From NCBI GenBank assembly GCA_028279365.1, contig JANQNX010000013.1, positions 1 through 64,000 of the forward strand: a stretch of DNA of 64,000 bases, in the 5' to 3' direction. A program made the translations under genes and the position numbers. Source of the stretch: Gammaproteobacteria bacterium. GTDB taxonomy: Bacteria > Pseudomonadota > Gammaproteobacteria > Eutrophobiales > Eutrophobiaceae. The notes under the pieces are model-generated. The model was not told where the DNA came from, did no database searches, and saw only the letters and a list, made by a program, of their open reading frames with translations. Positions 1-64,000 of this stretch are shown in pieces; the first letter of the stretch is position 1; every line of letters starts with the position of its first letter.

Positions 1-252
1 GCCTTGGCTTTCGCTTCAGCCTCGGCTCTTAACTCAGCTTCCTGACGTTGTTTGGTTTCCTGTTCTGCGCGTGCTTCCAGTTCAGCCTTGGCTTTCGCTT
101 CAGCCTCGGCTCTTAACTCAGCTTCCTGACGTTGTTTGGTTTCCTGTTCTGCGCGTGCTTCCAGTTCAGCCTTGGCTTTCGCCTCGGCCTCGGCTTTTAG
201 TTCGGCCTCTTGTCGTTGTCTGGCTTCTTGCTCTGCTTTTTTTTGTGCTTCT
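1..252 (-). repeat. Tandem 84-bp coding repeat in the coiled coil
   Basis: Positions 1-84 and 85-168 are identical base for base. Positions 169-252 are a third, diverged copy in the same register. Each unit encodes 28 residues of charged coiled coil (AKAELEARAEQETKQRQEAE type). The 84-bp unit preserves the reading frame and equals four heptads. Exact identity of neighbouring copies suggests recent duplication by slippage or unequal exchange. The array may continue to the left of the window. Confidence 0.95.
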
Positions 253-1622
253 TCCTTTTCTCTTGCCTCTGATTCGGCTCTTAAACGCGCCTCCATTTCA
301 GATTTTGCCTTGAGTTCCGCTTCTAGCTTTTGTTTAGCAATTTTTTCTGCCTGTTGTGCGGCTTGCTGCTGGTTCTGTTGTTGACGAAGTTCTTCTTCCG
401 CCAGGCGCTTTGCTTCGCGTTCCGCATTGAGTTTTGTTTCATTAGCGGCATGTAATTCAGCTTCTGCCTGTTGTTTTAATTGCGCAATTTCATCCAACTG
501 TTGTTGTAATTTTTTCTGCGCTTCTTGTTGTTCATTTTTCAGCGATGCCTCAATATTTGCCTGACGGGCGGAGGCCTCAGCCAGTTCTTTCTCTAATCGT
601 TGTTTTTCATCACGAGCGGATTGTACTTCCTGTTCAATCATCTTCTTTTCTTGCAACAGTGTTTCGTCGATATGCTGCTGCTGATCATTTTGCGTTGACG
701 GGGTCGTCTCCGGTTGAAATATCGCATAACTGTTTCCGTCAATTTTACTTGCCTGGTTCACAGCCGTCATCGCCATCTCGATTAAAGCTGATGCGTCGGC
801 TTTGAGGTCTTTTAAGATCAACACACCAATGCTGACGCTATAGGCATATTTCTCATCCGAAAATTTAAATACGGATTTCGATAGGTGTTTACACAAACCC
901 TGCATATTAAACTGCAAGGTTTCTATTGTGCCGGGGAAGTCAATTTGAACGGCGATAGCATCATCACTGATTCGGGTAATGTTAGGGTTACAGGCACCGA
1001 GTTTAAATATTTCAAAACATTGTTTGCCGACGTAGTTAATCAGGTTGTCTCTACCAATCAATCCGATACTTTTTTCTACTTGGTCTGCCGCATCCGGTTT
1101 GATCACGACCAGGACACGTTGTAACTCATCAGAACCAGTGGCCATTGCCAGCTGTTCATAAAACACTTCTTTATTAAAGGCACGGTTATGATTGGTAATC
1201 TCAAGCTGTTTTTTTCTGTCTGCCTTTTTACTTTCCCAGGCATGAATAATGGATTGTTTTAATTTGTCTTTGGTTAGGGATTGTTTCGGCTGATATTCAT
1301 AAATACCCGTCTTCAGGGCGCGTACTGCGATTTCCTCTGTGCCGGCACCGGTTAACATAATCGTCGCGGGGAATTCGGGTTTTTTGTGGTTCTTTTGCAG
1401 GATGTCCAGACCGGTAACACCAACGATAGATAAATGGTAATCCAGTAACAGTACGTCGTATTGTGCCCAGTCAAAGCCGTCATCAGGTACGCCCTCAAAC
1501 ACCGGGTCATATTCGATGGTCTCGATGCCAGGAAGCAGTTTATTAATGAATGTCTTGATTAACTTTCTGTAATCAGGGCTGTCATCCAGGATTAATACTT
1601 TCTCAAGGTTAGTCTCAGACAT
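1..1622 (-). CDS. Response regulator with degenerate GGDEF-like domain and long coiled coil (partial, runs off left edge)
   Basis: About 540 codons are open from an ATG to the window edge, with no stop seen, so the C-terminus is missing. Residues 5-125 are a receiver domain: acidic pair D13/D14, phospho-acceptor D61 in LLLDYHL, and a late lysine in EYQPK. Residues about 140-300 follow the GGDEF fold pattern (NRAF near its start, SIGV and a NQASKIDGN stretch near its end), but the signature site reads RISDDAIAV, so cyclase activity is unlikely. From about residue 310 the protein is an Ala/Glu/Gln/Lys/Arg-rich coiled coil with tandem repeats. The cNMP-binding gene lies 48 nt upstream on the same strand, so co-transcription is likely. 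I see no strong ribosome site before the start. The role is probably scaffolding or signal output; this is inferred. Confidence 0.85.
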   Translation of the reverse strand, partial: MSETNLEKVLILDDSPDYRKLIKTFINKLLPGIETIEYDPVFEGVPDDGFDWAQYDVLLLDYHLSIVGVTGLDILQKNHKKPEFPATIMLTGAGTEEIAVRALKTGIYEYQPKQSLTKDKLKQSIIHAWESKKADRKKQLEITNHNRAFNKEVFYEQLAMATGSDELQRVLVVIKPDAADQVEKSIGLIGRDNLINYVGKQCFEIFKLGACNPNITRISDDAIAVQIDFPGTIETLQFNMQGLCKHLSKSVFKFSDEKYAYSVSIGVLILKDLKADASALIEMAMTAVNQASKIDGNSYAIFQPETTPSTQNDQQQHIDETLLQEKKMIEQEVQSARDEKQRLEKELAEASARQANIEASLKNEQQEAQKKLQQQLDEIAQLKQQAEAELHAANETKLNAEREAKRLAEEELRQQQNQQQAAQQAEKIAKQKLEAELKAKSEMEARLRAESEAREKEEAQKKAEQEARQRQEAELKAEAEAKAKAELEARAEQETKQRQEAELRAEAEAKAKAELEARAEQETKQRQEAELRAEAEAKAK

Positions 1623-1670
1623 GGGTAAGCTAGTCAGTAATGATTAATAACACTTGGTAGTGATGTTGGC

Positions 1671-2297
1671 TCAGGCGTTTTCCAGTTCCTGCATGATTTC
1701 TTTCGTCGCTTCCTGACGTTGTTTTATCACTTCCAAAAATGCGTGTGCGACATGTGGAACATGTTCAAAATAATGGGTCAGATTCCGGTATGAGGCTGCC
1801 AGTAATTCAGACGGGTTAACGGTTCTGACCGAAGCTGTCCTGACGCCGCCCTGAAAATAACCCATTTCACCTATCGGCTCGATCGGTTTTACCATTGCCA
1901 GATGTATTTCGTTGTTGTTGTCATCATGGGTGAAGACTTCCAGCTGACCATCAACTAATACATATAAAGTCGGGTCATCTTCTCCTTCAAAGATGAACTG
2001 TCTACCGGCCTCAATGCTTATTTCTCTAAAGCTATTACCGATAGCTGACAACTCGGCGCGGTTAAGACCTGAAAACACCGGACACAGGCCTAATCGATCA
2101 GCACGTTGCTGTCGCAAGGCGATGGTCAGATCTTCCTGGGTAATCGTTTCCAGTTCACACAGAATCTGTCCGATTAGCTTGTTCTTTTTCCCCTGTATTT
2201 TTGCCTCGCGTTTTTTCTGCATGGCAATTCGGATAGACCCACGAGAACAGGGCAGATACTCTCCGATTAAGCGCGGTCTTGGCTTTTGCTCTGACAT
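1671..2297 (-). CDS. Cyclic-nucleotide-binding (CRP-type) domain protein
   Basis: This is a 208-aa protein. Residues about 75-185 form a CAP_ED/cNMP-binding beta-roll: an entry stretch (LCPVFSGLNRAELSAIG), FIFEGEDDPTLYVLVDGQLEVF, and a phosphate-cassette-like segment GEMGYFQGGVRTAS with the conserved GE and RTA. There is no DNA-binding HTH after it, so it is not a CRP-type transcription factor. Residues 40-70 (IGQILCELETITQEDLTIALRQQ) resemble the helical half-motif of MshEN/GspE N-terminal domains, which bind c-di-GMP in some ATPases; that likeness is weak. It precedes the response-regulator/coiled-coil gene by 48 nt, pointing to a shared signalling role. Confidence 0.8.
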   Translation of the reverse strand: MSEQKPRPRLIGEYLPCSRGSIRIAMQKKREAKIQGKKNKLIGQILCELETITQEDLTIALRQQRADRLGLCPVFSGLNRAELSAIGNSFREISIEAGRQFIFEGEDDPTLYVLVDGQLEVFTHDDNNNEIHLAMVKPIEPIGEMGYFQGGVRTASVRTVNPSELLAASYRNLTHYFEHVPHVAHAFLEVIKQRQEATKEIMQELENA

Positions 2298-2476
2298 ATC
2301 TAATTCGCTGCTCTCTGTTAAAAGGTCGAAATCTTAGGAGATAAGTGTTGAAGAGGCAAAAGCCAATTCAATAATTATCCAGATAGTTCTCATTTCTGTT
2401 ATTAGGCTATAGGATATGCCTGTTTCGTCCTGATTTGTATAGGTTTATTGACTTGATTTTCGGAAAAAATTGAACC

Positions 2477-2947
2477 ATGGCTTTATTTGAAGAGTCGCAA
2501 GACGCATCTATTTATTTGTCACGATATGATGCGGCTGAACCGATGAGTTCTTATTCTCATCATGGTTTTGAACTGGATGGCCTGTATTGGGCAACGCTTG
2601 AACATTATTACCAGGCGATGAAGTTCTCTGATGCTGACTATCGGCAACAAATCCGCTTATGTCAGTCAGTCGAGGAAGTGAATAAGCTTGGCCATTCTAA
2701 AAAGCCGGCGAGAGCGACAGATTGGAAAAAAAACAGGGTGCTAATGATGGTCAGGGGCTTTTACACGAAGTGTAAAAGCCATGAGCAGGTTACTGAGCGA
2801 TTGATACAGACCAACGACAAAAAATTGATTGAAAGTAGTCAATATGATTATTTCTGGGGCTGCGGTCGCGACCATCGTGGTGATAATCACTATGGTAAAG
2901 TGTTGATGAACGTGCGCAATAAACTGAATCAGGAAGCATCGTCATAA
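2477..2947 (+). CDS. NADAR-family N-glycosidase (YbiA-like)
   Basis: A 156-aa protein of normal length for the NADAR/YbiA family. Diagnostic stretches are MSSYSHHGFELDGLYWATLEHYYQAMKF near residues 24-50 (the YWATLEHYYQA block is the family hallmark) and DYFWGCGRDHRGDNHYGKVLM near the C-terminus. Known members cleave N-glycosidic bonds in damaged riboflavin intermediates (YbiA) or remove ADP-ribose from guanine in DNA (DarT-linked members). No riboflavin gene or DarT toxin is next to it here, so the substrate is undecided. It starts at an ATG without a clear Shine-Dalgarno sequence. Confidence 0.85.
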   Translation: MALFEESQDASIYLSRYDAAEPMSSYSHHGFELDGLYWATLEHYYQAMKFSDADYRQQIRLCQSVEEVNKLGHSKKPARATDWKKNRVLMMVRGFYTKCKSHEQVTERLIQTNDKKLIESSQYDYFWGCGRDHRGDNHYGKVLMNVRNKLNQEASS

Positions 2948-2995
2948 TTAAACTTTGCTTATCGAATTTATTACGTCAATTTAATAGAGATTATT

Positions 2996-3358
2996 ATGAA
3001 AACATTAACGTTTATTATTTTATTGCTGATATCTGATATCGCTCTAGCGATGGACTTACCACAACAGCATGAGCTAAAACAAAATGAAGCAGGGCAGTAC
3101 TATGTAGTTAACAAGGATGACGTCACCATGATCGAGGCATCGATAGTAAAACTGGGTTATAACGCTCGTTGGATATTGGCCTGTATCGAACATGAGTCCA
3201 TTGATAGTGATTTGATACGTTGGGTATTTGTTGATACGACCAACGGCGGTACGTTTGATTCTATCAACAAAGAAAACTGGGCCTATTTCAGGGACGAAGC
3301 TTACCCGGGCTTAAAAACGATTAAGTTGGAAAGCTTTAGCGATAAGCCTTGTCCGTAA
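2996..3358 (+). CDS. Small exported protein of unknown function
   Basis: A 120-aa protein with a clear Sec signal peptide: MK, then a hydrophobic run TLTFIILLLISDIALA with an ALA-type cleavage site near residue 18. The mature part has two cysteines (in ILACIEHES and at the C-terminal DKPCP) that could pair in the periplasm. I do not recognise the family. It sits 48 nt after the NADAR gene and is followed by a strong terminator, so the two may share a transcript. Confidence 0.65.
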   Translation: MKTLTFIILLLISDIALAMDLPQQHELKQNEAGQYYVVNKDDVTMIEASIVKLGYNARWILACIEHESIDSDLIRWVFVDTTNGGTFDSINKENWAYFRDEAYPGLKTIKLESFSDKPCP

Positions 3359-3388
3359 TGACAAAGATGAGTAATTAGCTTCACAAAC

Positions 3389-3416
3389 AAAAAAGCCCGG
3401 GAAACCGGGCTTTTTT
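3389..3416. terminator. Bidirectional rho-independent terminator
   Basis: A perfect 12-bp stem, AAAAAAGCCCGG / CCGGGCTTTTTT, closes a GAAA tetraloop. A-runs and T-runs on either side make it work in both directions. It lies between two convergent genes (small exported protein and SDR) and can end both transcripts. Confidence 0.95.
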
Positions 3417-3435
3417 GATTCATTACTGGCTGCTG

Positions 3436-4254
3436 TTATGCCGGCGATGGATGCCAACCTGCATCAGCCCATAACTCTCCACTGACTGCAGAATTAGCTA
3501 TCATAAAGCAGATTGCATCAGCGATTTCCTGTGGACGAATGAGTCGGCCTAATTGCGTGTCTGGCAGTACATATTTCTCTATATACTCATCACCCATGGC
3601 TCTTACCATTGGCGTGTCGGTAAAACCAGGATGTATTACGCCACAACGTACGCCGTGGAAGATCGCTTCTTTGGTTAAGGTAGCGGCTGCACCTTCCAGA
3701 CCAGCTTTGGTTGACGCATAAGACACCTGACCTTTATTGCCTTGAGAAGAAATGGAACCAATAAATACCACGGTCCCCTGCACACCTTCATCAGGATGCC
3801 ATTTTTTTTGACCGCGTTTGGCACGATCTTCAGCAATATTGGCTATCATCTGCATCGCCCAATAGACTGGTGCAATCAGATTAACGTCGACTACCAGTTT
3901 AAAATTTTCAACGGGATAAATGTTGGCAGATTTTGTTTCTTTATCGACTTTAACCGCTAATGCATCACGAGTAATACCGGCTGCTGGCACACAAATACTC
4001 GGCATGCCGTAATTGCTCTGCAATTCAGAAAATACCGATTGCCGGAAAGATTCATCGGTCACATTGCCTTTAAATGGAATAGCAACGTCCGCATTGGCCT
4101 CATTATTCACCTGTTCAACAGCAACATTGACGTCATCAGTCAAATCGACCATTGCCAACTTTTTTACGCCGCGTTTAGCCAGTTCAAAGCTAACCGCACG
4201 TCCTATACCACTCGCGCCACCGGTAATGATGGCAACTCTGTCTTTGATTTCCAT
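3436..4254 (-). CDS. Short-chain dehydrogenase/reductase (SDR)
   Basis: A 272-aa classical SDR. It has the N-terminal nucleotide-binding motif TGGASGIG (residues about 11-18), a PAAG stretch in place of the usual NNAG, the catalytic Ser in FIGSISSQG, and the YxxxK pair in SYASTKAGLEG. An extra stretch of about 15 residues (EDRAKRGQKKWHPDEG) lies before the catalytic strand. The closing PGFTDTP and GELWADAGW match the family. The likely reaction is NAD(P)H-dependent reduction of a 3-oxoacyl or similar carbonyl compound; the substrate cannot be read from sequence. The start ATG has an AGGGG ribosome site. A 19-bp palindrome lies 56 bp upstream and may be its operator. Confidence 0.88.
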   Translation of the reverse strand: MEIKDRVAIITGGASGIGRAVSFELAKRGVKKLAMVDLTDDVNVAVEQVNNEANADVAIPFKGNVTDESFRQSVFSELQSNYGMPSICVPAAGITRDALAVKVDKETKSANIYPVENFKLVVDVNLIAPVYWAMQMIANIAEDRAKRGQKKWHPDEGVQGTVVFIGSISSQGNKGQVSYASTKAGLEGAAATLTKEAIFHGVRCGVIHPGFTDTPMVRAMGDEYIEKYVLPDTQLGRLIRPQEIADAICFMIANSAVSGELWADAGWHPSPA

Positions 4255-4309
4255 TATAACCCCTAAATAATTACTCTAGTTGATTTAATTGTAAACGATA
4301 TTTGATGCA

Positions 4310-4328
4310 CTGCAATATATTATTGCAG
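4310..4328. promoter_or_regulatory. Perfect palindrome upstream of the SDR gene, candidate operator
   Basis: CTGCAATA-TAT-TATTGCAG is an 8-bp perfect inverted repeat with a 3-bp centre, in the AT-rich gap between the TSUP gene and the SDR start. Its size and symmetry fit a dimeric repressor site. It lacks a T-run, so it is not a terminator. Confidence 0.45.
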
Positions 4329-4402
4329 ATATATTAAGAAATAATTTAACTTTATATAAATCAAATGCTTATGATGGTGTTGAAAAATGCAACTTGCCCA
4401 GA

Positions 4403-5125
4403 TCAGATGGCCTTAATGACCATAATAATCCCTGAAATCAACATGAATAGCAGCGCGTAGCGCTTGAACTGCTCGACATTAATTTTTAGCAGCTGTTTAC
4501 GCCCCAGGATCACCCCGGTAATAGCGCCAAGTCCAATAGCACCGCCGTATAGCCCCACTTCCAGCGTTAACAGACCGAAGCTGCCATAACTTATTATTTT
4601 AGTCAGTTGCAGGATCAGTGAGTTTATCGCTTTGGTTGCTACCAGCTGTTCCTTAACCAAGCCATAGCTCAGAAGAAATGGATTATAGACAGGCCCTGTC
4701 GCGCCAACCAAACCGGATAAGAAGGCAACTGCTGCACCCAATGGGAAGAAGGCCGGTAACGGTAACTTGAAGCTAATTCGTTTAATTTCCAGTAACTCAT
4801 GAGCGACATAAATAATGAGAAAAATACCGAGTACCAGCTGAATGACCTCAATATCCGCACTGGTTAATGACCAGGCGCCCATCACAGCGCCAATAACAGT
4901 GCCCGGTATGAGATAGCGTGCTACCTGCCAATCGATCTCATGCCTGAATAACAGTGTGCGTGATGGATTGGCTAACAGGGCGGCGATGGAGAGAACAGGC
5001 GCGACTAACTGTGCTCCGATAAGAAATGAAACAATGGGTATTAATAAGGTGGCCGCACCTCCAGCCAGGATAGTGCTGATAAACCAGGCGACACAGCCAC
5101 AGACAAATAAGCTGATGAATAGCAT
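4403..5125 (-). CDS. TSUP-family transporter (TauE/SafE-like)
   Basis: A membrane protein of about 240 aa with seven to eight hydrophobic segments and the TauE/SafE pattern: an N-terminal half with STILAGGAATLLIPIV and a C-terminal half with SGLVGATGPVYNPFLL, the two GG/GP-containing repeats of the family. Members export sulfite, sulfoacetate or other small organic anions; the substrate is not evident. An in-frame start 57 nt further upstream exists, but I chose this ATG because it has an AGGA ribosome site at good spacing and begins directly with the first membrane segment. Confidence 0.85.
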   Translation of the reverse strand: MLFISLFVCGCVAWFISTILAGGAATLLIPIVSFLIGAQLVAPVLSIAALLANPSRTLLFRHEIDWQVARYLIPGTVIGAVMGAWSLTSADIEVIQLVLGIFLIIYVAHELLEIKRISFKLPLPAFFPLGAAVAFLSGLVGATGPVYNPFLLSYGLVKEQLVATKAINSLILQLTKIISYGSFGLLTLEVGLYGGAIGLGAITGVILGRKQLLKINVEQFKRYALLFMLISGIIMVIKAI

Positions 5126-5266
5126 GCTGACGTCCTGATCAGAGGATTTGTACGTATAAGGAAAGCATCGTTTTCGAACCAATTAAGTCTAATAATGACC
5201 TATACAGATACTCATGGTGCAATAGTATAATTTTTCGATATTTTAAATGATTCAACACGCGAAAAA

Positions 5267-5899
5267 ATGATATTTAGCAAACAAAAGAAACTGCAAATGC
5301 CATCCCAAGCAGAGGCATTGCCCGGCCGCAGTGAGCGAATGCCGTTGGAAAAAGTTCACTATGTTACCGGTAACGCGATGTCAGCGCCTTACCCGGAAGG
5401 TTTTGAACGTGCCATGTTTGGTCTGGGTTGCTTTTGGGGGGCAGAGCGAAAGTTTTGGGAACAAACGGGTACATACATTACCGCTGTGGGCTATGCGGGC
5501 GGATTCACACCCAATCCCCTGTATGAGGAAGTCTGCACTGGCATGACCGGGCATAACGAAGTGGTGTTAGTGGTTTTTGACCCTGAAGCCGTTACCTATA
5601 TGTCCCTATTAAAACAGTTTTGGGAGTCACACAATCCAACACAGGGTATGCGACAGGGGAACGACACCGGCACACAATATCGTTCTGGTATCTACTATTT
5701 TACTGATTCACAAAAACAGTTGGCGATTCAAACTAGAAGCGACTATCAAACAAAACTGGATGAAGCGGGGTTAGGCAGTATCACGACCGAGATTATTCAG
5801 GCGCCAGAATTTTACTACGCGGAACCTTATCACCAACAATATCTGGCGAAAAACCCGTCCGGCTATTGTGGTCTGGGAGGGACGGGTATCAGCTATTGA
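5267..5899 (+). CDS. msrA: Peptide-methionine (S)-S-oxide reductase MsrA
   Basis: A 210-aa protein, the usual length of the long gammaproteobacterial MsrA. The active-site motif GCFWGAE carries the catalytic Cys near residue 55, followed by the family blocks VGYAGG, GHNEVV and GTQYRS. The C-terminal [10 protein letters not shown] holds a resolving-type cysteine. The enzyme repairs methionine-S-oxide in oxidised proteins using thioredoxin. Its last 7 nt overlap, tail to tail, a small gene on the other strand. Confidence 0.96.
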
Positions 5900-6039
5900 T
5901 GCTTTTGTTTTACAGATGACTTGGTTTTTTTGTCGCGGCCAACAGCTTCAGTTTTCGTTTTTTTATTCAAGCTGATCACGGTTTTGGATTTTGGCGTAAT
6001 TGCCATCATGCTGCCGCCGGTTGTTCTTACATAGTACAT
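5893..6039 (-). CDS. Small basic protein (48 aa) behind the PilZ gene
   Basis: A 48-codon frame starts at an ATG with an excellent ribosome site (AGGAG, 6 nt before the start), 15 nt after the PilZ gene stop on the same strand, so it is very likely translated from the same mRNA. The product is Lys/Thr/Ser-rich and strongly basic ([20 protein letters not shown]...), with no membrane segment. Its stop overlaps the end of msrA. I do not recognise the family. It may be a nucleic-acid-binding or regulatory mini-protein; that is a guess from charge. Confidence 0.6.
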
Positions 6040-6054
6040 ATTTATCTCCTGCTC

Positions 6055-6561
6055 TTAGTGTGTCGGAAACTCGCTTGCGAAACGACCTATCCATTCCTCG
6101 GTAATTTTTTCATGGCTAACAAAAGGGCCATCTTTGTATTTTTTATCATTTAAGTAGAGTTCAATATGGCAGATCTGTTCAATGATTCTTAATTTGGGTA
6201 CGTCTTCTTTATGGAGTAGTAGTACACCTATCTCATACCCCTCTGCATTAGCTTGCACTGCTACCACTTTTGCCGGGAAATCATGGGTTTCTCTTCTTGT
6301 GGGTATAGTGATATCAAGAATGCTGCCCGGCTTGTGATAGTCACTGCTATGAAACGTCAAACCAATATCAGACAGATGCTGTGAATGCGAATGATTCATG
6401 CGTTCCCAGAAGCGTCGCTTTTTATAATGCAATGGAAATCGTTGAGGGTGCTGGATAAAGCCCTGTAATAAATCACTACTGAACTCGATGTCATGTTTGT
6501 CCCATTCAGAGGAAAAACTTGGGGGGAGAGTAGTCGCATGATTGTTTTGACGGGCTAACAT
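6055..6561 (-). CDS. PilZ-like domain protein
   Basis: A 168-aa cytoplasmic protein. Residues about 45-130 have the PilZ order: a basic RRFWER segment (RxxxR type), then HLSDIGLTF in the place of the D-x-S-x-x-G motif, then beta strands GSILDITIPTRR, FPAKVVAVQ and GYEIGVLLL. The first Asp of the second motif is His here, so c-di-GMP binding is plausible but not certain. The start has a GGAG ribosome site that can be buried in an upstream hairpin. It likely reports c-di-GMP level to motility or envelope functions; target unknown. Confidence 0.7.
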   Translation of the reverse strand: MLARQNNHATTLPPSFSSEWDKHDIEFSSDLLQGFIQHPQRFPLHYKKRRFWERMNHSHSQHLSDIGLTFHSSDYHKPGSILDITIPTRRETHDFPAKVVAVQANAEGYEIGVLLLHKEDVPKLRIIEQICHIELYLNDKKYKDGPFVSHEKITEEWIGRFASEFPTH

Positions 6562-6567
6562 AATGAT

Positions 6568-6616
6568 CTCCTAATTAATCAAGCACTTATAAACTGTGTT
6601 TTAGTCCAATTAGGAG
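6568..6616 (-). promoter_or_regulatory. Leader hairpin that can hide the PilZ-gene ribosome site
   Basis: On the minus-strand RNA, CTCCTAATT (6616-6608) is perfectly complementary to AATTAGGAG (6576-6568), with 31 nt between them. The second arm contains the Shine-Dalgarno sequence, 6 nt before the ATG. Pairing would block translation. The loop shows no riboswitch core that I recognise. Confidence 0.45.
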
Positions 6617-6746
6617 TGTAAATCAAGTATTATTTTAATTATTTCAATAATTTATAGTATATTTGTAGTATTAACATTAATATCTTTATACCCAATATTA
6701 TTCTAACTTATTGTATTTAAAAGAAATATCGGTATAAAAGGGTATG

Positions 6747-6920
6747 CTATCCTGCCATGTCATCACTGACTGGCAGTAACTCAGTGATATCCGCTTCATG
6801 ATCGGTCTCAGCCTTGTCCTCGTCGCCAAACAGTTGAAACCAACAGTAGCCAGTTACGATCAACACGCAGGCAAGAATCAAATCATTTAACAAATGCGTT
6901 TTTAGGTAAGATGTTTTCAT
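6747..6920 (-). CDS. Possible small single-pass membrane protein (57 aa)
   Basis: The frame reads MKTSYLKTHLLNDL, a hydrophobic segment LILACVLIVTGYCWFQLF, then an acidic tail. This is a sensible small inner-membrane protein with a positive N-terminus. Against it: no clear Shine-Dalgarno sequence, and the surrounding 6562-7046 stretch is AT-rich and otherwise empty apart from the PilZ leader. The open frame extends further upstream, but that part lacks a plausible protein start. Confidence 0.35.
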   Translation of the reverse strand: MKTSYLKTHLLNDLILACVLIVTGYCWFQLFGDEDKAETDHEADITELLPVSDDMAG

Positions 6921-7046
6921 AATCGTGATGATAATAAGTATGATCAGCAATGAAAGGTAATAGACTGAATAATTTGAACTAGTTACGCAGTAGCACAACA
7001 AAATGTGAAGCTTGTCATAATTAAAAATGTTTAAGCGGAGGAAAAA

Positions 7047-7553
7047 ATGAAGGCAATGTTGGGTCTGGTTATCGTCGTCCTTATCGTTTTTTTGGTCGTG
7101 TTGTTCAGACCGACAGGAGACAACACAGCAACGATGACAAAAAAAGATAATCAGCAAGAAATTGTGCAGCCATCATCAACAGATGATTCGGCGCAATCAT
7201 CGACGACCGATCAATTGGCAGCGGCTGACGATGATAAATACGAAAAGATGACGGCGAGATATCAACTACTTGAAAAAGCCAGGACACGATTAAAACGCAA
7301 GCTTTCCCGATTACAGCATGAGTTATGGGGTAAAAACTTTCCCAAAGAACAAGCGAAAGAGTTTAATGAATTAATGTTAAATGCACATAAGTTGATAAAG
7401 AATCCTTACAAGCTTGGTGCATTTAGCTCAGTGAAGGACATTCAGGATGAAATCGATAGCGTGACGTTTGCTGGTGAGGAGTTGGAAGAAATCATGCAGG
7501 TCGTTGAATCTGCCACTCAGGCAGACATGCCGTCTGAAAATAGCGTTAATTAA
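7047..7553 (+). CDS. Membrane-anchored protein of unknown function
   Basis: A 168-aa protein with an excellent ribosome site (GGAGG). Residues 4-20 are one membrane segment (MLGLVIVVLIVFLVVLF); a low-complexity Ser/Thr/Asp/Gln linker runs to about residue 65, and a charged helical domain follows (KYEKMTARYQLLEKARTRLKRKLSRL, then EFNELMLNAHKLIKNPYKL). I do not recognise it. Its last 8 nt overlap the end of mtaB on the other strand. Confidence 0.65.
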   Translation: MKAMLGLVIVVLIVFLVVLFRPTGDNTATMTKKDNQQEIVQPSSTDDSAQSSTTDQLAAADDDKYEKMTARYQLLEKARTRLKRKLSRLQHELWGKNFPKEQAKEFNELMLNAHKLIKNPYKLGAFSSVKDIQDEIDSVTFAGEELEEIMQVVESATQADMPSENSVN

Positions 7554-8823
7554 AACTGACGATGGCATTGCTTGCATCGTCACTAACTCCAGTCAGGGTG
7601 ACATTGGTAATGTTATTTTCCAATGGGCGGCTTTGACTTTTATCTGACTCTACGCGGATATAGTTATCGGTATAGCCATACCACTTATCCTGCTCGTCTT
7701 TCATTTCCCATAACACGGGGCGTGTCTGCCCCAAGTGTTGCTTAATAAAATCCTGACGCATTGATTGCGCAAGTTTGTGCAATTGCTGACTGCGCTGTTT
7801 TTGGATTTGTTTGTCTACTGGATTCGGTAAAGTTGCGGCCTTGGTACCGGCACGGGCTGAGTAAGTGAAAATATGAATATGCGAGAAACCCACTTTTTTA
7901 ATAAAGTCATACGAACGTTGCCACTCGTGTTCCGTTTCACCCGGAAAGCCGACGATAATATCAGTAGTGAGGTTAAAGCCTTCCACTTGTTGTCTCGCTT
8001 GTTCAATCAGTTTTGCAAAGTCACGCGTCTTACAGCGTCGCGCCATTCTTTTTAAGACATCGTCATCGCCGCTTTGTAAGGGCAGGTGCATATGTGGCAT
8101 CAGGCGTTTATTAGAGAATAGAGTAAAGAACGGTTCCGGCAGATCCCAGGGTTCAACTGAAGCCAGCCTGATTCTCGGTATGTTCGTTTCAGCCAGGATC
8201 ATTTTGATCAGCTCATAAAGACTGGATTGGATATCACTGCCATAACCGCCAACATGGACGCCCGTCAAAACAATTTCCTGTACGCCTTTATCATGCAAGG
8301 CATTAATCTCATCGATAATATCACTTGCTGATCGACTTCGTTCGTTGCCTCTGGCGATGGTGACGATGCAATAGGTACAACGGTAGCGACAGCCATCCTG
8401 AATCTTGATGAAAGCACGATTTCTGCCGCGTTGAAAAATGGCCGATTCGCCTGGCTGTGTGTATGCAGATGGCGTTGTGTTTAAGTCCAATTCTTTCAGA
8501 CTGATATCGACTAACTGATCCTTGTCCTTGTTGCTAACAATCAGATCGATACTGTCAATGTCCTGTTGTAAATGATTATCCAGGCTGGCATAGCAACCAC
8601 TGACGACAAGCTTTGCCTGAGGGTTTTGGCGATGTGTACGACGAATGATTTGGCGTGATTTCTTTACCGCTTCCTGGGTGACCGCGCAGGTGTTGACTAC
8701 CAATAGGTCGGCGTTTTCCGGTCGAGTGACAATGTGATGGCCTTTCGATTGATAGCCCTTAGACCAGGATTCGATCTCGGCTTCATTCAATCGACAGCCG
8801 AGTGTCTTCAGATAGACTTGCAT
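7546..8823 (-). CDS. mtaB: tRNA (N6-threonylcarbamoyladenosine(37)-C2)-methylthiotransferase MtaB
   Basis: A 425-aa radical-SAM methylthiotransferase. The N-terminal UPF0004 domain has its three cluster cysteines (C10, C46, C77). The radical-SAM cluster motif is CRYRCTYC (C145, C149, C152). A C-terminal TRAM-like segment follows. Length and the TLGCRLNEAE opening point to MtaB rather than MiaB or RimO. It converts t6A37 to ms2t6A37 in tRNAs reading ANN codons. The CbiX-like gene lies 26 nt upstream on the same strand. Confidence 0.92.
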   Translation of the reverse strand: MQVYLKTLGCRLNEAEIESWSKGYQSKGHHIVTRPENADLLVVNTCAVTQEAVKKSRQIIRRTHRQNPQAKLVVSGCYASLDNHLQQDIDSIDLIVSNKDKDQLVDISLKELDLNTTPSAYTQPGESAIFQRGRNRAFIKIQDGCRYRCTYCIVTIARGNERSRSASDIIDEINALHDKGVQEIVLTGVHVGGYGSDIQSSLYELIKMILAETNIPRIRLASVEPWDLPEPFFTLFSNKRLMPHMHLPLQSGDDDVLKRMARRCKTRDFAKLIEQARQQVEGFNLTTDIIVGFPGETEHEWQRSYDFIKKVGFSHIHIFTYSARAGTKAATLPNPVDKQIQKQRSQQLHKLAQSMRQDFIKQHLGQTRPVLWEMKDEQDKWYGYTDNYIRVESDKSQSRPLENNITNVTLTGVSDDASNAIVSFN

Positions 8824-8849
8824 AGTGTCAGCAATAATAATTAATCAGA

Positions 8850-9221
8850 TTAGGCTTCAAGTTGTTTACTACTTTGTAAAATTAAATCTGGCATCCCTTC
8901 ATACATGCCAATAGCTGCTGCAAGTGTAAACTTGCAATCTGGATAGCGTTGTCTGGCCTGCGCTAACAACTCAGGAATGTCCTGTTTGACGTGACTACCG
9001 GAATTAAGAAAATAGGGTAGTATGGTTATATCATTACTGCCTTTCTCAACCAGCCTGTTAATTGCCATTAATGCATCTGGTTTGGCAAGCTCAAGGAATG
9101 CAAAACTGACTTCGTCAAAGTTGCAGTCAGGTTTTTGACTGACTTTGCTGGCTAATAGGGCAACTTCCTTATTCGACTCGTCTCGACGACTTCCGTGTGC
9201 AAAAATGATGAGTGACCGCAT
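8850..9221 (-). CDS. CbiX/SirB-type sirohydrochlorin chelatase-like protein
   Basis: A 123-aa single-domain protein. It opens with SLIIFAHGSRRDESN, the CbiX metal-chelatase signature with the metal-binding His, and has ILPYFLNSGSHVKQDIPE, where the second His lies. Single-domain proteins of this type insert Co or Fe into sirohydrochlorin, or are of uncertain role in gammaproteobacteria lacking cobalamin synthesis. Its ATG overlaps the stop of the TPR gene (TAATG), so the two are translationally coupled. Confidence 0.82.
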   Translation of the reverse strand: MRSLIIFAHGSRRDESNKEVALLASKVSQKPDCNFDEVSFAFLELAKPDALMAINRLVEKGSNDITILPYFLNSGSHVKQDIPELLAQARQRYPDCKFTLAAAIGMYEGMPDLILQSSKQLEA

Positions 9222-9895
9222 TACTGTTTCGCATGTTTGATATCGTTTAATAACTGCGCATCAATATTTATGCCGGCGTTTTTGGCCTTGCTAATATATG
9301 ATTCGGCATCATCAATACGATTTTGAAGTAGCGCTGAACGTGCCCATTGTTGATAAGCATAAGCCCGCACCTGATCATGTAGCGTTTCAATCGCCTGTTC
9401 AAATAATTGTTCCGATATAGCGAACAAATTCGTCTTGTCCTGTTCCTGCTTTGTTAAGGCGCAACGAGACACGGTTAAACCATAGTCAGCCAAAAAACCC
9501 GCTTCAGATAGCTGTTTGTCGTAAGCAATATTAAACATATCCATTGCCTGGCAATACTCTTGCTTTTTATTGTAAACCACACCGTAACCGACATAGACAT
9601 AAGGGTTATTCTTATCAAGTAACCAGGCCTGATTAAAACGCATCACTGACTTGTCGTATTGATCTTTAGCAAAATAGTCAAAGCCACTTTCAACGTAGCC
9701 GTTAGACGCTAACTCTGCGCTACTGAATTCCAGTGTAGCTTGCGCGATAAACGCCGCATCTTCTTTGGCTAACACCGGGTCGCTGTAACGATCCATGCCA
9801 CCATACATAGGCAGGATTTCATTGACTTGCGACAGGCAGACTGATGGCAATAACAAGCTACAAGCTAAAATGATGCATCTATAATACTTAGTCAT
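9221..9895 (-). CDS. Exported TPR-repeat protein
   Basis: A 224-aa protein with a signal peptide (CIILACSLLLPSVCLSQ; cleavage near residue 22). The body has tetratricopeptide-like helices: SGFDYFAKDQYDKSVMRFNQAWLLDKNNPYVYVGYG and a later pair around residues 165-205. Cysteines occur in EYCQAMDMF and SRCALT. It overlaps the HDAC-family gene by 8 nt and the CbiX-like gene by 1 nt, so the three form a tight operon. Likely a periplasmic or membrane-attached scaffold; no specific function can be given. Confidence 0.72.
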   Translation of the reverse strand: MTKYYRCIILACSLLLPSVCLSQVNEILPMYGGMDRYSDPVLAKEDAAFIAQATLEFSSAELASNGYVESGFDYFAKDQYDKSVMRFNQAWLLDKNNPYVYVGYGVVYNKKQEYCQAMDMFNIAYDKQLSEAGFLADYGLTVSRCALTKQEQDKTNLFAISEQLFEQAIETLHDQVRAYAYQQWARSALLQNRIDDAESYISKAKNAGINIDAQLLNDIKHAKQ

Positions 9896-10838
9896 GTTGT
9901 TTATTCATCAATGAAAGTAAATGTGTTTCAATGCAAAGTGGTAATGCAGTTAAATCGTAACCACCTTCCAATATTGAAAGCATGCGATTGTTGCAATACT
10001 GCTCTGCTTTTTCCAGCAAGCGATCTGTCATCCAGCCAAAAAAACCGGTGCTAAGATTGATACTTGCCAGCGGATCTGACTGGTGTGCATCAAAACCGGC
10101 AGATACTAAAATACATTCCGGCTTAAAACTATCAATTTTGGGTAGCACTTGGTTGATAAATTGTTGCTCGTACATTGCATCCGTTGCACCGGCAGGCATC
10201 GGACAATTGAGCGTCGCACCGGTCCCACGTCCAATACCGACTTCATCATAATTACCGGTACCCGGATAATGCGGGAATTGATGCAAGCTGATATAGAGTA
10301 CCGACGGATCCTCTTCAAATAAATGCTGTGTACCATTGCCATGATGGACGTCCCAGTCGATGATAAGGATTTTATCGAGGCCATGGCAAGCTTGTAGATG
10401 CCTTGCCAGAATTGCTATGTTATTAAACAGACAAAAACCCAATGCCATCCCGTTTTCTGCATGATGTCCCGGTGGCCTGAGTAAGGCAAAGCCATTATTT
10501 ACCTTACCGTCAATTAACTGATCGCCAAGCGCGATGACACTGCCAGCGGCAAGCAGGGCAATATCGTAGGATTCCCGACAAACAGTCACATCCATCGAGT
10601 CGAGGAAGGCATTGCCTGAACGACACACTTCTTCAGCGCGTTTAACATACTTTTCATCATGAACTGCAAGGACGTTATCCATGCTAGTTTGCTGTGCCTC
10701 GATTTGCACAAGTTCATTAAACCAGTCTTGTTTGGACAAATGCGCTAATGAAACCGACAGTCGCTCACTGCATTCCGGATGGGCGGGTCCGGTGTCGTGA
10801 AGCAGGAAGCGTTCATCATAGATAAAACCTGTATGCAT
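9888..10838 (-). CDS. Histone deacetylase-family hydrolase (acetoin/acetylpolyamine type)
   Basis: A 316-aa class II HDAC-like protein with all zinc-site elements visible: RPPGHHAE (H125/H126), IIDWDVHHGNG (D163, H165) and GFDAHQSDP (D250). The AHPECSERL opening is typical of bacterial members. These enzymes deacetylate acetylpolyamines, acetyl-lysine or small amides; the substrate is not shown by context. It is the first gene of an overlapping set (HDAC-TPR-CbiX-like) and diverges from the S9 peptidase gene across 75 bp. Confidence 0.9.
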   Translation of the reverse strand: MHTGFIYDERFLLHDTGPAHPECSERLSVSLAHLSKQDWFNELVQIEAQQTSMDNVLAVHDEKYVKRAEEVCRSGNAFLDSMDVTVCRESYDIALLAAGSVIALGDQLIDGKVNNGFALLRPPGHHAENGMALGFCLFNNIAILARHLQACHGLDKILIIDWDVHHGNGTQHLFEEDPSVLYISLHQFPHYPGTGNYDEVGIGRGTGATLNCPMPAGATDAMYEQQFINQVLPKIDSFKPECILVSAGFDAHQSDPLASINLSTGFFGWMTDRLLEKAEQYCNNRMLSILEGGYDLTALPLCIETHLLSLMNKQHD

Positions 10839-10913
10839 TTTGGAACCACATGTGATGTAAAAAATATTACGTTATTATACGCCATCTTCTTTTTCAGGCT
10901 TTGAAAAAAACAG

Positions 10914-12842
10914 ATGCGTTCAAGACAAAAACGAGCCTACGGTTCATGGCCGTCGCCGATTACGCCGGAACTGATGCTCAGTAGCAGTGTGGGATTGGGA
11001 GAACTGAATTTTTTTGATGGCTCGCTTTACTGGATAGAGATGCGTCCGGAAGAAAAGGGACGCTATGCTATCGTTAAGCGCAATAATGATGGCTATTGTT
11101 CAGAGGTGTTGGCATCGGAATACAATGCTCGAACGCGTGTGCACGAATATGGCGGCGGGTCTTATCTGCCGACTTCAGAAGGTCTTGTGTTTGCTAACTT
11201 CAACGATCAGGCCTTATATCTAAAAAGCGAACAACAGGCATGCCAGCAACTGACGCATAATTCGTCCGCTCGCTATGCTGATATGATTCACGATCACCTG
11301 CGTGAACGCGTGATTTGTGTCAGGGAAAACCACCAGCAATCTTCGAGAGAAGCAAAAAATTCAATCGTCGCGGTTTCCACGCAAACCGGAGATGAGATTG
11401 AATTGGTCGAAGGTGCCGATTTTTATTCAAATCCGCGATTGAGTCCCGATGGAAAACAGCTTTGTTGGATAGCCTGGGAGCATCCAAATATGCCATGGGA
11501 TAACACAGCGCTGTATCTGGCTGATGTTGTTGATAACGGTAAGTTGGAAAATATCAGGCGAATCACCGAAGCTTATGATGAATCTGTTTGTCAGCCTGGC
11601 TGGTCTCCGTCAAACAGGCTTTATTTTATTAGTGACAGGACGGGTTGGTGGAATATCTATCGCTTATTGGATAACAAGATTGAGCAGGTAGTAGAGATGC
11701 AGGCAGAATTCGCCACACCGCAATGGTCTTTTCGTGAATGTAATTATGATTTTGTGGATGACGATAGCTTACTGTGTATTTATTGGCAGGAGGGGGTTGC
11801 GCAGCTTGCCAGCGTTGATATTAACTCCGGTCAAACCCACGCTATCAATTTACCATTCACCGATATGGAAAATGTATGTTGCGATGGAGATAGAGCCTGG
11901 TTATTAGCCGCGTCGCCAGAATCGTTTCCTGCGATTATTGAATTAAACATCGTCAGTCATGACTACCATGTAATTAGAAAATCTAACGATCTATCTTTTG
12001 ACAACGCTTTTATTTCCAAAGGTCAGTCGATCAGTTTTAGCGTTGATGATGCCACTAATGAGTTTTCTCATGCGTTTTATTATCCACCTGAGAATAGAGA
12101 TTTTATTGGTTTGGATGATGAGCTACCACCGCTAATCGTTATGAGTCATGGTGGCCCGACTGGTGCTTCGCATAATGGTTTGAAAATGGTCGTGCAGTTT
12201 TTTACCAGCCGCGGTTTTGCTGTAGTTGATGTCAATTATGGCGGGAGTACCGGTTATGGCCGGGCTTATCGCGAACGTCTTAAATCTAATTGGGGCATCG
12301 TTGATGTGCGTGATTGTAGTCAGGCTGCATTATGGCTGGCAGAACAACAGAAAGTTGACAAGCAACGTCTTGCGATTCGCGGTGGCAGTGCGGGTGGTTT
12401 TACCACATTAGCAGCATTAGCATTCACCGACGTGTTCAAGGCAGGTGCCAGCCATTATGGTGTAAGTCATCTGGAGGCACTGGCTACCGAGACGCATAAA
12501 TTTGAATCGCGTTATCTGGATTCACTGATTGGTCCTTACCCGGAAGCAAAATCAATCTATGATGAACGTTCACCGATCAATGCGGTTGATCGATTGTCAT
12601 GTCCGGTGATTTTCTTTCAGGGACTGGAAGATAAAATCGTGTTACCAAACCAGGCTGAAATGATGGTAAACGCACTTAAGCAAAAAAATATTCCGGTGGT
12701 TTACATCGCCTATGAGGGCGAGCAGCACGGCTTTCGACAGTCAAAAAATATTAAGCGTACGTTGGAAGCAGAACTGTATTTCTATTCAAGCATCTTCAAC
12801 TTTGATTGTGCTGATGAGATTGAACCGGTTACGTTTTTATGA
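10914..12842 (+). CDS. S9-family prolyl oligopeptidase / acylaminoacyl-peptidase-like
   Basis: A 642-aa protein with an N-terminal seven-bladed beta-propeller (to about residue 390) and a C-terminal alpha/beta hydrolase domain. The catalytic triad is readable: Ser492 in RGGSAGGF, Asp573 in GLEDKIVLP and His605 in GEQHGFR; the oxyanion stretch is MSHGGPTG. There is no signal peptide, so it acts in the cytoplasm, probably trimming short peptides. It ends 6 bp from the convergent isocitrate dehydrogenase gene with no room for a terminator. Confidence 0.92.
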   Translation: MRSRQKRAYGSWPSPITPELMLSSSVGLGELNFFDGSLYWIEMRPEEKGRYAIVKRNNDGYCSEVLASEYNARTRVHEYGGGSYLPTSEGLVFANFNDQALYLKSEQQACQQLTHNSSARYADMIHDHLRERVICVRENHQQSSREAKNSIVAVSTQTGDEIELVEGADFYSNPRLSPDGKQLCWIAWEHPNMPWDNTALYLADVVDNGKLENIRRITEAYDESVCQPGWSPSNRLYFISDRTGWWNIYRLLDNKIEQVVEMQAEFATPQWSFRECNYDFVDDDSLLCIYWQEGVAQLASVDINSGQTHAINLPFTDMENVCCDGDRAWLLAASPESFPAIIELNIVSHDYHVIRKSNDLSFDNAFISKGQSISFSVDDATNEFSHAFYYPPENRDFIGLDDELPPLIVMSHGGPTGASHNGLKMVVQFFTSRGFAVVDVNYGGSTGYGRAYRERLKSNWGIVDVRDCSQAALWLAEQQKVDKQRLAIRGGSAGGFTTLAALAFTDVFKAGASHYGVSHLEALATETHKFESRYLDSLIGPYPEAKSIYDERSPINAVDRLSCPVIFFQGLEDKIVLPNQAEMMVNALKQKNIPVVYIAYEGEQHGFRQSKNIKRTLEAELYFYSSIFNFDCADEIEPVTFL

Positions 12843-12848
12843 GGTGCC

Positions 12849-13871
12849 TCAGGATAAATTACCGATCACCGCCGCAGTAAATTCATTTGTACTTGCGGTA
12901 CCGTGTAAGTCGCCGGTTCTGGTTTCAGGATTTTTTAATGTACGTTTAATCGCATGGCGTAAGTGATCGCCCAAACCTTTTTCGTTAACGTGATCGAGCA
13001 TCATCGCAGCTGCCAGCAATATCGCAGTCGGGTTAGCAATGCCTTTGCCTGCGATATCAGGCGCCGTGCCATGCACAGCTTCGAAGATAGCGGCATCTTT
13101 GCCAATATTACCACCAGGTGCTAAGCCCAAGCCTCCAATTAAACCTGCTATCTCGTCAGAAAGAATGTCACCGAACATATTGGTGGTTAATATCATATCG
13201 AACTGCGACGGATTAGTTACGAGCTGCATAGCGGTATTATCAACAATACGGTCTTCGACGATAAGTTTACCTTCATAATCCTTGCTGACTTCACGGGCGG
13301 TTTCGAGAAACAAACCAGTCAACTTTTTCAGGATATTCGCTTTGTGAACGATAGTGACTTTTTCACGACCGTTCTTAACCGCATAGTCAAAGGTAAATTT
13401 GGCGATATTGCGGCAGCCGGAGCGGGTAATAATGCCGGAGGCCTCTGCGACCGCTTTTGGGTCATCATCAATAGGAATAAAGTGTTCGACTCCGACATAG
13501 AGTCCTTCGGTATTTTCTCTTACCAGAACGATATCTATATCATCATAACGTCGACGATCATGAAGATATGACACTGCCGGCCTGACATTCGCATAAAGTT
13601 TATATTCCTCGCGCAAACGTACATTGGCCGAGCGAAAACCTTCACCAATAGGGGTCTCCAATGGCGCTTTTAACGCGAGTCGGGTCTCATGGATATTATC
13701 CAGCATCGCTCGGGGCAGAGGATCGCCATGCTCTTTAAATGCCGACATGCCAGCTTTGAATCGTTGCCATTCAAATTTCGCACCCAGGGCGTCGAGTATT
13801 TCCAGTGTAGCATCCAGTATTTCCGGTCCAATACCGTCGCCTTCGATTAACGTAGCAGGGGTCGTTTTAAT
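12849..13871 (-). CDS. NAD-type isocitrate dehydrogenase (apparent ATT start)
   Basis: A 340-aa isocitrate/isopropylmalate dehydrogenase. The N-terminus has the family block [13 protein letters not shown], followed by [18 protein letters not shown] (substrate Ser and Args), [17 protein letters not shown] (metal Asps) and [15 protein letters not shown] (cofactor site). The first ATG lies 41 codons in and would delete the conserved GDGIGPEI block. The only start next to a ribosome site (AAGGAG, 7-nt spacing) is ATT, followed by Lys-Thr-Thr-Pro-Ala-Thr-Leu. No in-frame ATG, GTG or TTG is near. It oxidises isocitrate to 2-oxoglutarate in the TCA cycle; the short dimeric type suggests NAD, but this is family inference. 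Confidence 0.9.
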
Positions 13872-13942
13872 GGTGTTTCTCCTTAAAAGTATCGCAATAG
13901 TCGCGATAACGTTGCATATTGAGTTGGGAAAATACGGTGTTG

Positions 13943-16084
13943 TTACAAACTGATGTCGTTCTCAGCAGGCTCCTTTTTTGCTTTCACGGTACGAGTGTCC
14001 GTTTTCTGCAAAGGGGGTCGAATCAGGTCATTTAAGATAGCAGCGGTTTCATTTAACAGGATATCGATGGGATCCTCTTCCTCCTCATCGTTATTCGCTT
14101 CCAGATCCTCATCGAGGTCTTCATCACTTAAGGGAGGTAAGCCTTTTTCCAGACGCATGGCATTTTGTATGGTTTTCTTCGACTGCAATAGTTTTTCGCG
14201 TTCCTGTTTGCGTTTGCTTTCCAGCAGTGAGATTTCCTTTGTTTCAGTGGCTTCGCGCTTTAACTCAATCTCATCCAATAACAGCTGAAACAATTTGTTC
14301 TTTTTAATGCGTTTCTCATGTTCTTTTTTCGCAATTTGAAATGCGCTGATCGGGGCGCTGGCCGGATAGTAGCGTGCAGGTTTTACCTTGTCCCAGGGCA
14401 GGGCATTTTCATAAGCACGTTCACCTTGATCTTCGCTGTCGTTAGCAGTCGGAAAAATGATATCCGGTACTACACCTTTATATTGGTTGCTGCCACCACT
14501 GACCCTAAAAAACTGTGCAATCGTCGTTTTTAATCGGCCATGATCTTCACCGTTATTCTGAATGAAGCGATTTAAATCAATCACGTTCTGTACCGTACCT
14601 TTACCAAACGTGGGTTCGCCGATAATGATACCCCGACGATAATCCTGGATTGCGCCAGCGAAAATTTCTGAGGCGGATGCGCTGTTACCATCAACCAGTA
14701 CGGCTAATGGGCCAGGGTAGACAATGCCGGGCTCAGGGTCATAATTAATATCCACTCTGCCCGATGCATCTTTCGTCTGGACTACTGGTCCCCGGTCGAT
14801 AAATAAGCCTGTCAGTTCCAACGCCTCTGATAGTGAACCCCCTCCATTACCACGAAGGTCAATGATGAGTCCGTCGATATCGTCCTTCATCATCTCCTTA
14901 ATCAGTTTTCTAACATCACGTGAGGTGCTCTTGTAATCTTTGACGCCTTTGGCCTGGGCAGCAAAGTCAATATAAAAGGTGGGCAGGTCGATCACACCGA
15001 TTTTAGTCTCGGTATCAGGGACAGTAATGATTTCCGAGCTTGCATCTTGTTCTTCAAGCTTGATTTTATCTCGGGTCAGCGTCACTGTTTTTGCCGGTCC
15101 TTCGGGCCCCACACCTTTGGGTAGAAGTTGTAATGTGATTGAGGTGCCTTTTGGGCCGCGAATCAAATCAACAACGTCGTCCAGACGCCAGCCTATCACA
15201 TCGGTGATTTCCGGTTGATCCTGCTGTCCAACACCAATTATTTTGTCATCGATTTTTATCTGGCCACTTAAGTCGGCCGGTCCTCCGGTGATTACTTTTA
15301 CCACCTGTGTGTAGTCGCTCTCCGCTCGCAATACTGCACCAATACCTTCCAGTGATAAACGCATACTGATGTCAAAATTCTCAGAGGTGCGTGGAGAGAA
15401 ATAAGCGGTATGCGGCTCAACTGAGGTGGTATAGGCATTGATAAATGTTTGAAAAACATCATTGGCATTCAATTGCAGCGTACTGTTACGAATGCGCTGA
15501 TAGCGTTGGCTCAAGGTTTTTTTGATTTCTGCCGGTTCCTTACCTGCCAGCTTCAGGTTTAAATAGTCATTTTTTACCCGTTTCCGCCAAGTCTCATCCA
15601 TTTGTTTCATATCAAATGGCCAGTCATCTTCTCTACGATCAAAACGAAACATTTCATCAACATCAAAACTCATGTCGGTATCGACTATTTTCAAGGCATA
15701 GTCGATACGTTCATTGAGCCGCTGCCGATAGCGCTTGAATATTTCATAAGCGGGGTAGAGGTTTGAATTGTTAATCGCGTCATCAAAGTTATAACGGTAT
15801 TTTTCAAACTCTCTGATATCGCTCTGTATGAAGTAGGCCCTGTTCTGATCCAGATTATCAAGATAGTGGGTAAAAATAGATTCTGACATCGCATCATCAA
15901 GCTGCACTTTTTTGTAGTGGTAGGTGCTAAGGATGTGCGTAATCAACTCACTGGCGCGTAGGTGTTTATTGGCGGGTTCCAATTCTGAAAGTTTGACTTC
16001 CTGAATCTCAGCCATTGAATGACTGAAGAACATCAGCGTTAGCAGTACAGCTAATAGAGTTTTAGTATTCAAGCGAATTTGCAT
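13943..16084 (-). CDS. prc: Tail-specific periplasmic protease Prc (Tsp)
   Basis: A 713-aa S41 peptidase with a signal peptide (LLAVLLTLMFFSHSMA). The N-terminal Prc domain contains the DNLDQNRAYFIQSD stretch, the PDZ domain lies near residues 245-330, and the protease core has GLIIDLRGNGGGSLSEA and VDGNSASASEIFAGAI (catalytic Ser) with FGKGTVQN (catalytic Lys). The C-terminal DUF3340-like part ends in an acidic segment (SDEDLDEDLEANNDEEEEDP). It degrades periplasmic proteins with nonpolar C-termini and trims peptidoglycan hydrolases. It stands alone, with about 70-100 bp on each side. Confidence 0.95.
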   Translation of the reverse strand: MQIRLNTKTLLAVLLTLMFFSHSMAEIQEVKLSELEPANKHLRASELITHILSTYHYKKVQLDDAMSESIFTHYLDNLDQNRAYFIQSDIREFEKYRYNFDDAINNSNLYPAYEIFKRYRQRLNERIDYALKIVDTDMSFDVDEMFRFDRREDDWPFDMKQMDETWRKRVKNDYLNLKLAGKEPAEIKKTLSQRYQRIRNSTLQLNANDVFQTFINAYTTSVEPHTAYFSPRTSENFDISMRLSLEGIGAVLRAESDYTQVVKVITGGPADLSGQIKIDDKIIGVGQQDQPEITDVIGWRLDDVVDLIRGPKGTSITLQLLPKGVGPEGPAKTVTLTRDKIKLEEQDASSEIITVPDTETKIGVIDLPTFYIDFAAQAKGVKDYKSTSRDVRKLIKEMMKDDIDGLIIDLRGNGGGSLSEALELTGLFIDRGPVVQTKDASGRVDINYDPEPGIVYPGPLAVLVDGNSASASEIFAGAIQDYRRGIIIGEPTFGKGTVQNVIDLNRFIQNNGEDHGRLKTTIAQFFRVSGGSNQYKGVVPDIIFPTANDSEDQGERAYENALPWDKVKPARYYPASAPISAFQIAKKEHEKRIKKNKLFQLLLDEIELKREATETKEISLLESKRKQEREKLLQSKKTIQNAMRLEKGLPPLSDEDLDEDLEANNDEEEEDPIDILLNETAAILNDLIRPPLQKTDTRTVKAKKEPAENDISL

Positions 16085-16188
16085 ATCTCTTTAAAAATCT
16101 CATGATTAATATGTTTTACGCTGACCAGAAGGACTATTTAACCTCATAATCAAGCGTAAAGAAATGTTTTATCGAAAATCATCCCTGT

Positions 16189-16650
16189 CTAGTTTTTACC
16201 GTAATAATTCACATTAATATCGTTATTACCGGATATTTTGTTAATCAAGGCTTCAATTTCATCTGCCTTTTTTTTGTCGCCCCCCAAAAAACCGGGCGCT
16301 TCACGATAATAATCCATCATGTCATCGAGTATCTCTACGTTCTGACTATCAAGATCGACAGCCAGCTCAAGATGCTCACGCGTTTTTTCAGCGTATTTGA
16401 TGGCACTAAACCAGTTCACTTGTTCGGCTCGACGTCCGTAACACCGTGCCAGAAGGTGATGAAAATCAGCATTATCTGCCTCAGCTTCAACTAATTTCTC
16501 TAACAATGGAATCGCCGCTTCATATTGTTCATTTTCATAATGCTGATACGCTGTTTGGTAACTTTCATTGGCGTTCTCTGCCATTAATGCTGATGAGAAA
16601 AGCACGCCGTAAAGTAACAACCAGCTAAAAGAGCGATTTGCTTTGAACAT
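16189..16650 (-). CDS. Exported TPR-type protein
   Basis: A protein of about 153 aa. I chose the ATG that begins MFKANRSFSWLLLYGVLFSSALMA, a clear signal peptide, over a start further upstream that would overlap the FKBP gene. The body is a TPR pair: ESYQTAYQHYENEQYEAAIPLLEKLVEAEADNADFHHLLARCYGRRAE, then a helix pair with HLELAVDLDSQNVEILDDMMDYY. It follows the FKBP gene by 43 nt and probably shares its transcript. Likely a periplasmic assembly or chaperone partner; no specific role is visible. Confidence 0.75.
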   Translation of the reverse strand: MFKANRSFSWLLLYGVLFSSALMAENANESYQTAYQHYENEQYEAAIPLLEKLVEAEADNADFHHLLARCYGRRAEQVNWFSAIKYAEKTREHLELAVDLDSQNVEILDDMMDYYREAPGFLGGDKKKADEIEALINKISGNNDINVNYYGKN

Positions 16651-16693
16651 AATCGTTTTTAATGTCGCGGCCTGCAGAGAAAAATCGGCTAGA

Positions 16694-17377
16694 CTACTTA
16701 ATCTCGAGTAACTCAATATCAAATAGCAGGGTTGAATTGGGACCGATCTGGTTGCCAGCACCACGTTCGCCGTAGCCGAGTTCAGAGGGCACAGCAATTT
16801 GCCATTTTGATCCGACCGGCATTAACTGTAATGCTTCCTGCCAACCTTTGATGACCCGGTTAACGCCAAGTTCAGCAGGCTCACCACGGGAATAAGAACT
16901 ATCAAATTCAGTGCCATCGATTAACGTGCCGCGATAATGTACAACCACGGTATCATCGGCGCCGGGTTTTTTGCCGTCGCCTTTCTTCAACACTTTATAC
17001 TGCAGTCCACTCTCGAGTTCAGTGACACCGTCCTTGTCTTTGTTAGACATAAGATACTGTTTGCCTTTTTCCTGATTTGAGTTGGCCATCGCAACGCGCT
17101 CTTGTTGCTCTTTTTGTTGATAGTCACTGAGTATTTGCTGCATTTCTTCGCGGCTTAATTTGAGATCTGTCTGTTTCATCACATCTTCGACCGCCTGTAA
17201 AAAAGACGGGATATCGAGTTGCATGTCTTGCCGAGTGACTGTTTGACCAAAAAATACACCCATTGAATAGCTTAATTTTTGTTCATTTGTCTCAATTTTT
17301 GTGTCAGCAAAACTGTGATTGCTCGCGAGCATTAAAAAAAGTGACGCAAACGTTATTATTAATGTTATTAATTTCAT
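16694..17377 (-). CDS. FKBP-type peptidyl-prolyl isomerase, exported (FkpA/Mip-like)
   Basis: A protein of about 227 aa. The chosen start (GAGGA ribosome site, 6-nt spacing) begins with a signal peptide (LITLIITFASLFLMLASNHSFA). The helical FKBP_N dimerisation domain (YSMGVFFGQTV ... EEMQQILSDYQQKEQQE) is followed by the FKBP domain with VVVHYRGTLIDGTEFDSSY, VIKGWQEALQLMPVG and PSELGYGERGAG. It catalyses proline isomerisation and chaperoning of periplasmic or outer-membrane proteins. It ends 43 nt before a TPR gene. Confidence 0.92.
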   Translation of the reverse strand: MKLITLIITFASLFLMLASNHSFADTKIETNEQKLSYSMGVFFGQTVTRQDMQLDIPSFLQAVEDVMKQTDLKLSREEMQQILSDYQQKEQQERVAMANSNQEKGKQYLMSNKDKDGVTELESGLQYKVLKKGDGKKPGADDTVVVHYRGTLIDGTEFDSSYSRGEPAELGVNRVIKGWQEALQLMPVGSKWQIAVPSELGYGERGAGNQIGPNSTLLFDIELLEIK

Positions 17378-17443
17378 AAATTCCTCAATGTCCTGCGGGA
17401 GTGTATGGTGATAGGACTGCATATTATACGCATAGTTGCATGC

Positions 17444-18430
17444 TCAGGATATGCCTGACATCAAAGCCAGGGCATCATCAAGCAGTTCAAGTTTGTCCTG
17501 CTCTGTACCGGGCATAGCCTGTGACAAGGCACGTCGAAAACGTTTCGCGCCGGGTTGGCCTTGATATAGGCCGATAATATGGCGGCTCATGTTCTTTATA
17601 CGCTCACCCTGTTGCATTTGCTGTTGCATGTATTGGCAGTATTGTTCAAATATTGTTGATCTGGACGGGACTGAAAACTGTTGATCGAAAATCACCTGTT
17701 CAAGTTGCGCCAGTAAATACGGGTTTTGATAGGCTGCGCGACCGATCATGACACCGTCAACGTGCTGATATTGTCGCGTTATGTCCTGTTGTTGGGTAAA
17801 TCCGCCGTTGATTATTACCTGCAAGTCCGGAAAAGTCTGTTTGAGTTGATAAACGCGTTCATAAATCAGTGGTGGAATTTCCCGGTTTTGTTTGGGACTC
17901 AGACCGGAGAGGATGGCTTTTCTGGCATGGATGATAAAAACGCGGCAGCCGGATTGCTTAACAGACTCAATAAAATTATGCAGAAATGCATAGTCGTCCT
18001 GTTCATCGATACCGATTCGGGTCTTGACGGTAACGGGGATAGTCACTCTGGACTGCATGGCATGCACGCATTCAGCAACAAGCGCGGCGTTAGCCATCAG
18101 GCAGGCGCCAAACTGGCCATTTTGCACCCGATCACTGGGGCAACCGACATTCAGATTCACCTCATCATAGCCTGCTGTTTCAGCGATGACGGCACACTCC
18201 GCTAACTCTTCAGGTTTGCTACCGCCCAATTGCAATGCCAAGGGGTGTTCAACATCATTGTATTTCAGGAACCGATCGCGATCGCCATGCAGCAGTGCCC
18301 CGGTCGTGATCATCTCAGTATAGAGTACGACATGTGGTGACAATAAACGCATGAAATAACGAAAATGCCGGTCGGTATGATCCATCATCGGGGCAATCGA
18401 CAGACGCCTATCAAACTGAGTATCATGCAT
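17444..18430 (-). CDS. dusA: tRNA-dihydrouridine(20/20a) synthase DusA
   Basis: A 328-aa FMN TIM-barrel enzyme. It opens with RRLSIAPMMDHTDRHFRYF; the catalytic Cys is in NLNVGCPSDRVQNGQFGACLM. KTRIGID, HARKAILSGLSPKQNR and INGGF follow in family order. The AILSGLSPKQNR block is specific to DusA. The start ATG overlaps the mutH stop (TGATG), which settles the start against a much longer open frame that would run through mutH. It reduces U20/U20a in tRNA. Confidence 0.95.
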   Translation of the reverse strand: MHDTQFDRRLSIAPMMDHTDRHFRYFMRLLSPHVVLYTEMITTGALLHGDRDRFLKYNDVEHPLALQLGGSKPEELAECAVIAETAGYDEVNLNVGCPSDRVQNGQFGACLMANAALVAECVHAMQSRVTIPVTVKTRIGIDEQDDYAFLHNFIESVKQSGCRVFIIHARKAILSGLSPKQNREIPPLIYERVYQLKQTFPDLQVIINGGFTQQQDITRQYQHVDGVMIGRAAYQNPYLLAQLEQVIFDQQFSVPSRSTIFEQYCQYMQQQMQQGERIKNMSRHIIGLYQGQPGAKRFRRALSQAMPGTEQDKLELLDDALALMSGIS

Positions 18431-19092
18431 CAGGTACTTGCCAATAATTGCTGGGTAAAACTTGGTCGTAAATAAAAGCCTCTCGGTAAGGTCGCCGCAT
18501 CCTCGCGGGTTTGATTCGTATCCTGGGTCAGGCTTCGGGCATTGGCAGCTTTTGGTCTGATTTGTAATACCTCTCCCATTGAGGCGGTGATATGTTGAAT
18601 GTCGCCCATGACAATCATATCGCTGAATTCCTGCCAGTCGCTGCGCAATTGCATTAGCTGCTGTTGATCCGGAGACCATAGTATGGGGTTGCCCAAACGT
18701 CTCGCAGGGATAGGGATCTCAGCACTGGCTTCATAGGGAATCCACAATACTCGCGAGAGTTTTGTTTTAACCAATGAGCTTTCCCAATCTGATAATGCTG
18801 AGCGTTCCAGTTGCACAACGCACACAAAAGTTGACTCCTTGGGTTTCAGCTTGTGATCAACCGGGATCGTTTTTAACTCTATCCCTAGCTTAACGAAATC
18901 GGGCCTCGGTGCGGTGGATGCGTCCGCACCTAGCGCAACTTCAAGTAATTCACCAACCCAGCCCTTGGCATGTAAGGTATCAGAGGGTAACGGCATCGAT
19001 AACTCAGCGGCAATCTGCTTTAGGGTTTTTCCTTTGAGATAATTTGCACTGTCGATCAGTTCCCGTTCTGATTGGGGTGCAGCAATTCTCAT
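18430..19092 (-). CDS. mutH: DNA mismatch repair endonuclease MutH
   Basis: A 220-aa protein. KGWVGELLE carries the first catalytic Glu (E51); D65, E72 and K74 in the DF...LGIELKT block complete the DEK nuclease site with the same spacing as E. coli E56/D70/E77/K79. It nicks the unmethylated strand at hemimethylated GATC, so the cell should carry Dam. Its presence strongly supports a gammaproteobacterium. It is translationally coupled to dusA and follows glnD by 16 nt. Confidence 0.95.
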   Translation of the reverse strand: MRIAAPQSERELIDSANYLKGKTLKQIAAELSMPLPSDTLHAKGWVGELLEVALGADASTAPRPDFVKLGIELKTIPVDHKLKPKESTFVCVVQLERSALSDWESSLVKTKLSRVLWIPYEASAEIPIPARRLGNPILWSPDQQQLMQLRSDWQEFSDMIVMGDIQHITASMGEVLQIRPKAANARSLTQDTNQTREDAATLPRGFYLRPSFTQQLLAST

Positions 19093-19108
19093 ACTCGCAA
19101 AAGTCAGC

Positions 19109-21763
19109 TCAGCTCGAACTTAATGTATCGACGATAGTATTTTGCAGGCATTCGAATTTGCCAGCATCTTCAATTTGGCTGTTATCTTTATTTCGAATGT
19201 AAAATAAATCTTCAACACGCTCACCCAGAGTTGCGATTCGGGCGCCTAATAAACTGACGCCACAATTTGCCATTGCGGTTCCAATGCGAGATAGCACGCC
19301 AGGTCGATCAATGGTCAGGACTTCCATTACCGTCAGTTTGTTTTTTTCATCCTGATGAAATAGCACTTCGGTCTGCATCGTGAAATTTTTAATTTGCCGA
19401 CTCTCAATCCAGTTACCAAACTCCGGCAGTTTGTCAGTGTTTTCTAATGCTTTTTCCAAGCGTTGACGAATTTCATTCTCACGATCTTTGTCTTTAATTA
19501 ACTCCCCGTTGTTTTCGAGTACAACGTAGGTGTCCAGAGTATAGTTGTTCTTGCTGGAGATAATCTTTGCATCAACAACGTTTAAGCCGATTTGCTCAAT
19601 AGTTTTGGTGGTAATGGCGAAGATGTTGTCTTTGTTTTTCATGTGCACAAAGATCAGACTGCCGCCACGTTCGGAGTCTTTTTTGATATGTATTAATGGT
19701 ATGCCTGGTTTTTTATGTTTGATAATATTTTCCAGGTGCCAGCATATTTCTTCCAGGCTGTGACGCAGAAAATAATCCTGCTGTAGTGGCTTCCAATGTT
19801 GTTTTACCAAGTCTTCATTCAAGCCTTTATCTTCAAGTAACACCAGAATTTCCTGTTTAATGTCATCGACGCGCTGTTTTTTGAGGATAGGTTGTTGTTT
19901 CCCTCGACGCAGTTCACGCATCGTTCGCCGGTAGAGTTTCGTCAGCAATGTACCTTTCCAACTGTTCCACAATTCTGGATTGGTGGCGCAAATATCTGCG
20001 ACAGTCAGGGCATGGAGATAATTGAGATGCGTCTCGTCCCTGACTTTATCGGCAAATCGCTGAATCACATCAGGATCGTCAACGTCTTCTCTCTGCGCAG
20101 TGCGTGACATTAGTAAATGTGCTTCTACCAACCAACCGACCAGTCTCGCGTCATAGTCACTGAGAGAGTGTGCCTTGCAAAAGTCGATGGCTTCCTTGGC
20201 GCCTAATTTTGAGTGATCGCCACCGCGACCTTTGGCAATGTCATGAAATAGTCCTGCCAGATATAACAACTCCCGTTTTGGTAATTTTTTATTAATGATT
20301 TCGTTACATAGAGGAAATTCCTTTTTCGACTCATCCAGTCCTAAACGTCGCATATTCTGGATCACGGTCAAGGTATGCTCGTCGACAGTGTAGATATGAA
20401 ACATGTCAAACTGCATCAAGCCCTCAATCTTTGCGAACGCCGGAAGATAAGCGCCCAGCACCCCATAACGATGCATCAGTCGTAACTTGTGCCCAACCTG
20501 ATGCGGTTGGGTAATGATTTCCATGAATAGGGCACGGTTGGCAATATCCCTGCGAAAGCGACCGTTAATTAAATGTATATGATCGCGTATCAGGCGGATT
20601 GTGCTGGCTCTGACGCCCTTGATTTTCGGGTCTTGTTGTAAAAGCAGGAATATTTCCAGTAGTGCGAAAGGATATTGAGAAAATATGGTTTTGTTTTTGA
20701 CCTCGATAAAGTTATTCCTTTTTTGAAAACGAGAGTTAATTGAGACGATTTTCTCCCTACGCTTGCTGTAAATGATGGCTTCTTCAAAATGTTGTAATAA
20801 CATTTCGTTTAGACGGCTCATATCGCGGATGGTCTGGAAATATTTTTTCATGAAGGCTTCGATGCCTTTATTTTCCTTACCTTCAAATCCAAGCAGCTCG
20901 GCGATTTGTCGCTGAAATTCAAACAGCAGCCGATCCTCTCTTCGTCCATTCAACATATGTAACGCAAAACGAACCCGCCAAAGGAAATTGCGGCCATTGA
21001 TCAGCGCCTTAAATTCGTCACTGGTCAGGAAACGTTTTTTGACCAGCGTTTTGATGTCAATGGCGTTAAACTCACGTCTTACCACCCAGCCGATCATCTG
21101 GATATCGCGTAAACCACCGGGTGCTTCTTTTATATTCGGTTCCAGTTTATTGGCGTAATCGCTGAATTTATTGTGACGTTGCTCTTGCTCGGTGAGTTTT
21201 GCCTCAAAGAACTTTTTCGATGGCCATATTTTTTTTGCTGAAATGACGGTTAACATCTGCTCGAATAATGCATTGTTACCGGCTAAATATCGCGACTCCA
21301 TCACATTGGTGATGACGGTAAGATCTTTCTTTGCCTCTGACTGACACTCCTTGACACTTCTAACGCTATGACCGACTTCCAATCCAAAATCCCACAAAAA
21401 TACCAGGAATTGTTCAAGTTGTTGTTTTGATTCCCGGCTGGTTCGGGGTTTCTCGAGCATCATCAAATCAATATCAGAAGCCAGCAGTAGCTCGTCCCTG
21501 CCATAGCCGCCGACGGCGACCAAACAATAATCGTCATTGTTGATAAATAATCCCCAGGCGCGAATTAATAGTTGATCAACAAGAAATACCTGTTGTTCAA
21601 CAATGTCTTCGATGTCCTTACCGGCACGAAATTCTTCTTCGAGATAGCGATAGCCATCTTGCAAGCCTTGTTTGAACAGGCTTAGCGGCCTGCGGTTTTC
21701 TTTGAGCGAGAGTCTGAACGCCGCTTTATCAAATAGCTGCGTGTTATTGGAGTGTGGAGGCAT
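19109..21763 (-). CDS. glnD: Bifunctional PII uridylyltransferase/uridylyl-removing enzyme GlnD
   Basis: An 884-aa protein of normal length. The nucleotidyltransferase motif is AVGGYGRDELLLASDIDLMML (GG...DxD; residues about 83-103). A GlnD PII-UTase helical domain follows, then the HD hydrolase motif LAGLFHDIAKGRGGDHS near residue 500. Two ACT domains form the C-terminus (GGSLIFVHMKNKDNIFA and VMEVLTIDRPGVLSRIG). It senses glutamine and modifies PII, setting nitrogen metabolism and NtrB/NtrC output. The start lies 1 nt after the map stop, so map-glnD-mutH-dusA is one likely transcript. Confidence 0.96.
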   Translation of the reverse strand: MPPHSNNTQLFDKAAFRLSLKENRRPLSLFKQGLQDGYRYLEEEFRAGKDIEDIVEQQVFLVDQLLIRAWGLFINNDDYCLVAVGGYGRDELLLASDIDLMMLEKPRTSRESKQQLEQFLVFLWDFGLEVGHSVRSVKECQSEAKKDLTVITNVMESRYLAGNNALFEQMLTVISAKKIWPSKKFFEAKLTEQEQRHNKFSDYANKLEPNIKEAPGGLRDIQMIGWVVRREFNAIDIKTLVKKRFLTSDEFKALINGRNFLWRVRFALHMLNGRREDRLLFEFQRQIAELLGFEGKENKGIEAFMKKYFQTIRDMSRLNEMLLQHFEEAIIYSKRREKIVSINSRFQKRNNFIEVKNKTIFSQYPFALLEIFLLLQQDPKIKGVRASTIRLIRDHIHLINGRFRRDIANRALFMEIITQPHQVGHKLRLMHRYGVLGAYLPAFAKIEGLMQFDMFHIYTVDEHTLTVIQNMRRLGLDESKKEFPLCNEIINKKLPKRELLYLAGLFHDIAKGRGGDHSKLGAKEAIDFCKAHSLSDYDARLVGWLVEAHLLMSRTAQREDVDDPDVIQRFADKVRDETHLNYLHALTVADICATNPELWNSWKGTLLTKLYRRTMRELRRGKQQPILKKQRVDDIKQEILVLLEDKGLNEDLVKQHWKPLQQDYFLRHSLEEICWHLENIIKHKKPGIPLIHIKKDSERGGSLIFVHMKNKDNIFAITTKTIEQIGLNVVDAKIISSKNNYTLDTYVVLENNGELIKDKDRENEIRQRLEKALENTDKLPEFGNWIESRQIKNFTMQTEVLFHQDEKNKLTVMEVLTIDRPGVLSRIGTAMANCGVSLLGARIATLGERVEDLFYIRNKDNSQIEDAGKFECLQNTIVDTLSSS

Positions 21764-21764
21764 A

Positions 21765-22535
21765 CTACTGAAAGCTTTCGTCGGGTCGAACAGTCAAAAC
21801 CTCGAACCCATCGTCTGTGACCAGTACGGTATGTTCCCATTGCGCCGATAGACTTCGATCTCGCGTTACCACGGTCCATTCATCGGGCAGAAGTTTAACC
21901 TGCCGCTTACCGAGATTGATCATGGGTTCAATAGTAAAGGTCATGCCTTTTTCCAGCTTGATTCCGGTGCCAGGTTGTCCATAGTGAAGTATCTGGGGTT
22001 CTTCATGAAACTCTCGGCCTATACCATGACCACAGTATTCTCTGACGACAGAGCATTTATTATTTTCTGCCAATGTCTGGATAGCATGACCGATATCACC
22101 CAAAGCCAGGCCCGGGCGTACCATCTTGATGGCTTTTTTCATGCAGTCATAGGTCAAGTCGACGAGCTTTTTCGCTCTTATAGCAGGCTCACCAACGAAA
22201 AACATTTTGCTGGTATCGCCATGGAAATTATCTTTAATTACGGTGATATCAATATTGATGATATCGCCATTCTTGAGTTTTTTATCGCCGGGAATGCCGT
22301 GGCAGACGACATGATTGACTGAGGTGCAAATAGACTTTGGAAAGCCTTTGTAATTTAGCGGAGCGGGAATCGCCTGTTGTTCATTAACAATAAAATTGTG
22401 GCAGATCTCGTCCAACTTACCGGTGGTAATACCGGGTTGAACATGCTGATTAATCATTTCCAACACGTCTGAGGCGAGTTTCCCGGCGATGCGCATTTTT
22501 TCTATCTCGGCGTCTGTTTTTATGGTTATTGCCAT
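21765..22535 (-). CDS. map: Methionine aminopeptidase, type I
   Basis: A 256-aa protein. I chose the ATG that gives MAITIKTDAEIEKMRIAG, which matches the normal family start; a TTG three codons upstream is possible. The binuclear metal ligands are visible: NIDITVIKDNFHGDTSKMF (two Asps), EYCGHGIGREFHE (His), FTIEPMI (Glu) and AQWEHTVLVT (Glu). It removes initiator methionine. It diverges from rpsB, as in many gammaproteobacteria. Confidence 0.95.
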   Translation of the reverse strand: MAITIKTDAEIEKMRIAGKLASDVLEMINQHVQPGITTGKLDEICHNFIVNEQQAIPAPLNYKGFPKSICTSVNHVVCHGIPGDKKLKNGDIINIDITVIKDNFHGDTSKMFFVGEPAIRAKKLVDLTYDCMKKAIKMVRPGLALGDIGHAIQTLAENNKCSVVREYCGHGIGREFHEEPQILHYGQPGTGIKLEKGMTFTIEPMINLGKRQVKLLPDEWTVVTRDRSLSAQWEHTVLVTDDGFEVLTVRPDESFQ

Positions 22536-22575
22536 GTTATTCAAATTTAAAGAGAAATACGTGGAAGACAGATAA

Positions 22576-22604
22576 TTGTTGTCGTAATTATTCTATGGTA
22601 TAAA
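22576..22604 (+). promoter_or_regulatory. Sigma70 promoter of rpsB-tsf
   Basis: TTGTTG (22576-22581) and TATAAA (22599-22604) are separated by exactly 17 bp. A GC-rich discriminator (GCGCCCGCG) follows the -10 box, the arrangement of promoters under stringent (ppGpp) control. It lies about 140 bp before rpsB, leaving room for the S2 leader. Confidence 0.7.
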
Positions 22605-22659
22605 GCGCCCGCGTTTTACGCAAATATCAATTTATTAATCGTCACACGCACGCTACAAC

Positions 22660-22737
22660 CGTATATGGGGTGCCGCAGTCAATATGACTGTCGGTTGTTA
22701 TTCGGGGAGTGCGGAGGCTTAACCCTAACTAGGAGAA
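22660..22737 (+). ncRNA. Ribosomal protein S2 leader (t44-type autoregulatory RNA)
   Basis: The rpsB 5' UTR contains the pattern of the S2 leader: GGGG followed by GCCGC, a small CAGTC/GACTG hairpin (22676-22690), then GCGGAGGCTTAACCC ahead of the ribosome site. CCGC can pair with GCGG and GGGT with ACCC, allowing the pseudoknot known for this family. Family knowledge: S2 binds here and represses rpsB-tsf translation. I recognised it by eye only. Confidence 0.7.
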
Positions 22738-22742
22738 TATCA

Positions 22743-23708
22743 ATGTCTAATGTCACAATGCGTGATATGTTGGAGGCGGGTGTGCATTTCGGACACCAAA
22801 CGCGCTACTGGAATCCCAATATGGCACCTTATTTATTTGGCCAGCGCAACAAAATACATATCATTAATCTGGAAAAAACCCTCCCGCTTTACCAGGAAGC
22901 ACTTAATTTCATTAGTAAAATGGCGGCAAAAAAAGGCACCATTTTATTTGTCGGTACCAAGCGCTCGGCACAGTCCATCATTGCCGAAGAGGCTAAACGC
23001 TGCAATATGCCGTTTGTTAACAAACGTTGGCTGGGCGGTTTATTGACCAACTATAAGACGGTCAAACAATCGATTAATCGTTTAAAAGAGCTCGAGACTA
23101 TGCACACCGATGGCAGCATGGATCGCTTGAGTAAAAAAGAAGCACTGATGCTAAAACGTGAGCTGGATAAACTGGAAGCCAGTTTGTCCGGGATTAAGGA
23201 CATGAAAGGGATTCCTGACGCTATTTTTATCATTGATGTGGGCTACGAAAACATTGCCGTCAGCGAAGCCGTTAAACTGGGCATTCCGGTTGTCGGCGTG
23301 GTGGATAGTAATAACAGCCCGAAAGGGGTGGATTATGTGATTCCCGGTAATGATGACGCGATACGCTCAATTACGCTCTATGCCAAAGGTTTTGCTGATG
23401 CCATTCTGGAAAGTCGTCAATCGGTTGCGCATCTGGGTGAGTCCGGTGACAGCGATGAGTTAATAGAAATTGATGAAACCGGTGCACCAGTAGAAAGCGA
23501 CCAGCCCGCGAAAGTCACTAAAAAAGCGACCAAAAAGAAAGCGGCCGCGGAAACTGAAACGGCAGATGCTGACGTAGAAGCCGATGATGCTGAACCAGCT
23601 AAAGCAGCCAAGAAAAAAACGGCAAGCAAAAAGAAGGTAGCCAAGAAAAAAGCCAAAAAGAAAGTCACCAAGAAAACGGCGGCCGAAGGCGAAGCACCTT
23701 CTGAATAA
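22743..23708 (+). CDS. rpsB: 30S ribosomal protein S2 with Lys/Ala-rich C-terminal extension
   Basis: A 321-aa protein starting at an ATG with an AGGAG site. Residues 1 to about 225 are ordinary S2 ([62 protein letters not shown]). E. coli S2 ends near residue 241. Here a low-complexity tail of about 80 residues follows, first acidic, then rich in [10 protein letters not shown] and [12 protein letters not shown] runs like histone-H1 tails. The frame is intact and tsf follows at normal spacing, so the tail appears genuine. S2 is needed for 30S assembly and S1 binding. Confidence 0.95.
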
Positions 23709-23733
23709 TTGAAATACTGAGAGGATATTGACT

Positions 23734-24603
23734 ATGCAAATTACCGCGTCACTAGTAAAAGAATTACGCGAGCGTACTGGCGCCGGCATGATGGATTGTA
23801 AAAAGGCGCTGGCCGAAGCTAATGGTGATATCGAGGTCGCCATTGAGGAAATGCGTAAATCTGGTGCAGCAAAAGCAGCGAAAAAAGCCGGGCGAATCGC
23901 TGCTGAAGGTATCATTTCCATTCAACAGGATGGCAACTCGGTAATCATTCTTGAGATCAACTGCGAAACAGACTTCGTCGCCAAGGATGAAAACTTCCTG
24001 GCATTTGCTGATAAGGCATTAACGGCAATCAAGGATCACTCACCGACTGATGTGGATGCACTAATGTCCTGTTCCATTGACGGACAGACGCTGGAACAGG
24101 CGATCCAGGAACTGGTGGCTAAAATAGGTGAAAAAATTACCGTTCGCCGTTTCAGTCAGCACCAATATGAAGGGGCTGTGGGTACCTATTTGCACGGCAG
24201 CCGAATCGGTGTCGTCGTCAACCTGGAAGGGGGCGATGAATCGCTTGCTAAAGATGTGGCCATGCATATTGCTGCCAGCAAGCCCGTTTGCGTGAGTGAA
24301 GACCAGGTCCCTCAGGAATTATTGGATAAGGAAAAAGAGATTTTTTCAGCCCAGGCAGCGGAAAGCGGCAAACCGGCAGATATCGTTGAAAAAATGGTGA
24401 CCGGTCGTATGAAGAAGTATCTCAAAGAGATTACCTTATTAGGACAACCGTTTGTCAAAGATCCGGATCAAACCGTCGAACAATTGCTTAAATCTGCCAG
24501 TGCCAGCGTCACTTCTTTTACCCGTTATGAAGTGGGAGAGGGGATTGAAAAGAAAGTCGATAATTTTGCTGAAGAAGTCATGGCCCAGGCCAAAGGCGGC
24601 TAG
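23734..24603 (+). CDS. tsf: Elongation factor Ts
   Basis: A 289-aa protein, normal length. It opens [30 protein letters not shown], the EF-Ts UBA/TDF signature, with [12 protein letters not shown] after it. The ATG has a GAGGA site; a TTG two codons upstream is a poorer start. It exchanges GDP for GTP on EF-Tu. It follows rpsB in the usual order. Confidence 0.97.
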
Positions 24604-24606
24604 ACC

Positions 24607-25335
24607 ATGACTGACCCGTCAACACAAACATGTAAATACAGACGGGTGTTATTAAAACTCAGCGGCGAAGCGCTCATGGGTGATGAGCCGTATGGCATTG
24701 ATCCCAAAGTCATTGAACGGCTGGCCTCGGAAATTTCTGACCTATCCTGCGCTGGTGTTGAAATCGCCATCGTGATTGGCGGTGGCAATATTTTCAGGGG
24801 CACAGGGCTGGCCGCTGCCGGTATTGACCGGGTCACGGCTGATCACATGGGTATGATGGCTACCGTGATGAATTGCCTGGCCATGCAGGATGCGCTGGAA
24901 CGCGTCGATTTACATGCCCGTGTCATGTCCGCTATTAAGATCAACCAGATTTGTGAGGACTACATTCGTCGTAGAGCCGTCCGTCACCTTGAAAAAGGTA
25001 GAATCGTCGTGCTTGCTGCCGGTACCGGCAATCCTTTTTTTACCACTGATTCGGCTGCGAGTTTACGTGCGGTCGAAGTTGGTGCTGAGCTATTAATCAA
25101 GGCCACTAAAGTCGATGGCGTTTACTCGGCCGATCCGATGCGTGACGATAGTGCTGTGCGTTACGATACCCTAAAATACGACGAAGTCATTGAGCGAAAG
25201 CTGGGCGTAATGGATACCACTGCTGTGGTTTTGTGTCGCGATAACAATATGCCGCTGCGCGTGTTGGACATGAGTAAGCCGGGAGCCCTGCTTAATGCCG
25301 CCAAAGGTTTGGATGAGGGTACGTTGGTCAGTTAA
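24607..25335 (+). CDS. pyrH: UMP kinase
   Basis: A 242-aa amino-acid-kinase-fold protein: [40 protein letters not shown] and [17 protein letters not shown] are the bacterial UMP kinase blocks. It phosphorylates UMP to UDP for RNA, UDP-sugar and peptidoglycan synthesis. It starts 3 nt after tsf, so translation is coupled. Confidence 0.97.
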
Positions 25336-25358
25336 TAGATGGGTTAATGGAGTAAGAC

Positions 25359-25916
25359 ATGATCGAAGACATTATTAAAGATGCCAAAAACCGGATGCAG
25401 AAAAGTGGTGAGGCATTGAACGCTGAAATGGCAAAAATTCGCACCGGGCGGGCGCACCCGAGTTTAATTGAGAACCTTTCAGTTAAGTACTATGGCAGTG
25501 ATACGCCTCTGAAACAGCTGGCGAATGTGAATGTCGTCGATGCCAGAACGCTCGGTGTCGTTGCTTACGATAAAGCCAGTATTCAGGACATCGAAAAAGC
25601 CATTATGAACGCCGATCTGGGCCTTAACCCGGTCACCGCCGGTGAGGTCATTCGTGTGCCATTACCGCCTTTGACGGAAGAGCGTCGTAAAGATTTGATT
25701 AAGGTCGTCCGCAACGAAGCCGAGAAGGCCAGAATTGCAATCAGGAATATTCGTCGAGATGCAAATACCTCATTTAAAGAATTGGTTAAGGAAAAAATGA
25801 TTACCGAGGACGATGAACGTCGTGCCGAGGACGATATTCAAAAGTTAACCAATGAACAAATAGCGATGGTGGACAAAAGCCTTGAGCAAAAAGAAGCGGA
25901 CATGCTCGAAATATAA
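25359..25916 (+). CDS. frr: Ribosome recycling factor
   Basis: A 185-aa protein, the standard length. Signature blocks are [32 protein letters not shown], and the C-terminal helix [20 protein letters not shown]. With EF-G it splits the post-termination ribosome. It lies 23 nt after pyrH with a GGAG-type site (ATGGAGTAAGACATG). Confidence 0.97.
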
Positions 25917-25957
25917 CTCGTTGGCAAAATCTATTTACATAAAGGCTATTTCCGTTT

Positions 25958-26689
25958 ATGACTCTCCCTGAAGACAATCTTCCAAGACATATAGCCGTTA
26001 TCATGGATGGTAATGGGAGATGGGCTAAAAAACGCGGGCTGCCGCGCATTGCCGGTCATCGTTCGGGCTTAAAAGCATTAAGAAAACTGGTCGAACATGC
26101 GGTTTCGATCAATTTGCAGGCAATGACGGTTTTCGCATTCAGCCGAGAAAACTGGCAGCGGCCGGACTATGAAGTGCGTTTACTGATGGAGTTGTTCATG
26201 AGTTCGCTTCAGTCTGAGGTGTCTGATCTGCATAAGCATAATATCCGTCTGCGTTTCGTCGGTCAGTTAGACGCATTCAACCAAAAGTTACTCGACTTAA
26301 TCGAGGAATCCGAGAGCCTGACCGCTGAAAACACGGGTTTAATACTGAATGTGGCGATCAATTACAGTGGTCGTTGGGATATTGTCCAGGCCTGTCAGCA
26401 GTTGTTTGACGAACAGGGTGAGCATGCTGAAATCACAGAGGTAGCATTATCCGCCAGGATGAGCCTCAGTGATATTGATGAGCCGGATCTGTTTATTCGC
26501 ACCGGTGGAGAACAACGAATCAGTAATTATCTGTTATGGCAGCTGGCGTACACCGAGTTATTTTTTTCTGATGTACTTTGGCCCGATTACACAGCCAAGC
26601 ACTTCAATGAAGCGCTGCAATGGTTTGCTAACAGAGAAAGACGTTTTGGTAAAATTTCTGAGCAAATCAAACAAACTAACGTTAGTTAA
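25958..26689 (+). CDS. uppS: Undecaprenyl diphosphate synthase
   Basis: A 243-aa cis-prenyltransferase. HIAVIMDGNGRWAKKRGLPR carries the catalytic Asp of the MDGNGRW motif; TVFAFSRENWQRP and PDLFIRTGGEQRISNYLLWQLAY are the substrate-binding regions. It makes the C55 lipid carrier for peptidoglycan and O-antigen. cdsA begins 3 nt after its stop. Confidence 0.96.
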   Translation: MTLPEDNLPRHIAVIMDGNGRWAKKRGLPRIAGHRSGLKALRKLVEHAVSINLQAMTVFAFSRENWQRPDYEVRLLMELFMSSLQSEVSDLHKHNIRLRFVGQLDAFNQKLLDLIEESESLTAENTGLILNVAINYSGRWDIVQACQQLFDEQGEHAEITEVALSARMSLSDIDEPDLFIRTGGEQRISNYLLWQLAYTELFFSDVLWPDYTAKHFNEALQWFANRERRFGKISEQIKQTNVS

Positions 26690-26692
26690 TCG

Positions 26693-27511
26693 ATGTTAAA
26701 AAAACGGATTTATACGGCGTTAGTATTGATCCCGCTGGTTCTAGCTACCGTTGTTTTCTCCCCGACGCTATGGTTTGCCGTGATTTTCGGCCTAGTCATC
26801 GCGCTGGCAACATTGGAATGGGCCAGGATATGTGGTTTAAGCCAATCATACACTTACCTATACAGCCTGTTTGTGATTAGCATCATGGCGGGTCTTTTTT
26901 TTCTTGACGATCAAAACCTCAATCTCTGGATTGTGGGTTCATCCTTGATCTTCTGGTTATTTGCAACACTGATGATCATCGCGTATCAATTCGGCAAACA
27001 GCTTCTGCCGAAGTCCAAACCGGTGATGCTGATGGTCGGGTTCGCATTATTTATCCCTTCCTGGTTGAGTCTGGTCTATCTAAAGGATGTGTCTGATGAA
27101 TTTCAGTGGGTATTGGCATTACTTTTTTTGATTTGGAGTGCGGATACCGGTGCGTATTTAATAGGGCGACGTTGGGGTAAGCATAAAATGATTCATCGTG
27201 TCAGTCCCGGAAAAAGCTGGGAAGGCAGCGCCGCCGGTATTTTTTCCGGTCTCTTGGTTGGAGTCATTTATGTTATTGTTTCAGGTAGTTATATTAATAA
27301 TCCGGCTCTATTTTATTGTGTTGCTGTCATGACAGTCACGTTTTCGATCATCGGAGATTTAATGGAAAGCATGGTAAAGCGAAATGCAGGAGTGAAAGAC
27401 AGTGGTCAGTTGTTGCCCGGTCACGGTGGCATTCTGGACCGTATCGACAGTTTGACTGCCGGTGGCCCCGTGTTTTTGTCAGCGTTACTTTTTTTTGGGG
27501 TGATTTCTTGA
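26693..27511 (+). CDS. cdsA: Phosphatidate cytidylyltransferase
   Basis: A 272-aa polytopic membrane enzyme with about eight hydrophobic segments. The C-terminal signature is visible: [12 protein letters not shown], then [34 protein letters not shown] with the acidic catalytic residues. It makes CDP-diacylglycerol, the precursor of phospholipids. Its TGA overlaps the TTG start of dxr. Confidence 0.96.
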
Positions 27512-28689
27512 AAAATATCACGATCCTGGGTTCAACTGGCAGTATTGGCGTCAGTACGCTGGATGTCGTTTCCAGGCATACCGATAAATACTGCGTGAAA
27601 GCATTAACAGCCCATTCTAATGTCGACTTGATGTATGAACAGTGTGTGACGCATCAGCCCGAACAAGCGGTGATGGTTGATGCGGATGCGGCGGCAAGAC
27701 TAGAAAAGCAGTTACGTGATGTTGCCCCGGATATTTCTGTCAGTAGTGGCGAGGCTGAATTGGTCTCTGTATCTGAGCGAAATGATGTTGATTATGTGAT
27801 GGCGGCCATTGTTGGTGCAGCAGGTCTATTACCAACCCTAGCTGCAGCCAGGTCGGGTAAACGCGTACTGTTAGCGAACAAAGAGGCGTTGGTGATGTCT
27901 GGCAAATTATTTATGGACACAGTTAAAGAAAATGACGCTGAATTATTACCGATCGATAGCGAGCACAACGCTGTTTTTCAATGTATGCCTCACCCCTATG
28001 CTGAAGGGTTTCAGCATAGGGGTGTCAAGCAGATCCTGTTAACCGCCTCAGGTGGGCCGTTCAGACAGACGCCGATTGAAAAGCTGGTGGATATTACGCC
28101 TGAACAGGCCTGTAATCATCCAAATTGGGATATGGGCAGGAAGATTTCAGTGGACTCGGCAACCATGATGAATAAAGGACTGGAGGTTATCGAAGCCTGC
28201 TGGCTGTTCCACACCCAACCTGAAAGTATTCAGGTCGTGATTCATCCACAGAGCGTGATTCACTCATTAGTGGAATATAATGATGGGTCGGTGTTGGCTC
28301 AGTTAGGTAACCCAGATATGAGAACGCCTATTGCCTACGGATTAAGCTGGCCTGAACGTATTGACTCAGGTGTCCAGTCGCTGGATCTGTTTGACGTTGC
28401 CAGACTGGACTTTGAACGTCCCGATGAGCAGCAATTCCCATGTCTTCGGTTAGCCAAATCGGCAATGCTAGCTGGCGGGACCAGCAGTGCCATCATGAAC
28501 GCAGCCAATGAGATCGCGGTAGATGAGTTTCTTAACAATGGTCTGCCATTTACTGCCATCGCCCAGGTAATAGAATCGACGCTTGAGCAACTCAGTTCGC
28601 ATGTTGCTGATTCGCTGGACGTGATTTTAGAGGATGATTTATTGGCCCGTCAGACCGCAAAAGAGATGGTCAGGAGGCTGGCTGCATGA
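27508..28689 (+). CDS. dxr: 1-deoxy-D-xylulose 5-phosphate reductoisomerase
   Basis: A 393-aa protein. The start is a TTG overlapping the cdsA stop (TTGA), giving [19 protein letters not shown], the NADPH-binding N-terminus; starts further upstream would run deep into cdsA. The active site has [21 protein letters not shown] and [22 protein letters not shown]. It commits carbon to the MEP isoprenoid pathway, which feeds uppS upstream. A perfect 15-bp inverted repeat lies inside the gene, encoding a stretch at a position where the family varies. Confidence 0.95.
27991..28024. repeat. Perfect 15-bp hairpin inside dxr
   Basis: CACCCCTATGCTGAA and its exact complement TTCAGCATAGGGGTG flank a GGGT loop. 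It lies fully within the dxr frame, just after the conserved DSEHNAVFQ active-site block, and encodes [12 protein letters not shown]. Nothing at the protein level requires such symmetry. Confidence 0.9.
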
Positions 28690-30056
28690 TTGATATTTTG
28701 CAATCCGTGTTGGCATTTATTGTCGCTTTAGGTGTGTTAATTACGTTTCATGAGTTTGGGCATTTTTATGTGGCACGTCTGTGTGATGTAAAAATCCTGC
28801 GTTTTTCGATTGGTTTTGGACGTCCGATTTATAAAAAACGGTTTGGCGATGACGCAACCGAATTTGTGATTGCCGCCTTACCGCTGGGTGGTTATGTCAA
28901 GATGCTGGATGAACGGGAAGGCGATGTTGATGCAGCGGAACTGACTCGCGCGTTTAATCGAAAGCCGCTTGGACAGCGATTTGCCATTGTTGCAGCCGGT
29001 CCTATCTTCAATTTTATCTTTGCTATCGTTGCCTACTGGCTGATCTTTATTATCGGGGTCAATGGATTGAAGCCCATCATTGGTGAGGTCGAACCTGGTT
29101 CAATCAGTGCAGCGGCAGGCTTAATTGAAGGACAGGAAATTACCCACATTAATCAGACTGCAACACTGACATGGTCATCGGTGATTGATAAGTTAGTTAA
29201 CAGCACGGTTAGCGCAGAAGGTATCGATATCAGTGTGCGTGATAGTAACGGTATCAACAGCACGCTAACACTTGATCTTGCACAAGTGTCGATAGATGAG
29301 ATGGCAGAAGGAAAGTTGCTCGAGGTGTTGGGTCTGGATGTGGTGAAACTCAAATTACCGGCTGTGATTGGAGAAGTCATGCAAGCCGGTGCGGCAGAGC
29401 GTGCAGGATTGCAAGCGTCTGACCGTATTATCGCGATTGATGGTCGATCAATTCATTCCTGGGGTGACTGGGTAGAACAAATCCGGAGTAACCCGGGCAA
29501 GTATTTAACTATTGAGGTAATCAGAGGCAACGAAACCTTACAGTTATCGATCCTGCCGGATACCGTTACCGATGACGATGGTCAATCAATTGGTCGCATT
29601 GGTGCTGCCGTACTTCAGCAGAATAGTTTATTTGATAGTTATTTTGTTAAAGAGTCTTATCCGGTTTTTTCAGCCTTGGGTAAAGCCGTCGTTAAAACCT
29701 GGGAAATGTCAGTGCTAACCCTACGTGTCCTTGGTAAGATGCTTGTCGGAGAAGCCTCGGTGAAAAACTTAAGCGGGCCTATCAGCATTGCACAGTACGC
29801 TGGACAATCTGCCGGCATAGGTCTGGTCGCATTTTTGGGTTTCATGGCTATCGTAAGCGTCAGTCTGGGTGTACTAAATTTGTTACCGGTCCCTTTATTG
29901 GATGGCGGACATTTACTTTATTACGTTATAGAATTTGTGATTCGCAAGCCTGTGTCAGAATCTATGCAGATAGTTGGGCAACAGGTGGGTGTGGTGTTGT
30001 TACTGAGCTTGATGAGTATCGCCTTTTACAACGATATCGTTCGATTAGTGGGATAG
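28686..30056 (+). CDS. rseP: Site-2 (RIP) metalloprotease RseP
   Basis: A 456-aa inner-membrane protease of the usual length. The zinc motif HEFGH lies in the first membrane segment; two PDZ domains occupy about residues 125-310; the third metal ligand is in [12 protein letters not shown] near the C-terminus. It cleaves anti-sigma factors such as RseA after envelope stress and clears signal-peptide remnants. Its ATG overlaps the dxr stop (ATGA), so the two are coupled. Confidence 0.96.
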
Positions 30057-30081
30057 AATAATTATTAATAAAATCAAAACT

Positions 30082-32379
30082 ATGCCAAACATTTTTTCCA
30101 AATTACTTTATATTTTAGTTTTCATACTTGTTATTCCTAATGCTCATGCGGCGGAAGAATTTATTATCGAAGACATTCGAGTTGAAGGCTTAGAGCGAAT
30201 TACCCCTGGTACCGTTTTTAATTACCTACCGATGCAGGTTGGCGATACCTTTGATGATTCACGATCATCAGAGGCGGTTCGGGCCTTGTTTAAAACAGGT
30301 TTTTTTGATGATGTTCGATTGGAAAGAGACGGTAATGTACTAGTGTTTCTGTTCAAAGAAAGACCGGCAATTGGCAGCATATCCATGACCGGTAATGAAG
30401 ATATTAAAACCGAAGACCTGCTGGAAAATTTAAGACAGTTCGGATTTGCTGAGGGTAGAGTATTTGTCCAGTCTCAGTTGGATCAGGTCGAGCAGGAGTT
30501 GCGACGCCAATATTTTTCTTTTGGGAAATATGCCGTTCGCATTGACTCAACCGTGACCGAGTTGAGTAATAATCGCGTCGGCATCCAGATTAACGTGTCA
30601 GAGGGTGTGGCAGCAAAAATTAAAAAGATCAATATCGTCGGTAATAATGTCTTTGATGAAGAAGACTTGCTAAAAGAATTTAAATTAAGCACGCCTACAC
30701 TATTGTCTTTTTACACCAAGAATGATCAATATTCAAAACAAAAACTTTCCGCCGATCTTGAATCATTACGCTCTTATTACCTGGACGCAGGTTACTTAAA
30801 CTTTTCCATCGATTCGACCCAGGTATCGATCACACCGGATAAAAAAGATATTTATATCACCATCAACATAAATGAAGGTGAGCTGTATGTGGTCACCGAT
30901 GTGAAGCTGGCTGGCGACTTAATCCTTCCGGAAAGTGATCTGTTTGATTTGATCCTGGTCAATAGTGGCGAGCTGTTTTCAAGGCGTGCAGTGAGTGAGA
31001 GTAGTAAAAACCTGACTGAGCGTCTCGGCAATGAGGGTTATTCATTTGCCAACGTGAACTCTATTCCGGACATTAACAAGGAAGATAAAACGGTGGCTAT
31101 GACATTCTTTGTTGATCCCGGTAAACGCGTTTATGTCAGGCGCATCAATTTTGCTGGTAATACCCGTACACGTGACGAGGTGTTGCGCCGAGAGATGCGC
31201 CAGCAGGAGGGAGCGTGGATATCAACCACACAAGTGGAACGAGGCAAACAAAGACTGCTTCGTACCGGTTATTTTACCGATGTTAATGTGGAAACACCGG
31301 CTGTACCGGGTGTTGCCGATCAGATAGATGTGACTTATACAGTAGAAGAAGCACCAGGAGGTCGTTTAAGTGCCGGACTGGGGTTTTCTCCGGGCCAGGG
31401 TGTTATTTTCACAACCAGTATCGCGCAAGATAATTTTCTTGGGAGCGGTAAACGAGTCGGTTTCGAATTTAATAATAGTGATGTCAATACGCGATATTCT
31501 CTCAATTACACTGATCCATATTTTACTGTTGACGGTATTACACTTGGCGGGGATGTCTTTTTCCGCGAAGTGGATGCATTTGATGCAAACTTGGCCAATT
31601 ACGAAACCAAGGAATATGGCGCCACGGCACTTTTTGGATTACCGGTTACCGAAAATAACAGCGTTTCCGCGTCAGTTAACTACACCAGAACTGAACTTAC
31701 CTTAAGAGACAACCTGTCACAACAATTGACGAATTTTGTCGCGTTGAATGGTGCTGAGTACGATCTGTTTAAGCTCACTGCTGGCTTCAGCTTTGATACA
31801 TTAAACAAACGTATTCTCCCTGATAAGGGGTTCTCAAATAGAATCAATGCCGTTCTCTCTGTTCCAGGCTTGGGTAACTCGCTTGAATACTACAAAATTA
31901 ATTTGGAGACTCAGTGGTTCAAAAGTATATATAAGGATTTTGTGTTAAATCTCGGGACTGATCTTGGTTATGGTGACAGTTACAGTGATACGACAGAGTT
32001 GCCTTTCTTCGAAAACTTCTTTGCCGGTGGTCCCAGAACGGTGAGAGGTTTTGAACCTAACACGCTGGGCCCCAGAGATAACCTAAATCGGCCGTTGGGT
32101 GGTGACAGACGTATCGTTGGTAACGCTGAACTTATCCTGCCTATCCCGTTTCTGGACGACTTTAAAAAATCAGTCAGGGTTACGACATTTATGGATGTCG
32201 GTAATGTGTTTGGTCCTGGCGAGGACATTGAATTTGATCAATTACGTTATACTACCGGTGTCGGTGCCATCTGGATCTCGCCATTTGGCGCAGTAAGAAT
32301 GAGTCTTGCTGTTCCGCTTAATGAAGAACCGAATGATCAAATACAAAACTTTCAATTCACCTTTGGTACTAATTTCTAG
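30082..32379 (+). CDS. bamA: Outer membrane protein assembly factor BamA
   Basis: A 765-aa protein with a signal peptide (LLYILVFILVIPNAHA), five POTRA domains (to about residue 425; each with a G-x-x-x-I / F.TG.F pattern such as LFKTGFFDDV), and a 16-strand barrel. The barrel has the conserved loop motif FFAGGPRTVRGFEPNTLGPRD and ends in Phe, the outer-membrane signature. It folds and inserts outer-membrane proteins. skp follows 23 nt later. Confidence 0.97.
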   Translation: MPNIFSKLLYILVFILVIPNAHAAEEFIIEDIRVEGLERITPGTVFNYLPMQVGDTFDDSRSSEAVRALFKTGFFDDVRLERDGNVLVFLFKERPAIGSISMTGNEDIKTEDLLENLRQFGFAEGRVFVQSQLDQVEQELRRQYFSFGKYAVRIDSTVTELSNNRVGIQINVSEGVAAKIKKINIVGNNVFDEEDLLKEFKLSTPTLLSFYTKNDQYSKQKLSADLESLRSYYLDAGYLNFSIDSTQVSITPDKKDIYITININEGELYVVTDVKLAGDLILPESDLFDLILVNSGELFSRRAVSESSKNLTERLGNEGYSFANVNSIPDINKEDKTVAMTFFVDPGKRVYVRRINFAGNTRTRDEVLRREMRQQEGAWISTTQVERGKQRLLRTGYFTDVNVETPAVPGVADQIDVTYTVEEAPGGRLSAGLGFSPGQGVIFTTSIAQDNFLGSGKRVGFEFNNSDVNTRYSLNYTDPYFTVDGITLGGDVFFREVDAFDANLANYETKEYGATALFGLPVTENNSVSASVNYTRTELTLRDNLSQQLTNFVALNGAEYDLFKLTAGFSFDTLNKRILPDKGFSNRINAVLSVPGLGNSLEYYKINLETQWFKSIYKDFVLNLGTDLGYGDSYSDTTELPFFENFFAGGPRTVRGFEPNTLGPRDNLNRPLGGDRRIVGNAELILPIPFLDDFKKSVRVTTFMDVGNVFGPGEDIEFDQLRYTTGVGAIWISPFGAVRMSLAVPLNEEPNDQIQNFQFTFGTNF

Positions 32380-32402
32380 AGATATTTATCGGAGTAGACT
32401 TA

Positions 32403-32903
32403 ATGAAAACTATCAGTGCATTTTTATTTTCCCTGTTTTTTCTCTTTGCATTTATGAATCAAGCCAGTGCTGAGACAAAGATTGGTGCTGTCAATGCATT
32501 ACGTGTGCTGGAGCAATCTCCCCAGGCCGAAGCAGCCAGAAAGATGATTGAAAAAGAGTTTGCTCCTCGCGATAAACAGCTAGGTGCTCAGCAGAAAAAA
32601 GTCAAAGATCTGGAAGACAAGTTGAACAAGGATGGTGCCATCATGAGTGAAGCTGAACGAACCAAGCTTGAGAGAGATATCATCTCGCAGAAACGTGAGC
32701 TCAAACGAACCCAGGACGAATTTCGCGAAGACTTGAATTTCCGTCGTAATGAAGAGTTTGCCAAGATCCAAAAGAAAATTATTGCTGCGATACAGGATGT
32801 GGCTGAAACCAATAATTTTGATGTGATATTGGGTGAAGGGGTGATTTATGCCAGCTCAAAAGTTGACATCAGTAACATGGTTATTGAACACCTTAAGAAG
32901 TAA
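32403..32903 (+). CDS. skp: Periplasmic chaperone Skp/OmpH
   Basis: A 166-aa protein with a signal peptide (ISAFLFSLFFLFAFMNQASA). The mature part starts ETKIGAVNALRVLEQSPQAEAARKMIE and continues as the long charged coiled-coil tentacles of Skp, ending FDVILGEGVIYASSKVDIS. It carries unfolded outer-membrane proteins to BamA, encoded just upstream. The GGAG ribosome site is 9 nt before the start. Confidence 0.93.
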   Translation: MKTISAFLFSLFFLFAFMNQASAETKIGAVNALRVLEQSPQAEAARKMIEKEFAPRDKQLGAQQKKVKDLEDKLNKDGAIMSEAERTKLERDIISQKRELKRTQDEFREDLNFRRNEEFAKIQKKIIAAIQDVAETNNFDVILGEGVIYASSKVDISNMVIEHLKK

Positions 32904-32940
32904 CTGGATTGTCAGTTCATATTGTTTCGATTGATGAATA

Positions 32941-33945
32941 ATGTCAGCAACCCTCGGAGAATTAGCAAAATACGCGGACGTCACACTCAAAGGTAATGCT
33001 GACTGTATTATTCATACTGTTAATACATTAAAAAAAGCAAAGTCGGGAGAAATCAGCTTTTTATCAAACCGGCGCTATGCCAGTCTACTTTCCACGACCG
33101 AAGCGTCGGCTGTTATCCTATCAGAACAAGATTCAGATAATTGTCCGGTATCGTGTCTGGTGAGCGATAACCCATATCTCACTTACGCAAAAGTCACCAA
33201 TTATCTGTATCCCAGGCAAGCACTTAGTTCTGGCATCAGTGATAGTGCAATTATCGGTAAAGATTGCACTATCGCGAACGATGTTTACATCGAGTCAGGA
33301 GTGGTAATTGGTGATGGTGTTACTATTGGGTCGGATTGCTATATTGCTGCCGGTTCAGTGATAAAAGATGGGGTCAGCTTGGGCGAGCAGGTTCAGGTTA
33401 ATGCCAATGTGACCTTATGTGATGACGTGACGATTGGTAATAACGTTATCCTTCATCCGGGCGTTGTGATTGGAGCTGATGGCTTTGGTTTGGCACAGGA
33501 TGAAACAGGTTGGCTTAAAATACCGCAATTGGGTTCAGTCATCATTCACGATGACGTTGAAATTGGCGCGAACACAACCATTGATCGTGGTGCAATTGAA
33601 GACACCGTCATACAAAGTGGGGTAAAGATTGATAATCAGGTGCAGGTAGGGCACAACGTGATTATTGGTAAAAATACCGTGATCGCCGGTTGTACCGCAT
33701 TGGCAGGAAGCTGTGTAATTGGCGAGCGCTGCATAATAGGCGGTGCCTGTGCGATCAGCGGCCATATTGAAATTGCTGATAATGTTACGATTACGGGTAT
33801 GTCAGCGGTTTCTAATTCGATTAAATCAGCAGGCCTTTATTCTTCAGGTATTCCGGTTACCGAGAATAGAATCTGGTTACGCAACATTACCCGATTTAAA
33901 CACCTGGATGAAACATTTAAGAAAATTCTAAATAAACTTGACTGA
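32941..33945 (+). CDS. lpxD: UDP-3-O-acylglucosamine N-acyltransferase
   Basis: A 334-aa protein with an N-terminal uridine-binding domain (ISFLSNRRYASLLSTTEASAVI) and a left-handed beta-helix of hexapeptide repeats. The acyl-transfer His is within the NVTLCDDVTIGNNVILHPGVVIGADGFG region. It adds the second acyl chain in lipid A synthesis. The order skp-lpxD-fabZ-lpxA-lpxB is the classic gammaproteobacterial one. Confidence 0.96.
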   Translation: MSATLGELAKYADVTLKGNADCIIHTVNTLKKAKSGEISFLSNRRYASLLSTTEASAVILSEQDSDNCPVSCLVSDNPYLTYAKVTNYLYPRQALSSGISDSAIIGKDCTIANDVYIESGVVIGDGVTIGSDCYIAAGSVIKDGVSLGEQVQVNANVTLCDDVTIGNNVILHPGVVIGADGFGLAQDETGWLKIPQLGSVIIHDDVEIGANTTIDRGAIEDTVIQSGVKIDNQVQVGHNVIIGKNTVIAGCTALAGSCVIGERCIIGGACAISGHIEIADNVTITGMSAVSNSIKSAGLYSSGIPVTENRIWLRNITRFKHLDETFKKILNKLD

Positions 33946-33960
33946 GGTTGACTGGAAGCT

Positions 33961-34416
33961 ATGGGGAATTCTGTCGATGATTACGATATCGAAAAAATAA
34001 AAACGATATTGCCACACCGTTATCCTTTTCTATTGATCGACCGTGTGATTGAACTGGATGGCGATAAACGCATCAAGGCAATAAAAAATATTTCTATTAA
34101 TGAGCCCTTTTTTCAAGGTCATTTTCCGACCAAAGCCGTTATGCCAGGTGTGTTGATCGTTGAGGCGTTTGCGCAAGCCGCAGCGTTGCTTGGTGCAAAT
34201 GGAACCAATGAAGACAGAATAAACGAGGACAGTCTGTTTTATCTGGTCGGCATAGACAAATCGCGTTTTCGTCGGCCGGTTGGTCCTGGCGATCAATTGA
34301 TAGTCGAGGTTCATTTCATTACAGAAAAGAGAAATATCTGGAAGTATGAAGCAGCGGCTTATGTTGATGAAAAACTGGTCGCATCAGCAGAGCTGCTTAC
34401 CACTGTCATGGAATAA
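33961..34416 (+). CDS. fabZ: 3-hydroxyacyl-ACP dehydratase FabZ
   Basis: A 151-aa hot-dog-fold protein of standard length. LPHRYPFLLIDRVIEL opens the fold; the catalytic His and Glu lie in GHFPTKAVMPGVLIVEAFAQ. It dehydrates 3-hydroxyacyl-ACP and so balances fatty-acid elongation against lipid A synthesis, which uses the same substrate. lpxA begins 4 nt after its stop. Confidence 0.96.
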   Translation: MGNSVDDYDIEKIKTILPHRYPFLLIDRVIELDGDKRIKAIKNISINEPFFQGHFPTKAVMPGVLIVEAFAQAAALLGANGTNEDRINEDSLFYLVGIDKSRFRRPVGPGDQLIVEVHFITEKRNIWKYEAAAYVDEKLVASAELLTTVME

Positions 34417-34420
34417 GTCC

Positions 34421-35194
34421 ATGATCGATAGTAGCGCACAAGTTCACCCTGAAGCAGAACTGGCGGACGACGTTAGTGTCGGTCCGTATTCTATTATTGG
34501 CGCTAATGTAAAAATCGATGCTGGTACGCAAATCGGTCCGCATGTTGTCATTAAAGGACCTACGCAAATCGGCGCAAATAATAAGATATTTCAGTTTTGT
34601 TCTATTGGAGAAGACCCTCAAGATAAGAAGTATGTGGGCGAAAGCGAGTCAGAGCTTATTATTGGAAATGGCAATACGTTTCGTGAGTATGTCTCTATTA
34701 ATCGCGGAACAGGTGATGGCGGCGGTAAAACAGTTGTTGGGGATGATAACTGGGTGATGGCGTATGTCCACATTGCACATGATTGCATCGTCGGCAATCA
34801 AACAATCTTTGCCAATAATGCGACTTTGGCAGGACACGTCACCATTGATGACTACGCCATACTGGGTGGATTTTCGGGTGTGCATCAATTTTGTCGCATT
34901 GGCAGCTACAGTTTTTCAGCGATTTCATCTGTTATTGTTAAAGATGTCCCACCTTATGTACTTGTATCCGGAAATACTGCCAAGCCATCCGGGCTTAACC
35001 GTGAAGGTTTAAAACGACACGGCTTTGATACTGATAAAATCAATACATTAAGAAAAGCCTATAAAGCTATCTACCGTGACGGACTGACATTAAAAGAGGC
35101 TATGGACGTATTGGCAAGCATGGCGCAAGATTCACAGGAAGTTGAGGCAATGCGAAGTTTTATTGCCAATTCTCAACGCGGTATTGTCAGATAA
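34421..35194 (+). CDS. lpxA: UDP-N-acetylglucosamine O-acyltransferase
   Basis: A 257-aa protein. The chosen ATG gives IDSSAQVHPEAELADDVSVGPYSIIG, the normal LpxA start; an earlier in-frame start would lie inside fabZ. The hexapeptide helix contains VAHIAHDC-type spacing at AYVHIAHDCIVGNQ (catalytic His) and GGFSGVHQFCRIG. The C-terminal helical domain has SGLNREGLKRHGF. It performs the first step of lipid A synthesis. Confidence 0.96.
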   Translation: MIDSSAQVHPEAELADDVSVGPYSIIGANVKIDAGTQIGPHVVIKGPTQIGANNKIFQFCSIGEDPQDKKYVGESESELIIGNGNTFREYVSINRGTGDGGGKTVVGDDNWVMAYVHIAHDCIVGNQTIFANNATLAGHVTIDDYAILGGFSGVHQFCRIGSYSFSAISSVIVKDVPPYVLVSGNTAKPSGLNREGLKRHGFDTDKINTLRKAYKAIYRDGLTLKEAMDVLASMAQDSQEVEAMRSFIANSQRGIVR

Positions 35195-35229
35195 GATTTG
35201 ACCAGACTGAAAATTAACACGTCGCGCTT

Positions 35230-36378
35230 ATGTTACGAATAGGTATGGTCGCAGGAGAGGTGTCTGGCGACATGCTGGGTGCCGGGTTGATTAATGCACT
35301 GAAGCAGCAATGTCCTGAATTGCAGGTTGAGGGCATCGGTGGGGACAACATGCGTGAAGCCGGTATGCACTGTCTTTTCCCGATGGATAAATTATCCGTC
35401 CTGGGTATTACTGAAGTACTTGGACGTTACCTGGAATTACGAAGCATCCGCAATCAGATCCGGGATCATTTTATTTCAAACCCACCCGATGTATTTATTG
35501 GCGTGGATGCACCGGATTTTAATTTATGGTTGGAGAGGCAGTTTCGCCAAGCCGGTATAAAGACGATACATTATGTCAGTCCCTCGGTATGGGCCTGGCG
35601 TGAATACAGGTTGAAAAACATCAGGCAATCGATTGACTTGATGCTGACATTATTTCCGTTTGAATCAGATTATTATTCGACCAAGGCATTGCCCAATCAT
35701 TATGTTGGCCATCCGCTAGCAGATAAACTGGCTGGTGAAAATAAACAGTCTATGGTCAGAGAGCAGTTGAATATCGCATCGGATAAAACTGTTATTGCCA
35801 TTTTACCGGGCAGTCGTTTGAGTGAGATCAATGCGTTGACTGAAATACTGCTATGTTCGGCAAGAGCACTGAAACAGGAAAACCATGCGCTGTATTTTAT
35901 TAGTGGTCTTGTTAACCAAAAAACGGCTGACGTTTTTAAAACGTTTATTGATGAAAATTTTAACGACCTCGACATTGATGTTCACATAGGTAAAACCCAT
36001 CAGGTATTGGCTGCTTCCGATATCGTATTGCTTGCCTCTGGTACAGCTACGCTGGAAGCTATGCTGTTAAACAAACCAATGGTGGTGGCATATCGGCTGT
36101 CCTGGATCAGCTATTGGCTGGTAAAAATGCTGGCAAAAATCCCTTATGCGGCGTTGCCTAATATTCTGGCCAACAGGCTCGTTGTGCCCGAATGTTTACA
36201 GGCAAACTGTAATAGTCAAACGATTGCTGAACATGCACAGTCATTACTGAACTCAGAAAAAAAACGTGCTGAGATGAAAGACACGTTTCGGTCTATTTCA
36301 AAGTCGTTGGCTATTGATGCGGATACCAACGCGGCTAACGCAGTATTGCAATTAGTGCGGGGTCAGTCAGTTGAGTGA
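35230..36378 (+). CDS. lpxB: Lipid-A-disaccharide synthase
   Basis: A 382-aa GT19 glycosyltransferase: [25 protein letters not shown]-like [27 protein letters not shown] and [10 protein letters not shown] are all present, then [21 protein letters not shown]. It joins UDP-diacylglucosamine and lipid X. The last 8 nt overlap the rnhB start. Confidence 0.96.
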
Positions 36379-36967
36379 ATTAAATGCACTTGACCAGTAT
36401 CAATTACTAGCCGGCGTCGATGAGGTAGGTCGGGGTCCGTTAGCCGGCGCGGTGGTAGCTGCTGCAGTCATACTTAAACCGGATCATCAGTTAACTGATT
36501 TAACTGATTCAAAAAAACTAACACCAGTCAAACGTCAGCAGCTGAGCGATTCGATTAAGCAAACTGCTATCAGTTGGGCCATTGGTCGGGCCGAAGTGAA
36601 TGAAATCGATAGTATTAATATTTTGCAGGCAAGCTTGTTGGCAATGAAGCGGGCAGTGAATGAATTATCAGTCCTACCTGATGCAGTTGCAGTTGATGGT
36701 CTGCACAAACCGGCACTGGAGCAGCCGATGTTTGCCATTGTCAAAGGTGACTCATTAGTACCATCAATTAGTGCTGCGTCAATTGTGGCGAAAGTCTATC
36801 GTGATAATGAAATGGAAGAATTGGATAAAATGTATCCGGGCTATGGTTTTGCAGCACACAAGGGTTATCCGACGAAACAACATTTAACGGCATTGGCAGA
36901 ACTGGGTGTTTCAAAAATTCACCGGCTAAGTTTCGGGCCAGTAAAGAAACTATTGGATAACGGATGA
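36371..36967 (+). CDS. rnhB: Ribonuclease HII
   Basis: A 198-aa protein. [19 protein letters not shown] has the first two acidic residues of the DEDD site; AVDG and [30 protein letters not shown] carry the rest. The start is TTG inside the lpxB end (8-nt overlap); no ATG lies near the correct N-terminus. It removes RNA and misinserted ribonucleotides from DNA. Its stop overlaps the dnaE ATG. Confidence 0.95.
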
Positions 36968-39900
36968 GCTTTGTTCATTTACATCTGCACTCGGAGTATT
37001 CATTAATTGATGGCTTGATTAAGGTCGATAGGCTTGCATCAAAAGCTGCCGTGATGGACATTCCCGCCATCGCCATTACCGAGCGCAGTAATACATTCTC
37101 GGCAGTTAAATTCTATCGAGCGATGACACAACATGGCATTAAACCCATCATCGGTTCGGAACTGCGCATTCTGCATAAAAATGACAGCGCTTCCGATCTG
37201 GTTTTACTTTGCCAACATCATGATGGGTACCAAACACTGTCGCGTTTGATATCACGCAGTTACATTGAGGGGCAGTTCAAAGGCTTACCTTTCATAAGAG
37301 AGGAATGGCTTAAGCAAGATAATGAAGGTTTGATTGCACTCAGTGCAGCGGAGCAGGGTGTACTTGGCCAGGCGGTACTGCATTCAGAGCCACAAAATCT
37401 TCCACAGTTAATCGAGACATGGGCGGAAATCTTTCCCGATCGGTTTTACATCGAACTACAGCGTACCGGTGTGTCACAACAGAATCATTATATTAACGAG
37501 ATCATCAATCTCGCTGTCAATTATCAATTGCCTGTTGTTGCAACTAACAATGTCCGTTTTCTCAATCGAGAAGATTTTAATGCACATGAAGCACGCGTCT
37601 GTATTAACCAGGGTTATACGGTCAACGATTCAAGACGGCCTATCAATTATACCGAGCAACAGTATCTTCGTTCTGCCGATGAAATGGCCGAGTTGTTTTC
37701 TGATTTACCGGAATCAATTACCAATACAGTAAAGATCGCGCAACGCTGTAATGTCGAATTCACGCTCGGCGAACATTTTTTACCACACTTCCCCGTAGAA
37801 GCAGGGGAGAGCCAGGATCAGCGTTTATTAAAAGATGCGGAACAGGGTCTTGAATTTATACTCAATGACATACCCGATCTCACCAATGAGGCCAGCGAGG
37901 AATACTGTAAAAGATTAGCGCGTGAGGTTGATGTCATTACCGGCATGGGTTTTTCCGGTTATTTCCTAATCGTGGCTGATTTTATTCGCTGGGCGAAACA
38001 AAATGCGATACCTGTCGGTCCTGGGCGTGGTTCTGGTGCGGGCTCACTGGTGGCCTACTCGTTAGGGATCACTGAATTAGATCCGATTAAATATGATTTA
38101 CTGTTTGAGCGTTTTCTAAATCCGGAACGTGTGTCCTTACCAGACTTCGACGTGGACTTTTGTATGGAGCGTCGAGATGAGGTAATTGACTATGTGGCCA
38201 TGCGTTATGGTCGCGATCATGTCTCGCAAATCATCACTTATGGCACCATGGCAGCGAAGGCGGTGGTTAGAGATGTCGGGCGGGTATTGGGGTTTCCTTA
38301 TGGTTTCGTTGATCAAATTGCCAAATTGATCCCGTTTGATTTGAACATGACGCTGGACAGGGCGCTGGATGAAGAAAAGGCCTTAAAGCAGCGCTATCAA
38401 AGTGAAGAAGACGTTCGATCATTAATCGATCTGGCCAAGAAACTAGAAGGCTTATGTCGAAACGCGGGTCGCCATGCCGGCGGTGTTGTGATTGCACCGG
38501 GCCCATTGTTCGATTACATGCCGTTGTATTGTGAGCAGGGTTCGCAGGCAACGGTGACCCAGTTTGATATGGGCGATGTTGAATCGATAGGACTGGTCAA
38601 GTTTGATTTTCTAGGCTTAAGAACGCTAACTATTATTGATTGGGCACTGCGCGATATTAATCGAATACGCAAACAGCAACAGCAGGATGTGATCGATATC
38701 GCGAAGATACCACTGGATGATAAGGCCACCTATGAATTAATTCAGCGCATGGATACCACAGCTGTATTCCAGCTTGAATCCGACGGTATGAAGAAACTGG
38801 TAAAACGTCTTAAACCTGATGTGTTTGATGATCTTATCGCGCTGGTGGCATTGTTTCGGCCTGGGCCATTGCAATCAGGTATGGTCGATGACTTTGTTGA
38901 TCGTAAACATGGTCGTGCCCGCGTTCAATACATGCATGATGATTTGCAGCATGTGTTGAAACCGACCTATGGTGTAATTCTTTATCAGGAACAGGTAATG
39001 CAAATCGCACAGATTTTGTCAGGTTACTCCTTAGGGGCGGCCGATCTGTTACGTCGCGCTATGGGAAAGAAGAAACCCGAGGAGATGGCTAAGCAACGCG
39101 AAATCTTTACTCAGGGTGCGGTTGAACGTGGTGTTGAAGAGCGTCAGGCAGCCATGATCTTTGATCTGATGGAGAAGTTTGCCGGTTATGGATTTAATAA
39201 ATCACACTCTGCGGCCTATGCACTGATTGCTTATCAAACGGCCTGGTTAAAAGCCCATTATCCGGCGGCGTTTATGGCAGCAGTATTATCTTCTGATATG
39301 GATAATACCGATAAGGTCGTGACGTTGCTGGAAGAAATACGCCGAATGAACATTACCTTGCAGCCGCCATCCGTTAATTACAGCTTTTACAGTTTTACCG
39401 TGATTGATGAAGCAAGCATTTGCTATGGGTTGGGTGCAATAAAAGGTGTAGGGTCGGCTGCGATTGAGGCAATCGTTAATGAAAGAGAGGAAAATGGAAA
39501 ATACACCGACTTATTTGATTTGTGTAAGCGCATTGATCTGCGCAAGGCGAATCGACGTGTATTAGACGGCTTGATTCGCTCAGGTTCGATGGATCAATTG
39601 GGCAGTGATTACGGAGCAGGTCGCAGCAGTTTATCGCACAATCTCGTCAAGGCAATCTCATTAGCTGAACAACATAGTCAAAATAGCAATAGTGGCCAGG
39701 ATGATATGTTTGGTCTTGATGCTGCTGCTGAAACAGAAGCGAATACCAATGATTCCTCTTTGTATGACTGTGTACCAGAATGGTCAGAAAAAGAACGACT
39801 CACTGGTGAAAAGGAAACGCTCGGTTTTTATTTAAAAGGCCACCCGATTAATCGTTATGAAAAAGAACTGGAAGGATTTATTTCATCACGACTGAATGCA

Positions 39901-40431
39901 GTAAAACTGGGTAGCGTCATTGTCGCCGGTTATATTATGAGTATACGAACACGTACGGGCAGCCGTGGACGTATGGCTGAAGTCAGACTCGATGATCGCA
40001 CCGCCCGGGCATTTGTCAGTGTCTATTCTGATGAATATCAAAAGTATCGACATTTATTAATTAAAGATCAGTTGGTGATTATCAAGGGTAAAGCAATTGA
40101 AGATGATTACGTTGAAAGCGGAGTTTCTATCAGGGCAAGTAGAATACTGGGGCTTGATGAAATACGTAATCAATGCGCGAGTTTATATTTACAGTTAGAT
40201 CATTCAAAGATAATGAATGCTGGCATTGAACATCTAAAAACGATTCTTTCTCCCTATAAAAACGGACACTCGGACGTCTATTTTCGATACCATAATGGCG
40301 AAGCGATGGTAAATATCCAGCTGGGTCAAGACTGGCGACTGTCTCTGAATGACGAGTTGATCGACGAATTAACTGACTCAATTGGTAAAGACAGTGTTAA
40401 AATTGACTATAATGTGCGATTTTTTAATTAA
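36964..40431 (+). CDS. dnaE: DNA polymerase III alpha subunit
   Basis: An 1155-aa protein, matching DnaE1 length. The PHP domain opens [20 protein letters not shown]. The polymerase core has [18 protein letters not shown], the catalytic aspartates in [19 protein letters not shown], and [34 protein letters not shown]. Near residues 980-1070 lies the OB fold ([26 protein letters not shown]). It is the replicative polymerase. Coupled to rnhB by ATGA; accA follows 15 nt later. Confidence 0.98.
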
Positions 40432-40446
40432 ACGACAATTATTACT

Positions 40447-41400
40447 ATGAATTTTCTTGGTTTTGAACAACCCATTGCCGAACTCGAAGCAAAAATTGAG
40501 GAGTTGCGCCATGTCGGTAATGATAAAGATCTGAATATAAATGAAGAGATCTCGCGTTTACAGAAACGTAGTCAGGAATTAACGCGTTCAATTTTTTCAT
40601 CATTAACTCCCTGGCAGGTTTCGCAGATTGCCAGACATCCGCAGCGCCCTTATACACTGGATTATATTGAACGCATTGTCACTGACTTTGAAGAACTGCA
40701 CGGCGAACGTTATGTCGCCGATGATCCGGCTATCGTGTCGGGTTTGGGTCGTTTGGATAATATACCGGTTGCAGTCATCGGACAGCAAAAGGGACGTGAT
40801 ACTAAAGATCGAATTCATCGAAATTATGGTATGCCTAAACCCGAAGGTTATCGTAAGGCGTTGAGGGTGATGCAAATGGCGGAACGCTTTCAGTTACCGG
40901 TTTTAACATTTATCGATACACCCGGAGCCTATCCGGGCATCGATGCGGAAGAGCGTGGGCAGAGCGAGGCGATTGCCAGAAATTTGATGGTAATGTCAGA
41001 ATTAAAGACGCCCATCATTGCCACTGTCATCGGCGAGGGCGGTTCAGGCGGCGCATTGGCAATAGGCGTAGCCGATCGTTTGTTAATGTTACAGTACAGT
41101 ACCTATTCAGTGATTTCCCCCGAAGGTTGTGCATCCATACTCTGGAAAAGTGCAGATAAGGCCCAGGACGCGGCAGAGGCGATGGGTATCACTGCAGGCC
41201 GTCTCAATGAACTGGGCCTGGTGGATCGCGTTATTGATGAACCCCTTGGTGGAGCGCATCGTGATTATAATGAAATTGCAGACATACTGAAGTCTGCGAT
41301 TGTTGATGAATTAACCAGCCTGAATGATTTGGCGATTGATACTGTCGTGATGAATCGTCAGGAAAAATTACGTCAACTTGGAAAGTTCAAGCAGGGCTAG
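40447..41400 (+). CDS. accA: Acetyl-CoA carboxylase carboxyltransferase subunit alpha
   Basis: A 317-aa protein of standard length: [19 protein letters not shown] at the start, [48 protein letters not shown] and [16 protein letters not shown]. With AccD it transfers CO2 from biotin to acetyl-CoA, the first step of fatty-acid synthesis. tilS starts 22 nt downstream. Confidence 0.97.
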
Positions 41401-41422
41401 TCAGCGTTATCTTATCCCGTTC

Positions 41423-42790
41423 ATGAAATCGATCTGTTTGTCGGACAAGCTGGATCAGGATCATTTATTAACAGTATTGGCCTCGCTGCCGCAGGCAAAC
41501 CGATATTTGATCGCCTGTAGTGGAGGGCTTGATTCTTCCGTACTGTTGCACCTTTTTCACAGCGTAAGCAAAGATATCGAATCTGAAATTGGCGTTATCT
41601 ATGTTGACCATGGATTACATGCGGAAAGCGAAAACTGGGGAAAACATTGCGCTTCATTATGCGAAGACTATGGACTTAAATTTATCTCATTAAAAGTAGC
41701 AGGTTCTCCTGATAAAGGTGAAAGCATTGAAGACTGGGCGCGACAACAGCGTTATGCTTTGCTCAGTGAATATATGCAGCAGAATGATGTAGTGGTTACC
41801 GCCCACCAGCTGGATGATCAGTTGGAAACTTTCTTCCTAAACCTTTTACGTGGTGCAGGTGCACGAGGCTTATCAGCAATGCCGGTCATCAGAGAGTTTG
41901 CAAACGGTTTGCTTGTGCGACCACTGTTGCCATTTAGCAGGGCTCAACTGGAAGCTTATGCGGAGCAACACGGACTGAAGTGGATAATCGATAGCAGCAA
42001 TGAAGATATCGAGTTTGACAGAAACTACCTGCGGCATCAGCTGTTGCCTGTAATAAAAGAGCGTTGGCCATCTTATCAGAAAACCATAGCAAGACTGATC
42101 TCGCAGCAAGCAGAGACCAGACAAATACTTGATGAGCGAGCCGAGCGCGATCTCGAATGCGCATCAATTAGTGGAAGCGTCGGTTTAAATTTTTCCGTTG
42201 TAAATGCATTAAGCGATGCCAGGAAAAAGAATCTTTTGGCATATTGGATTAAACGCAATGGTATGTCATTGCCGAATGCGAAACTGCTGGAGCAAATCTT
42301 GTCTGACATCTTTCTCTCTTCCCCGGAGAAATCACCTTGCGTTAATTGGGATGATGTTGAATTAAGGCGATATGGTAACCAGCTTTATTTAATGAAGCGA
42401 TTGGCGGACGATAACAACAATTGTATCTTGCCCTGGGATATTGAAAGTCCTTTTCAGTTCAATAATCAAAGTATCTCTGTTGTTAAGCAACAGGGTGATG
42501 GTGTGGCTGCCAGCTTTATGAATCATAATCAGATCAGCGTGCGTTTCAGACAAGGGGGGGAGACGATACGACCTTATCCGGAAGGAAAAACCAAAACGAT
42601 AAAACAATTATTTCAGGAAGCACGTGTGCTACCTTGGTGTCGCCAACGCTATCCTTTGATATATATTAACGATGAGCTTGTTGCTGTGCCTGGTATCTGT
42701 ATCGATAAGAAATTTCATGCAGATGCGAATCAGGAAGCCTATCATTTTATCTGGTCAGCTCAGGAACAGTCTGTACAAGCGCATGATTAA
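41423..42790 (+). CDS. tilS: tRNA(Ile)-lysidine synthase
   Basis: A protein of about 455 aa. The N-type ATP pyrophosphatase motif SGGLDSSVLLHLF lies near residue 33; VDHGLHAESENWGKHC and TAHQLDDQLETFFLNLLRGAGARGLSAMP follow. The C-terminal domains (VRFRQGGETIRPYPEGKTKTIKQLFQEARVLPW) are complete. It makes lysidine at C34 of tRNA-Ile(CAU). I chose the ATG just before the conserved region; an earlier start overlaps accA. Confidence 0.95.
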   Translation: MKSICLSDKLDQDHLLTVLASLPQANRYLIACSGGLDSSVLLHLFHSVSKDIESEIGVIYVDHGLHAESENWGKHCASLCEDYGLKFISLKVAGSPDKGESIEDWARQQRYALLSEYMQQNDVVVTAHQLDDQLETFFLNLLRGAGARGLSAMPVIREFANGLLVRPLLPFSRAQLEAYAEQHGLKWIIDSSNEDIEFDRNYLRHQLLPVIKERWPSYQKTIARLISQQAETRQILDERAERDLECASISGSVGLNFSVVNALSDARKKNLLAYWIKRNGMSLPNAKLLEQILSDIFLSSPEKSPCVNWDDVELRRYGNQLYLMKRLADDNNNCILPWDIESPFQFNNQSISVVKQQGDGVAASFMNHNQISVRFRQGGETIRPYPEGKTKTIKQLFQEARVLPWCRQRYPLIYINDELVAVPGICIDKKFHADANQEAYHFIWSAQEQSVQAHD

Positions 42791-43562
42791 TCTCTTTGAG
42801 TCAGCCCGTTTTTGTTTACAGGAAACGGATATTGAAAAAAAAGTTGTCTTGAGCAGGGATGTCGCAACATCGACTATGGACGATGCTGTAGCCTTGCAGC
42901 CGATCAAATTTGAGACTTTACAGGTTGGCAGACCTAATAAACCTGAGTTAATTCATCCAAAAGATTTGCCTAAAAGGACAATTAAAAATGATATAGGCAA
43001 GGCAGCAATGATTCATTCGTTTGCGCATATTGAGTTTAATGCGATCAATCTTGTTTGGGATCTCATTTGTCGTTTCCAGACTATGCCAAAGCTTTTTTAT
43101 CAGCAGTGGGCTAAAGTGGCTTTTGAAGAAGCGAATCACTTTAGCTTATTATCTCATCGCTTAAACGAACTCGGTTATAGCTATGGCGATTTTCCTGCGC
43201 ACAATGGCTTATGGAGCATAGCAGAAGATACCCGTCATGATTTATTATTACGATTAGCTGTGGTGCCAAGAATCCTTGAAGCACGCGGGCTGGATGTGAC
43301 GCCTGATTTGATTAATCGATTTTCCGAGATAGGGGATGATGCGACGGTTAACATTTTGTCATTGATCTATGAAGAGGAAATCGGGCATGTCCAGATTGGA
43401 ACCGAGTGGTTCAGAAAATTATGTATTGAACAAAATCGCAATCCTGATGATGTATTCAAGAAAATTTTCGATGACTATGCACCGCGAGCCAGAAATAAGT
43501 TAAATGAATATGCCAGAAAGGCAGCGGGTTTCAGTGAGGCTGAAATTGCCTATATCAGTTAA
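42783..43562 (+). CDS. DUF455 ferritin-like protein
   Basis: A 259-aa protein whose ATG lies within the last 8 nt of tilS. It has the DUF455 order: GRPNKPELIHPKDLPKR, AAMIHSFAHIEFNAINLVWD, WAKVAFEEANHFSLLSHRLNELGYSYGDFPAHNGLW, VPRILEARGLDVTP and IYEEEIGHVQIGTEWF. The Glu and His residues in HIE, EEANHF and EEIGHV form a ferritin-like di-metal site. The family's reaction is not established; some relatives act in tRNA or lipid hydroxylation. It may be involved with tilS only by location. Confidence 0.88.
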   Translation: MINLFESARFCLQETDIEKKVVLSRDVATSTMDDAVALQPIKFETLQVGRPNKPELIHPKDLPKRTIKNDIGKAAMIHSFAHIEFNAINLVWDLICRFQTMPKLFYQQWAKVAFEEANHFSLLSHRLNELGYSYGDFPAHNGLWSIAEDTRHDLLLRLAVVPRILEARGLDVTPDLINRFSEIGDDATVNILSLIYEEEIGHVQIGTEWFRKLCIEQNRNPDDVFKKIFDDYAPRARNKLNEYARKAAGFSEAEIAYIS

Positions 43563-43584
43563 TGCATTTTATTAGTGATTAAAT

Positions 43585-44310
43585 ATGTTTAAACAAATCA
43601 AAAACGTTTTTACTAAAAAGAAAAAAAACAGTGACGAGCTATTGCAGCTTGCACAAAGTGTAAAAGATATGTCTTTACCGGAGAAACAAAATACACTTTA
43701 TGGTGAAGCGCATATACAGCAACAGATTTTATATGAAAAATGGGTTGCCAGAGATGTTTGGAATCTGAAAACAGAGGGGGTGCCATTACTTTGTGGTCTT
43801 AATCCTGATGAAGAAGGGACTGAAACCGAGGCAAATCAGGAAGTCGTTAATTTATGGCAGCATGCGAAGGAGTGTGTGAATAAAAATATGCTATCCATTA
43901 AGAATACTGAACTGGATGAAGACAAATGGGAGGTATCACCTTCGGATTTATATTGTTGGGCGACGGTCAGTCGGGTGACAGTGCCTGCTGAATTATCTAC
44001 TTTAATGGAGTTCGTATTGCAGACGGTTAAGCTACAGTCTGAGCCTAATAATACTACGGCTGTCTCGAGCGAAGACCAGCGTTACATGGCAGATCGTGAA
44101 ACCGTGTTGGGGGCTGCATTGTTCTATCTCGTCAATCATGCAGAAAAATGTCAGACTCGGAAAGGTAAAATCTCATCGAGAAATATTATTCCCTTGATCA
44201 TGCAGGATAGTGGTATCTGGTTTAACAAAAATGAACCTTTGTTAAACGCGCCGGCAATGGAAGATTTAATCAATCAGTATATTAAACAACAAATACCATC
44301 AGGAAATTAA
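43585..44310 (+). CDS. Protein of unknown function (241 aa)
   Basis: I do not recognise this protein. It opens with a basic stretch (FKQIKNVFTKKKKNSDE), has no signal peptide or membrane segment, and is mostly helical and polar. Two cysteines stand in PLLCGLNPDE and HAKECVNKN, others in DLYCWATV and AEKCQTRKG. It follows the DUF455 gene by 22 nt and its last 12 nt overlap the end of the vWA-FHA gene on the other strand. It could be a cytoplasmic partner of the adjacent minus-strand cluster, but only nearness suggests so. Confidence 0.6.
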   Translation: MFKQIKNVFTKKKKNSDELLQLAQSVKDMSLPEKQNTLYGEAHIQQQILYEKWVARDVWNLKTEGVPLLCGLNPDEEGTETEANQEVVNLWQHAKECVNKNMLSIKNTELDEDKWEVSPSDLYCWATVSRVTVPAELSTLMEFVLQTVKLQSEPNNTTAVSSEDQRYMADRETVLGAALFYLVNHAEKCQTRKGKISSRNIIPLIMQDSGIWFNKNEPLLNAPAMEDLINQYIKQQIPSGN

Positions 44311-45792
44311 CGGTGTTTTTGTTTTTTGCATGACGGTTGATTCTTCCAGTGAGTATTCAGGCGCATATTGCGTGAACGTTAGAAAAATATCGCCTATTTC
44401 AATCACATCACCTTCCTGAAGCGACGCCTTGCCGACTTTGTTATTGTTAATGTAAAGGCCGTTCATTGAATTCATATCGCGTATATTAAATGTACCATCG
44501 TTGTCCCGATGTATCTCTGCATGCTTTCTCGAGATTGAATTATCATTAATAGACAGTTCGTTATCTTTGCCTCTGCCAATACGCCAGATAGTTCGTGTTA
44601 TCGGATAGCGTTTACTGGCATCATCTTGTGATATGAGATACGCATAGGGTTTGTATTCCTCTTTGTTTTCTTTCGGGTCTTTTACAGACGGGCGTTGCCA
44701 TAATAAAAAGAGTGTAATCAATATCAGTACGATAATGATAATAAAGGCAGCCGGGATGCCGTACCAAATCCATAGATTGATCGGCTGTGTCTCAGTTTGC
44801 CGGGTAATAATTTGTACCGGGACTTGCGGCGTTGGGTTATTACTTTTGGCAACGACTGTAGCTGGTGTCGTGGTTTGCGGCGCTATTTTTTTCGCTTGTA
44901 TCGGTGTACGCGAAATCGTAATCGGAACATTTAGTGCGATTGTTTTTTTTGCATTAACTAATGCCAGTTTGATTGATTTTGGGCTTGAATCAAGTTCATC
45001 AAGTGAGACACGAAACTTGCCTGTGTGTTTGATGTTGGCAAAAGGGTCAAGAAAATAGCTGTCTGGTAATACGTAGGAAGAAGATGCTTCGATATATTCT
45101 CCACCGGTCTCCTCGCTGATTCGCCTGATAGTTTGCAAGGCAACTGACAGTGCAACGTTTCTGGGATAGCCAATGGAATTGATCACGACCCCGGATTTGC
45201 GTGCGGCTTTAACAACATCATTATGGAAATAGGCTTTATCTTCAGCTTGTCCATCAGAGAACAGCACAATCAGTTTTTGTTCAGCATCAATGCTGTGTAA
45301 ATACTTAATCGCTTCCAGCAGGCTGCGATAGAGTTCAGTAGTTTTGCCCATTGCGCGCAATTGCTGCAACTGCTTGTTTAAAATAAAGCTCGAAGCTCCC
45401 ATTGCTGATTCAATCCGAAATGTTTTATCAAATGATGCCAATCCGATTTTGTATTCTGGCGTCAGTGATTTTAGTAAGCGCGTGATATGTGTTTTATTTT
45501 TGTCGACGACGTTCTGTCTGCCCGGATCGCTGGTATCGACAACAAACAGGATGGCGGTTTCAGGTTGTCTGGATTCCTGTTTAGCAACAGGGAGGGGTTG
45601 CTTAGCGTTGTATGCCTTTATACTTTTTAGCGGCTCATTATTCAGGCTACGGTACTGACACTCCAGAGTTTCTGCTGTTTGTTGGCAGCTGATGTCGATA
45701 GACGCGTCAAGGTGTTGCCATGCAAACAGGCTAGAAGACGAAACGATGCTGATGAAGAATAGTACAAGACAATTTGAGCGTTTAAATGGCAA
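44299..45792 (-). CDS. Exported vWA domain - transmembrane - FHA domain protein
   Basis: A 497-aa protein: signal peptide (CLVLFFISIVSSSSLFAW); periplasmic vWA domain at about 78-255 (ILFVVDTSDPGR, LIVLFSDGQAEDKAYF, INSIGYP); a Thr/Pro/Gln linker; one membrane segment at about 343-368 (IPAAFIIIIVLILITLFLLW); and a cytoplasmic FHA domain at about 395-480 with RIGRGKDNELSINDNSISRKHAEI and NSMNGLYINN, the phospho-Thr-binding residues intact. The metal site reads DTSDP instead of DxSxS, so metal binding may be weak. It is the last gene of a six-gene set and would link phospho-signals inside to a periplasmic partner. Confidence 0.88.
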   Translation of the reverse strand: MPFKRSNCLVLFFISIVSSSSLFAWQHLDASIDISCQQTAETLECQYRSLNNEPLKSIKAYNAKQPLPVAKQESRQPETAILFVVDTSDPGRQNVVDKNKTHITRLLKSLTPEYKIGLASFDKTFRIESAMGASSFILNKQLQQLRAMGKTTELYRSLLEAIKYLHSIDAEQKLIVLFSDGQAEDKAYFHNDVVKAARKSGVVINSIGYPRNVALSVALQTIRRISEETGGEYIEASSSYVLPDSYFLDPFANIKHTGKFRVSLDELDSSPKSIKLALVNAKKTIALNVPITISRTPIQAKKIAPQTTTPATVVAKSNNPTPQVPVQIITRQTETQPINLWIWYGIPAAFIIIIVLILITLFLLWQRPSVKDPKENKEEYKPYAYLISQDDASKRYPITRTIWRIGRGKDNELSINDNSISRKHAEIHRDNDGTFNIRDMNSMNGLYINNNKVGKASLQEGDVIEIGDIFLTFTQYAPEYSLEESTVMQKTKTPLIS

Positions 45793-45818
45793 TGACTTGT
45801 CCCATTTTTTGGTCGAGT

Positions 45819-46331
45819 TTATTTATCCGGAAAAAGAGGATCAGGCATGTCGTAAAATTCTATGTGTACCGATTTCATTCCTCTTTTCTGTTCCGTGATT
45901 TCGTTAAATGAATCATCCGGTTCCTTGAATTCACCCAGCTGTGCGATGTCTTTATCAAGTTTGGCATTCACATTGATAATTCTTTCATGCAATTCATTCG
46001 AATAGGGAACCTGGTAGGCGCGAGGTTCGCCGGTAGTCGACATATTTTCAATCTCGGTCAGCCACAAATACACTGCACCATCGTCGCCGGTTTCTTTGTT
46101 CGGTTGTGCAACGTGGGCGGAGATTAATCGAAATTGTTCAGGCGGGTTTTCAGTGGTTGGCCAGCCGAGCAAGGGGGGAAATGAAAAATAAGTAATAATA
46201 TAAAAGGCGGATGTCAGTACGATGGTAAACGCCTTAACAGGCCAGGGCCATTTTGAATACAAATTCAGACTCAGTAATAATAAGCCAACCAAGATGAATG
46301 CGGTAACGATGCCGGTAATTCCCAATATCAT
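45819..46331 (-). CDS. Small two-pass membrane protein of unknown function
   Basis: A 170-aa protein with two N-terminal membrane segments (GITGIVTAFILVGLLLLSL and KAFTIVLTSAFYIITYFSFPPLLG), then a soluble domain of about 110 residues (EQFRLISAHVAQPNKETGDDGAVYLWLTEIE ... SVHIEFYDMPDP). No family recognised. It stands between the ExbD-like and vWA-FHA genes with gaps of about 25 nt, so it is a likely subunit of the same complex. Confidence 0.7.
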   Translation of the reverse strand: MILGITGIVTAFILVGLLLLSLNLYSKWPWPVKAFTIVLTSAFYIITYFSFPPLLGWPTTENPPEQFRLISAHVAQPNKETGDDGAVYLWLTEIENMSTTGEPRAYQVPYSNELHERIINVNAKLDKDIAQLGEFKEPDDSFNEITEQKRGMKSVHIEFYDMPDPLFPDK

Positions 46332-46355
46332 AATATTTTCCAGAGTTAATGATTG

Positions 46356-46949
46356 TTATCCTAATAAGACTAATGATTTTGGCAGGAAGTTAATGCCGAA
46401 TATCTCGCCATCCCTACCAATTTTAAATCTGACAGCGGTTTTCTCATCGCCCTTTTTCTCCAGGTTGACGTTGCCGTAATAGACGACTTCAAGTACTGGA
46501 TTCACTTTAGCAAGTCGAACTGCAACATCGACCGGCTTACCTGTTTCGGAGGCGTAGTAGTGTACGTTGACAACATACTCGCCTTTAACAACGCCCCTGA
46601 GCGTAACGACTTCCTGGTTTAACGGATTCTGTACTTCTTCACCATTGATGGTAATGGTGTCATTGACCAGGCCTCGATCATCGCGATCAAGGTGTAACAG
46701 TCCTGCCTCCGGTGTTCTAAACCAGACTATCTGGCCCTCAGGATCTTCGACCCAAACATCAACATCATCCGGGCTATTGTCTTCCCAGGTGATGGTAAGA
46801 ATATATTCTGCCTTTGGATCAATAATCCCGGTTTTTGCCTCAGGGTTCATAAACATGATGGCGACCAGAAACAAAAACGTAAAGCCGAGCAGGGCATTAA
46901 ACAGTAAATCTGTAAATGGATCCGATCGAAATCTTTTCTTGATGCTCAT
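46356..46949 (-). CDS. ExbD/TolR-like membrane anchor with beta-sandwich-like periplasmic domain
   Basis: A 197-aa protein. The N-terminus RFRSDPFTDLLFNALLGFTFLFLVAIMF is a single membrane helix with an early Asp, as in ExbD/TolR/MotB proton-path helices. The periplasmic part is neither an ExbD nor an OmpA domain: ILTITWEDNSPDDVDVWVEDPEGQIVWF and GEYVVNVHYYASETGKPVDVAVRL resemble the DUF2135/YfaP-type beta sandwich. It follows the MotA/ExbB-like gene by 23 nt, so the two should form the ion-driven core of a complex. Confidence 0.75.
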   Translation of the reverse strand: MSIKKRFRSDPFTDLLFNALLGFTFLFLVAIMFMNPEAKTGIIDPKAEYILTITWEDNSPDDVDVWVEDPEGQIVWFRTPEAGLLHLDRDDRGLVNDTITINGEEVQNPLNQEVVTLRGVVKGEYVVNVHYYASETGKPVDVAVRLAKVNPVLEVVYYGNVNLEKKGDEKTAVRFKIGRDGEIFGINFLPKSLVLLG

Positions 46950-46972
46950 GAGAGGATTATTTGTAAGCTGGT

Positions 46973-47710
46973 TCAGTTAGTTTTCGGAATCACATGGACC
47001 TGGGTTAGGTGACGCGTTAACTCAATGAGTTCGTCGGCATGACGATCCAACATGTGATATTGCATGGCTGATAAGATGCTGCCAATCAATCCAGCAAGGG
47101 TTGTATATAGTGCGGTGGCCATGCCATCACTCATATTACTTAGAATTTTCTGCATAGTTGTTACATCAAAGTCGACAATATTGGAAACTGAACCCAACAT
47201 TAAAATAAAGCCGATAATCGTACCAAGTAAGCCCATTTTTAGCATCATATCGGACACAAACCAGCCTATTTCCTGCGGCCCTTTTAATCTGGATTCATAG
47301 ACGTCAATCAAATCGGATGGTGAGCCCGTTTCTTCATCCATTTTTTTATTTTTATTTCTGAGATAAAGATCGCTGATGTAATCAGTCATAAAGCAGTCCG
47401 GTAACTCAATGGCGTCATTGATAGAAACCTTGTCGTCTGTCACCTTTATGCTGAGTTGTTCCTGCTGTTTGATGATGTTATCGACAGTGTGAGACAGATT
47501 GGCCTGTAATGACATCGAATAAATCAATTTTGCACAGTGTAATGTGACTAAAACATAGACCAAGGCAATAGCCCATGAAATCCTGCTTTTGTCCACATAA
47601 AACAGTAAGGAAATAATGTCCTGATCCCAGGCAACGACGACAGCGAATACAATTAACCCGGTTAAGGTTAGCCATTTCAGGAAAAGAATGTGTTCAGGTT
47701 GTTTTTTCAT
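46973..47710 (-). CDS. MotA/TolQ/ExbB-family proton-channel-like protein
   Basis: A 245-aa protein with an N-terminal hydrophobic hairpin (residues about 9-66), a cytoplasmic loop, and the family C-terminal channel pair: GLLGTIIGFILMLGSV and MSDGMATALYTTLAGLIGSILSAMQYHML. The GT-x-GF and TALYTTLAGL patterns are the channel-lining motifs of MotA/TolQ/ExbB. There is no long cytoplasmic coiled tail like ZorA. It probably uses the proton gradient to move the ExbD-like anchor encoded next. Confidence 0.85.
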   Translation of the reverse strand: MKKQPEHILFLKWLTLTGLIVFAVVVAWDQDIISLLFYVDKSRISWAIALVYVLVTLHCAKLIYSMSLQANLSHTVDNIIKQQEQLSIKVTDDKVSINDAIELPDCFMTDYISDLYLRNKNKKMDEETGSPSDLIDVYESRLKGPQEIGWFVSDMMLKMGLLGTIIGFILMLGSVSNIVDFDVTTMQKILSNMSDGMATALYTTLAGLIGSILSAMQYHMLDRHADELIELTRHLTQVHVIPKTN

Positions 47711-47727
47711 AACAAACGCTACCTATT

Positions 47728-48225
47728 TTATCCATCTTCAAATGCAAAAGGATCATCATTTGCGGCATAGTCTACCATTGAGCGAAGTAAGACATTAATA
47801 TTTTTTGCGACCTGATCAAGGCTTTGGTTACCGCTTTGTTCAGGCATCAGGCGTGTACTGACAATGAGCCCATCGTTCACCGCGACGACTGCAAGTTTAT
47901 AAGGGCAATAGTTGATATATCGGGGTTCTATAACCAACATGCTTTCGGCGATAGAAAGATTGCAGAACAGAATTACCTCATGATCAGGAAAAGTATCACT
48001 GCCGCGTTCCTGTATGGCTTGACCAATATGCAAACGGTTAGTGATGCGAAAGTTTTTTTCGGTAATCATAAATTCTGCATCTTGTATCACATCGGCAAAT
48101 GCTTTCTGCGTTTTTTGTTCATAAATATTATCTGCAGGAGCAGCACACGCACCCACTAGTATTAACAAAACGAAAACGGTCCAGCAACGCAACGAGGCAG
48201 ACGGACCGGAGATATTGCTTAACAT
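47728..48225 (-). CDS. DUF302-family lipoprotein
   Basis: A 165-aa protein with a lipoprotein signal: hydrophobic VFVLLILVGAC with Cys27 as the lipidation site. The mature part has the DUF302 pattern: ITEKNFRITNRLHIGQAIQERGSDTFPDHEVILFCNLSIAESMLVIEPRYINYCPYKLAVV. Residues after Cys are AAP, which fits outer-membrane sorting. It precedes the channel-like gene by 17 nt. Confidence 0.8.
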   Translation of the reverse strand: MLSNISGPSASLRCWTVFVLLILVGACAAPADNIYEQKTQKAFADVIQDAEFMITEKNFRITNRLHIGQAIQERGSDTFPDHEVILFCNLSIAESMLVIEPRYINYCPYKLAVVAVNDGLIVSTRLMPEQSGNQSLDQVAKNINVLLRSMVDYAANDDPFAFEDG

Positions 48226-48274
48226 TGAATCGGGTGCATTTGTATTTTCAGAGTTTAGTTAAGCCGGATAAGTT

Positions 48275-48844
48275 TCATTCCACAATAACGACCTGGGTTC
48301 CAATATCAACATATTGTTTTAGCTCAATGATTTCTTCATTGGTCAGCGCAATACAGCCTTCGGTCCAGTCAAGCTCCTCGTGGATGGTCAGTTTTTTTTC
48401 GGTCGTCTCGCCAAGCCCGTGTATGCCAATGAAACCACCAAGCTGAGTATCTTGTGGGGGAATCTCGCGTTTCTTATACGCGCTGGCAATACGTTTGAAT
48501 TCTCCTGAGTCAATAATCTGGTTTTTGTAGCCATACCAGGCGTCGATCAGGTTCGGATAATCAAGCTGCATAAAAAAATGGAAACGGTCACTGTCCTTCA
48601 ATTCAGTAATTCGATAGGTACCTAGAGGCGTCTTGCTATCGCCACGTTTTCGTTTTGTGCCTTTTCCACCTTTGCCGGTCGCAATATGATAGGTCTTGAT
48701 AATACGTCCGTCTTTTTGCAATTTGAGTTCACTGTTCTTTTTTGAGACTAATATCTGATAGTCATTTGCCAGTAATTTGTGGCAAGGTATCAACAGTAGC
48801 ATCAGCACTGGCATCAGGACGACTACAATACGTTTGAAAATCAT
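48275..48844 (-). CDS. L,D-transpeptidase (YkuD family)
   Basis: A 189-aa exported protein (signal peptide VVVLMPVLMLLLIPCHKLLA). The YkuD catalytic motif is present: IHGLGE with His142, then DWTEGCIALTNEE with the nucleophile Cys164. The GDSKTPLGTYRI stretch is typical of the YafK/ErfK group. It forms or cuts L,D cross-links, or attaches proteins to peptidoglycan. It is the first gene of the minus-strand cluster, 49 nt before the DUF302 gene, and diverges from cytochrome b561. Confidence 0.9.
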   Translation of the reverse strand: MIFKRIVVVLMPVLMLLLIPCHKLLANDYQILVSKKNSELKLQKDGRIIKTYHIATGKGGKGTKRKRGDSKTPLGTYRITELKDSDRFHFFMQLDYPNLIDAWYGYKNQIIDSGEFKRIASAYKKREIPPQDTQLGGFIGIHGLGETTEKKLTIHEELDWTEGCIALTNEEIIELKQYVDIGTQVVIVE

Positions 48845-48984
48845 GGCTGTTGTTATTGTTGGATATCAGTGATCGATTTTTTGGGGAATAATAGGGAATT
48901 CGAGGAAGAATTTCATCTCATGATGTATGCTTAACTGCCTATTTGGTCTGATACGTAAATTCAACGAGTTCGCATTAAATTTTT

Positions 48985-49512
48985 ATGGATATTGATAAAT
49001 ACAGCAAGCCAGCAGTGGTCGTTCACTGGTTAATGGCAATCTTGATCATTTTGATGATTATAATGGGCATGTACATGTCTGATTTACCGAAAGGCAGTGA
49101 AGAGCGGAGCTGGTTTTTTGCGCTGCACAAATCGATCGGTTTGACGCTCGCCTTGCTGGTGGTATTTCGCACCGCATGGAAAGTTGCCGTGTCACCGCCG
49201 GCATTACCTAGCGTCGTCAGTATCAAGCAACGGAAACTCGCGATGGCGACACACCATATTTTATATTTGCTGATGTTTTTACAACCCATATCAGGCTATT
49301 TGTCATCATCGTTTAGTGGCTACAAAACCAAATTTTGGGGAATCCCGCTTTATAACTGGGGTTGGAAAGATCCGGAATTAAATGAATTATTTTCCGAGAT
49401 ACACGATATCAGTGCCTATGGCCTCATTTTGTTTATCAGTATTCATCTTGCCGGTGTGGCCTATCATATCCATAAAAAAGAGCATCAACTGATCAAGCGA
49501 ATGTGGTTTTAG
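48985..49512 (+). CDS. Cytochrome b561
   Basis: A 175-aa protein with four membrane segments. Heme-ligand histidines lie in VVVHWLMAI, FFALHKSIGL, THHILYLLMFLQPISGY and DISAYGLILFISIHLAGVAYH. Family members are di-heme b-type electron carriers between the quinone pool and periplasmic acceptors. It is monocistronic, with a strong terminator right after its stop. Confidence 0.9.
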   Translation: MDIDKYSKPAVVVHWLMAILIILMIIMGMYMSDLPKGSEERSWFFALHKSIGLTLALLVVFRTAWKVAVSPPALPSVVSIKQRKLAMATHHILYLLMFLQPISGYLSSSFSGYKTKFWGIPLYNWGWKDPELNELFSEIHDISAYGLILFISIHLAGVAYHIHKKEHQLIKRMWF

Positions 49513-49519
49513 GGCATAA

Positions 49520-49546
49520 AAAAAGGAGTCTGGAAGACTCCTTTTT
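49520..49546. terminator. Bidirectional rho-independent terminator
   Basis: A perfect 11-bp stem AAAAAGGAGTC / GACTCCTTTTT with a TGGAA loop. It lies between convergent cytochrome b561 (plus) and pqqA (minus) and can end both. Confidence 0.93.
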
Positions 49547-49565
49547 GTACTTCAGCAAGTAGTAA

Positions 49566-49640
49566 TTACTTGTTGTTGATGTACATGGTTACTTCAAAAC
49601 CAAAACGAATATCGCTGTATTCAGGTGTTTCCCATTTCAT
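49566..49640 (-). CDS. pqqA: PQQ precursor peptide PqqA
   Basis: A 24-codon gene, far below usual annotation size limits. It has a strong GAGGAG ribosome site, 7 nt before the ATG. The peptide begins MKWETPEYSDIR and contains GFEVTMYINN: Glu16 and Tyr20 in the exact E-x3-Y spacing whose side chains are joined by PqqE to build pyrroloquinoline quinone. Length, MKW start and GFEVTMY block match known PqqA. No pqqBCDE genes lie in the window, so the rest of the pathway must be elsewhere. A terminator follows the stop, supporting a separate short transcript. Confidence 0.92.
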   Translation of the reverse strand: MKWETPEYSDIRFGFEVTMYINNK

Positions 49641-49815
49641 GATGTTTCTCCTCAAGAAATTTAGTTAATGAAAACCCTTTCGGGACACAATATTTTTTAT
49701 GTGCACAAATAATAATCCATATTCTGTGCCATTTTTATTTTCATTTAAAAATCAAATAGTTATATTTATTGATTGATAATATTGAACCAAAAACAGGATT
49801 AAATTGGTTGTAATC

Positions 49816-49856
49816 ATCCAATATTTTGGATCATTTAAACCACCTTGCGGTATACT
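49816..49856 (+). promoter_or_regulatory. Candidate promoter and palindromic operator of the two-component genes
   Basis: ATCCAA-TATT-TTGGAT (49816-49831) is a perfect 6-bp inverted repeat, 19 bp ahead of a TATACT -10-like box (49851-49856). The box ends only 6 nt before the kinase ATG, so the mRNA may be leaderless. The palindrome would overlap the -35 region, the usual place for a regulator. Elsewhere the 49641-49862 gap contains only AT-rich sequence for the pqqA promoter; I find no clear box for it. Confidence 0.4.
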
Positions 49857-49862
49857 CTCGAG

Positions 49863-51332
49863 ATGTCCAGACGTCATCAACGCTCGCTGAGAACCCTTAT
49901 TTTTCGCCATGAAATCGCGATTTTGCTGCTCGTGGCGGTGACCGGTGCTATCGGTGCCAGTTCCGCCTACTTTTGGCAGCAAAACTCAGCCCAATCAGTC
50001 CGAATTAATGCGATGTTTTTCTTCACCGAACAGATACGCGGGGAAATGTATGCCCAGATCCAGGAAATGATTCGTGCACGCGTGCTGGAAGAGACGGATG
50101 CCTTTGAGGCTTATTCCGAGCATTCACGCAGTATTTCAGAGCGTTTTAATGAGCTGCGCAGACGTTCACGTTCGCGGGAGGAAGATCTGGCAATTCAGGA
50201 ACTTAATTTGGCCTATCGTGAGATACAAGGTGATATGAATAATCTATTTAACGATCCCTACATCGCGAACCGACTGGCACGGATACAGATCCTCGAACCG
50301 CAATTTGCCCAGCGTATGGTGGGTAAATTTGAACAACGCTATCAGGAATTTAAAACCGTCTTGAGTGAACAACACAGTGAACTGGATACAACTTTACAGG
50401 CCTGGACTCGATTCGCGCCGTTTATTATTCCTATTCCTCTATTGATCGCGATTATTATCGTAATTTATACCCGACAAGTGATGCGCAATGATTTCATTAA
50501 ACCTATTGCCAGAGTCATACGCGGTGCACATGAAATCAGGCAGGGAGAACTGAAACACAAGATTGATGAGTCGGGTGTGGAGGAGGTCTCAAACCTGGCT
50601 ACGGTGATCAACAATATGGCCAACGAATTGTCTGAGAAACGCGATGCCTTGATCGAGAATGAACGACAGGCGGCACTGGGCTCATTAGTACCAGTGGTCG
50701 CACATAATATTCGAAACCCGCTCGCCAGTATTCGGGCTACCGCCCAACTGCTTGAACATGCAGAAAACCAGGATGAAATTGTCGAATCAAAAAACGAGAT
50801 CATTCAGACGATTGATCGACTGGGTCGCTGGGTTAGTGCGCTCGTGTCTTATCTACATCCGTTAAAGCCTAATTTAACTGAAGAGACGCCAGTGAACCTG
50901 TTAAATGCTGCGTTGGGGTTGCTAAGAAATAAACTGTCGGAAAAAAATATCAATATCATCAAACAGGGCTGGGATAACAATCATAAATTAACAGTCGATC
51001 CGGATTTGATGGAACAAGCCTTGTTTAGCCTGTTGGCCAATGCCATTGATGCCTCACCAAAAGGCGGGGATATTACGATTTCCCTAACTAATCCTGAGGA
51101 CTATATCGAAATTCGCATTATCGATAGCGGCCCGGGATTACCTTTTAAACCCAAGCCCGGCGATCTTGAACCAGGTCCTTCAACCAAACGATTTGGCACC
51201 GGCCTGGGTATACCGATTGCTTTTAAGATATGTCAGAAGCATGGCTGGAACCTGACCTTTAATACTGAATTGAAACAGGGCACAGAAGCCATTGTAGCGG
51301 CACCGATACATAACCTGGTAAAAATAAATTAA
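49863..51332 (+). CDS. NtrB-type sensor histidine kinase
   Basis: A protein of about 489 aa with two membrane segments (ILLLVAVTGAIGASSAYFW and FIIPIPLLIAIIIVIYT) enclosing a helical periplasmic sensor region of about 150 residues, then HAMP and a kinase core: phospho-His in PVVAHNIRNPLASIRAT, N box ALFSLLANAIDASPKGG, and RIIDSGPGLPF and FGTGLGIPIAFKIC for ATP. I chose the ATG over a TTG six codons upstream that overlaps the -10-like box. The response regulator follows 4 nt later. The signal is unknown; it is divergent from pqqA. Confidence 0.9.
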   Translation: MSRRHQRSLRTLIFRHEIAILLLVAVTGAIGASSAYFWQQNSAQSVRINAMFFFTEQIRGEMYAQIQEMIRARVLEETDAFEAYSEHSRSISERFNELRRRSRSREEDLAIQELNLAYREIQGDMNNLFNDPYIANRLARIQILEPQFAQRMVGKFEQRYQEFKTVLSEQHSELDTTLQAWTRFAPFIIPIPLLIAIIIVIYTRQVMRNDFIKPIARVIRGAHEIRQGELKHKIDESGVEEVSNLATVINNMANELSEKRDALIENERQAALGSLVPVVAHNIRNPLASIRATAQLLEHAENQDEIVESKNEIIQTIDRLGRWVSALVSYLHPLKPNLTEETPVNLLNAALGLLRNKLSEKNINIIKQGWDNNHKLTVDPDLMEQALFSLLANAIDASPKGGDITISLTNPEDYIEIRIIDSGPGLPFKPKPGDLEPGPSTKRFGTGLGIPIAFKICQKHGWNLTFNTELKQGTEAIVAAPIHNLVKIN

Positions 51333-51336
51333 CACT

Positions 51337-52740
51337 ATGCAGGATTTTACTCACACCTCAGCAGAAGTTCCGATCTTGGAGAAAAAGATATTACTGGTCG
51401 AAGACGAGACTGTATTTGCCAAGGCAGTTCAAAAGCATCTGAAGCGAGCTGGTTATGTGGTTGAGATTGGCGGAGACCTGGCTGAGGCAAGGGCTTTATA
51501 CAGCAGTCTCTCTCCCGATTTGGTCTTGCTGGATATGCGCTTGCCTGATGGATCGGGTCTCGATTTTCTCTCCGAAATAAAAAAATCAACTGCTAACTCA
51601 CCGGTATTGGTGATGTCGGCCTATGGTGAACTGGAAGATGCGGTATCTGCGATGAAACTTGGCGCTTCGGATTACTTAAAGAAGCCCATCGATCTGGAAG
51701 AACTATTACTCAATATCAGGAAAGTATTTGATAAGAATGAACTGTCACAAAAACTCACCTACTCGGCGAAGCGTGAACAGCATGCCACCGAGACGGTTGA
51801 GTTCCTTGGAGAGTGTTCGCAAATCAAATCCATACGCACCCAGGTCGAACGTATCTCGGCATTATCAAACAATGCCTCGGTAATACCCCCGACGGTGTTG
51901 GTATTAGGGGAGACCGGTACCGGTAAAGATGTCATTGCCCGATTATTACATGCCAATAGTAGTCGTGTTGATAAGCCGTTTGTACATGTCGATTGTGCAT
52001 CCCTGCCAAAGGACTTGATAGAGTCGGAGTTATTTGGGCATGAAAAAGGCGCATTCACTAACGCACATGTGGCCAGAACCGGTTTAATCGAAGCAGCGGA
52101 GGATGGCGTGTTATTTCTGGATGAAATTGGTGAGCTACCGCTGGATCTGCAGTCAAAACTGTTAGCTGTATTAGAACGGCGTACCTTGCGTCGGGTCGGG
52201 ACAACGCAGGAACGCCCGGTGGCAGCATGGATTATTGCCGCGACCAACCGTAATCTTGAAGCCCTGTCTGAACAAGGTGAGTTTCGTTCGGATCTTTACT
52301 ACCGGCTAAACGTGATGTCGTTGACCATGCCGGCACTCAGAGACAGGGATAAGGATATTATGTTGTTAGCGAACCACTTCGCTGCGGGTACAGCTCGTCG
52401 TTACAATATTCTGTTTGAGGGTTTTACCGATGATGCTGAACAGGCATTGTCAGAGTATGCCTGGCCCGGCAACGTACGTGAGATGAAACATCTATTGGAA
52501 CGTGCTGTGTTGCTAAGTGGAGGAGGACAAATAGAAAGCGACATACTGGGGTTAGAGACAAGCTTGCATGAGAAAGACGATACCGTTGTCCTGGATGATG
52601 ACTTAACCCTGGGAGAAGCTGAACTTAAGCTGATCAAGCAGGCCTTGGAAAGAACCAATCGGAATGTCTCCAAGGCAGCGCGTGAATTGGGGATTACACG
52701 TATGGCACTGCGCTACCGAATCAAGAAATACGATCTCTAG
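51337..52740 (+). CDS. NtrC-family sigma54-dependent response regulator (GAFTNA variant)
   Basis: A 467-aa protein: receiver at about 15-130 (LLVEDE, phospho-Asp in LVLLDMRLPDGSG, conserved Lys in YLKKPID), AAA+ domain at about 150-390 (Walker A GETGTGKD, Walker B VLFLDEIGELP, sensor AATNRNLEAL, arginine-finger region FRSDLYYRLNVM) and a Fis-type HTH at the C-terminus (NVSKAARELGITRMALRYRIKKY). The loop that touches sigma54, normally GAFTGA, reads GAFTNA here. It should activate sigma54 promoters under control of the kinase upstream. Confidence 0.92.
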   Translation: MQDFTHTSAEVPILEKKILLVEDETVFAKAVQKHLKRAGYVVEIGGDLAEARALYSSLSPDLVLLDMRLPDGSGLDFLSEIKKSTANSPVLVMSAYGELEDAVSAMKLGASDYLKKPIDLEELLLNIRKVFDKNELSQKLTYSAKREQHATETVEFLGECSQIKSIRTQVERISALSNNASVIPPTVLVLGETGTGKDVIARLLHANSSRVDKPFVHVDCASLPKDLIESELFGHEKGAFTNAHVARTGLIEAAEDGVLFLDEIGELPLDLQSKLLAVLERRTLRRVGTTQERPVAAWIIAATNRNLEALSEQGEFRSDLYYRLNVMSLTMPALRDRDKDIMLLANHFAAGTARRYNILFEGFTDDAEQALSEYAWPGNVREMKHLLERAVLLSGGGQIESDILGLETSLHEKDDTVVLDDDLTLGEAELKLIKQALERTNRNVSKAARELGITRMALRYRIKKYDL

Positions 52741-52754
52741 TCGTCACTCGAAAA

Positions 52755-54086
52755 TTAGTGAAGCTTCATCCTTGGCTTATGTTTTTCAGTAAGCATGTTT
52801 GCCAGGGTAAGAAATGCGACGCGTATCATGCCCTGGATATTGACCTGATGCATTTTGTAAAGCGACAGATAAACAAATCTGGCTAACAAACCTTCAATCA
52901 TGACACTGCCAGCTTTCTTGCCAAGCAGATTACCCATCATATTGCCGACGGTAGAATAGCGACTTAGGTTAATCAATGATCCATAGTCAACGTATTTATA
53001 CTCAGGTAGATTGGTTTCCCCCTGCATTTGCCGAATGACAGACTTAACCAACATATTCGCCTGTTGATGCGCGGCCTGTGCACGCGGGGGTACCGTTTGT
53101 TCATCATTCATAGGGCAAGCCGCGCAGTCACCAAAGGAAAAAATATTCTCATCCCGCGTCGTCTGTAATGTTTTATTAACGACAAGCTGATTCATCCAGT
53201 TGCTTTCCAGACCATCTATCTCCTTCAGAAAATCAGGTGCCTTGATACCGGCCGCCCATATTTTGATCTCGGCCGGAACGAATTTGTCTTTGTCCGTCAT
53301 GAAACCGGTTTCGGTGGCTTCGACAATTCGGTGTCCCGAGATGATGTCGACGTTTATTTTTTGTAATGCCTTTTCCGTCATCTCCGATAAGCGCGGAGGT
53401 AGGGCGGGTAGTATTCGATCGGCACCTTCAATAATGGTGATCTTGATTTCAGTATCGCGCGACAGTTTATTGATGCCAAATGTCACCAGTTGTTCAAATG
53501 CATCATGTAATTCTGCTGACAGCTCGACACCCGTTGCGCCAGCACCAGCAATCGCAATATTCAGTTGCCCTTCCCGAATTGGGGTATCCTGAGTATTGGC
53601 ACGATATACTGAACGCAACAAGTGCTGATGAAACACGTCTGCCTCGTGGCGCGTATCAAGAAACATACAGTGTTCCTTGATACCTTTGATATTAAAATCA
53701 TTAGTGACACTGCCAACCGAGATTATCAGTGAGTCATAACTGAATGTTCTTCTTGGTATGTACTCAACACCTTCGTCATCGACGGAAGGTGCAACACTGA
53801 TTTCGCGTTTTTCCCGGTCCAGTCCGTCCATCTTGCCTAGGCGAAAGGTAAAGTGATTGGAATGTCCCAGTGCAAGATAATTCAGTTCATCCTCATAAGA
53901 ATTCAATGTGCCTGCTGCGACTTCATGTAACAGCGGTTTCCACAGGTGCGTCATGTTGGCATCGACCAATGTGATCTCCGCTTTTTTCTTTTTGCCCAGC
54001 TTTTTGCCTAACTTGGATGCCAGTTCCAGACCGCCAGCACCACCACCAACGACAATGATTTGATAAGGTTTGTTATTGCTTTCCAT
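52755..54086 (-). CDS. ndh: Type II NADH dehydrogenase (NDH-2)
   Basis: A 443-aa flavoprotein. It starts at the ATG that puts the FAD motif IIVVGGGAGGLELASKL at the N-terminus; a longer open frame upstream overlaps the divergent DUF1244 gene and has no homology pattern. The NADH-binding motif is NIAIAGAGATGVELSAEL; FSFGDCAACP is the second FAD motif. The C-terminal RVAFLTLANMLTEKHKPRMKL is the membrane-anchoring part. It passes electrons from NADH to quinone without proton pumping. Confidence 0.93.
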   Translation of the reverse strand: MESNNKPYQIIVVGGGAGGLELASKLGKKLGKKKKAEITLVDANMTHLWKPLLHEVAAGTLNSYEDELNYLALGHSNHFTFRLGKMDGLDREKREISVAPSVDDEGVEYIPRRTFSYDSLIISVGSVTNDFNIKGIKEHCMFLDTRHEADVFHQHLLRSVYRANTQDTPIREGQLNIAIAGAGATGVELSAELHDAFEQLVTFGINKLSRDTEIKITIIEGADRILPALPPRLSEMTEKALQKINVDIISGHRIVEATETGFMTDKDKFVPAEIKIWAAGIKAPDFLKEIDGLESNWMNQLVVNKTLQTTRDENIFSFGDCAACPMNDEQTVPPRAQAAHQQANMLVKSVIRQMQGETNLPEYKYVDYGSLINLSRYSTVGNMMGNLLGKKAGSVMIEGLLARFVYLSLYKMHQVNIQGMIRVAFLTLANMLTEKHKPRMKLH

Positions 54087-54230
54087 GATGTTATGAACTG
54101 TTTTTATAATTTCGCTCGACCCAGTATAGGCATTATCTATAAAAAAGTCTGCTATCTGGCACGATTGTATTTTAGTGTTATCGCTGTTTGTTTTATTATC
54201 TTTAGCTGAACTTAAAACTGGAAGTAAACA

Positions 54231-54533
54231 ATGGATAATGCAATCGAAACTGAACTGCAAGCGGCTGCCTTTCGCACGCTTGTTGCACACCTGCAAAAAA
54301 ATACTGATGTACAAAATATTGATTTAATGAATCTGGCGGGTTTTTGTCGTAACTGCCTGTCGAAATGGTATTTAGCAGCAGCGGAAGACAAAGGTCTGGA
54401 GATGGATTATGAACAAGCGCGTGAGCTGGTATATGGCATGCCGTATTCTGAATGGAAATCACGTTATCAAACTGAAGCCAGCGCGGAGCAAAAAGGAAAG
54501 TTTGCTGAAGCGATCCAACAGCAGGATCAGTAA
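54231..54533 (+). CDS. DUF1244 family protein
   Basis: A 100-aa protein matching DUF1244 throughout: AAAFRTLVAHLQKNTDVQNIDLMNLAGFCRNCLSKWYLAAAEDKG and YGMPYSEWKSRYQTEAS. The CRNC pair and aromatic patches are conserved in the family. It is a small all-helical cytoplasmic protein of unknown role, common in alpha- and gammaproteobacteria. Its last 7 nt overlap the convergent TraB/GumN gene. Confidence 0.9.
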   Translation: MDNAIETELQAAAFRTLVAHLQKNTDVQNIDLMNLAGFCRNCLSKWYLAAAEDKGLEMDYEQARELVYGMPYSEWKSRYQTEASAEQKGKFAEAIQQQDQ

Positions 54534-55450
54534 ATCATTGTAAGCTGATAACCACGTTGTTGCAGATGCTGAAGTAAGCCTTGTTTATCTGCCAGGTGTG
54601 ATGCACCTATTGCAACAAATGCGTTGCCTTGTTTAAACTCTTGTTCAATGGTTTGTAGCACCTTTTCATTACGGTCATAGAGAATTGCCTGCATAAAACG
54701 TTGAAACAAGGCCTCGTCATGATGCGGTTGATTGTTAAACGCAACAATGCCTTCAAGGTCTCTGGCAATATATAAGTCGACCAGCGTCTTGGCATCACTG
54801 ATAATCTGTTGATGATTGCAAATGGTGTCTTTTAATATTGTTATCTGATCCTCCATGCTGAGTTTGTTTAATGAGGTGATAATCTCTTCCATGGTTTCCA
54901 GGCTTTTTATCTCACGTATTGTTTGCTGTGCAACTTTCAGCAAGTTCATCTCCAGCGAGGGTGCGCGTACCGGTCTGGGCCGGCCTATCAAACTAAATGC
55001 CGCCCACGGCGTGATATTTGACACCTTCTCTGCAGGGATACCATAGCCTGTGATAATAGCAGTTAATCTATCCATAAACGCTGGTTCGAGTAATGCATCC
55101 AGACGTGTGTCATCCTTAAAATACATGTTGTCAAAAAAGATCTGGTTGGCGGTTTCATCAGGGATGGTTTCCATTAGAAGCGTTTTGCTTTTGACTAAAG
55201 CCAGCCGGATTGGAGGAGAAATACTGGAAACTTTATAGTCCTGAGAGTGGATCGTGCCGTAGATATAATTGATCTTGTTGTTCTTTTTCACTTCCCATAA
55301 CAGGCCTTTGCGGTAAGGTATGTCAATTGGCTCAACATCACTCCGTTCAGGAATATTGGTGAATTCCTGACACGCCGGAAGCTCATTTACTGTTTCTGAT
55401 GCGAATGAAAATGTAGATAATAAACAAAGACAAATAATGATAATTGGCAT
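54527..55450 (-). CDS. TraB/GumN-family protein
   Basis: A 307-aa exported protein (IIIICLCLLSTFSFASE). Two family motifs are intact: IYGTIHSQD near residue 63, and FVAIGASHLADKQGLLQHLQQRGY at the C-terminus, the GxxH pair that is thought to bind metal in this Tiki-like protease fold. The substrate is unknown. It lies alone on its strand, divergent from the PepSY gene. Confidence 0.88.
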   Translation of the reverse strand: MPIIIICLCLLSTFSFASETVNELPACQEFTNIPERSDVEPIDIPYRKGLLWEVKKNNKINYIYGTIHSQDYKVSSISPPIRLALVKSKTLLMETIPDETANQIFFDNMYFKDDTRLDALLEPAFMDRLTAIITGYGIPAEKVSNITPWAAFSLIGRPRPVRAPSLEMNLLKVAQQTIREIKSLETMEEIITSLNKLSMEDQITILKDTICNHQQIISDAKTLVDLYIARDLEGIVAFNNQPHHDEALFQRFMQAILYDRNEKVLQTIEQEFKQGNAFVAIGASHLADKQGLLQHLQQRGYQLTMIY

Positions 55451-55551
55451 GTTAATGTTACGGCATTTGGGAATATTTCCTGATTATATAAAAATGCTTT
55501 TGCCTTATCATTTCGTTTGAAACGATTACTTTGAAATTAATACGAGAAACC

Positions 55552-56079
55552 ATGACAAACCATAGCCTCGCCATTTTTTTTCTTGGCCTGTTTTTAGCGA
55601 TATCTAACGCGATGGCCGACTCAAATGATTCCGTGTACAACACAGCTAATTTTGGAAAATGTCTCAATGCTGCGCTTAATGCACGAGCTGGTCGTGTGAT
55701 TAAAGTCGAATTTAAACAGCAAAATGAAAACCTGATCTATGAATTTGATATCAGGACCGACGATGCTCGTGACTGGGATATTGAATGTCTGGAAGAGACG
55801 GCAGAGATATTTGAATTGGAAGAGGAGGTCATGAGCCCGCGTCATCCCATGTTTAGTAAAAGAAAGAAAGTCAGTCTCAATGAAGCGAAAAATACTGCGC
55901 TAAGCAAACACCCTGGCGAGGTATTGGAGATTGAATATGAACTGGAAGAAGACGGTCTGGCTGTTTATGAGTTCGATATTCAACTGGAATCAGGTAAAAG
56001 GATCAAGATTGAGATCAATGCTGAAACCGGTGAGGCGCATGAGGAGAGTGTTGAATTGTGGCAGATTGGCTATGAATAA
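55552..56079 (+). CDS. Exported protein with two PepSY domains
   Basis: A 175-aa protein. The chosen ATG starts a signal peptide (SLAIFFLGLFLAISNAMA); a TTG seven codons upstream is also open. Two PepSY units follow: LNARAGRVIKVEFKQQNENLIYEFDIRTDDARDWDI and SKHPGEVLEIEYELEEDGLAVYEFDIQLESGKRIKIEINAETGE. Such proteins are often next to metal-efflux and two-component genes and may inhibit proteases or bind metals. It stands 9 nt before the RND operon, so it is likely its first gene. Confidence 0.85.
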   Translation: MTNHSLAIFFLGLFLAISNAMADSNDSVYNTANFGKCLNAALNARAGRVIKVEFKQQNENLIYEFDIRTDDARDWDIECLEETAEIFELEEEVMSPRHPMFSKRKKVSLNEAKNTALSKHPGEVLEIEYELEEDGLAVYEFDIQLESGKRIKIEINAETGEAHEESVELWQIGYE

Positions 56080-56088
56080 CAGCATATT

Positions 56089-57594
56089 ATGTTTATTATC
56101 TGCTGTAATCTCTATTGCAGATATAGGCTTGTGTCGAATAATAATTATAAGTCGAAAAAAGAGCACAAATATGCCTGGCTAACAGGATTGGTTAATCGAT
56201 GCAGTTTTCTGATTGTTTCGATTAGTGTCACTGCATGCGCTAACTATGAGTATCAAGCCCACCCGATAGAACCGGAAAATACCGTTGCTGTGTTTTACCA
56301 GCGTAATCAGCAGGATTCAGGTCTCAAGCAGTTTCTCGAAGCTAACAACTATTCGGTAGAACCATGGCCAGTGTCGAGCTGGGATCTTCATGGTTTGACC
56401 TTATTAGCCATATATTTTTCTCCCAGCATCCAGCTTGCCATCGATTCAATAAGCGTTAAACAAGCGGAAGTCAGGATTGCCGGACAGCGGCCAAACCCGA
56501 CCATAGGAGTTCCTACTGAGTATCGCACAGAAGATCGGCCCAGCCCCTGGTTAATCGGTCTGGTCAGCAATTTTTTATTTCAGCGTGAAGCAAAACGTGA
56601 GGCACTGAGGGATGTGTCAGTGTTTCAGCAGGAAGCCGCCAGACTGGAATTAGAAAATCAGGCCTGGCAAATGTATTCAGCCATTCATCAGGCCTATGTT
56701 GCACACTATGCAGCAGTGAATTCTAAACGTTTCCTGATTAGGCAGAATGAACTGTTTAAGCAACACCTGACCTTGCTCGAGCAAAGGCTGGAATATGGAC
56801 AGGTCAGTGAGTTCGAGATAAGCCGTATCCGGCTTCAATTACAGCAGAATCAACTGGATATAAGCCAGCAGGAATACCTGATTAATGATACCTATTATGC
56901 ATTAACTGCACTGACCGGACTGGATGTGAACCAGTTTAAAAACAAGGCGCTTGGTTTTGATGAAATAGCACACTATTCCTCCTTTAACGTTGACAATATC
57001 CTGCTGCTCAAACAAGCCTTGTTGTTTAATCGATATGATATCAACGTCATGTTAGCTGAATACCAGGCATTTGAAGCCGCGCTAAAACTTGAGATTGAAA
57101 AGCAATACCCGGATATTAATTTGTCACCCGGCTTTGTGTTTGAACAAGCAGATTATATCTGGGCGTTAGGGGCATCATGGGTGTTACCGTTATTTCATAA
57201 CAACCAGGGACAGATTGAAAAAGCCTTGGCCGAGCGAGAGTTAAAACGCACACAGTTTGTCCAGCGACAAACAGAGTTAATCAATGAGCTGGAAAGAAAG
57301 CAGCAAAACTTCATTGATAGAAGCAAGGCTTATCAGAAAAATATCAATCTATTGGAATCAGTTAAACAACGCTTGAGTGAATTGCAAAAACAATATTCGT
57401 TAGGTTATGTTGATAGCCTGGCGCTGCTCAGGGCAGAACTTGAGATGGAAAAAGCCAAACAGGCATTGTTTGCGATGAAGCTAAATATGATTCGTTCCTT
57501 GTTGGCCATTGAGAGCATTACGCAGAAACCAATTAACCAGATGATCGACATTCGGACAATGATCCAGCAATTAACTGCGGCGGTGACAGAATGA
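56089..57594 (+). CDS. Outer-membrane efflux channel (TolC/CusC-like)
   Basis: A protein of up to 501 aa. The body has the two-fold TolC/OEP repeat pattern with long coiled coils (QEAARLELENQAWQMYSAIHQAYVAH ... FKQHLTLLEQRLEYGQVSEFEISR and the C-terminal SLGYVDSLALLRAELEMEKAKQAL). A lipoprotein-type signal (FLIVSISVTAC) lies around residue 50, so the annotated ATG may be too early; a TTG near 56188 would give a short lipoprotein leader, but no good ribosome site decides it. It forms the outer duct of the RND pump and overlaps the adaptor gene by 4 nt. Confidence 0.85.
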   Translation: MFIICCNLYCRYRLVSNNNYKSKKEHKYAWLTGLVNRCSFLIVSISVTACANYEYQAHPIEPENTVAVFYQRNQQDSGLKQFLEANNYSVEPWPVSSWDLHGLTLLAIYFSPSIQLAIDSISVKQAEVRIAGQRPNPTIGVPTEYRTEDRPSPWLIGLVSNFLFQREAKREALRDVSVFQQEAARLELENQAWQMYSAIHQAYVAHYAAVNSKRFLIRQNELFKQHLTLLEQRLEYGQVSEFEISRIRLQLQQNQLDISQQEYLINDTYYALTALTGLDVNQFKNKALGFDEIAHYSSFNVDNILLLKQALLFNRYDINVMLAEYQAFEAALKLEIEKQYPDINLSPGFVFEQADYIWALGASWVLPLFHNNQGQIEKALAERELKRTQFVQRQTELINELERKQQNFIDRSKAYQKNINLLESVKQRLSELQKQYSLGYVDSLALLRAELEMEKAKQALFAMKLNMIRSLLAIESITQKPINQMIDIRTMIQQLTAAVTE

Positions 57595-58673
57595 AGAATT
57601 ATGTATTGCCTGTTTTGCTATTCATTTTGCTGCTGGCCGGCACCGCCTATTATTTACAGCATGATAAGCAAGCTTCTGCAGAGTCTGGCAAACAGGAAAT
57701 TGGGATCGAGGAGCACGAAGACGATGATGACGAACTGGACCATGATATCAGGCAGCAGCTGGTACAGGGTAATCTAAGCGTCATTTTAACGACAGCGGCG
57801 CAAAGCCTGGCCGGAATCAAGACCGTGCCGGCAGAAACGATGAAGTTTGAAAATGAGTTGACGACGTTTGCCATGGTCATCGATCCGCAAAACCTGTTTG
57901 ACCTGCGTTATCGTTATGTGAATACGCTTGCCAACCGCGAGGTGTTGAATACCACGCTGGCAAACTCCAGGCAGGTATTGGATCAGCTGAATCAACTCAA
58001 TAGCGAAACGACCAATATCTCGAAAAGAGATCTGCAACTTGCTCGCTCACAGTTTCAGGAAAACAAAGCAAAAAAAACCGCCTTTGATGTGGAGTTACAC
58101 AATATTCGAAGCCAGATGATTCAGCAATGGAATCGACCATTAACCGAGATGGCGTTAAAAGAAAATTCAGAGTTATTTTCCAGGCTGACTAATAAAGAAG
58201 AGTTGCTGGTATTGATGAGCCTTTATAAGGGACAAAAACTGGCCGACGATGCCGCGTTTGTGTTTATCAATAATAACAATGACAGAAATCAAGCGCGTAA
58301 GGCCTATGTCATATCGCCCGCTACATTCTCAAACCAGACCTTACAAGGTGAGACGTATTTTTTAAGAACCAATGCCGATAAGTTCAGGGTCGGCATGCGA
58401 CTACACGTTTGGTTACCGGACATGCGCTTGCCGAAGGAGGGTATACATATTCCAGAGCAGGCTGTTGTTTGGTATGCAGGACAGCCGTGGGCCTATGTGA
58501 AAACGGAAGATGAATTATTTAACCGCCATAGTTTACTTGATGCGGTGAAAACTGATACCGGCTGGTTAGTCAAAGAGAATTTCAGCGACGGTGATCAACT
58601 GGTCGTTTTTGGTGCGCAAACCTTGTTATCGGAAGAGTTTAAATGGGCGATTCCTGATGAAGATGATGACTAA
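57591..58673 (+). CDS. RND efflux periplasmic adaptor protein
   Basis: A 360-aa membrane-fusion protein. One N-terminal membrane segment (YVLPVLLFILLLAGTAYYL) is followed by an acidic, His-containing stretch (EEHEDDDDELDHD) that could bind metal ions. The helical hairpin, lipoyl and beta-barrel regions follow (YFLRTNADKFRVGMRLHVWLPD ... HIPEQAVVWYAGQPWAYVKTEDE), and the protein ends acidic (WAIPDEDDD). The lipoyl half before the hairpin looks short compared with CusB. Start overlaps the channel gene (ATGA). Confidence 0.85.
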   Translation: MKNYVLPVLLFILLLAGTAYYLQHDKQASAESGKQEIGIEEHEDDDDELDHDIRQQLVQGNLSVILTTAAQSLAGIKTVPAETMKFENELTTFAMVIDPQNLFDLRYRYVNTLANREVLNTTLANSRQVLDQLNQLNSETTNISKRDLQLARSQFQENKAKKTAFDVELHNIRSQMIQQWNRPLTEMALKENSELFSRLTNKEELLVLMSLYKGQKLADDAAFVFINNNNDRNQARKAYVISPATFSNQTLQGETYFLRTNADKFRVGMRLHVWLPDMRLPKEGIHIPEQAVVWYAGQPWAYVKTEDELFNRHSLLDAVKTDTGWLVKENFSDGDQLVVFGAQTLLSEEFKWAIPDEDDD

Positions 58674-58687
58674 ACGCTAGGCTGACC

Positions 58688-61600
58688 ATGCTCGCTGCGC
58701 TGGTTCGCTTTTCTATCAACTTTCGAGGTGTGGTGATTGGTACTGCCACATTGCTGATGATTTATGGTCTTTATCAGCTCAATCGCGCCGGTCTTGATAT
58801 CTTTCCGGAATTCTCACCAAATTTGATTGTGGTCCAGACCGAGGCACCGGGTTATAGCACAGAGCGGGTGGAGATACTGGTCACGCGTCCGATTGAAGCG
58901 GCGTTGTCTGGTTTAATCGGTATTGATCATGTCCGTTCTGAATCAATTCAGGGGCTGTCTATTGTCAATGTCTATTTTGAAGAAGACACAAATATCTTTC
59001 GTAATCGACAGTTAATCTCTGAACGGTTGTCCGCGTTAGTTGATGTGTTACCGGAAGGTGTCGGCCCGGCTTCACCAGTACCGATGGCCTCGTCATCGGC
59101 AACCATCCTAACCATGGGTGTGACCTCAGATACCAAAAGTCTGATGGAATTGCGAAGCATTGTTGATTGGAATCTGGTCCCCACGATCCTGAGTGTGCCG
59201 GGCGTGGCCGATGTCAATGTGTTTGGTGGCGAGATAAAACAATTACAGGTCCAGATCGATAAAGATAAATTGTTTAAATATGGGCTTGGTATTGATGAAG
59301 TGGTAACGGCTGCTAAGCAGGCGACGGGGGTATTTGGTGCAGGCTTTATTGAAAATACCAATCAGCGCTTAACACTCAAGCTTAACGGTCTTCCCGATAA
59401 TAAGGATGAACTCGCCAAGGTGGTGATCAAGCATATCGATGGACTCAGTTTAACACTGGGTGATGTCGCGACTATTGACTATGGCGCTGAAGCGGCATTT
59501 AGCAAGGGCGCCATCATGGCTAAGGAAGGCATCGTACTGATGGTGATCGGTCAATATAACGCGAATACGTTGACGGTCTCAAATGCAGTTGAAGATGCCA
59601 TCAGTGGTATGGATAAAATCTTTGCTGAAAATGATGTCTCCTTTCATCCCGGCTTATTTCGTCCGGCGAATTATATTGAGCGTTCCGTCTCCAGTATTGT
59701 TGGTCACCTGTTAATCGGCGGCTTGTTTGTGGTCGCAGTGTTATCGATCTTTTTGTTTAACGTTAGAACCGCATTTATTTCAGTATTGGCGATTCCATTA
59801 TCACTATTAACAGCGATTCTGATGTTACTTGAAATGGGCATTAACCTGAACATTATGGTTATTGGCGGTTTAGCGATTGCCCTGGGTGAGGTGGTGGACG
59901 ATGCTATTATTGATACCGAGAATATTTTTCGACGTCTGCGACAAAACCATTTATCAGACAATCCGCAGCCGTTAAAGGATGTGGTGTTTAATGCCTCGAT
60001 GGAGGTGAGAGGTTCGGTGGTCTATGCCAGCTTTATCGTCGCATTGGTTTTTGTCCCGCTATTAAATTTGAGTGGTATCACCGGGCGTTTATTTGAGCCG
60101 CTTGGTCTTGCCTACATATTGTCAATCATGCTGTCTTTACTGGTCGCGCTGACAGTGACGCCGGCCTTATGCTATCTGTTATTGGCAAACAGTGCTTCAA
60201 AGGCAGATGAGCCATTTTTAATTAGAAAAATGCAGCAGGCGTATGCCAGGCTGTTGAGGTTCATTGCCCGTTATCCTTACAGCATCATCAGTACGTCACT
60301 TGTTTTATGTTTGCTAGGTATGTCTATTCTTCCGGGGGTCGGTGGACAATTCATCCCTAACCTGCGTGAAGGGCATTACATTGTTCATACTTCCAGTATT
60401 TCTGGTACCTCGCTGGAAGAGTCGATTCGGATTGGCAATCAATTAACCCGACGGTTTATGGATATCCCGGGTGTCATTTCAGTCTCACAATGGGCGGGCA
60501 GGGCTGAAAGAGGGGCCGATACCTTCGGTACTCATTATAGTGAATTCGAAGTCGATCTTAAGCGTGATCTGACTGGCTCTGAGCAACAGACAGTATTGGA
60601 TGAAATTCGTAATATTCTTGATGAGTTTCCAGGTCTACGTCATGAAGCACATAATTTCCTCTCGGAGCGTATATACGAAACCATTTCCGGCTATACCGCG
60701 CCAGTGGTGGTCAATATCTATGGTAATGATTTGGATGCATTGGACAGGAAGGCCAATGAAGTGGCGCAAGTGATGCGCGAAATCAGAGGCGCAAGGAGTG
60801 TCCAGCTGCAATCATCAACTGATACCCCCATGCTTTCGATTTCATTGGATCTGGATAAATTAAAACAATATGGTTTGGCGCCAGTTGCCGTTGCCAACAT
60901 GATTAAGGCCGGGTTTGAGGGACAGGTTGTCGGCAAGTATCAGGATACTAACCGAGTCCATGACGTTGTCGTGGTATTGCCGAAACCGGAACGTCAAAAT
61001 CCTGCCAGCGTCAGTGAGCTACCGGTCAAGGTTGCCGATGGATTGATCGTGCCACTAAGTGAATTAGCCGATATCCGTTATCAAAACGGTCGCTATAACA
61101 TTTTGCATCAGGATGGACAGCGAGTGCAGAGTATTACCAGTGAAGTTGCAGGGCGCGATATTGTCAGCTTTATGAAAGAGCTGGAAAGCACTGTTTTGGA
61201 GCGGGTTCAGTTTAGCGCTGAGTTGTATCCGGAGTTTACCGGCGCAGCAATTGAGCAGGCGAAGGCGAGAGAGGAGCTGATTGTGTTATCCGTCATGATG
61301 ATGCTGGTGGTATTGATGTTGATATTTGTCGCTATCAAAAACTTCTGGCACGTTATCTTGATGCTGTTGAATTTTCCTTTTGCATTAGTCGGGGGTGTCA
61401 TTGCGGTATTACTGACCGGTAGTAATCTGTCAGTCGGTTCGTTGGTCGGGTTCGTAACGCTATTTGGTATTACTATCCGGAATTCAATTATGTTGGTGTC
61501 TCATTACCGGTTTCTGATCGAGGAAGAGAAATTGCCCTGGAACCTGGAAACTGTCATTCTTGGCGCTCAGGAACGATTGCCGTCGATATTAATGACGGCA

Positions 61601-61771
61601 TTAGTCACCTCGCTGGCAATGATGCCGATTGCCATCAATAGTGATAATCCGGGGCGTGAGATCATGGGGCCGATGGCGTCGATTATTATCGGCGGTCTCG
61701 TTTCATCCACAATTCTGAATTTATTGATCATGCCATCCATCATGATGAAATTTGCCCGCTTTCGTCATTGA
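58688..61771 (+). CDS. Heavy-metal-type RND efflux transporter (CzcA/CusA family)
   Basis: A 1027-aa inner-membrane pump with twelve membrane segments in two halves and large periplasmic loops after segments 1 and 7. It opens FSINFRGVVIGTATLLMIYGLYQLNRAGLDIFPEFSPNLIVVQTEAPG, typical of HME-RND proteins. The segment-4 proton relay reads IALGEVVDDAIIDTENIF, with the Asp-Asp and Glu found in the CzcA group. Together with the adaptor and channel it makes a full three-part pump for metal cations; which metal (Cu/Ag or Co/Zn/Cd/Ni) I cannot tell. No regulator gene is adjacent other than the PepSY protein upstream. Confidence 0.92.
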   Translation: MLAALVRFSINFRGVVIGTATLLMIYGLYQLNRAGLDIFPEFSPNLIVVQTEAPGYSTERVEILVTRPIEAALSGLIGIDHVRSESIQGLSIVNVYFEEDTNIFRNRQLISERLSALVDVLPEGVGPASPVPMASSSATILTMGVTSDTKSLMELRSIVDWNLVPTILSVPGVADVNVFGGEIKQLQVQIDKDKLFKYGLGIDEVVTAAKQATGVFGAGFIENTNQRLTLKLNGLPDNKDELAKVVIKHIDGLSLTLGDVATIDYGAEAAFSKGAIMAKEGIVLMVIGQYNANTLTVSNAVEDAISGMDKIFAENDVSFHPGLFRPANYIERSVSSIVGHLLIGGLFVVAVLSIFLFNVRTAFISVLAIPLSLLTAILMLLEMGINLNIMVIGGLAIALGEVVDDAIIDTENIFRRLRQNHLSDNPQPLKDVVFNASMEVRGSVVYASFIVALVFVPLLNLSGITGRLFEPLGLAYILSIMLSLLVALTVTPALCYLLLANSASKADEPFLIRKMQQAYARLLRFIARYPYSIISTSLVLCLLGMSILPGVGGQFIPNLREGHYIVHTSSISGTSLEESIRIGNQLTRRFMDIPGVISVSQWAGRAERGADTFGTHYSEFEVDLKRDLTGSEQQTVLDEIRNILDEFPGLRHEAHNFLSERIYETISGYTAPVVVNIYGNDLDALDRKANEVAQVMREIRGARSVQLQSSTDTPMLSISLDLDKLKQYGLAPVAVANMIKAGFEGQVVGKYQDTNRVHDVVVVLPKPERQNPASVSELPVKVADGLIVPLSELADIRYQNGRYNILHQDGQRVQSITSEVAGRDIVSFMKELESTVLERVQFSAELYPEFTGAAIEQAKAREELIVLSVMMMLVVLMLIFVAIKNFWHVILMLLNFPFALVGGVIAVLLTGSNLSVGSLVGFVTLFGITIRNSIMLVSHYRFLIEEEKLPWNLETVILGAQERLPSILMTALVTSLAMMPIAINSDNPGREIMGPMASIIIGGLVSSTILNLLIMPSIMMKFARFRH

Positions 61772-61819
61772 TTAAACAGCGTACTAATAAGAATTTTCGT
61801 ATTCCTATTCGGTCACATT

Positions 61820-61848
61820 GATAAATAATTTTCATAAAATTATTTATC
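61820..61848. promoter_or_regulatory. AT-rich perfect palindrome ahead of the receiver-kinase gene
   Basis: GATAAATAATTTT-CAT-AAAATTATTTATC is a 13-bp perfect inverted repeat with a 3-nt centre. A second looser repeat, CTTATAAA (61897-61904) with TTTATAAG (61922-61929), lies closer to the kinase start. The 194-bp gap is strongly AT-rich. It could be an operator, a weak end signal for the RND operon, or both. Confidence 0.4.
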
Positions 61849-61965
61849 GATCTGTCTTATATCCGTTACACTATTTAATAAATCTTTTATAATTACCTTA
61901 TAAACTATTGAATTATAAATATTTATAAGTTAAGTTGATATATTGCTTCACTATTTTCTAACAAC

Positions 61966-63219
61966 ATGAAAATTCTGATTATCGATGATTCAAGCGACTA
62001 TCGTGCATTATTACGGCTCTATCTAAATAAAGAGTTGAGTGACGTCGAGATCGTCGATTACGACTTCGACAATTTAGGTAAGCCCCCAGATAACTTCAAC
62101 TGGGTTGAATATGATGTGCTTTTTCTGGACTACAAGTTAGGCCCATCGGAAGACGGCCTATCCTGGTTAAAAGAGTTCAGAGATAAACCCGGTTTCCCTC
62201 CCACCATTATCCTGACCGCGGAAGGTGATGAATATGTCGCGGTAAAATCGATAAAACTTGGTGCGTCCGACTACATTAACAAAGTCGATATCAAACCAAA
62301 GGTCATTGCCAAGATGGTTAATGAGGCCTGTGAATTTTCCAAGAAGACGGTTTATGAACAGCAAAACGATATTAATGAAGCTACGCAGATTATTAAAAAA
62401 GTCGTAAAAAAAGATGCAGTGCCGGATACGGGACTCGATATAGGCTATAAATTTGTACGCATGATTGGCGAAGGTGCGATGTCGAAAGTCTATCTGGCGG
62501 AACGCGTTAGCGATAAAAAAACGGCGGTATTAAAGATACTTGATTTGACGCGTGTTAAAGAACAGAAATTAATCCGTCGATTCATTCAGGAAGCAAATTT
62601 AATCGCTGAATTGAATTCTCCATTCGTGGTCAGTATTTTTGATCAAGGCCTGACAGAGGAATACGGTTATATTGCGATGGAGTTCTTTTCCCGTGGCGAC
62701 CTCAAACAGCGAGTTGAATTTGGTCTAAACCACGAAATAGCGATTATTTATGCCACACATATCGCCTATGGTCTGGAACAAATTCACCAGATTGATGTTG
62801 TGCATCGGGATCTTAAACCGGCCAATATTATGTTTCGTGGCGATGATAGTCTGGCCTTGGCAGATTTCGGTATTTCCAAAAAACTCGATAAAGTCAGCGA
62901 CATTACGACATTTGGCCAGATATTGGGGACACCGCATTACATGAGTCCGGAGCAGGGTGAAGGACACAGTGTCGATGCACGAACAGATTTATATAGCCTG
63001 GGTGTGTTGTTGTATGAAATGTTAACCGGAAATAAACCGTATTCTGCCAAAACCCCTGCAGCGATGATTTATCAACATGTGATGGCACCGATACCCAAGC
63101 TGCCGAAAGCCTTATCACGTTATCAGCCGGTAATAGATGGTTTATTAGCAAAACGACCGGAAGATAGAATAGCTTCGGCCAGAGATGTGATCAATGAACT
63201 TGAGACGTTGCAGGCTTAA
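61966..63219 (+). CDS. Receiver domain - Ser/Thr protein kinase fusion
   Basis: A 417-aa cytoplasmic protein. Residues 1-125 are a receiver (D7/D8, phospho-Asp D55 in LFLDYKLG, Lys in YINKVD). Residues about 158-415 are a complete Hanks-type kinase: glycine loop IGEGAMSKVYLAE, Lys190, catalytic HRDLKPAN (D282, an RD kinase), DFG at D300, and GTPHYMSPEQ. No membrane segment or PASTA domain. Phosphorylation of the receiver probably switches the kinase. Its receiver is clearly similar to that of the coiled-coil response regulator at the left end. The stop overlaps the convergent TPR gene by 4 nt (TTAA). Confidence 0.93.
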   Translation: MKILIIDDSSDYRALLRLYLNKELSDVEIVDYDFDNLGKPPDNFNWVEYDVLFLDYKLGPSEDGLSWLKEFRDKPGFPPTIILTAEGDEYVAVKSIKLGASDYINKVDIKPKVIAKMVNEACEFSKKTVYEQQNDINEATQIIKKVVKKDAVPDTGLDIGYKFVRMIGEGAMSKVYLAERVSDKKTAVLKILDLTRVKEQKLIRRFIQEANLIAELNSPFVVSIFDQGLTEEYGYIAMEFFSRGDLKQRVEFGLNHEIAIIYATHIAYGLEQIHQIDVVHRDLKPANIMFRGDDSLALADFGISKKLDKVSDITTFGQILGTPHYMSPEQGEGHSVDARTDLYSLGVLLYEMLTGNKPYSAKTPAAMIYQHVMAPIPKLPKALSRYQPVIDGLLAKRPEDRIASARDVINELETLQA

Positions 63220-64000
63220 CTTTGTTTTTCCGACTCGCGCTTTAAGTGCTCTAACCACCATTTGGCCTGTTCGTTAGTCGATTTATCTGTCATGGCACGA
63301 TTAAACGCCTGTGACGCCTGAGTTATATCTTCGGTATGGTAGCGAGCGATCCCCATCAATAGATTAAGTTTCGATTGCAGCGTTTTATCAGTGGAATCGG
63401 TCTTGTTAGTGAGTAGCGTCACGACCTCTTGCCATTGACTTGATTCTATATAGAGCTGCGCCAATCTGAGTCTGTCTTTACTGTCGTCATATTTATTGAC
63501 CAGTTCCCTGAGTACCGATTCTGCCTTTTGATCCTCATGCGCTAATGACCAGCTGTCGACCAGCAGTTGCAACATCTTTTTACTGTCTTTCACCCCGCCA
63601 ATGGCCAATTCTTTCTCCAGCACATTGCCTGCTTTGAAAGGCATTTCGAGATAGAGATAGGTTTTGACCAATTGCACGATGTCTCTCTCTTCCAATAGTT
63701 CCTTGGCATAGGCCAGTTCGTAGGTCGCGAGTGCACTTTTGGGTTTATCAAGTTCCTGATACATCCCCGCTAGTTGCAACCAGTAATCTCTTTTCTGCGG
63801 CGATAACACGACGATTTTTTCAAGCAGCTCGGCCGCTTTGTTATAGGATTTTATTTCGTAGTAGGCTGCAAGCAGCAGCTCGTACCAGTGGAAGGGTGGG
63901 CTGCTCGACAAGGCCATTGCCTTCTCAACATGAGCAATTAATTGCTTATAATCTTCTTTTTGATAATACGCGGAAGCAGCAAGTATATGCGCATCAGGTT
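63216..64000 (-). CDS. TPR-repeat protein (partial, 5' end beyond right edge)
   Basis: The frame is open to the window edge, so the N-terminus is missing. At least 260 residues of tetratricopeptide repeats are visible: HWYELLLAAYYEIKSYNKAAELLEKIV, YWLQLAGMYQELDKPKSALATYELAYAK, YLYLEMPFKAGNVLEKE, and further units to the C-terminus. The WLQLAGMYQEL / YKAG-type pattern is like the large TPR proteins found at the end of TonB2-ExbB-ExbD operons in marine gammaproteobacteria; genes upstream (off the right edge) would decide that. Confidence 0.8.
   Translation of the reverse strand, partial: PDAHILAASAYYQKEDYKQLIAHVEKAMALSSSPPFHWYELLLAAYYEIKSYNKAAELLEKIVVLSPQKRDYWLQLAGMYQELDKPKSALATYELAYAKELLEERDIVQLVKTYLYLEMPFKAGNVLEKELAIGGVKDSKKMLQLLVDSWSLAHEDQKAESVLRELVNKYDDSKDRLRLAQLYIESSQWQEVVTLLTNKTDSTDKTLQSKLNLLMGIARYHTEDITQASQAFNRAMTDKSTNEQAKWWLEHLKRESEKQS

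Follow-up and report, generated by a model that had tools for sequence, protein, structure and literature searches.

The conserved unit in the DNA analysed here is a set of three genes, which encode a MotA/ExbB-like channel, an ExbD-like peg, and a protein with two transmembrane (TM) helices. We propose that this core triad is probably an ion-driven motor in the cell envelope, a new sub-type within the MotA/ExbB/TolQ class with a head of its own. The parts are of known kinds, a MotA/ExbB motor and a predicted TerD-like fold. How they are combined, what the third subunit is, and their distribution in phages have no counterpart in the databases searched or the open-access papers found.

Gene cluster in the window

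The open reading frames of the window (the whole stretch of 64,000 nucleotides that was analysed) include six minus-strand genes at 44299–48844, separated by gaps of 49, 17, 23, 24, and 26 nt. The features are as follows.

48275..48844, minus strand: accessory YkuD (L,D-transpeptidase-type) protein, 189 aa; PF03734, 2.7e-21
47728..48225, minus strand: accessory DUF302 lipoprotein, 165 aa, lipobox VGAC; PF03625, 2.8e-7
46973..47710, minus strand: core gene 1, MotA/TolQ/ExbB-type channel protein, 245 aa; PF01618, 2.3e-11
46356..46949, minus strand: core gene 2, ExbD/MotB-like peg, 197 aa, with a short N-terminus, one TM helix, and a periplasmic beta-sandwich
46908..46910, minus strand: codon of the membrane Asp (D14) of the peg, the presumed ion carrier
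46389..46805, minus strand: TerD-like periplasmic beta-sandwich (predicted fold), residues 49–187 of the peg
45819..46331, minus strand: core gene 3, 170 aa, with two TM helices and a small C-terminal domain
44299..45792, minus strand: accessory vWA-FHA protein, 497 aa, with signal peptide, vWA, TM helix at about 346–364, and cytoplasmic FHA

A sequence-only reading of this DNA had described six minus-strand genes with gaps of 17–49 nt, and all six open reading frames and the Pfam domains are indeed present. The vWA-FHA gene has a TTG start, and its product matches Pfam FHA (5.2e-20) and VWA (2e-12); the FHA signature residues GR, SRKH, and NG can be recognized by eye. The YkuD protein keeps the H...GC catalytic motif (IHG...EGCIAL) and lacks the usual Arg after GCI. 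The LdtF/DpaA profile gives a partial match to it, far under the cut-off. Hydropathy gives one TM helix for the peg and two for the two-TM protein, and the Pfam scan assigns neither protein to a family, whereas the channel matches PF01618. The earlier description of these two proteins as a MotA/ExbB-type pair whose periplasmic domain is unusual holds.

The complete order, L,D-transpeptidase, DUF302, channel, peg, two-TM protein, vWA-FHA, is found again in related genera. This recurrence, together with that of the triad in bacterial and viral loci, shows that the cluster is not a chance arrangement. The six genes are not, as had been supposed, the unit; the order of the channel, peg, and two-TM genes is kept far beyond close relatives.

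The triad in bacteria

The bacterial scan, with one genome per species, gave at least 375 confirmed loci, and neighbourhoods were taken from the best 80 of these. The complete triad lies on one strand in a fixed order in 78 of these best 80 loci, the two incomplete triads being cut at contig ends, and the two-TM protein is the third gene in 79. The vWA-FHA gene adjoins the triad in only 27 of the best 80 of at least 375 loci. By their record titles, the best 80 loci include Gammaproteobacteria, Alphaproteobacteria (many of them single-cell marine genomes), Betaproteobacteria, Deltaproteobacteria, and Nitrospirae, and among the cultured carriers are Thiothrix eikelboomii, Ideonella paludis, and Methylohalomonas lacus. 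When genomes were sampled evenly, 40 of 369 from the class and 13 of 299 from the phylum had the triad, and thus it is patchy but widespread. A search of plasmids gave no match.

Among 58 related genomes the peg was found in 29, most full-length matches having 62–91% identity, and several of these genomes, the window's own included, have two peg copies. The related loci are of two kinds, with either the arrangement of the window or the triad alone beside a lipoprotein of another family. The genome that the window comes from has another triad on contig C6, at about 398 kb (locus L031), and it is of the second kind. Streamlined genomes of 1.0–1.1 Mb (L309, L310) retain the bare triad, which sits there among genes that by eye are those of fumarase and of adenylosuccinate-lyase-like and aconitase-like proteins. 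The retention of the triad in streamlined genomes and the position of the peg as the most conserved gene of the cluster suggest a maintained role; conservation and small-genome retention favour a housekeeping role of the triad in bacteria.

The triad in phages

The search of viral sequences was prompted by a 6.8 kb contig of a relative (L035), which has the triad in a phage-like context. An initial scan of viral sequences in which the window peg was the only query found nothing. By tblastn, peg matches were obtained in 25 annotated records of Rhizobium and Sinorhizobium phages, and throughout the regions opened, these pegs are labelled 'hypothetical protein'. In the six phages opened (N34, RL2RES, N3_19, X2_25, I1_18, and TM3_3_14B), a short PF01618-like protein is encoded upstream of the peg and a two-TM protein downstream. 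In phage 16-3, the triad consists of p038, p040, and p042, with small genes in between. Ahead of the channel gene, 16-3, X2_25, and TM3_3_14B encode a trypsin-like protease that is probably periplasmic.

The IMG/VR scan added 261 stretches that encode relatives; these contigs are taken as viral from the database, and the occurrence in isolated phages is independent of that assignment. In the 68 distinct viral loci that were opened or fetched, the peg and the two-TM protein are always present and the channel is present in 67, on one strand and in one order; the gap in the remaining locus (L105) falls at a contig end. No other neighbour is common to more than 11 of the 68 loci. The viral triad genes overlap, with medians of −11 and −1 nt, which fits a complex that is made together. 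The viral contigs are up to 527 kb long, and terminase, endolysin, DNA polymerase, and phage exonuclease genes are nearby in those tested. The phage channel proteins are short (about 113–190 aa) with little cytoplasmic part, so MotA-like torque transfer is unlikely. None of nine triad proteins matched PHROGs.

What does the triad do in a phage? It may maintain or alter the envelope of the host, or it may exclude competitors. The second belongs to a broader explanation, superinfection exclusion or anti-phage defence, in which the triad senses or blocks DNA entry and phages use it against competitors. Envelope-level sensing or blocking of DNA entry has been proposed for Zorya (ZorAB) and for phage Ter systems, and the channel has weak matches to the ZorA profile, the best at 1.1e-5. 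Furthermore, the triad is a stand-alone cassette widespread in unrelated phage genomes, phage 16-3 has it about 4 kb away from its immX genes, and phage Ter proteins have been proposed to counter superinfecting phages (PMC7824862). However, the bacterial copies are highly conserved and keep the same place within a clade, tiny genomes included, whereas typical defence genes are patchy, and there is no match to ZorB, ZorC, ZorD, or ZorE. A quick tree of the pegs separates viral from bacterial copies by one branch with a support of 94 and gives no sign of frequent exchange. The sampling for this tree is biased, since the viral and bacterial sets were each picked by closeness to a different query, so the split speaks only against transfer that is very recent, and only for the sequences sampled. 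We consider superinfection exclusion or defence rather unlikely as the explanation.

Accessory genes

Around the triad, which we read as a motor, the other genes vary. Among the best 80 of at least 375 bacterial loci, a YkuD gene is present in 31 (by clustering) and a DUF302 gene in 23; at least one of the L,D-transpeptidase, DUF302, and vWA-FHA genes occurs in 38, and all three in 17. A DUF3108-like lipoprotein (PF21347 match) adjoins 33 of the best 80 loci, and none of these 33 has any of the three. Thus, the vWA-FHA protein, the L,D-transpeptidase, and the DUF302 lipoprotein are optional to the triad, and in this sample they are mutually exclusive with the DUF3108-like lipoprotein. In the L,D-transpeptidase-bearing loci of the best 80, the peg has a median identity of 77.7% to its window counterpart, the two-TM protein one of 57%, the L,D-transpeptidase 56%, the channel 49%, and the DUF302 and vWA-FHA proteins 45% each. 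The peg is thus the best conserved of the six, which points to the head as the most constrained part, with exchangeable partners.

These counts bear on the scheme suggested by the cluster as a whole, that phosphorylation sensed by the FHA domain drives a motor that uses the L,D-transpeptidase to act on the cell wall. The full order in related genera, the 17 of the best 80 (of at least 375) loci with all three accessories, and about 20 Pkinase matches in the window genome are consistent with it. Several close relatives (L040, L041, L045, L057, and L058), however, keep the other five genes without vWA-FHA, the L,D-transpeptidase or DUF302 gene can also stand without the other or be absent, and the bare triads are left unexplained. 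We find this scheme improbable. Since the vWA-FHA protein is missing in those relatives, in the DUF3108-like lineage, and in phages, the phospho-threonine input that had been read from the FHA domain cannot be a general principle; it is possible in the window's lineage. Not visible to the sequence-only reading were the copies in phages, the predicted TerD-like fold, the second copy in the genome, and the existence of two accessory sets that exclude each other.

Channel and peg sequences and the predicted fold of the head

All 55 aligned channel proteins, viral ones included, match PF01618, the window protein above the cut-off, and W13, D40, G160, G163, T204, and G207 are invariant. A single TM helix was counted in 146 of 148 pegs, and the membrane Asp (D14) is present in all 68 viral and 78 of 81 bacterial pegs (146 of 149). 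In one clade (L054, L055, L212, L251, L255, and the alphaproteobacterial L306 and L307), it is replaced, and another Asp lies one helical turn earlier. By analogy with MotB, ExbD, and TolR, this Asp is the presumed ion carrier. W55, D62, D64, L87, D90, D91, G93, E113, R118, G123, N128, and T171 are identical in all 149 viral and bacterial pegs. The Pfam ExbD model (PF02472) matches neither the window peg nor the 59 aligned members, and it is called 'ExbD-like' for its topology, for its membrane Asp, and because it is paired with a PF01618 channel. Sequence searches of the PDB with the channel, the peg, and the peg profile gave nothing above chance or only weak TolQ matches.

An AF2 model of the peg from the 59-sequence alignment has a mean pLDDT of 90.4, with a helix at residues 11–34 and the strands of a beta-sandwich at 49–187. 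In a VIA-align comparison with the PDB, this model matched 3ibz (Z = 11.4, 140 residues, 4.4 Å), 2qng (9.8), 2qz7 (9.7), and 2kxt (9.2), whose titles name TerD, a TerD-like protein, or a protein of unknown function. The top six matches have Z of 9.2–11.4 over 126–140 residues, and the next, which is unrelated, has 5.7. A TerD-like fold of the periplasmic domain is thus well supported for a prediction. Kinship with TerD by sequence was rejected, and the likeness is kept at the fold level, because two hhalign runs of the peg profile against TerD were not significant (E = 0.41 and 0.18) and Pfam scans for the TerD family (PF02342) were blank for the window peg, the 59 members, and the window's own genome. 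DUF2135 was set aside as a relative of the head, with sub-threshold matches in 5 of 59 members (best 0.021), and a BFVD fold search gave low TM-scores only. The AF2 model of the two-TM protein has a pLDDT of 86.8; its best structural matches, Z = 7.3 for the helices and 6.5 for the C-terminal part, are taken as no clear match.

Klebsiella TerD binds Ca2+, with residues 40, 41, 42, 78, 79, and 89 at the Ca1 site (PMC8779313; Ca2+ binding also in the title of 2kxt). In the non-significant hhalign alignment (E = 0.18), W55 and D62-x-D64 of the peg are placed on W29 and D40-L-D42 of TerD. Ca2+ binding by the putative TerD-like head is a good guess. Could the triad then be an ion-gated Ca2+ or metal device, a plain channel whose head buffers or senses Ca2+ and does no mechanical work? 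The Ca2+ bound by Klebsiella TerD and the acidic cluster invariant in all 149 pegs fit such a device, but the acidic residues may be structural, and the membrane Asp and the pairing with PF01618 are hallmarks of force-generating pairs, as in MotAB, ExbBD, and TolQR. We judge this explanation quite improbable.

Proposed mechanism

In MotAB, ExbBD, and TolQR, a PF01618 protein and a single-TM partner with a membrane Asp form a ring and a peg, and the assembly is ion driven. The MotA–MotB, ExbB–ExbD, and TolQ–TolR motors make up a 5:2 family (PMC9389320). The three sequence hallmarks of such ring-and-peg motors, the PF01618 channel, the single-TM neighbour, and the membrane Asp, are present in the triad.

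From the observed gene conservation, domains, predicted topology and fold, and residue invariance, we infer the assembly, ion flow, Ca2+ binding, movement, and target as follows. The product of gene 1 would form a ring-shaped channel, and that of gene 2 the central peg, whose membrane Asp would carry the ion. The TerD-like beta-sandwich of gene 2, probably holding Ca2+, would be the moving periplasmic part, and the gene 3 product would be a dedicated two-TM partner that aids the head. Driven by the flow of ions, the head would rotate or extend and in this way act on a component of the wall or outer membrane. The YkuD enzyme, the lipoproteins, and the vWA-FHA protein may be lineage-specific clients or controls: the window's lineage would plug in the YkuD enzyme, the DUF302 lipoprotein, and the vWA-FHA sensor, and other lineages the DUF3108-like lipoprotein. 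Phages would carry the engine without these partners, presumably so that the envelope of the cell they infect is maintained or changed.

More tentatively, the triad may represent a third widespread class of MotA/ExbB-type motor, with a TerD-like head and a two-TM subunit, that is at once a conserved envelope machine of Proteobacteria and a long-standing phage gene set powering envelope change, for exclusion or upkeep. If this is true, tailed phages of several unrelated types bear a complete proton-driven envelope motor, a TerD-like type of head is added to the MotA/ExbB motors, and the poorly understood Ter fold is tied to a membrane machine. It would also give a testable role to three 'hypothetical' genes in phages 16-3, RHph_N34, and RL2RES, and the same role could be tested in many environmental bacteria, some with genomes of about 1 Mb.

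Comparison with known systems

The triad resembles MotAB, ExbBD, and TolQR in having a PF01618 channel and, next to it, a protein that has a single TM helix beginning with an Asp and a domain in the periplasm. Unlike those of all three systems, its head is predicted to be TerD-like rather than ExbD/TolR or OmpA-like, its phage channels are much shorter, and it is a phage-borne cassette; unlike in ExbBD and TolQR, the third subunit is a two-TM protein and not TonB or TolA. Pfam and profile scans of the cluster proteins agree with the earlier statement that a TonB/TolA, OmpA, or flagellar partner is lacking. Ton/Tol membership was rejected, with no PF02472 peg, TonB, or TolA match in the cluster proteins or the 59 pegs, and so was flagellar membership, for which the partners are missing. 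An ordinary Ton-type energiser of one outer-membrane transporter, already disfavoured, would account for a PF01618 channel and a peg but is very improbable, as the cluster has no TonB or TolA match and no conserved transporter adjoins the triad in the best 80 (of at least 375) bacterial or the 68 viral loci.

The triad shares with Zorya ZorAB a MotA-type channel and a peg outside motility and transport, as well as the weak ZorA profile matches. It differs in the missing Zor components, in a channel protein without the long cytoplasmic tail, and in being carried by phages themselves. Zorya membership was rejected on PADLOC and Pfam scans of the six proteins, in which only the channel gave weak ZorA matches. 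The likeness to Ter systems (TerD, PF02342; phage Ter operons, PMC7824862) lies in the predicted head fold, an acidic motif in similar order, and, in the window's lineage, a vWA protein near the triad. Unlike TerD, the peg of the triad has no significant sequence match, is membrane-anchored and periplasmic, and is joined to a MotA/ExbB channel, and the cluster lacks TerB, TerC, and TerZ.

Pfam, NCBIfam, PADLOC, and PHROGs contain neither this combination nor the third subunit nor the distribution in phages, and, as the sequence-only reading had anticipated, no named system in the first three covers all six members. Searches of the open-access literature for phage-encoded ExbB/MotA, for TerD together with ExbD/MotB, and for FHA/vWA together with ExbB gave no description of the triad. 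In deep-sea Lentisphaerae phages, one 'ExbB energizer' has been listed among the metabolic genes and named as part of a Ton system (PMC11361711). This is likewise an ExbB-class protein encoded by a phage, but no peg, triad, or TerD-like head was reported there. The nearest reports are thus those of the phage Ter systems (PMC7824862) and of this single ExbB (PMC11361711).

Accessory proteins and neighbouring genes

In the vWA-FHA protein of the six-gene cluster (window 44299-45792), the metal site reads DTSDP, compared with the usual DxSxS, while the later Thr and Asp are retained; metal binding may be altered. The catalytic motif of the YkuD protein (window 48275-48844) is EGCIAL, in which the usual Arg after GCI is missing. 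This protein may be an amidase or have another activity like that of DpaA.

The vWA-FHA gene overlaps its neighbour by 12 nt:

window 43585-44310, convergent with the vWA-FHA gene, 241 aa protein

No match to this protein was found in Pfam. It is present with the cluster in 16 of the 80 loci opened, which are the best 80 of at least 375 bacterial matches.

Near the end of the window, the ORF at 61966-63219 has a start that resembles a response regulator and a Pkinase match at 62446-63183, and it is a predicted receiver-Ser/Thr kinase fusion. Two further MotA/ExbB matches fall shortly after the window stops, at contig positions 65.6 and 66.1 kb.

Further copies and peg variants

The window's own genome carries a second triad of channel, peg and two-TM protein:

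L031:5868-7774, contig C6, second triad

Its neighbours encode a response regulator and an exported protein of 147 aa, together with a DUF3108-like lipoprotein on the other strand. In genome G034, the same cluster is found near the ends of two contigs, C7 and C8 (L040 and L057). Given these contig-end positions and the almost equal identities, the pair is probably an assembly duplicate.

In one clade of pegs (L054, L055, L212, L251, L255, L306, L307), the N-terminus has FDPxxxxLFK and the membrane Asp, the presumed ion carrier, is replaced. In these pegs an Asp is found one turn of the helix before that position, and the helix itself contains a Lys, which suggests that their ion coupling is different. 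One peg copy in genome G035 (L065:1707-2135) can be aligned at residues 1-65 and 160-197 only, as if the head had been deleted in the middle. Its neighbours are intact, and a second, full peg copy is present in the same genome at L056.

Phage neighbours of the triad

In the isolated Rhizobium phage 16-3 and its relatives, a gene for a trypsin-like protease, probably periplasmic, lies immediately before the triad or a little upstream:

L313:4244-5143, trypsin-like protease
L069:5577-6224, trypsin-like protease
L071:5093-5803, trypsin-like protease

One marine phage type has an M15-type endolysin, of a PHROG lysis family, a short way upstream of the triad:

L127:3658-4125, M15-type endolysin
L035:4043-4516, M15-type endolysin
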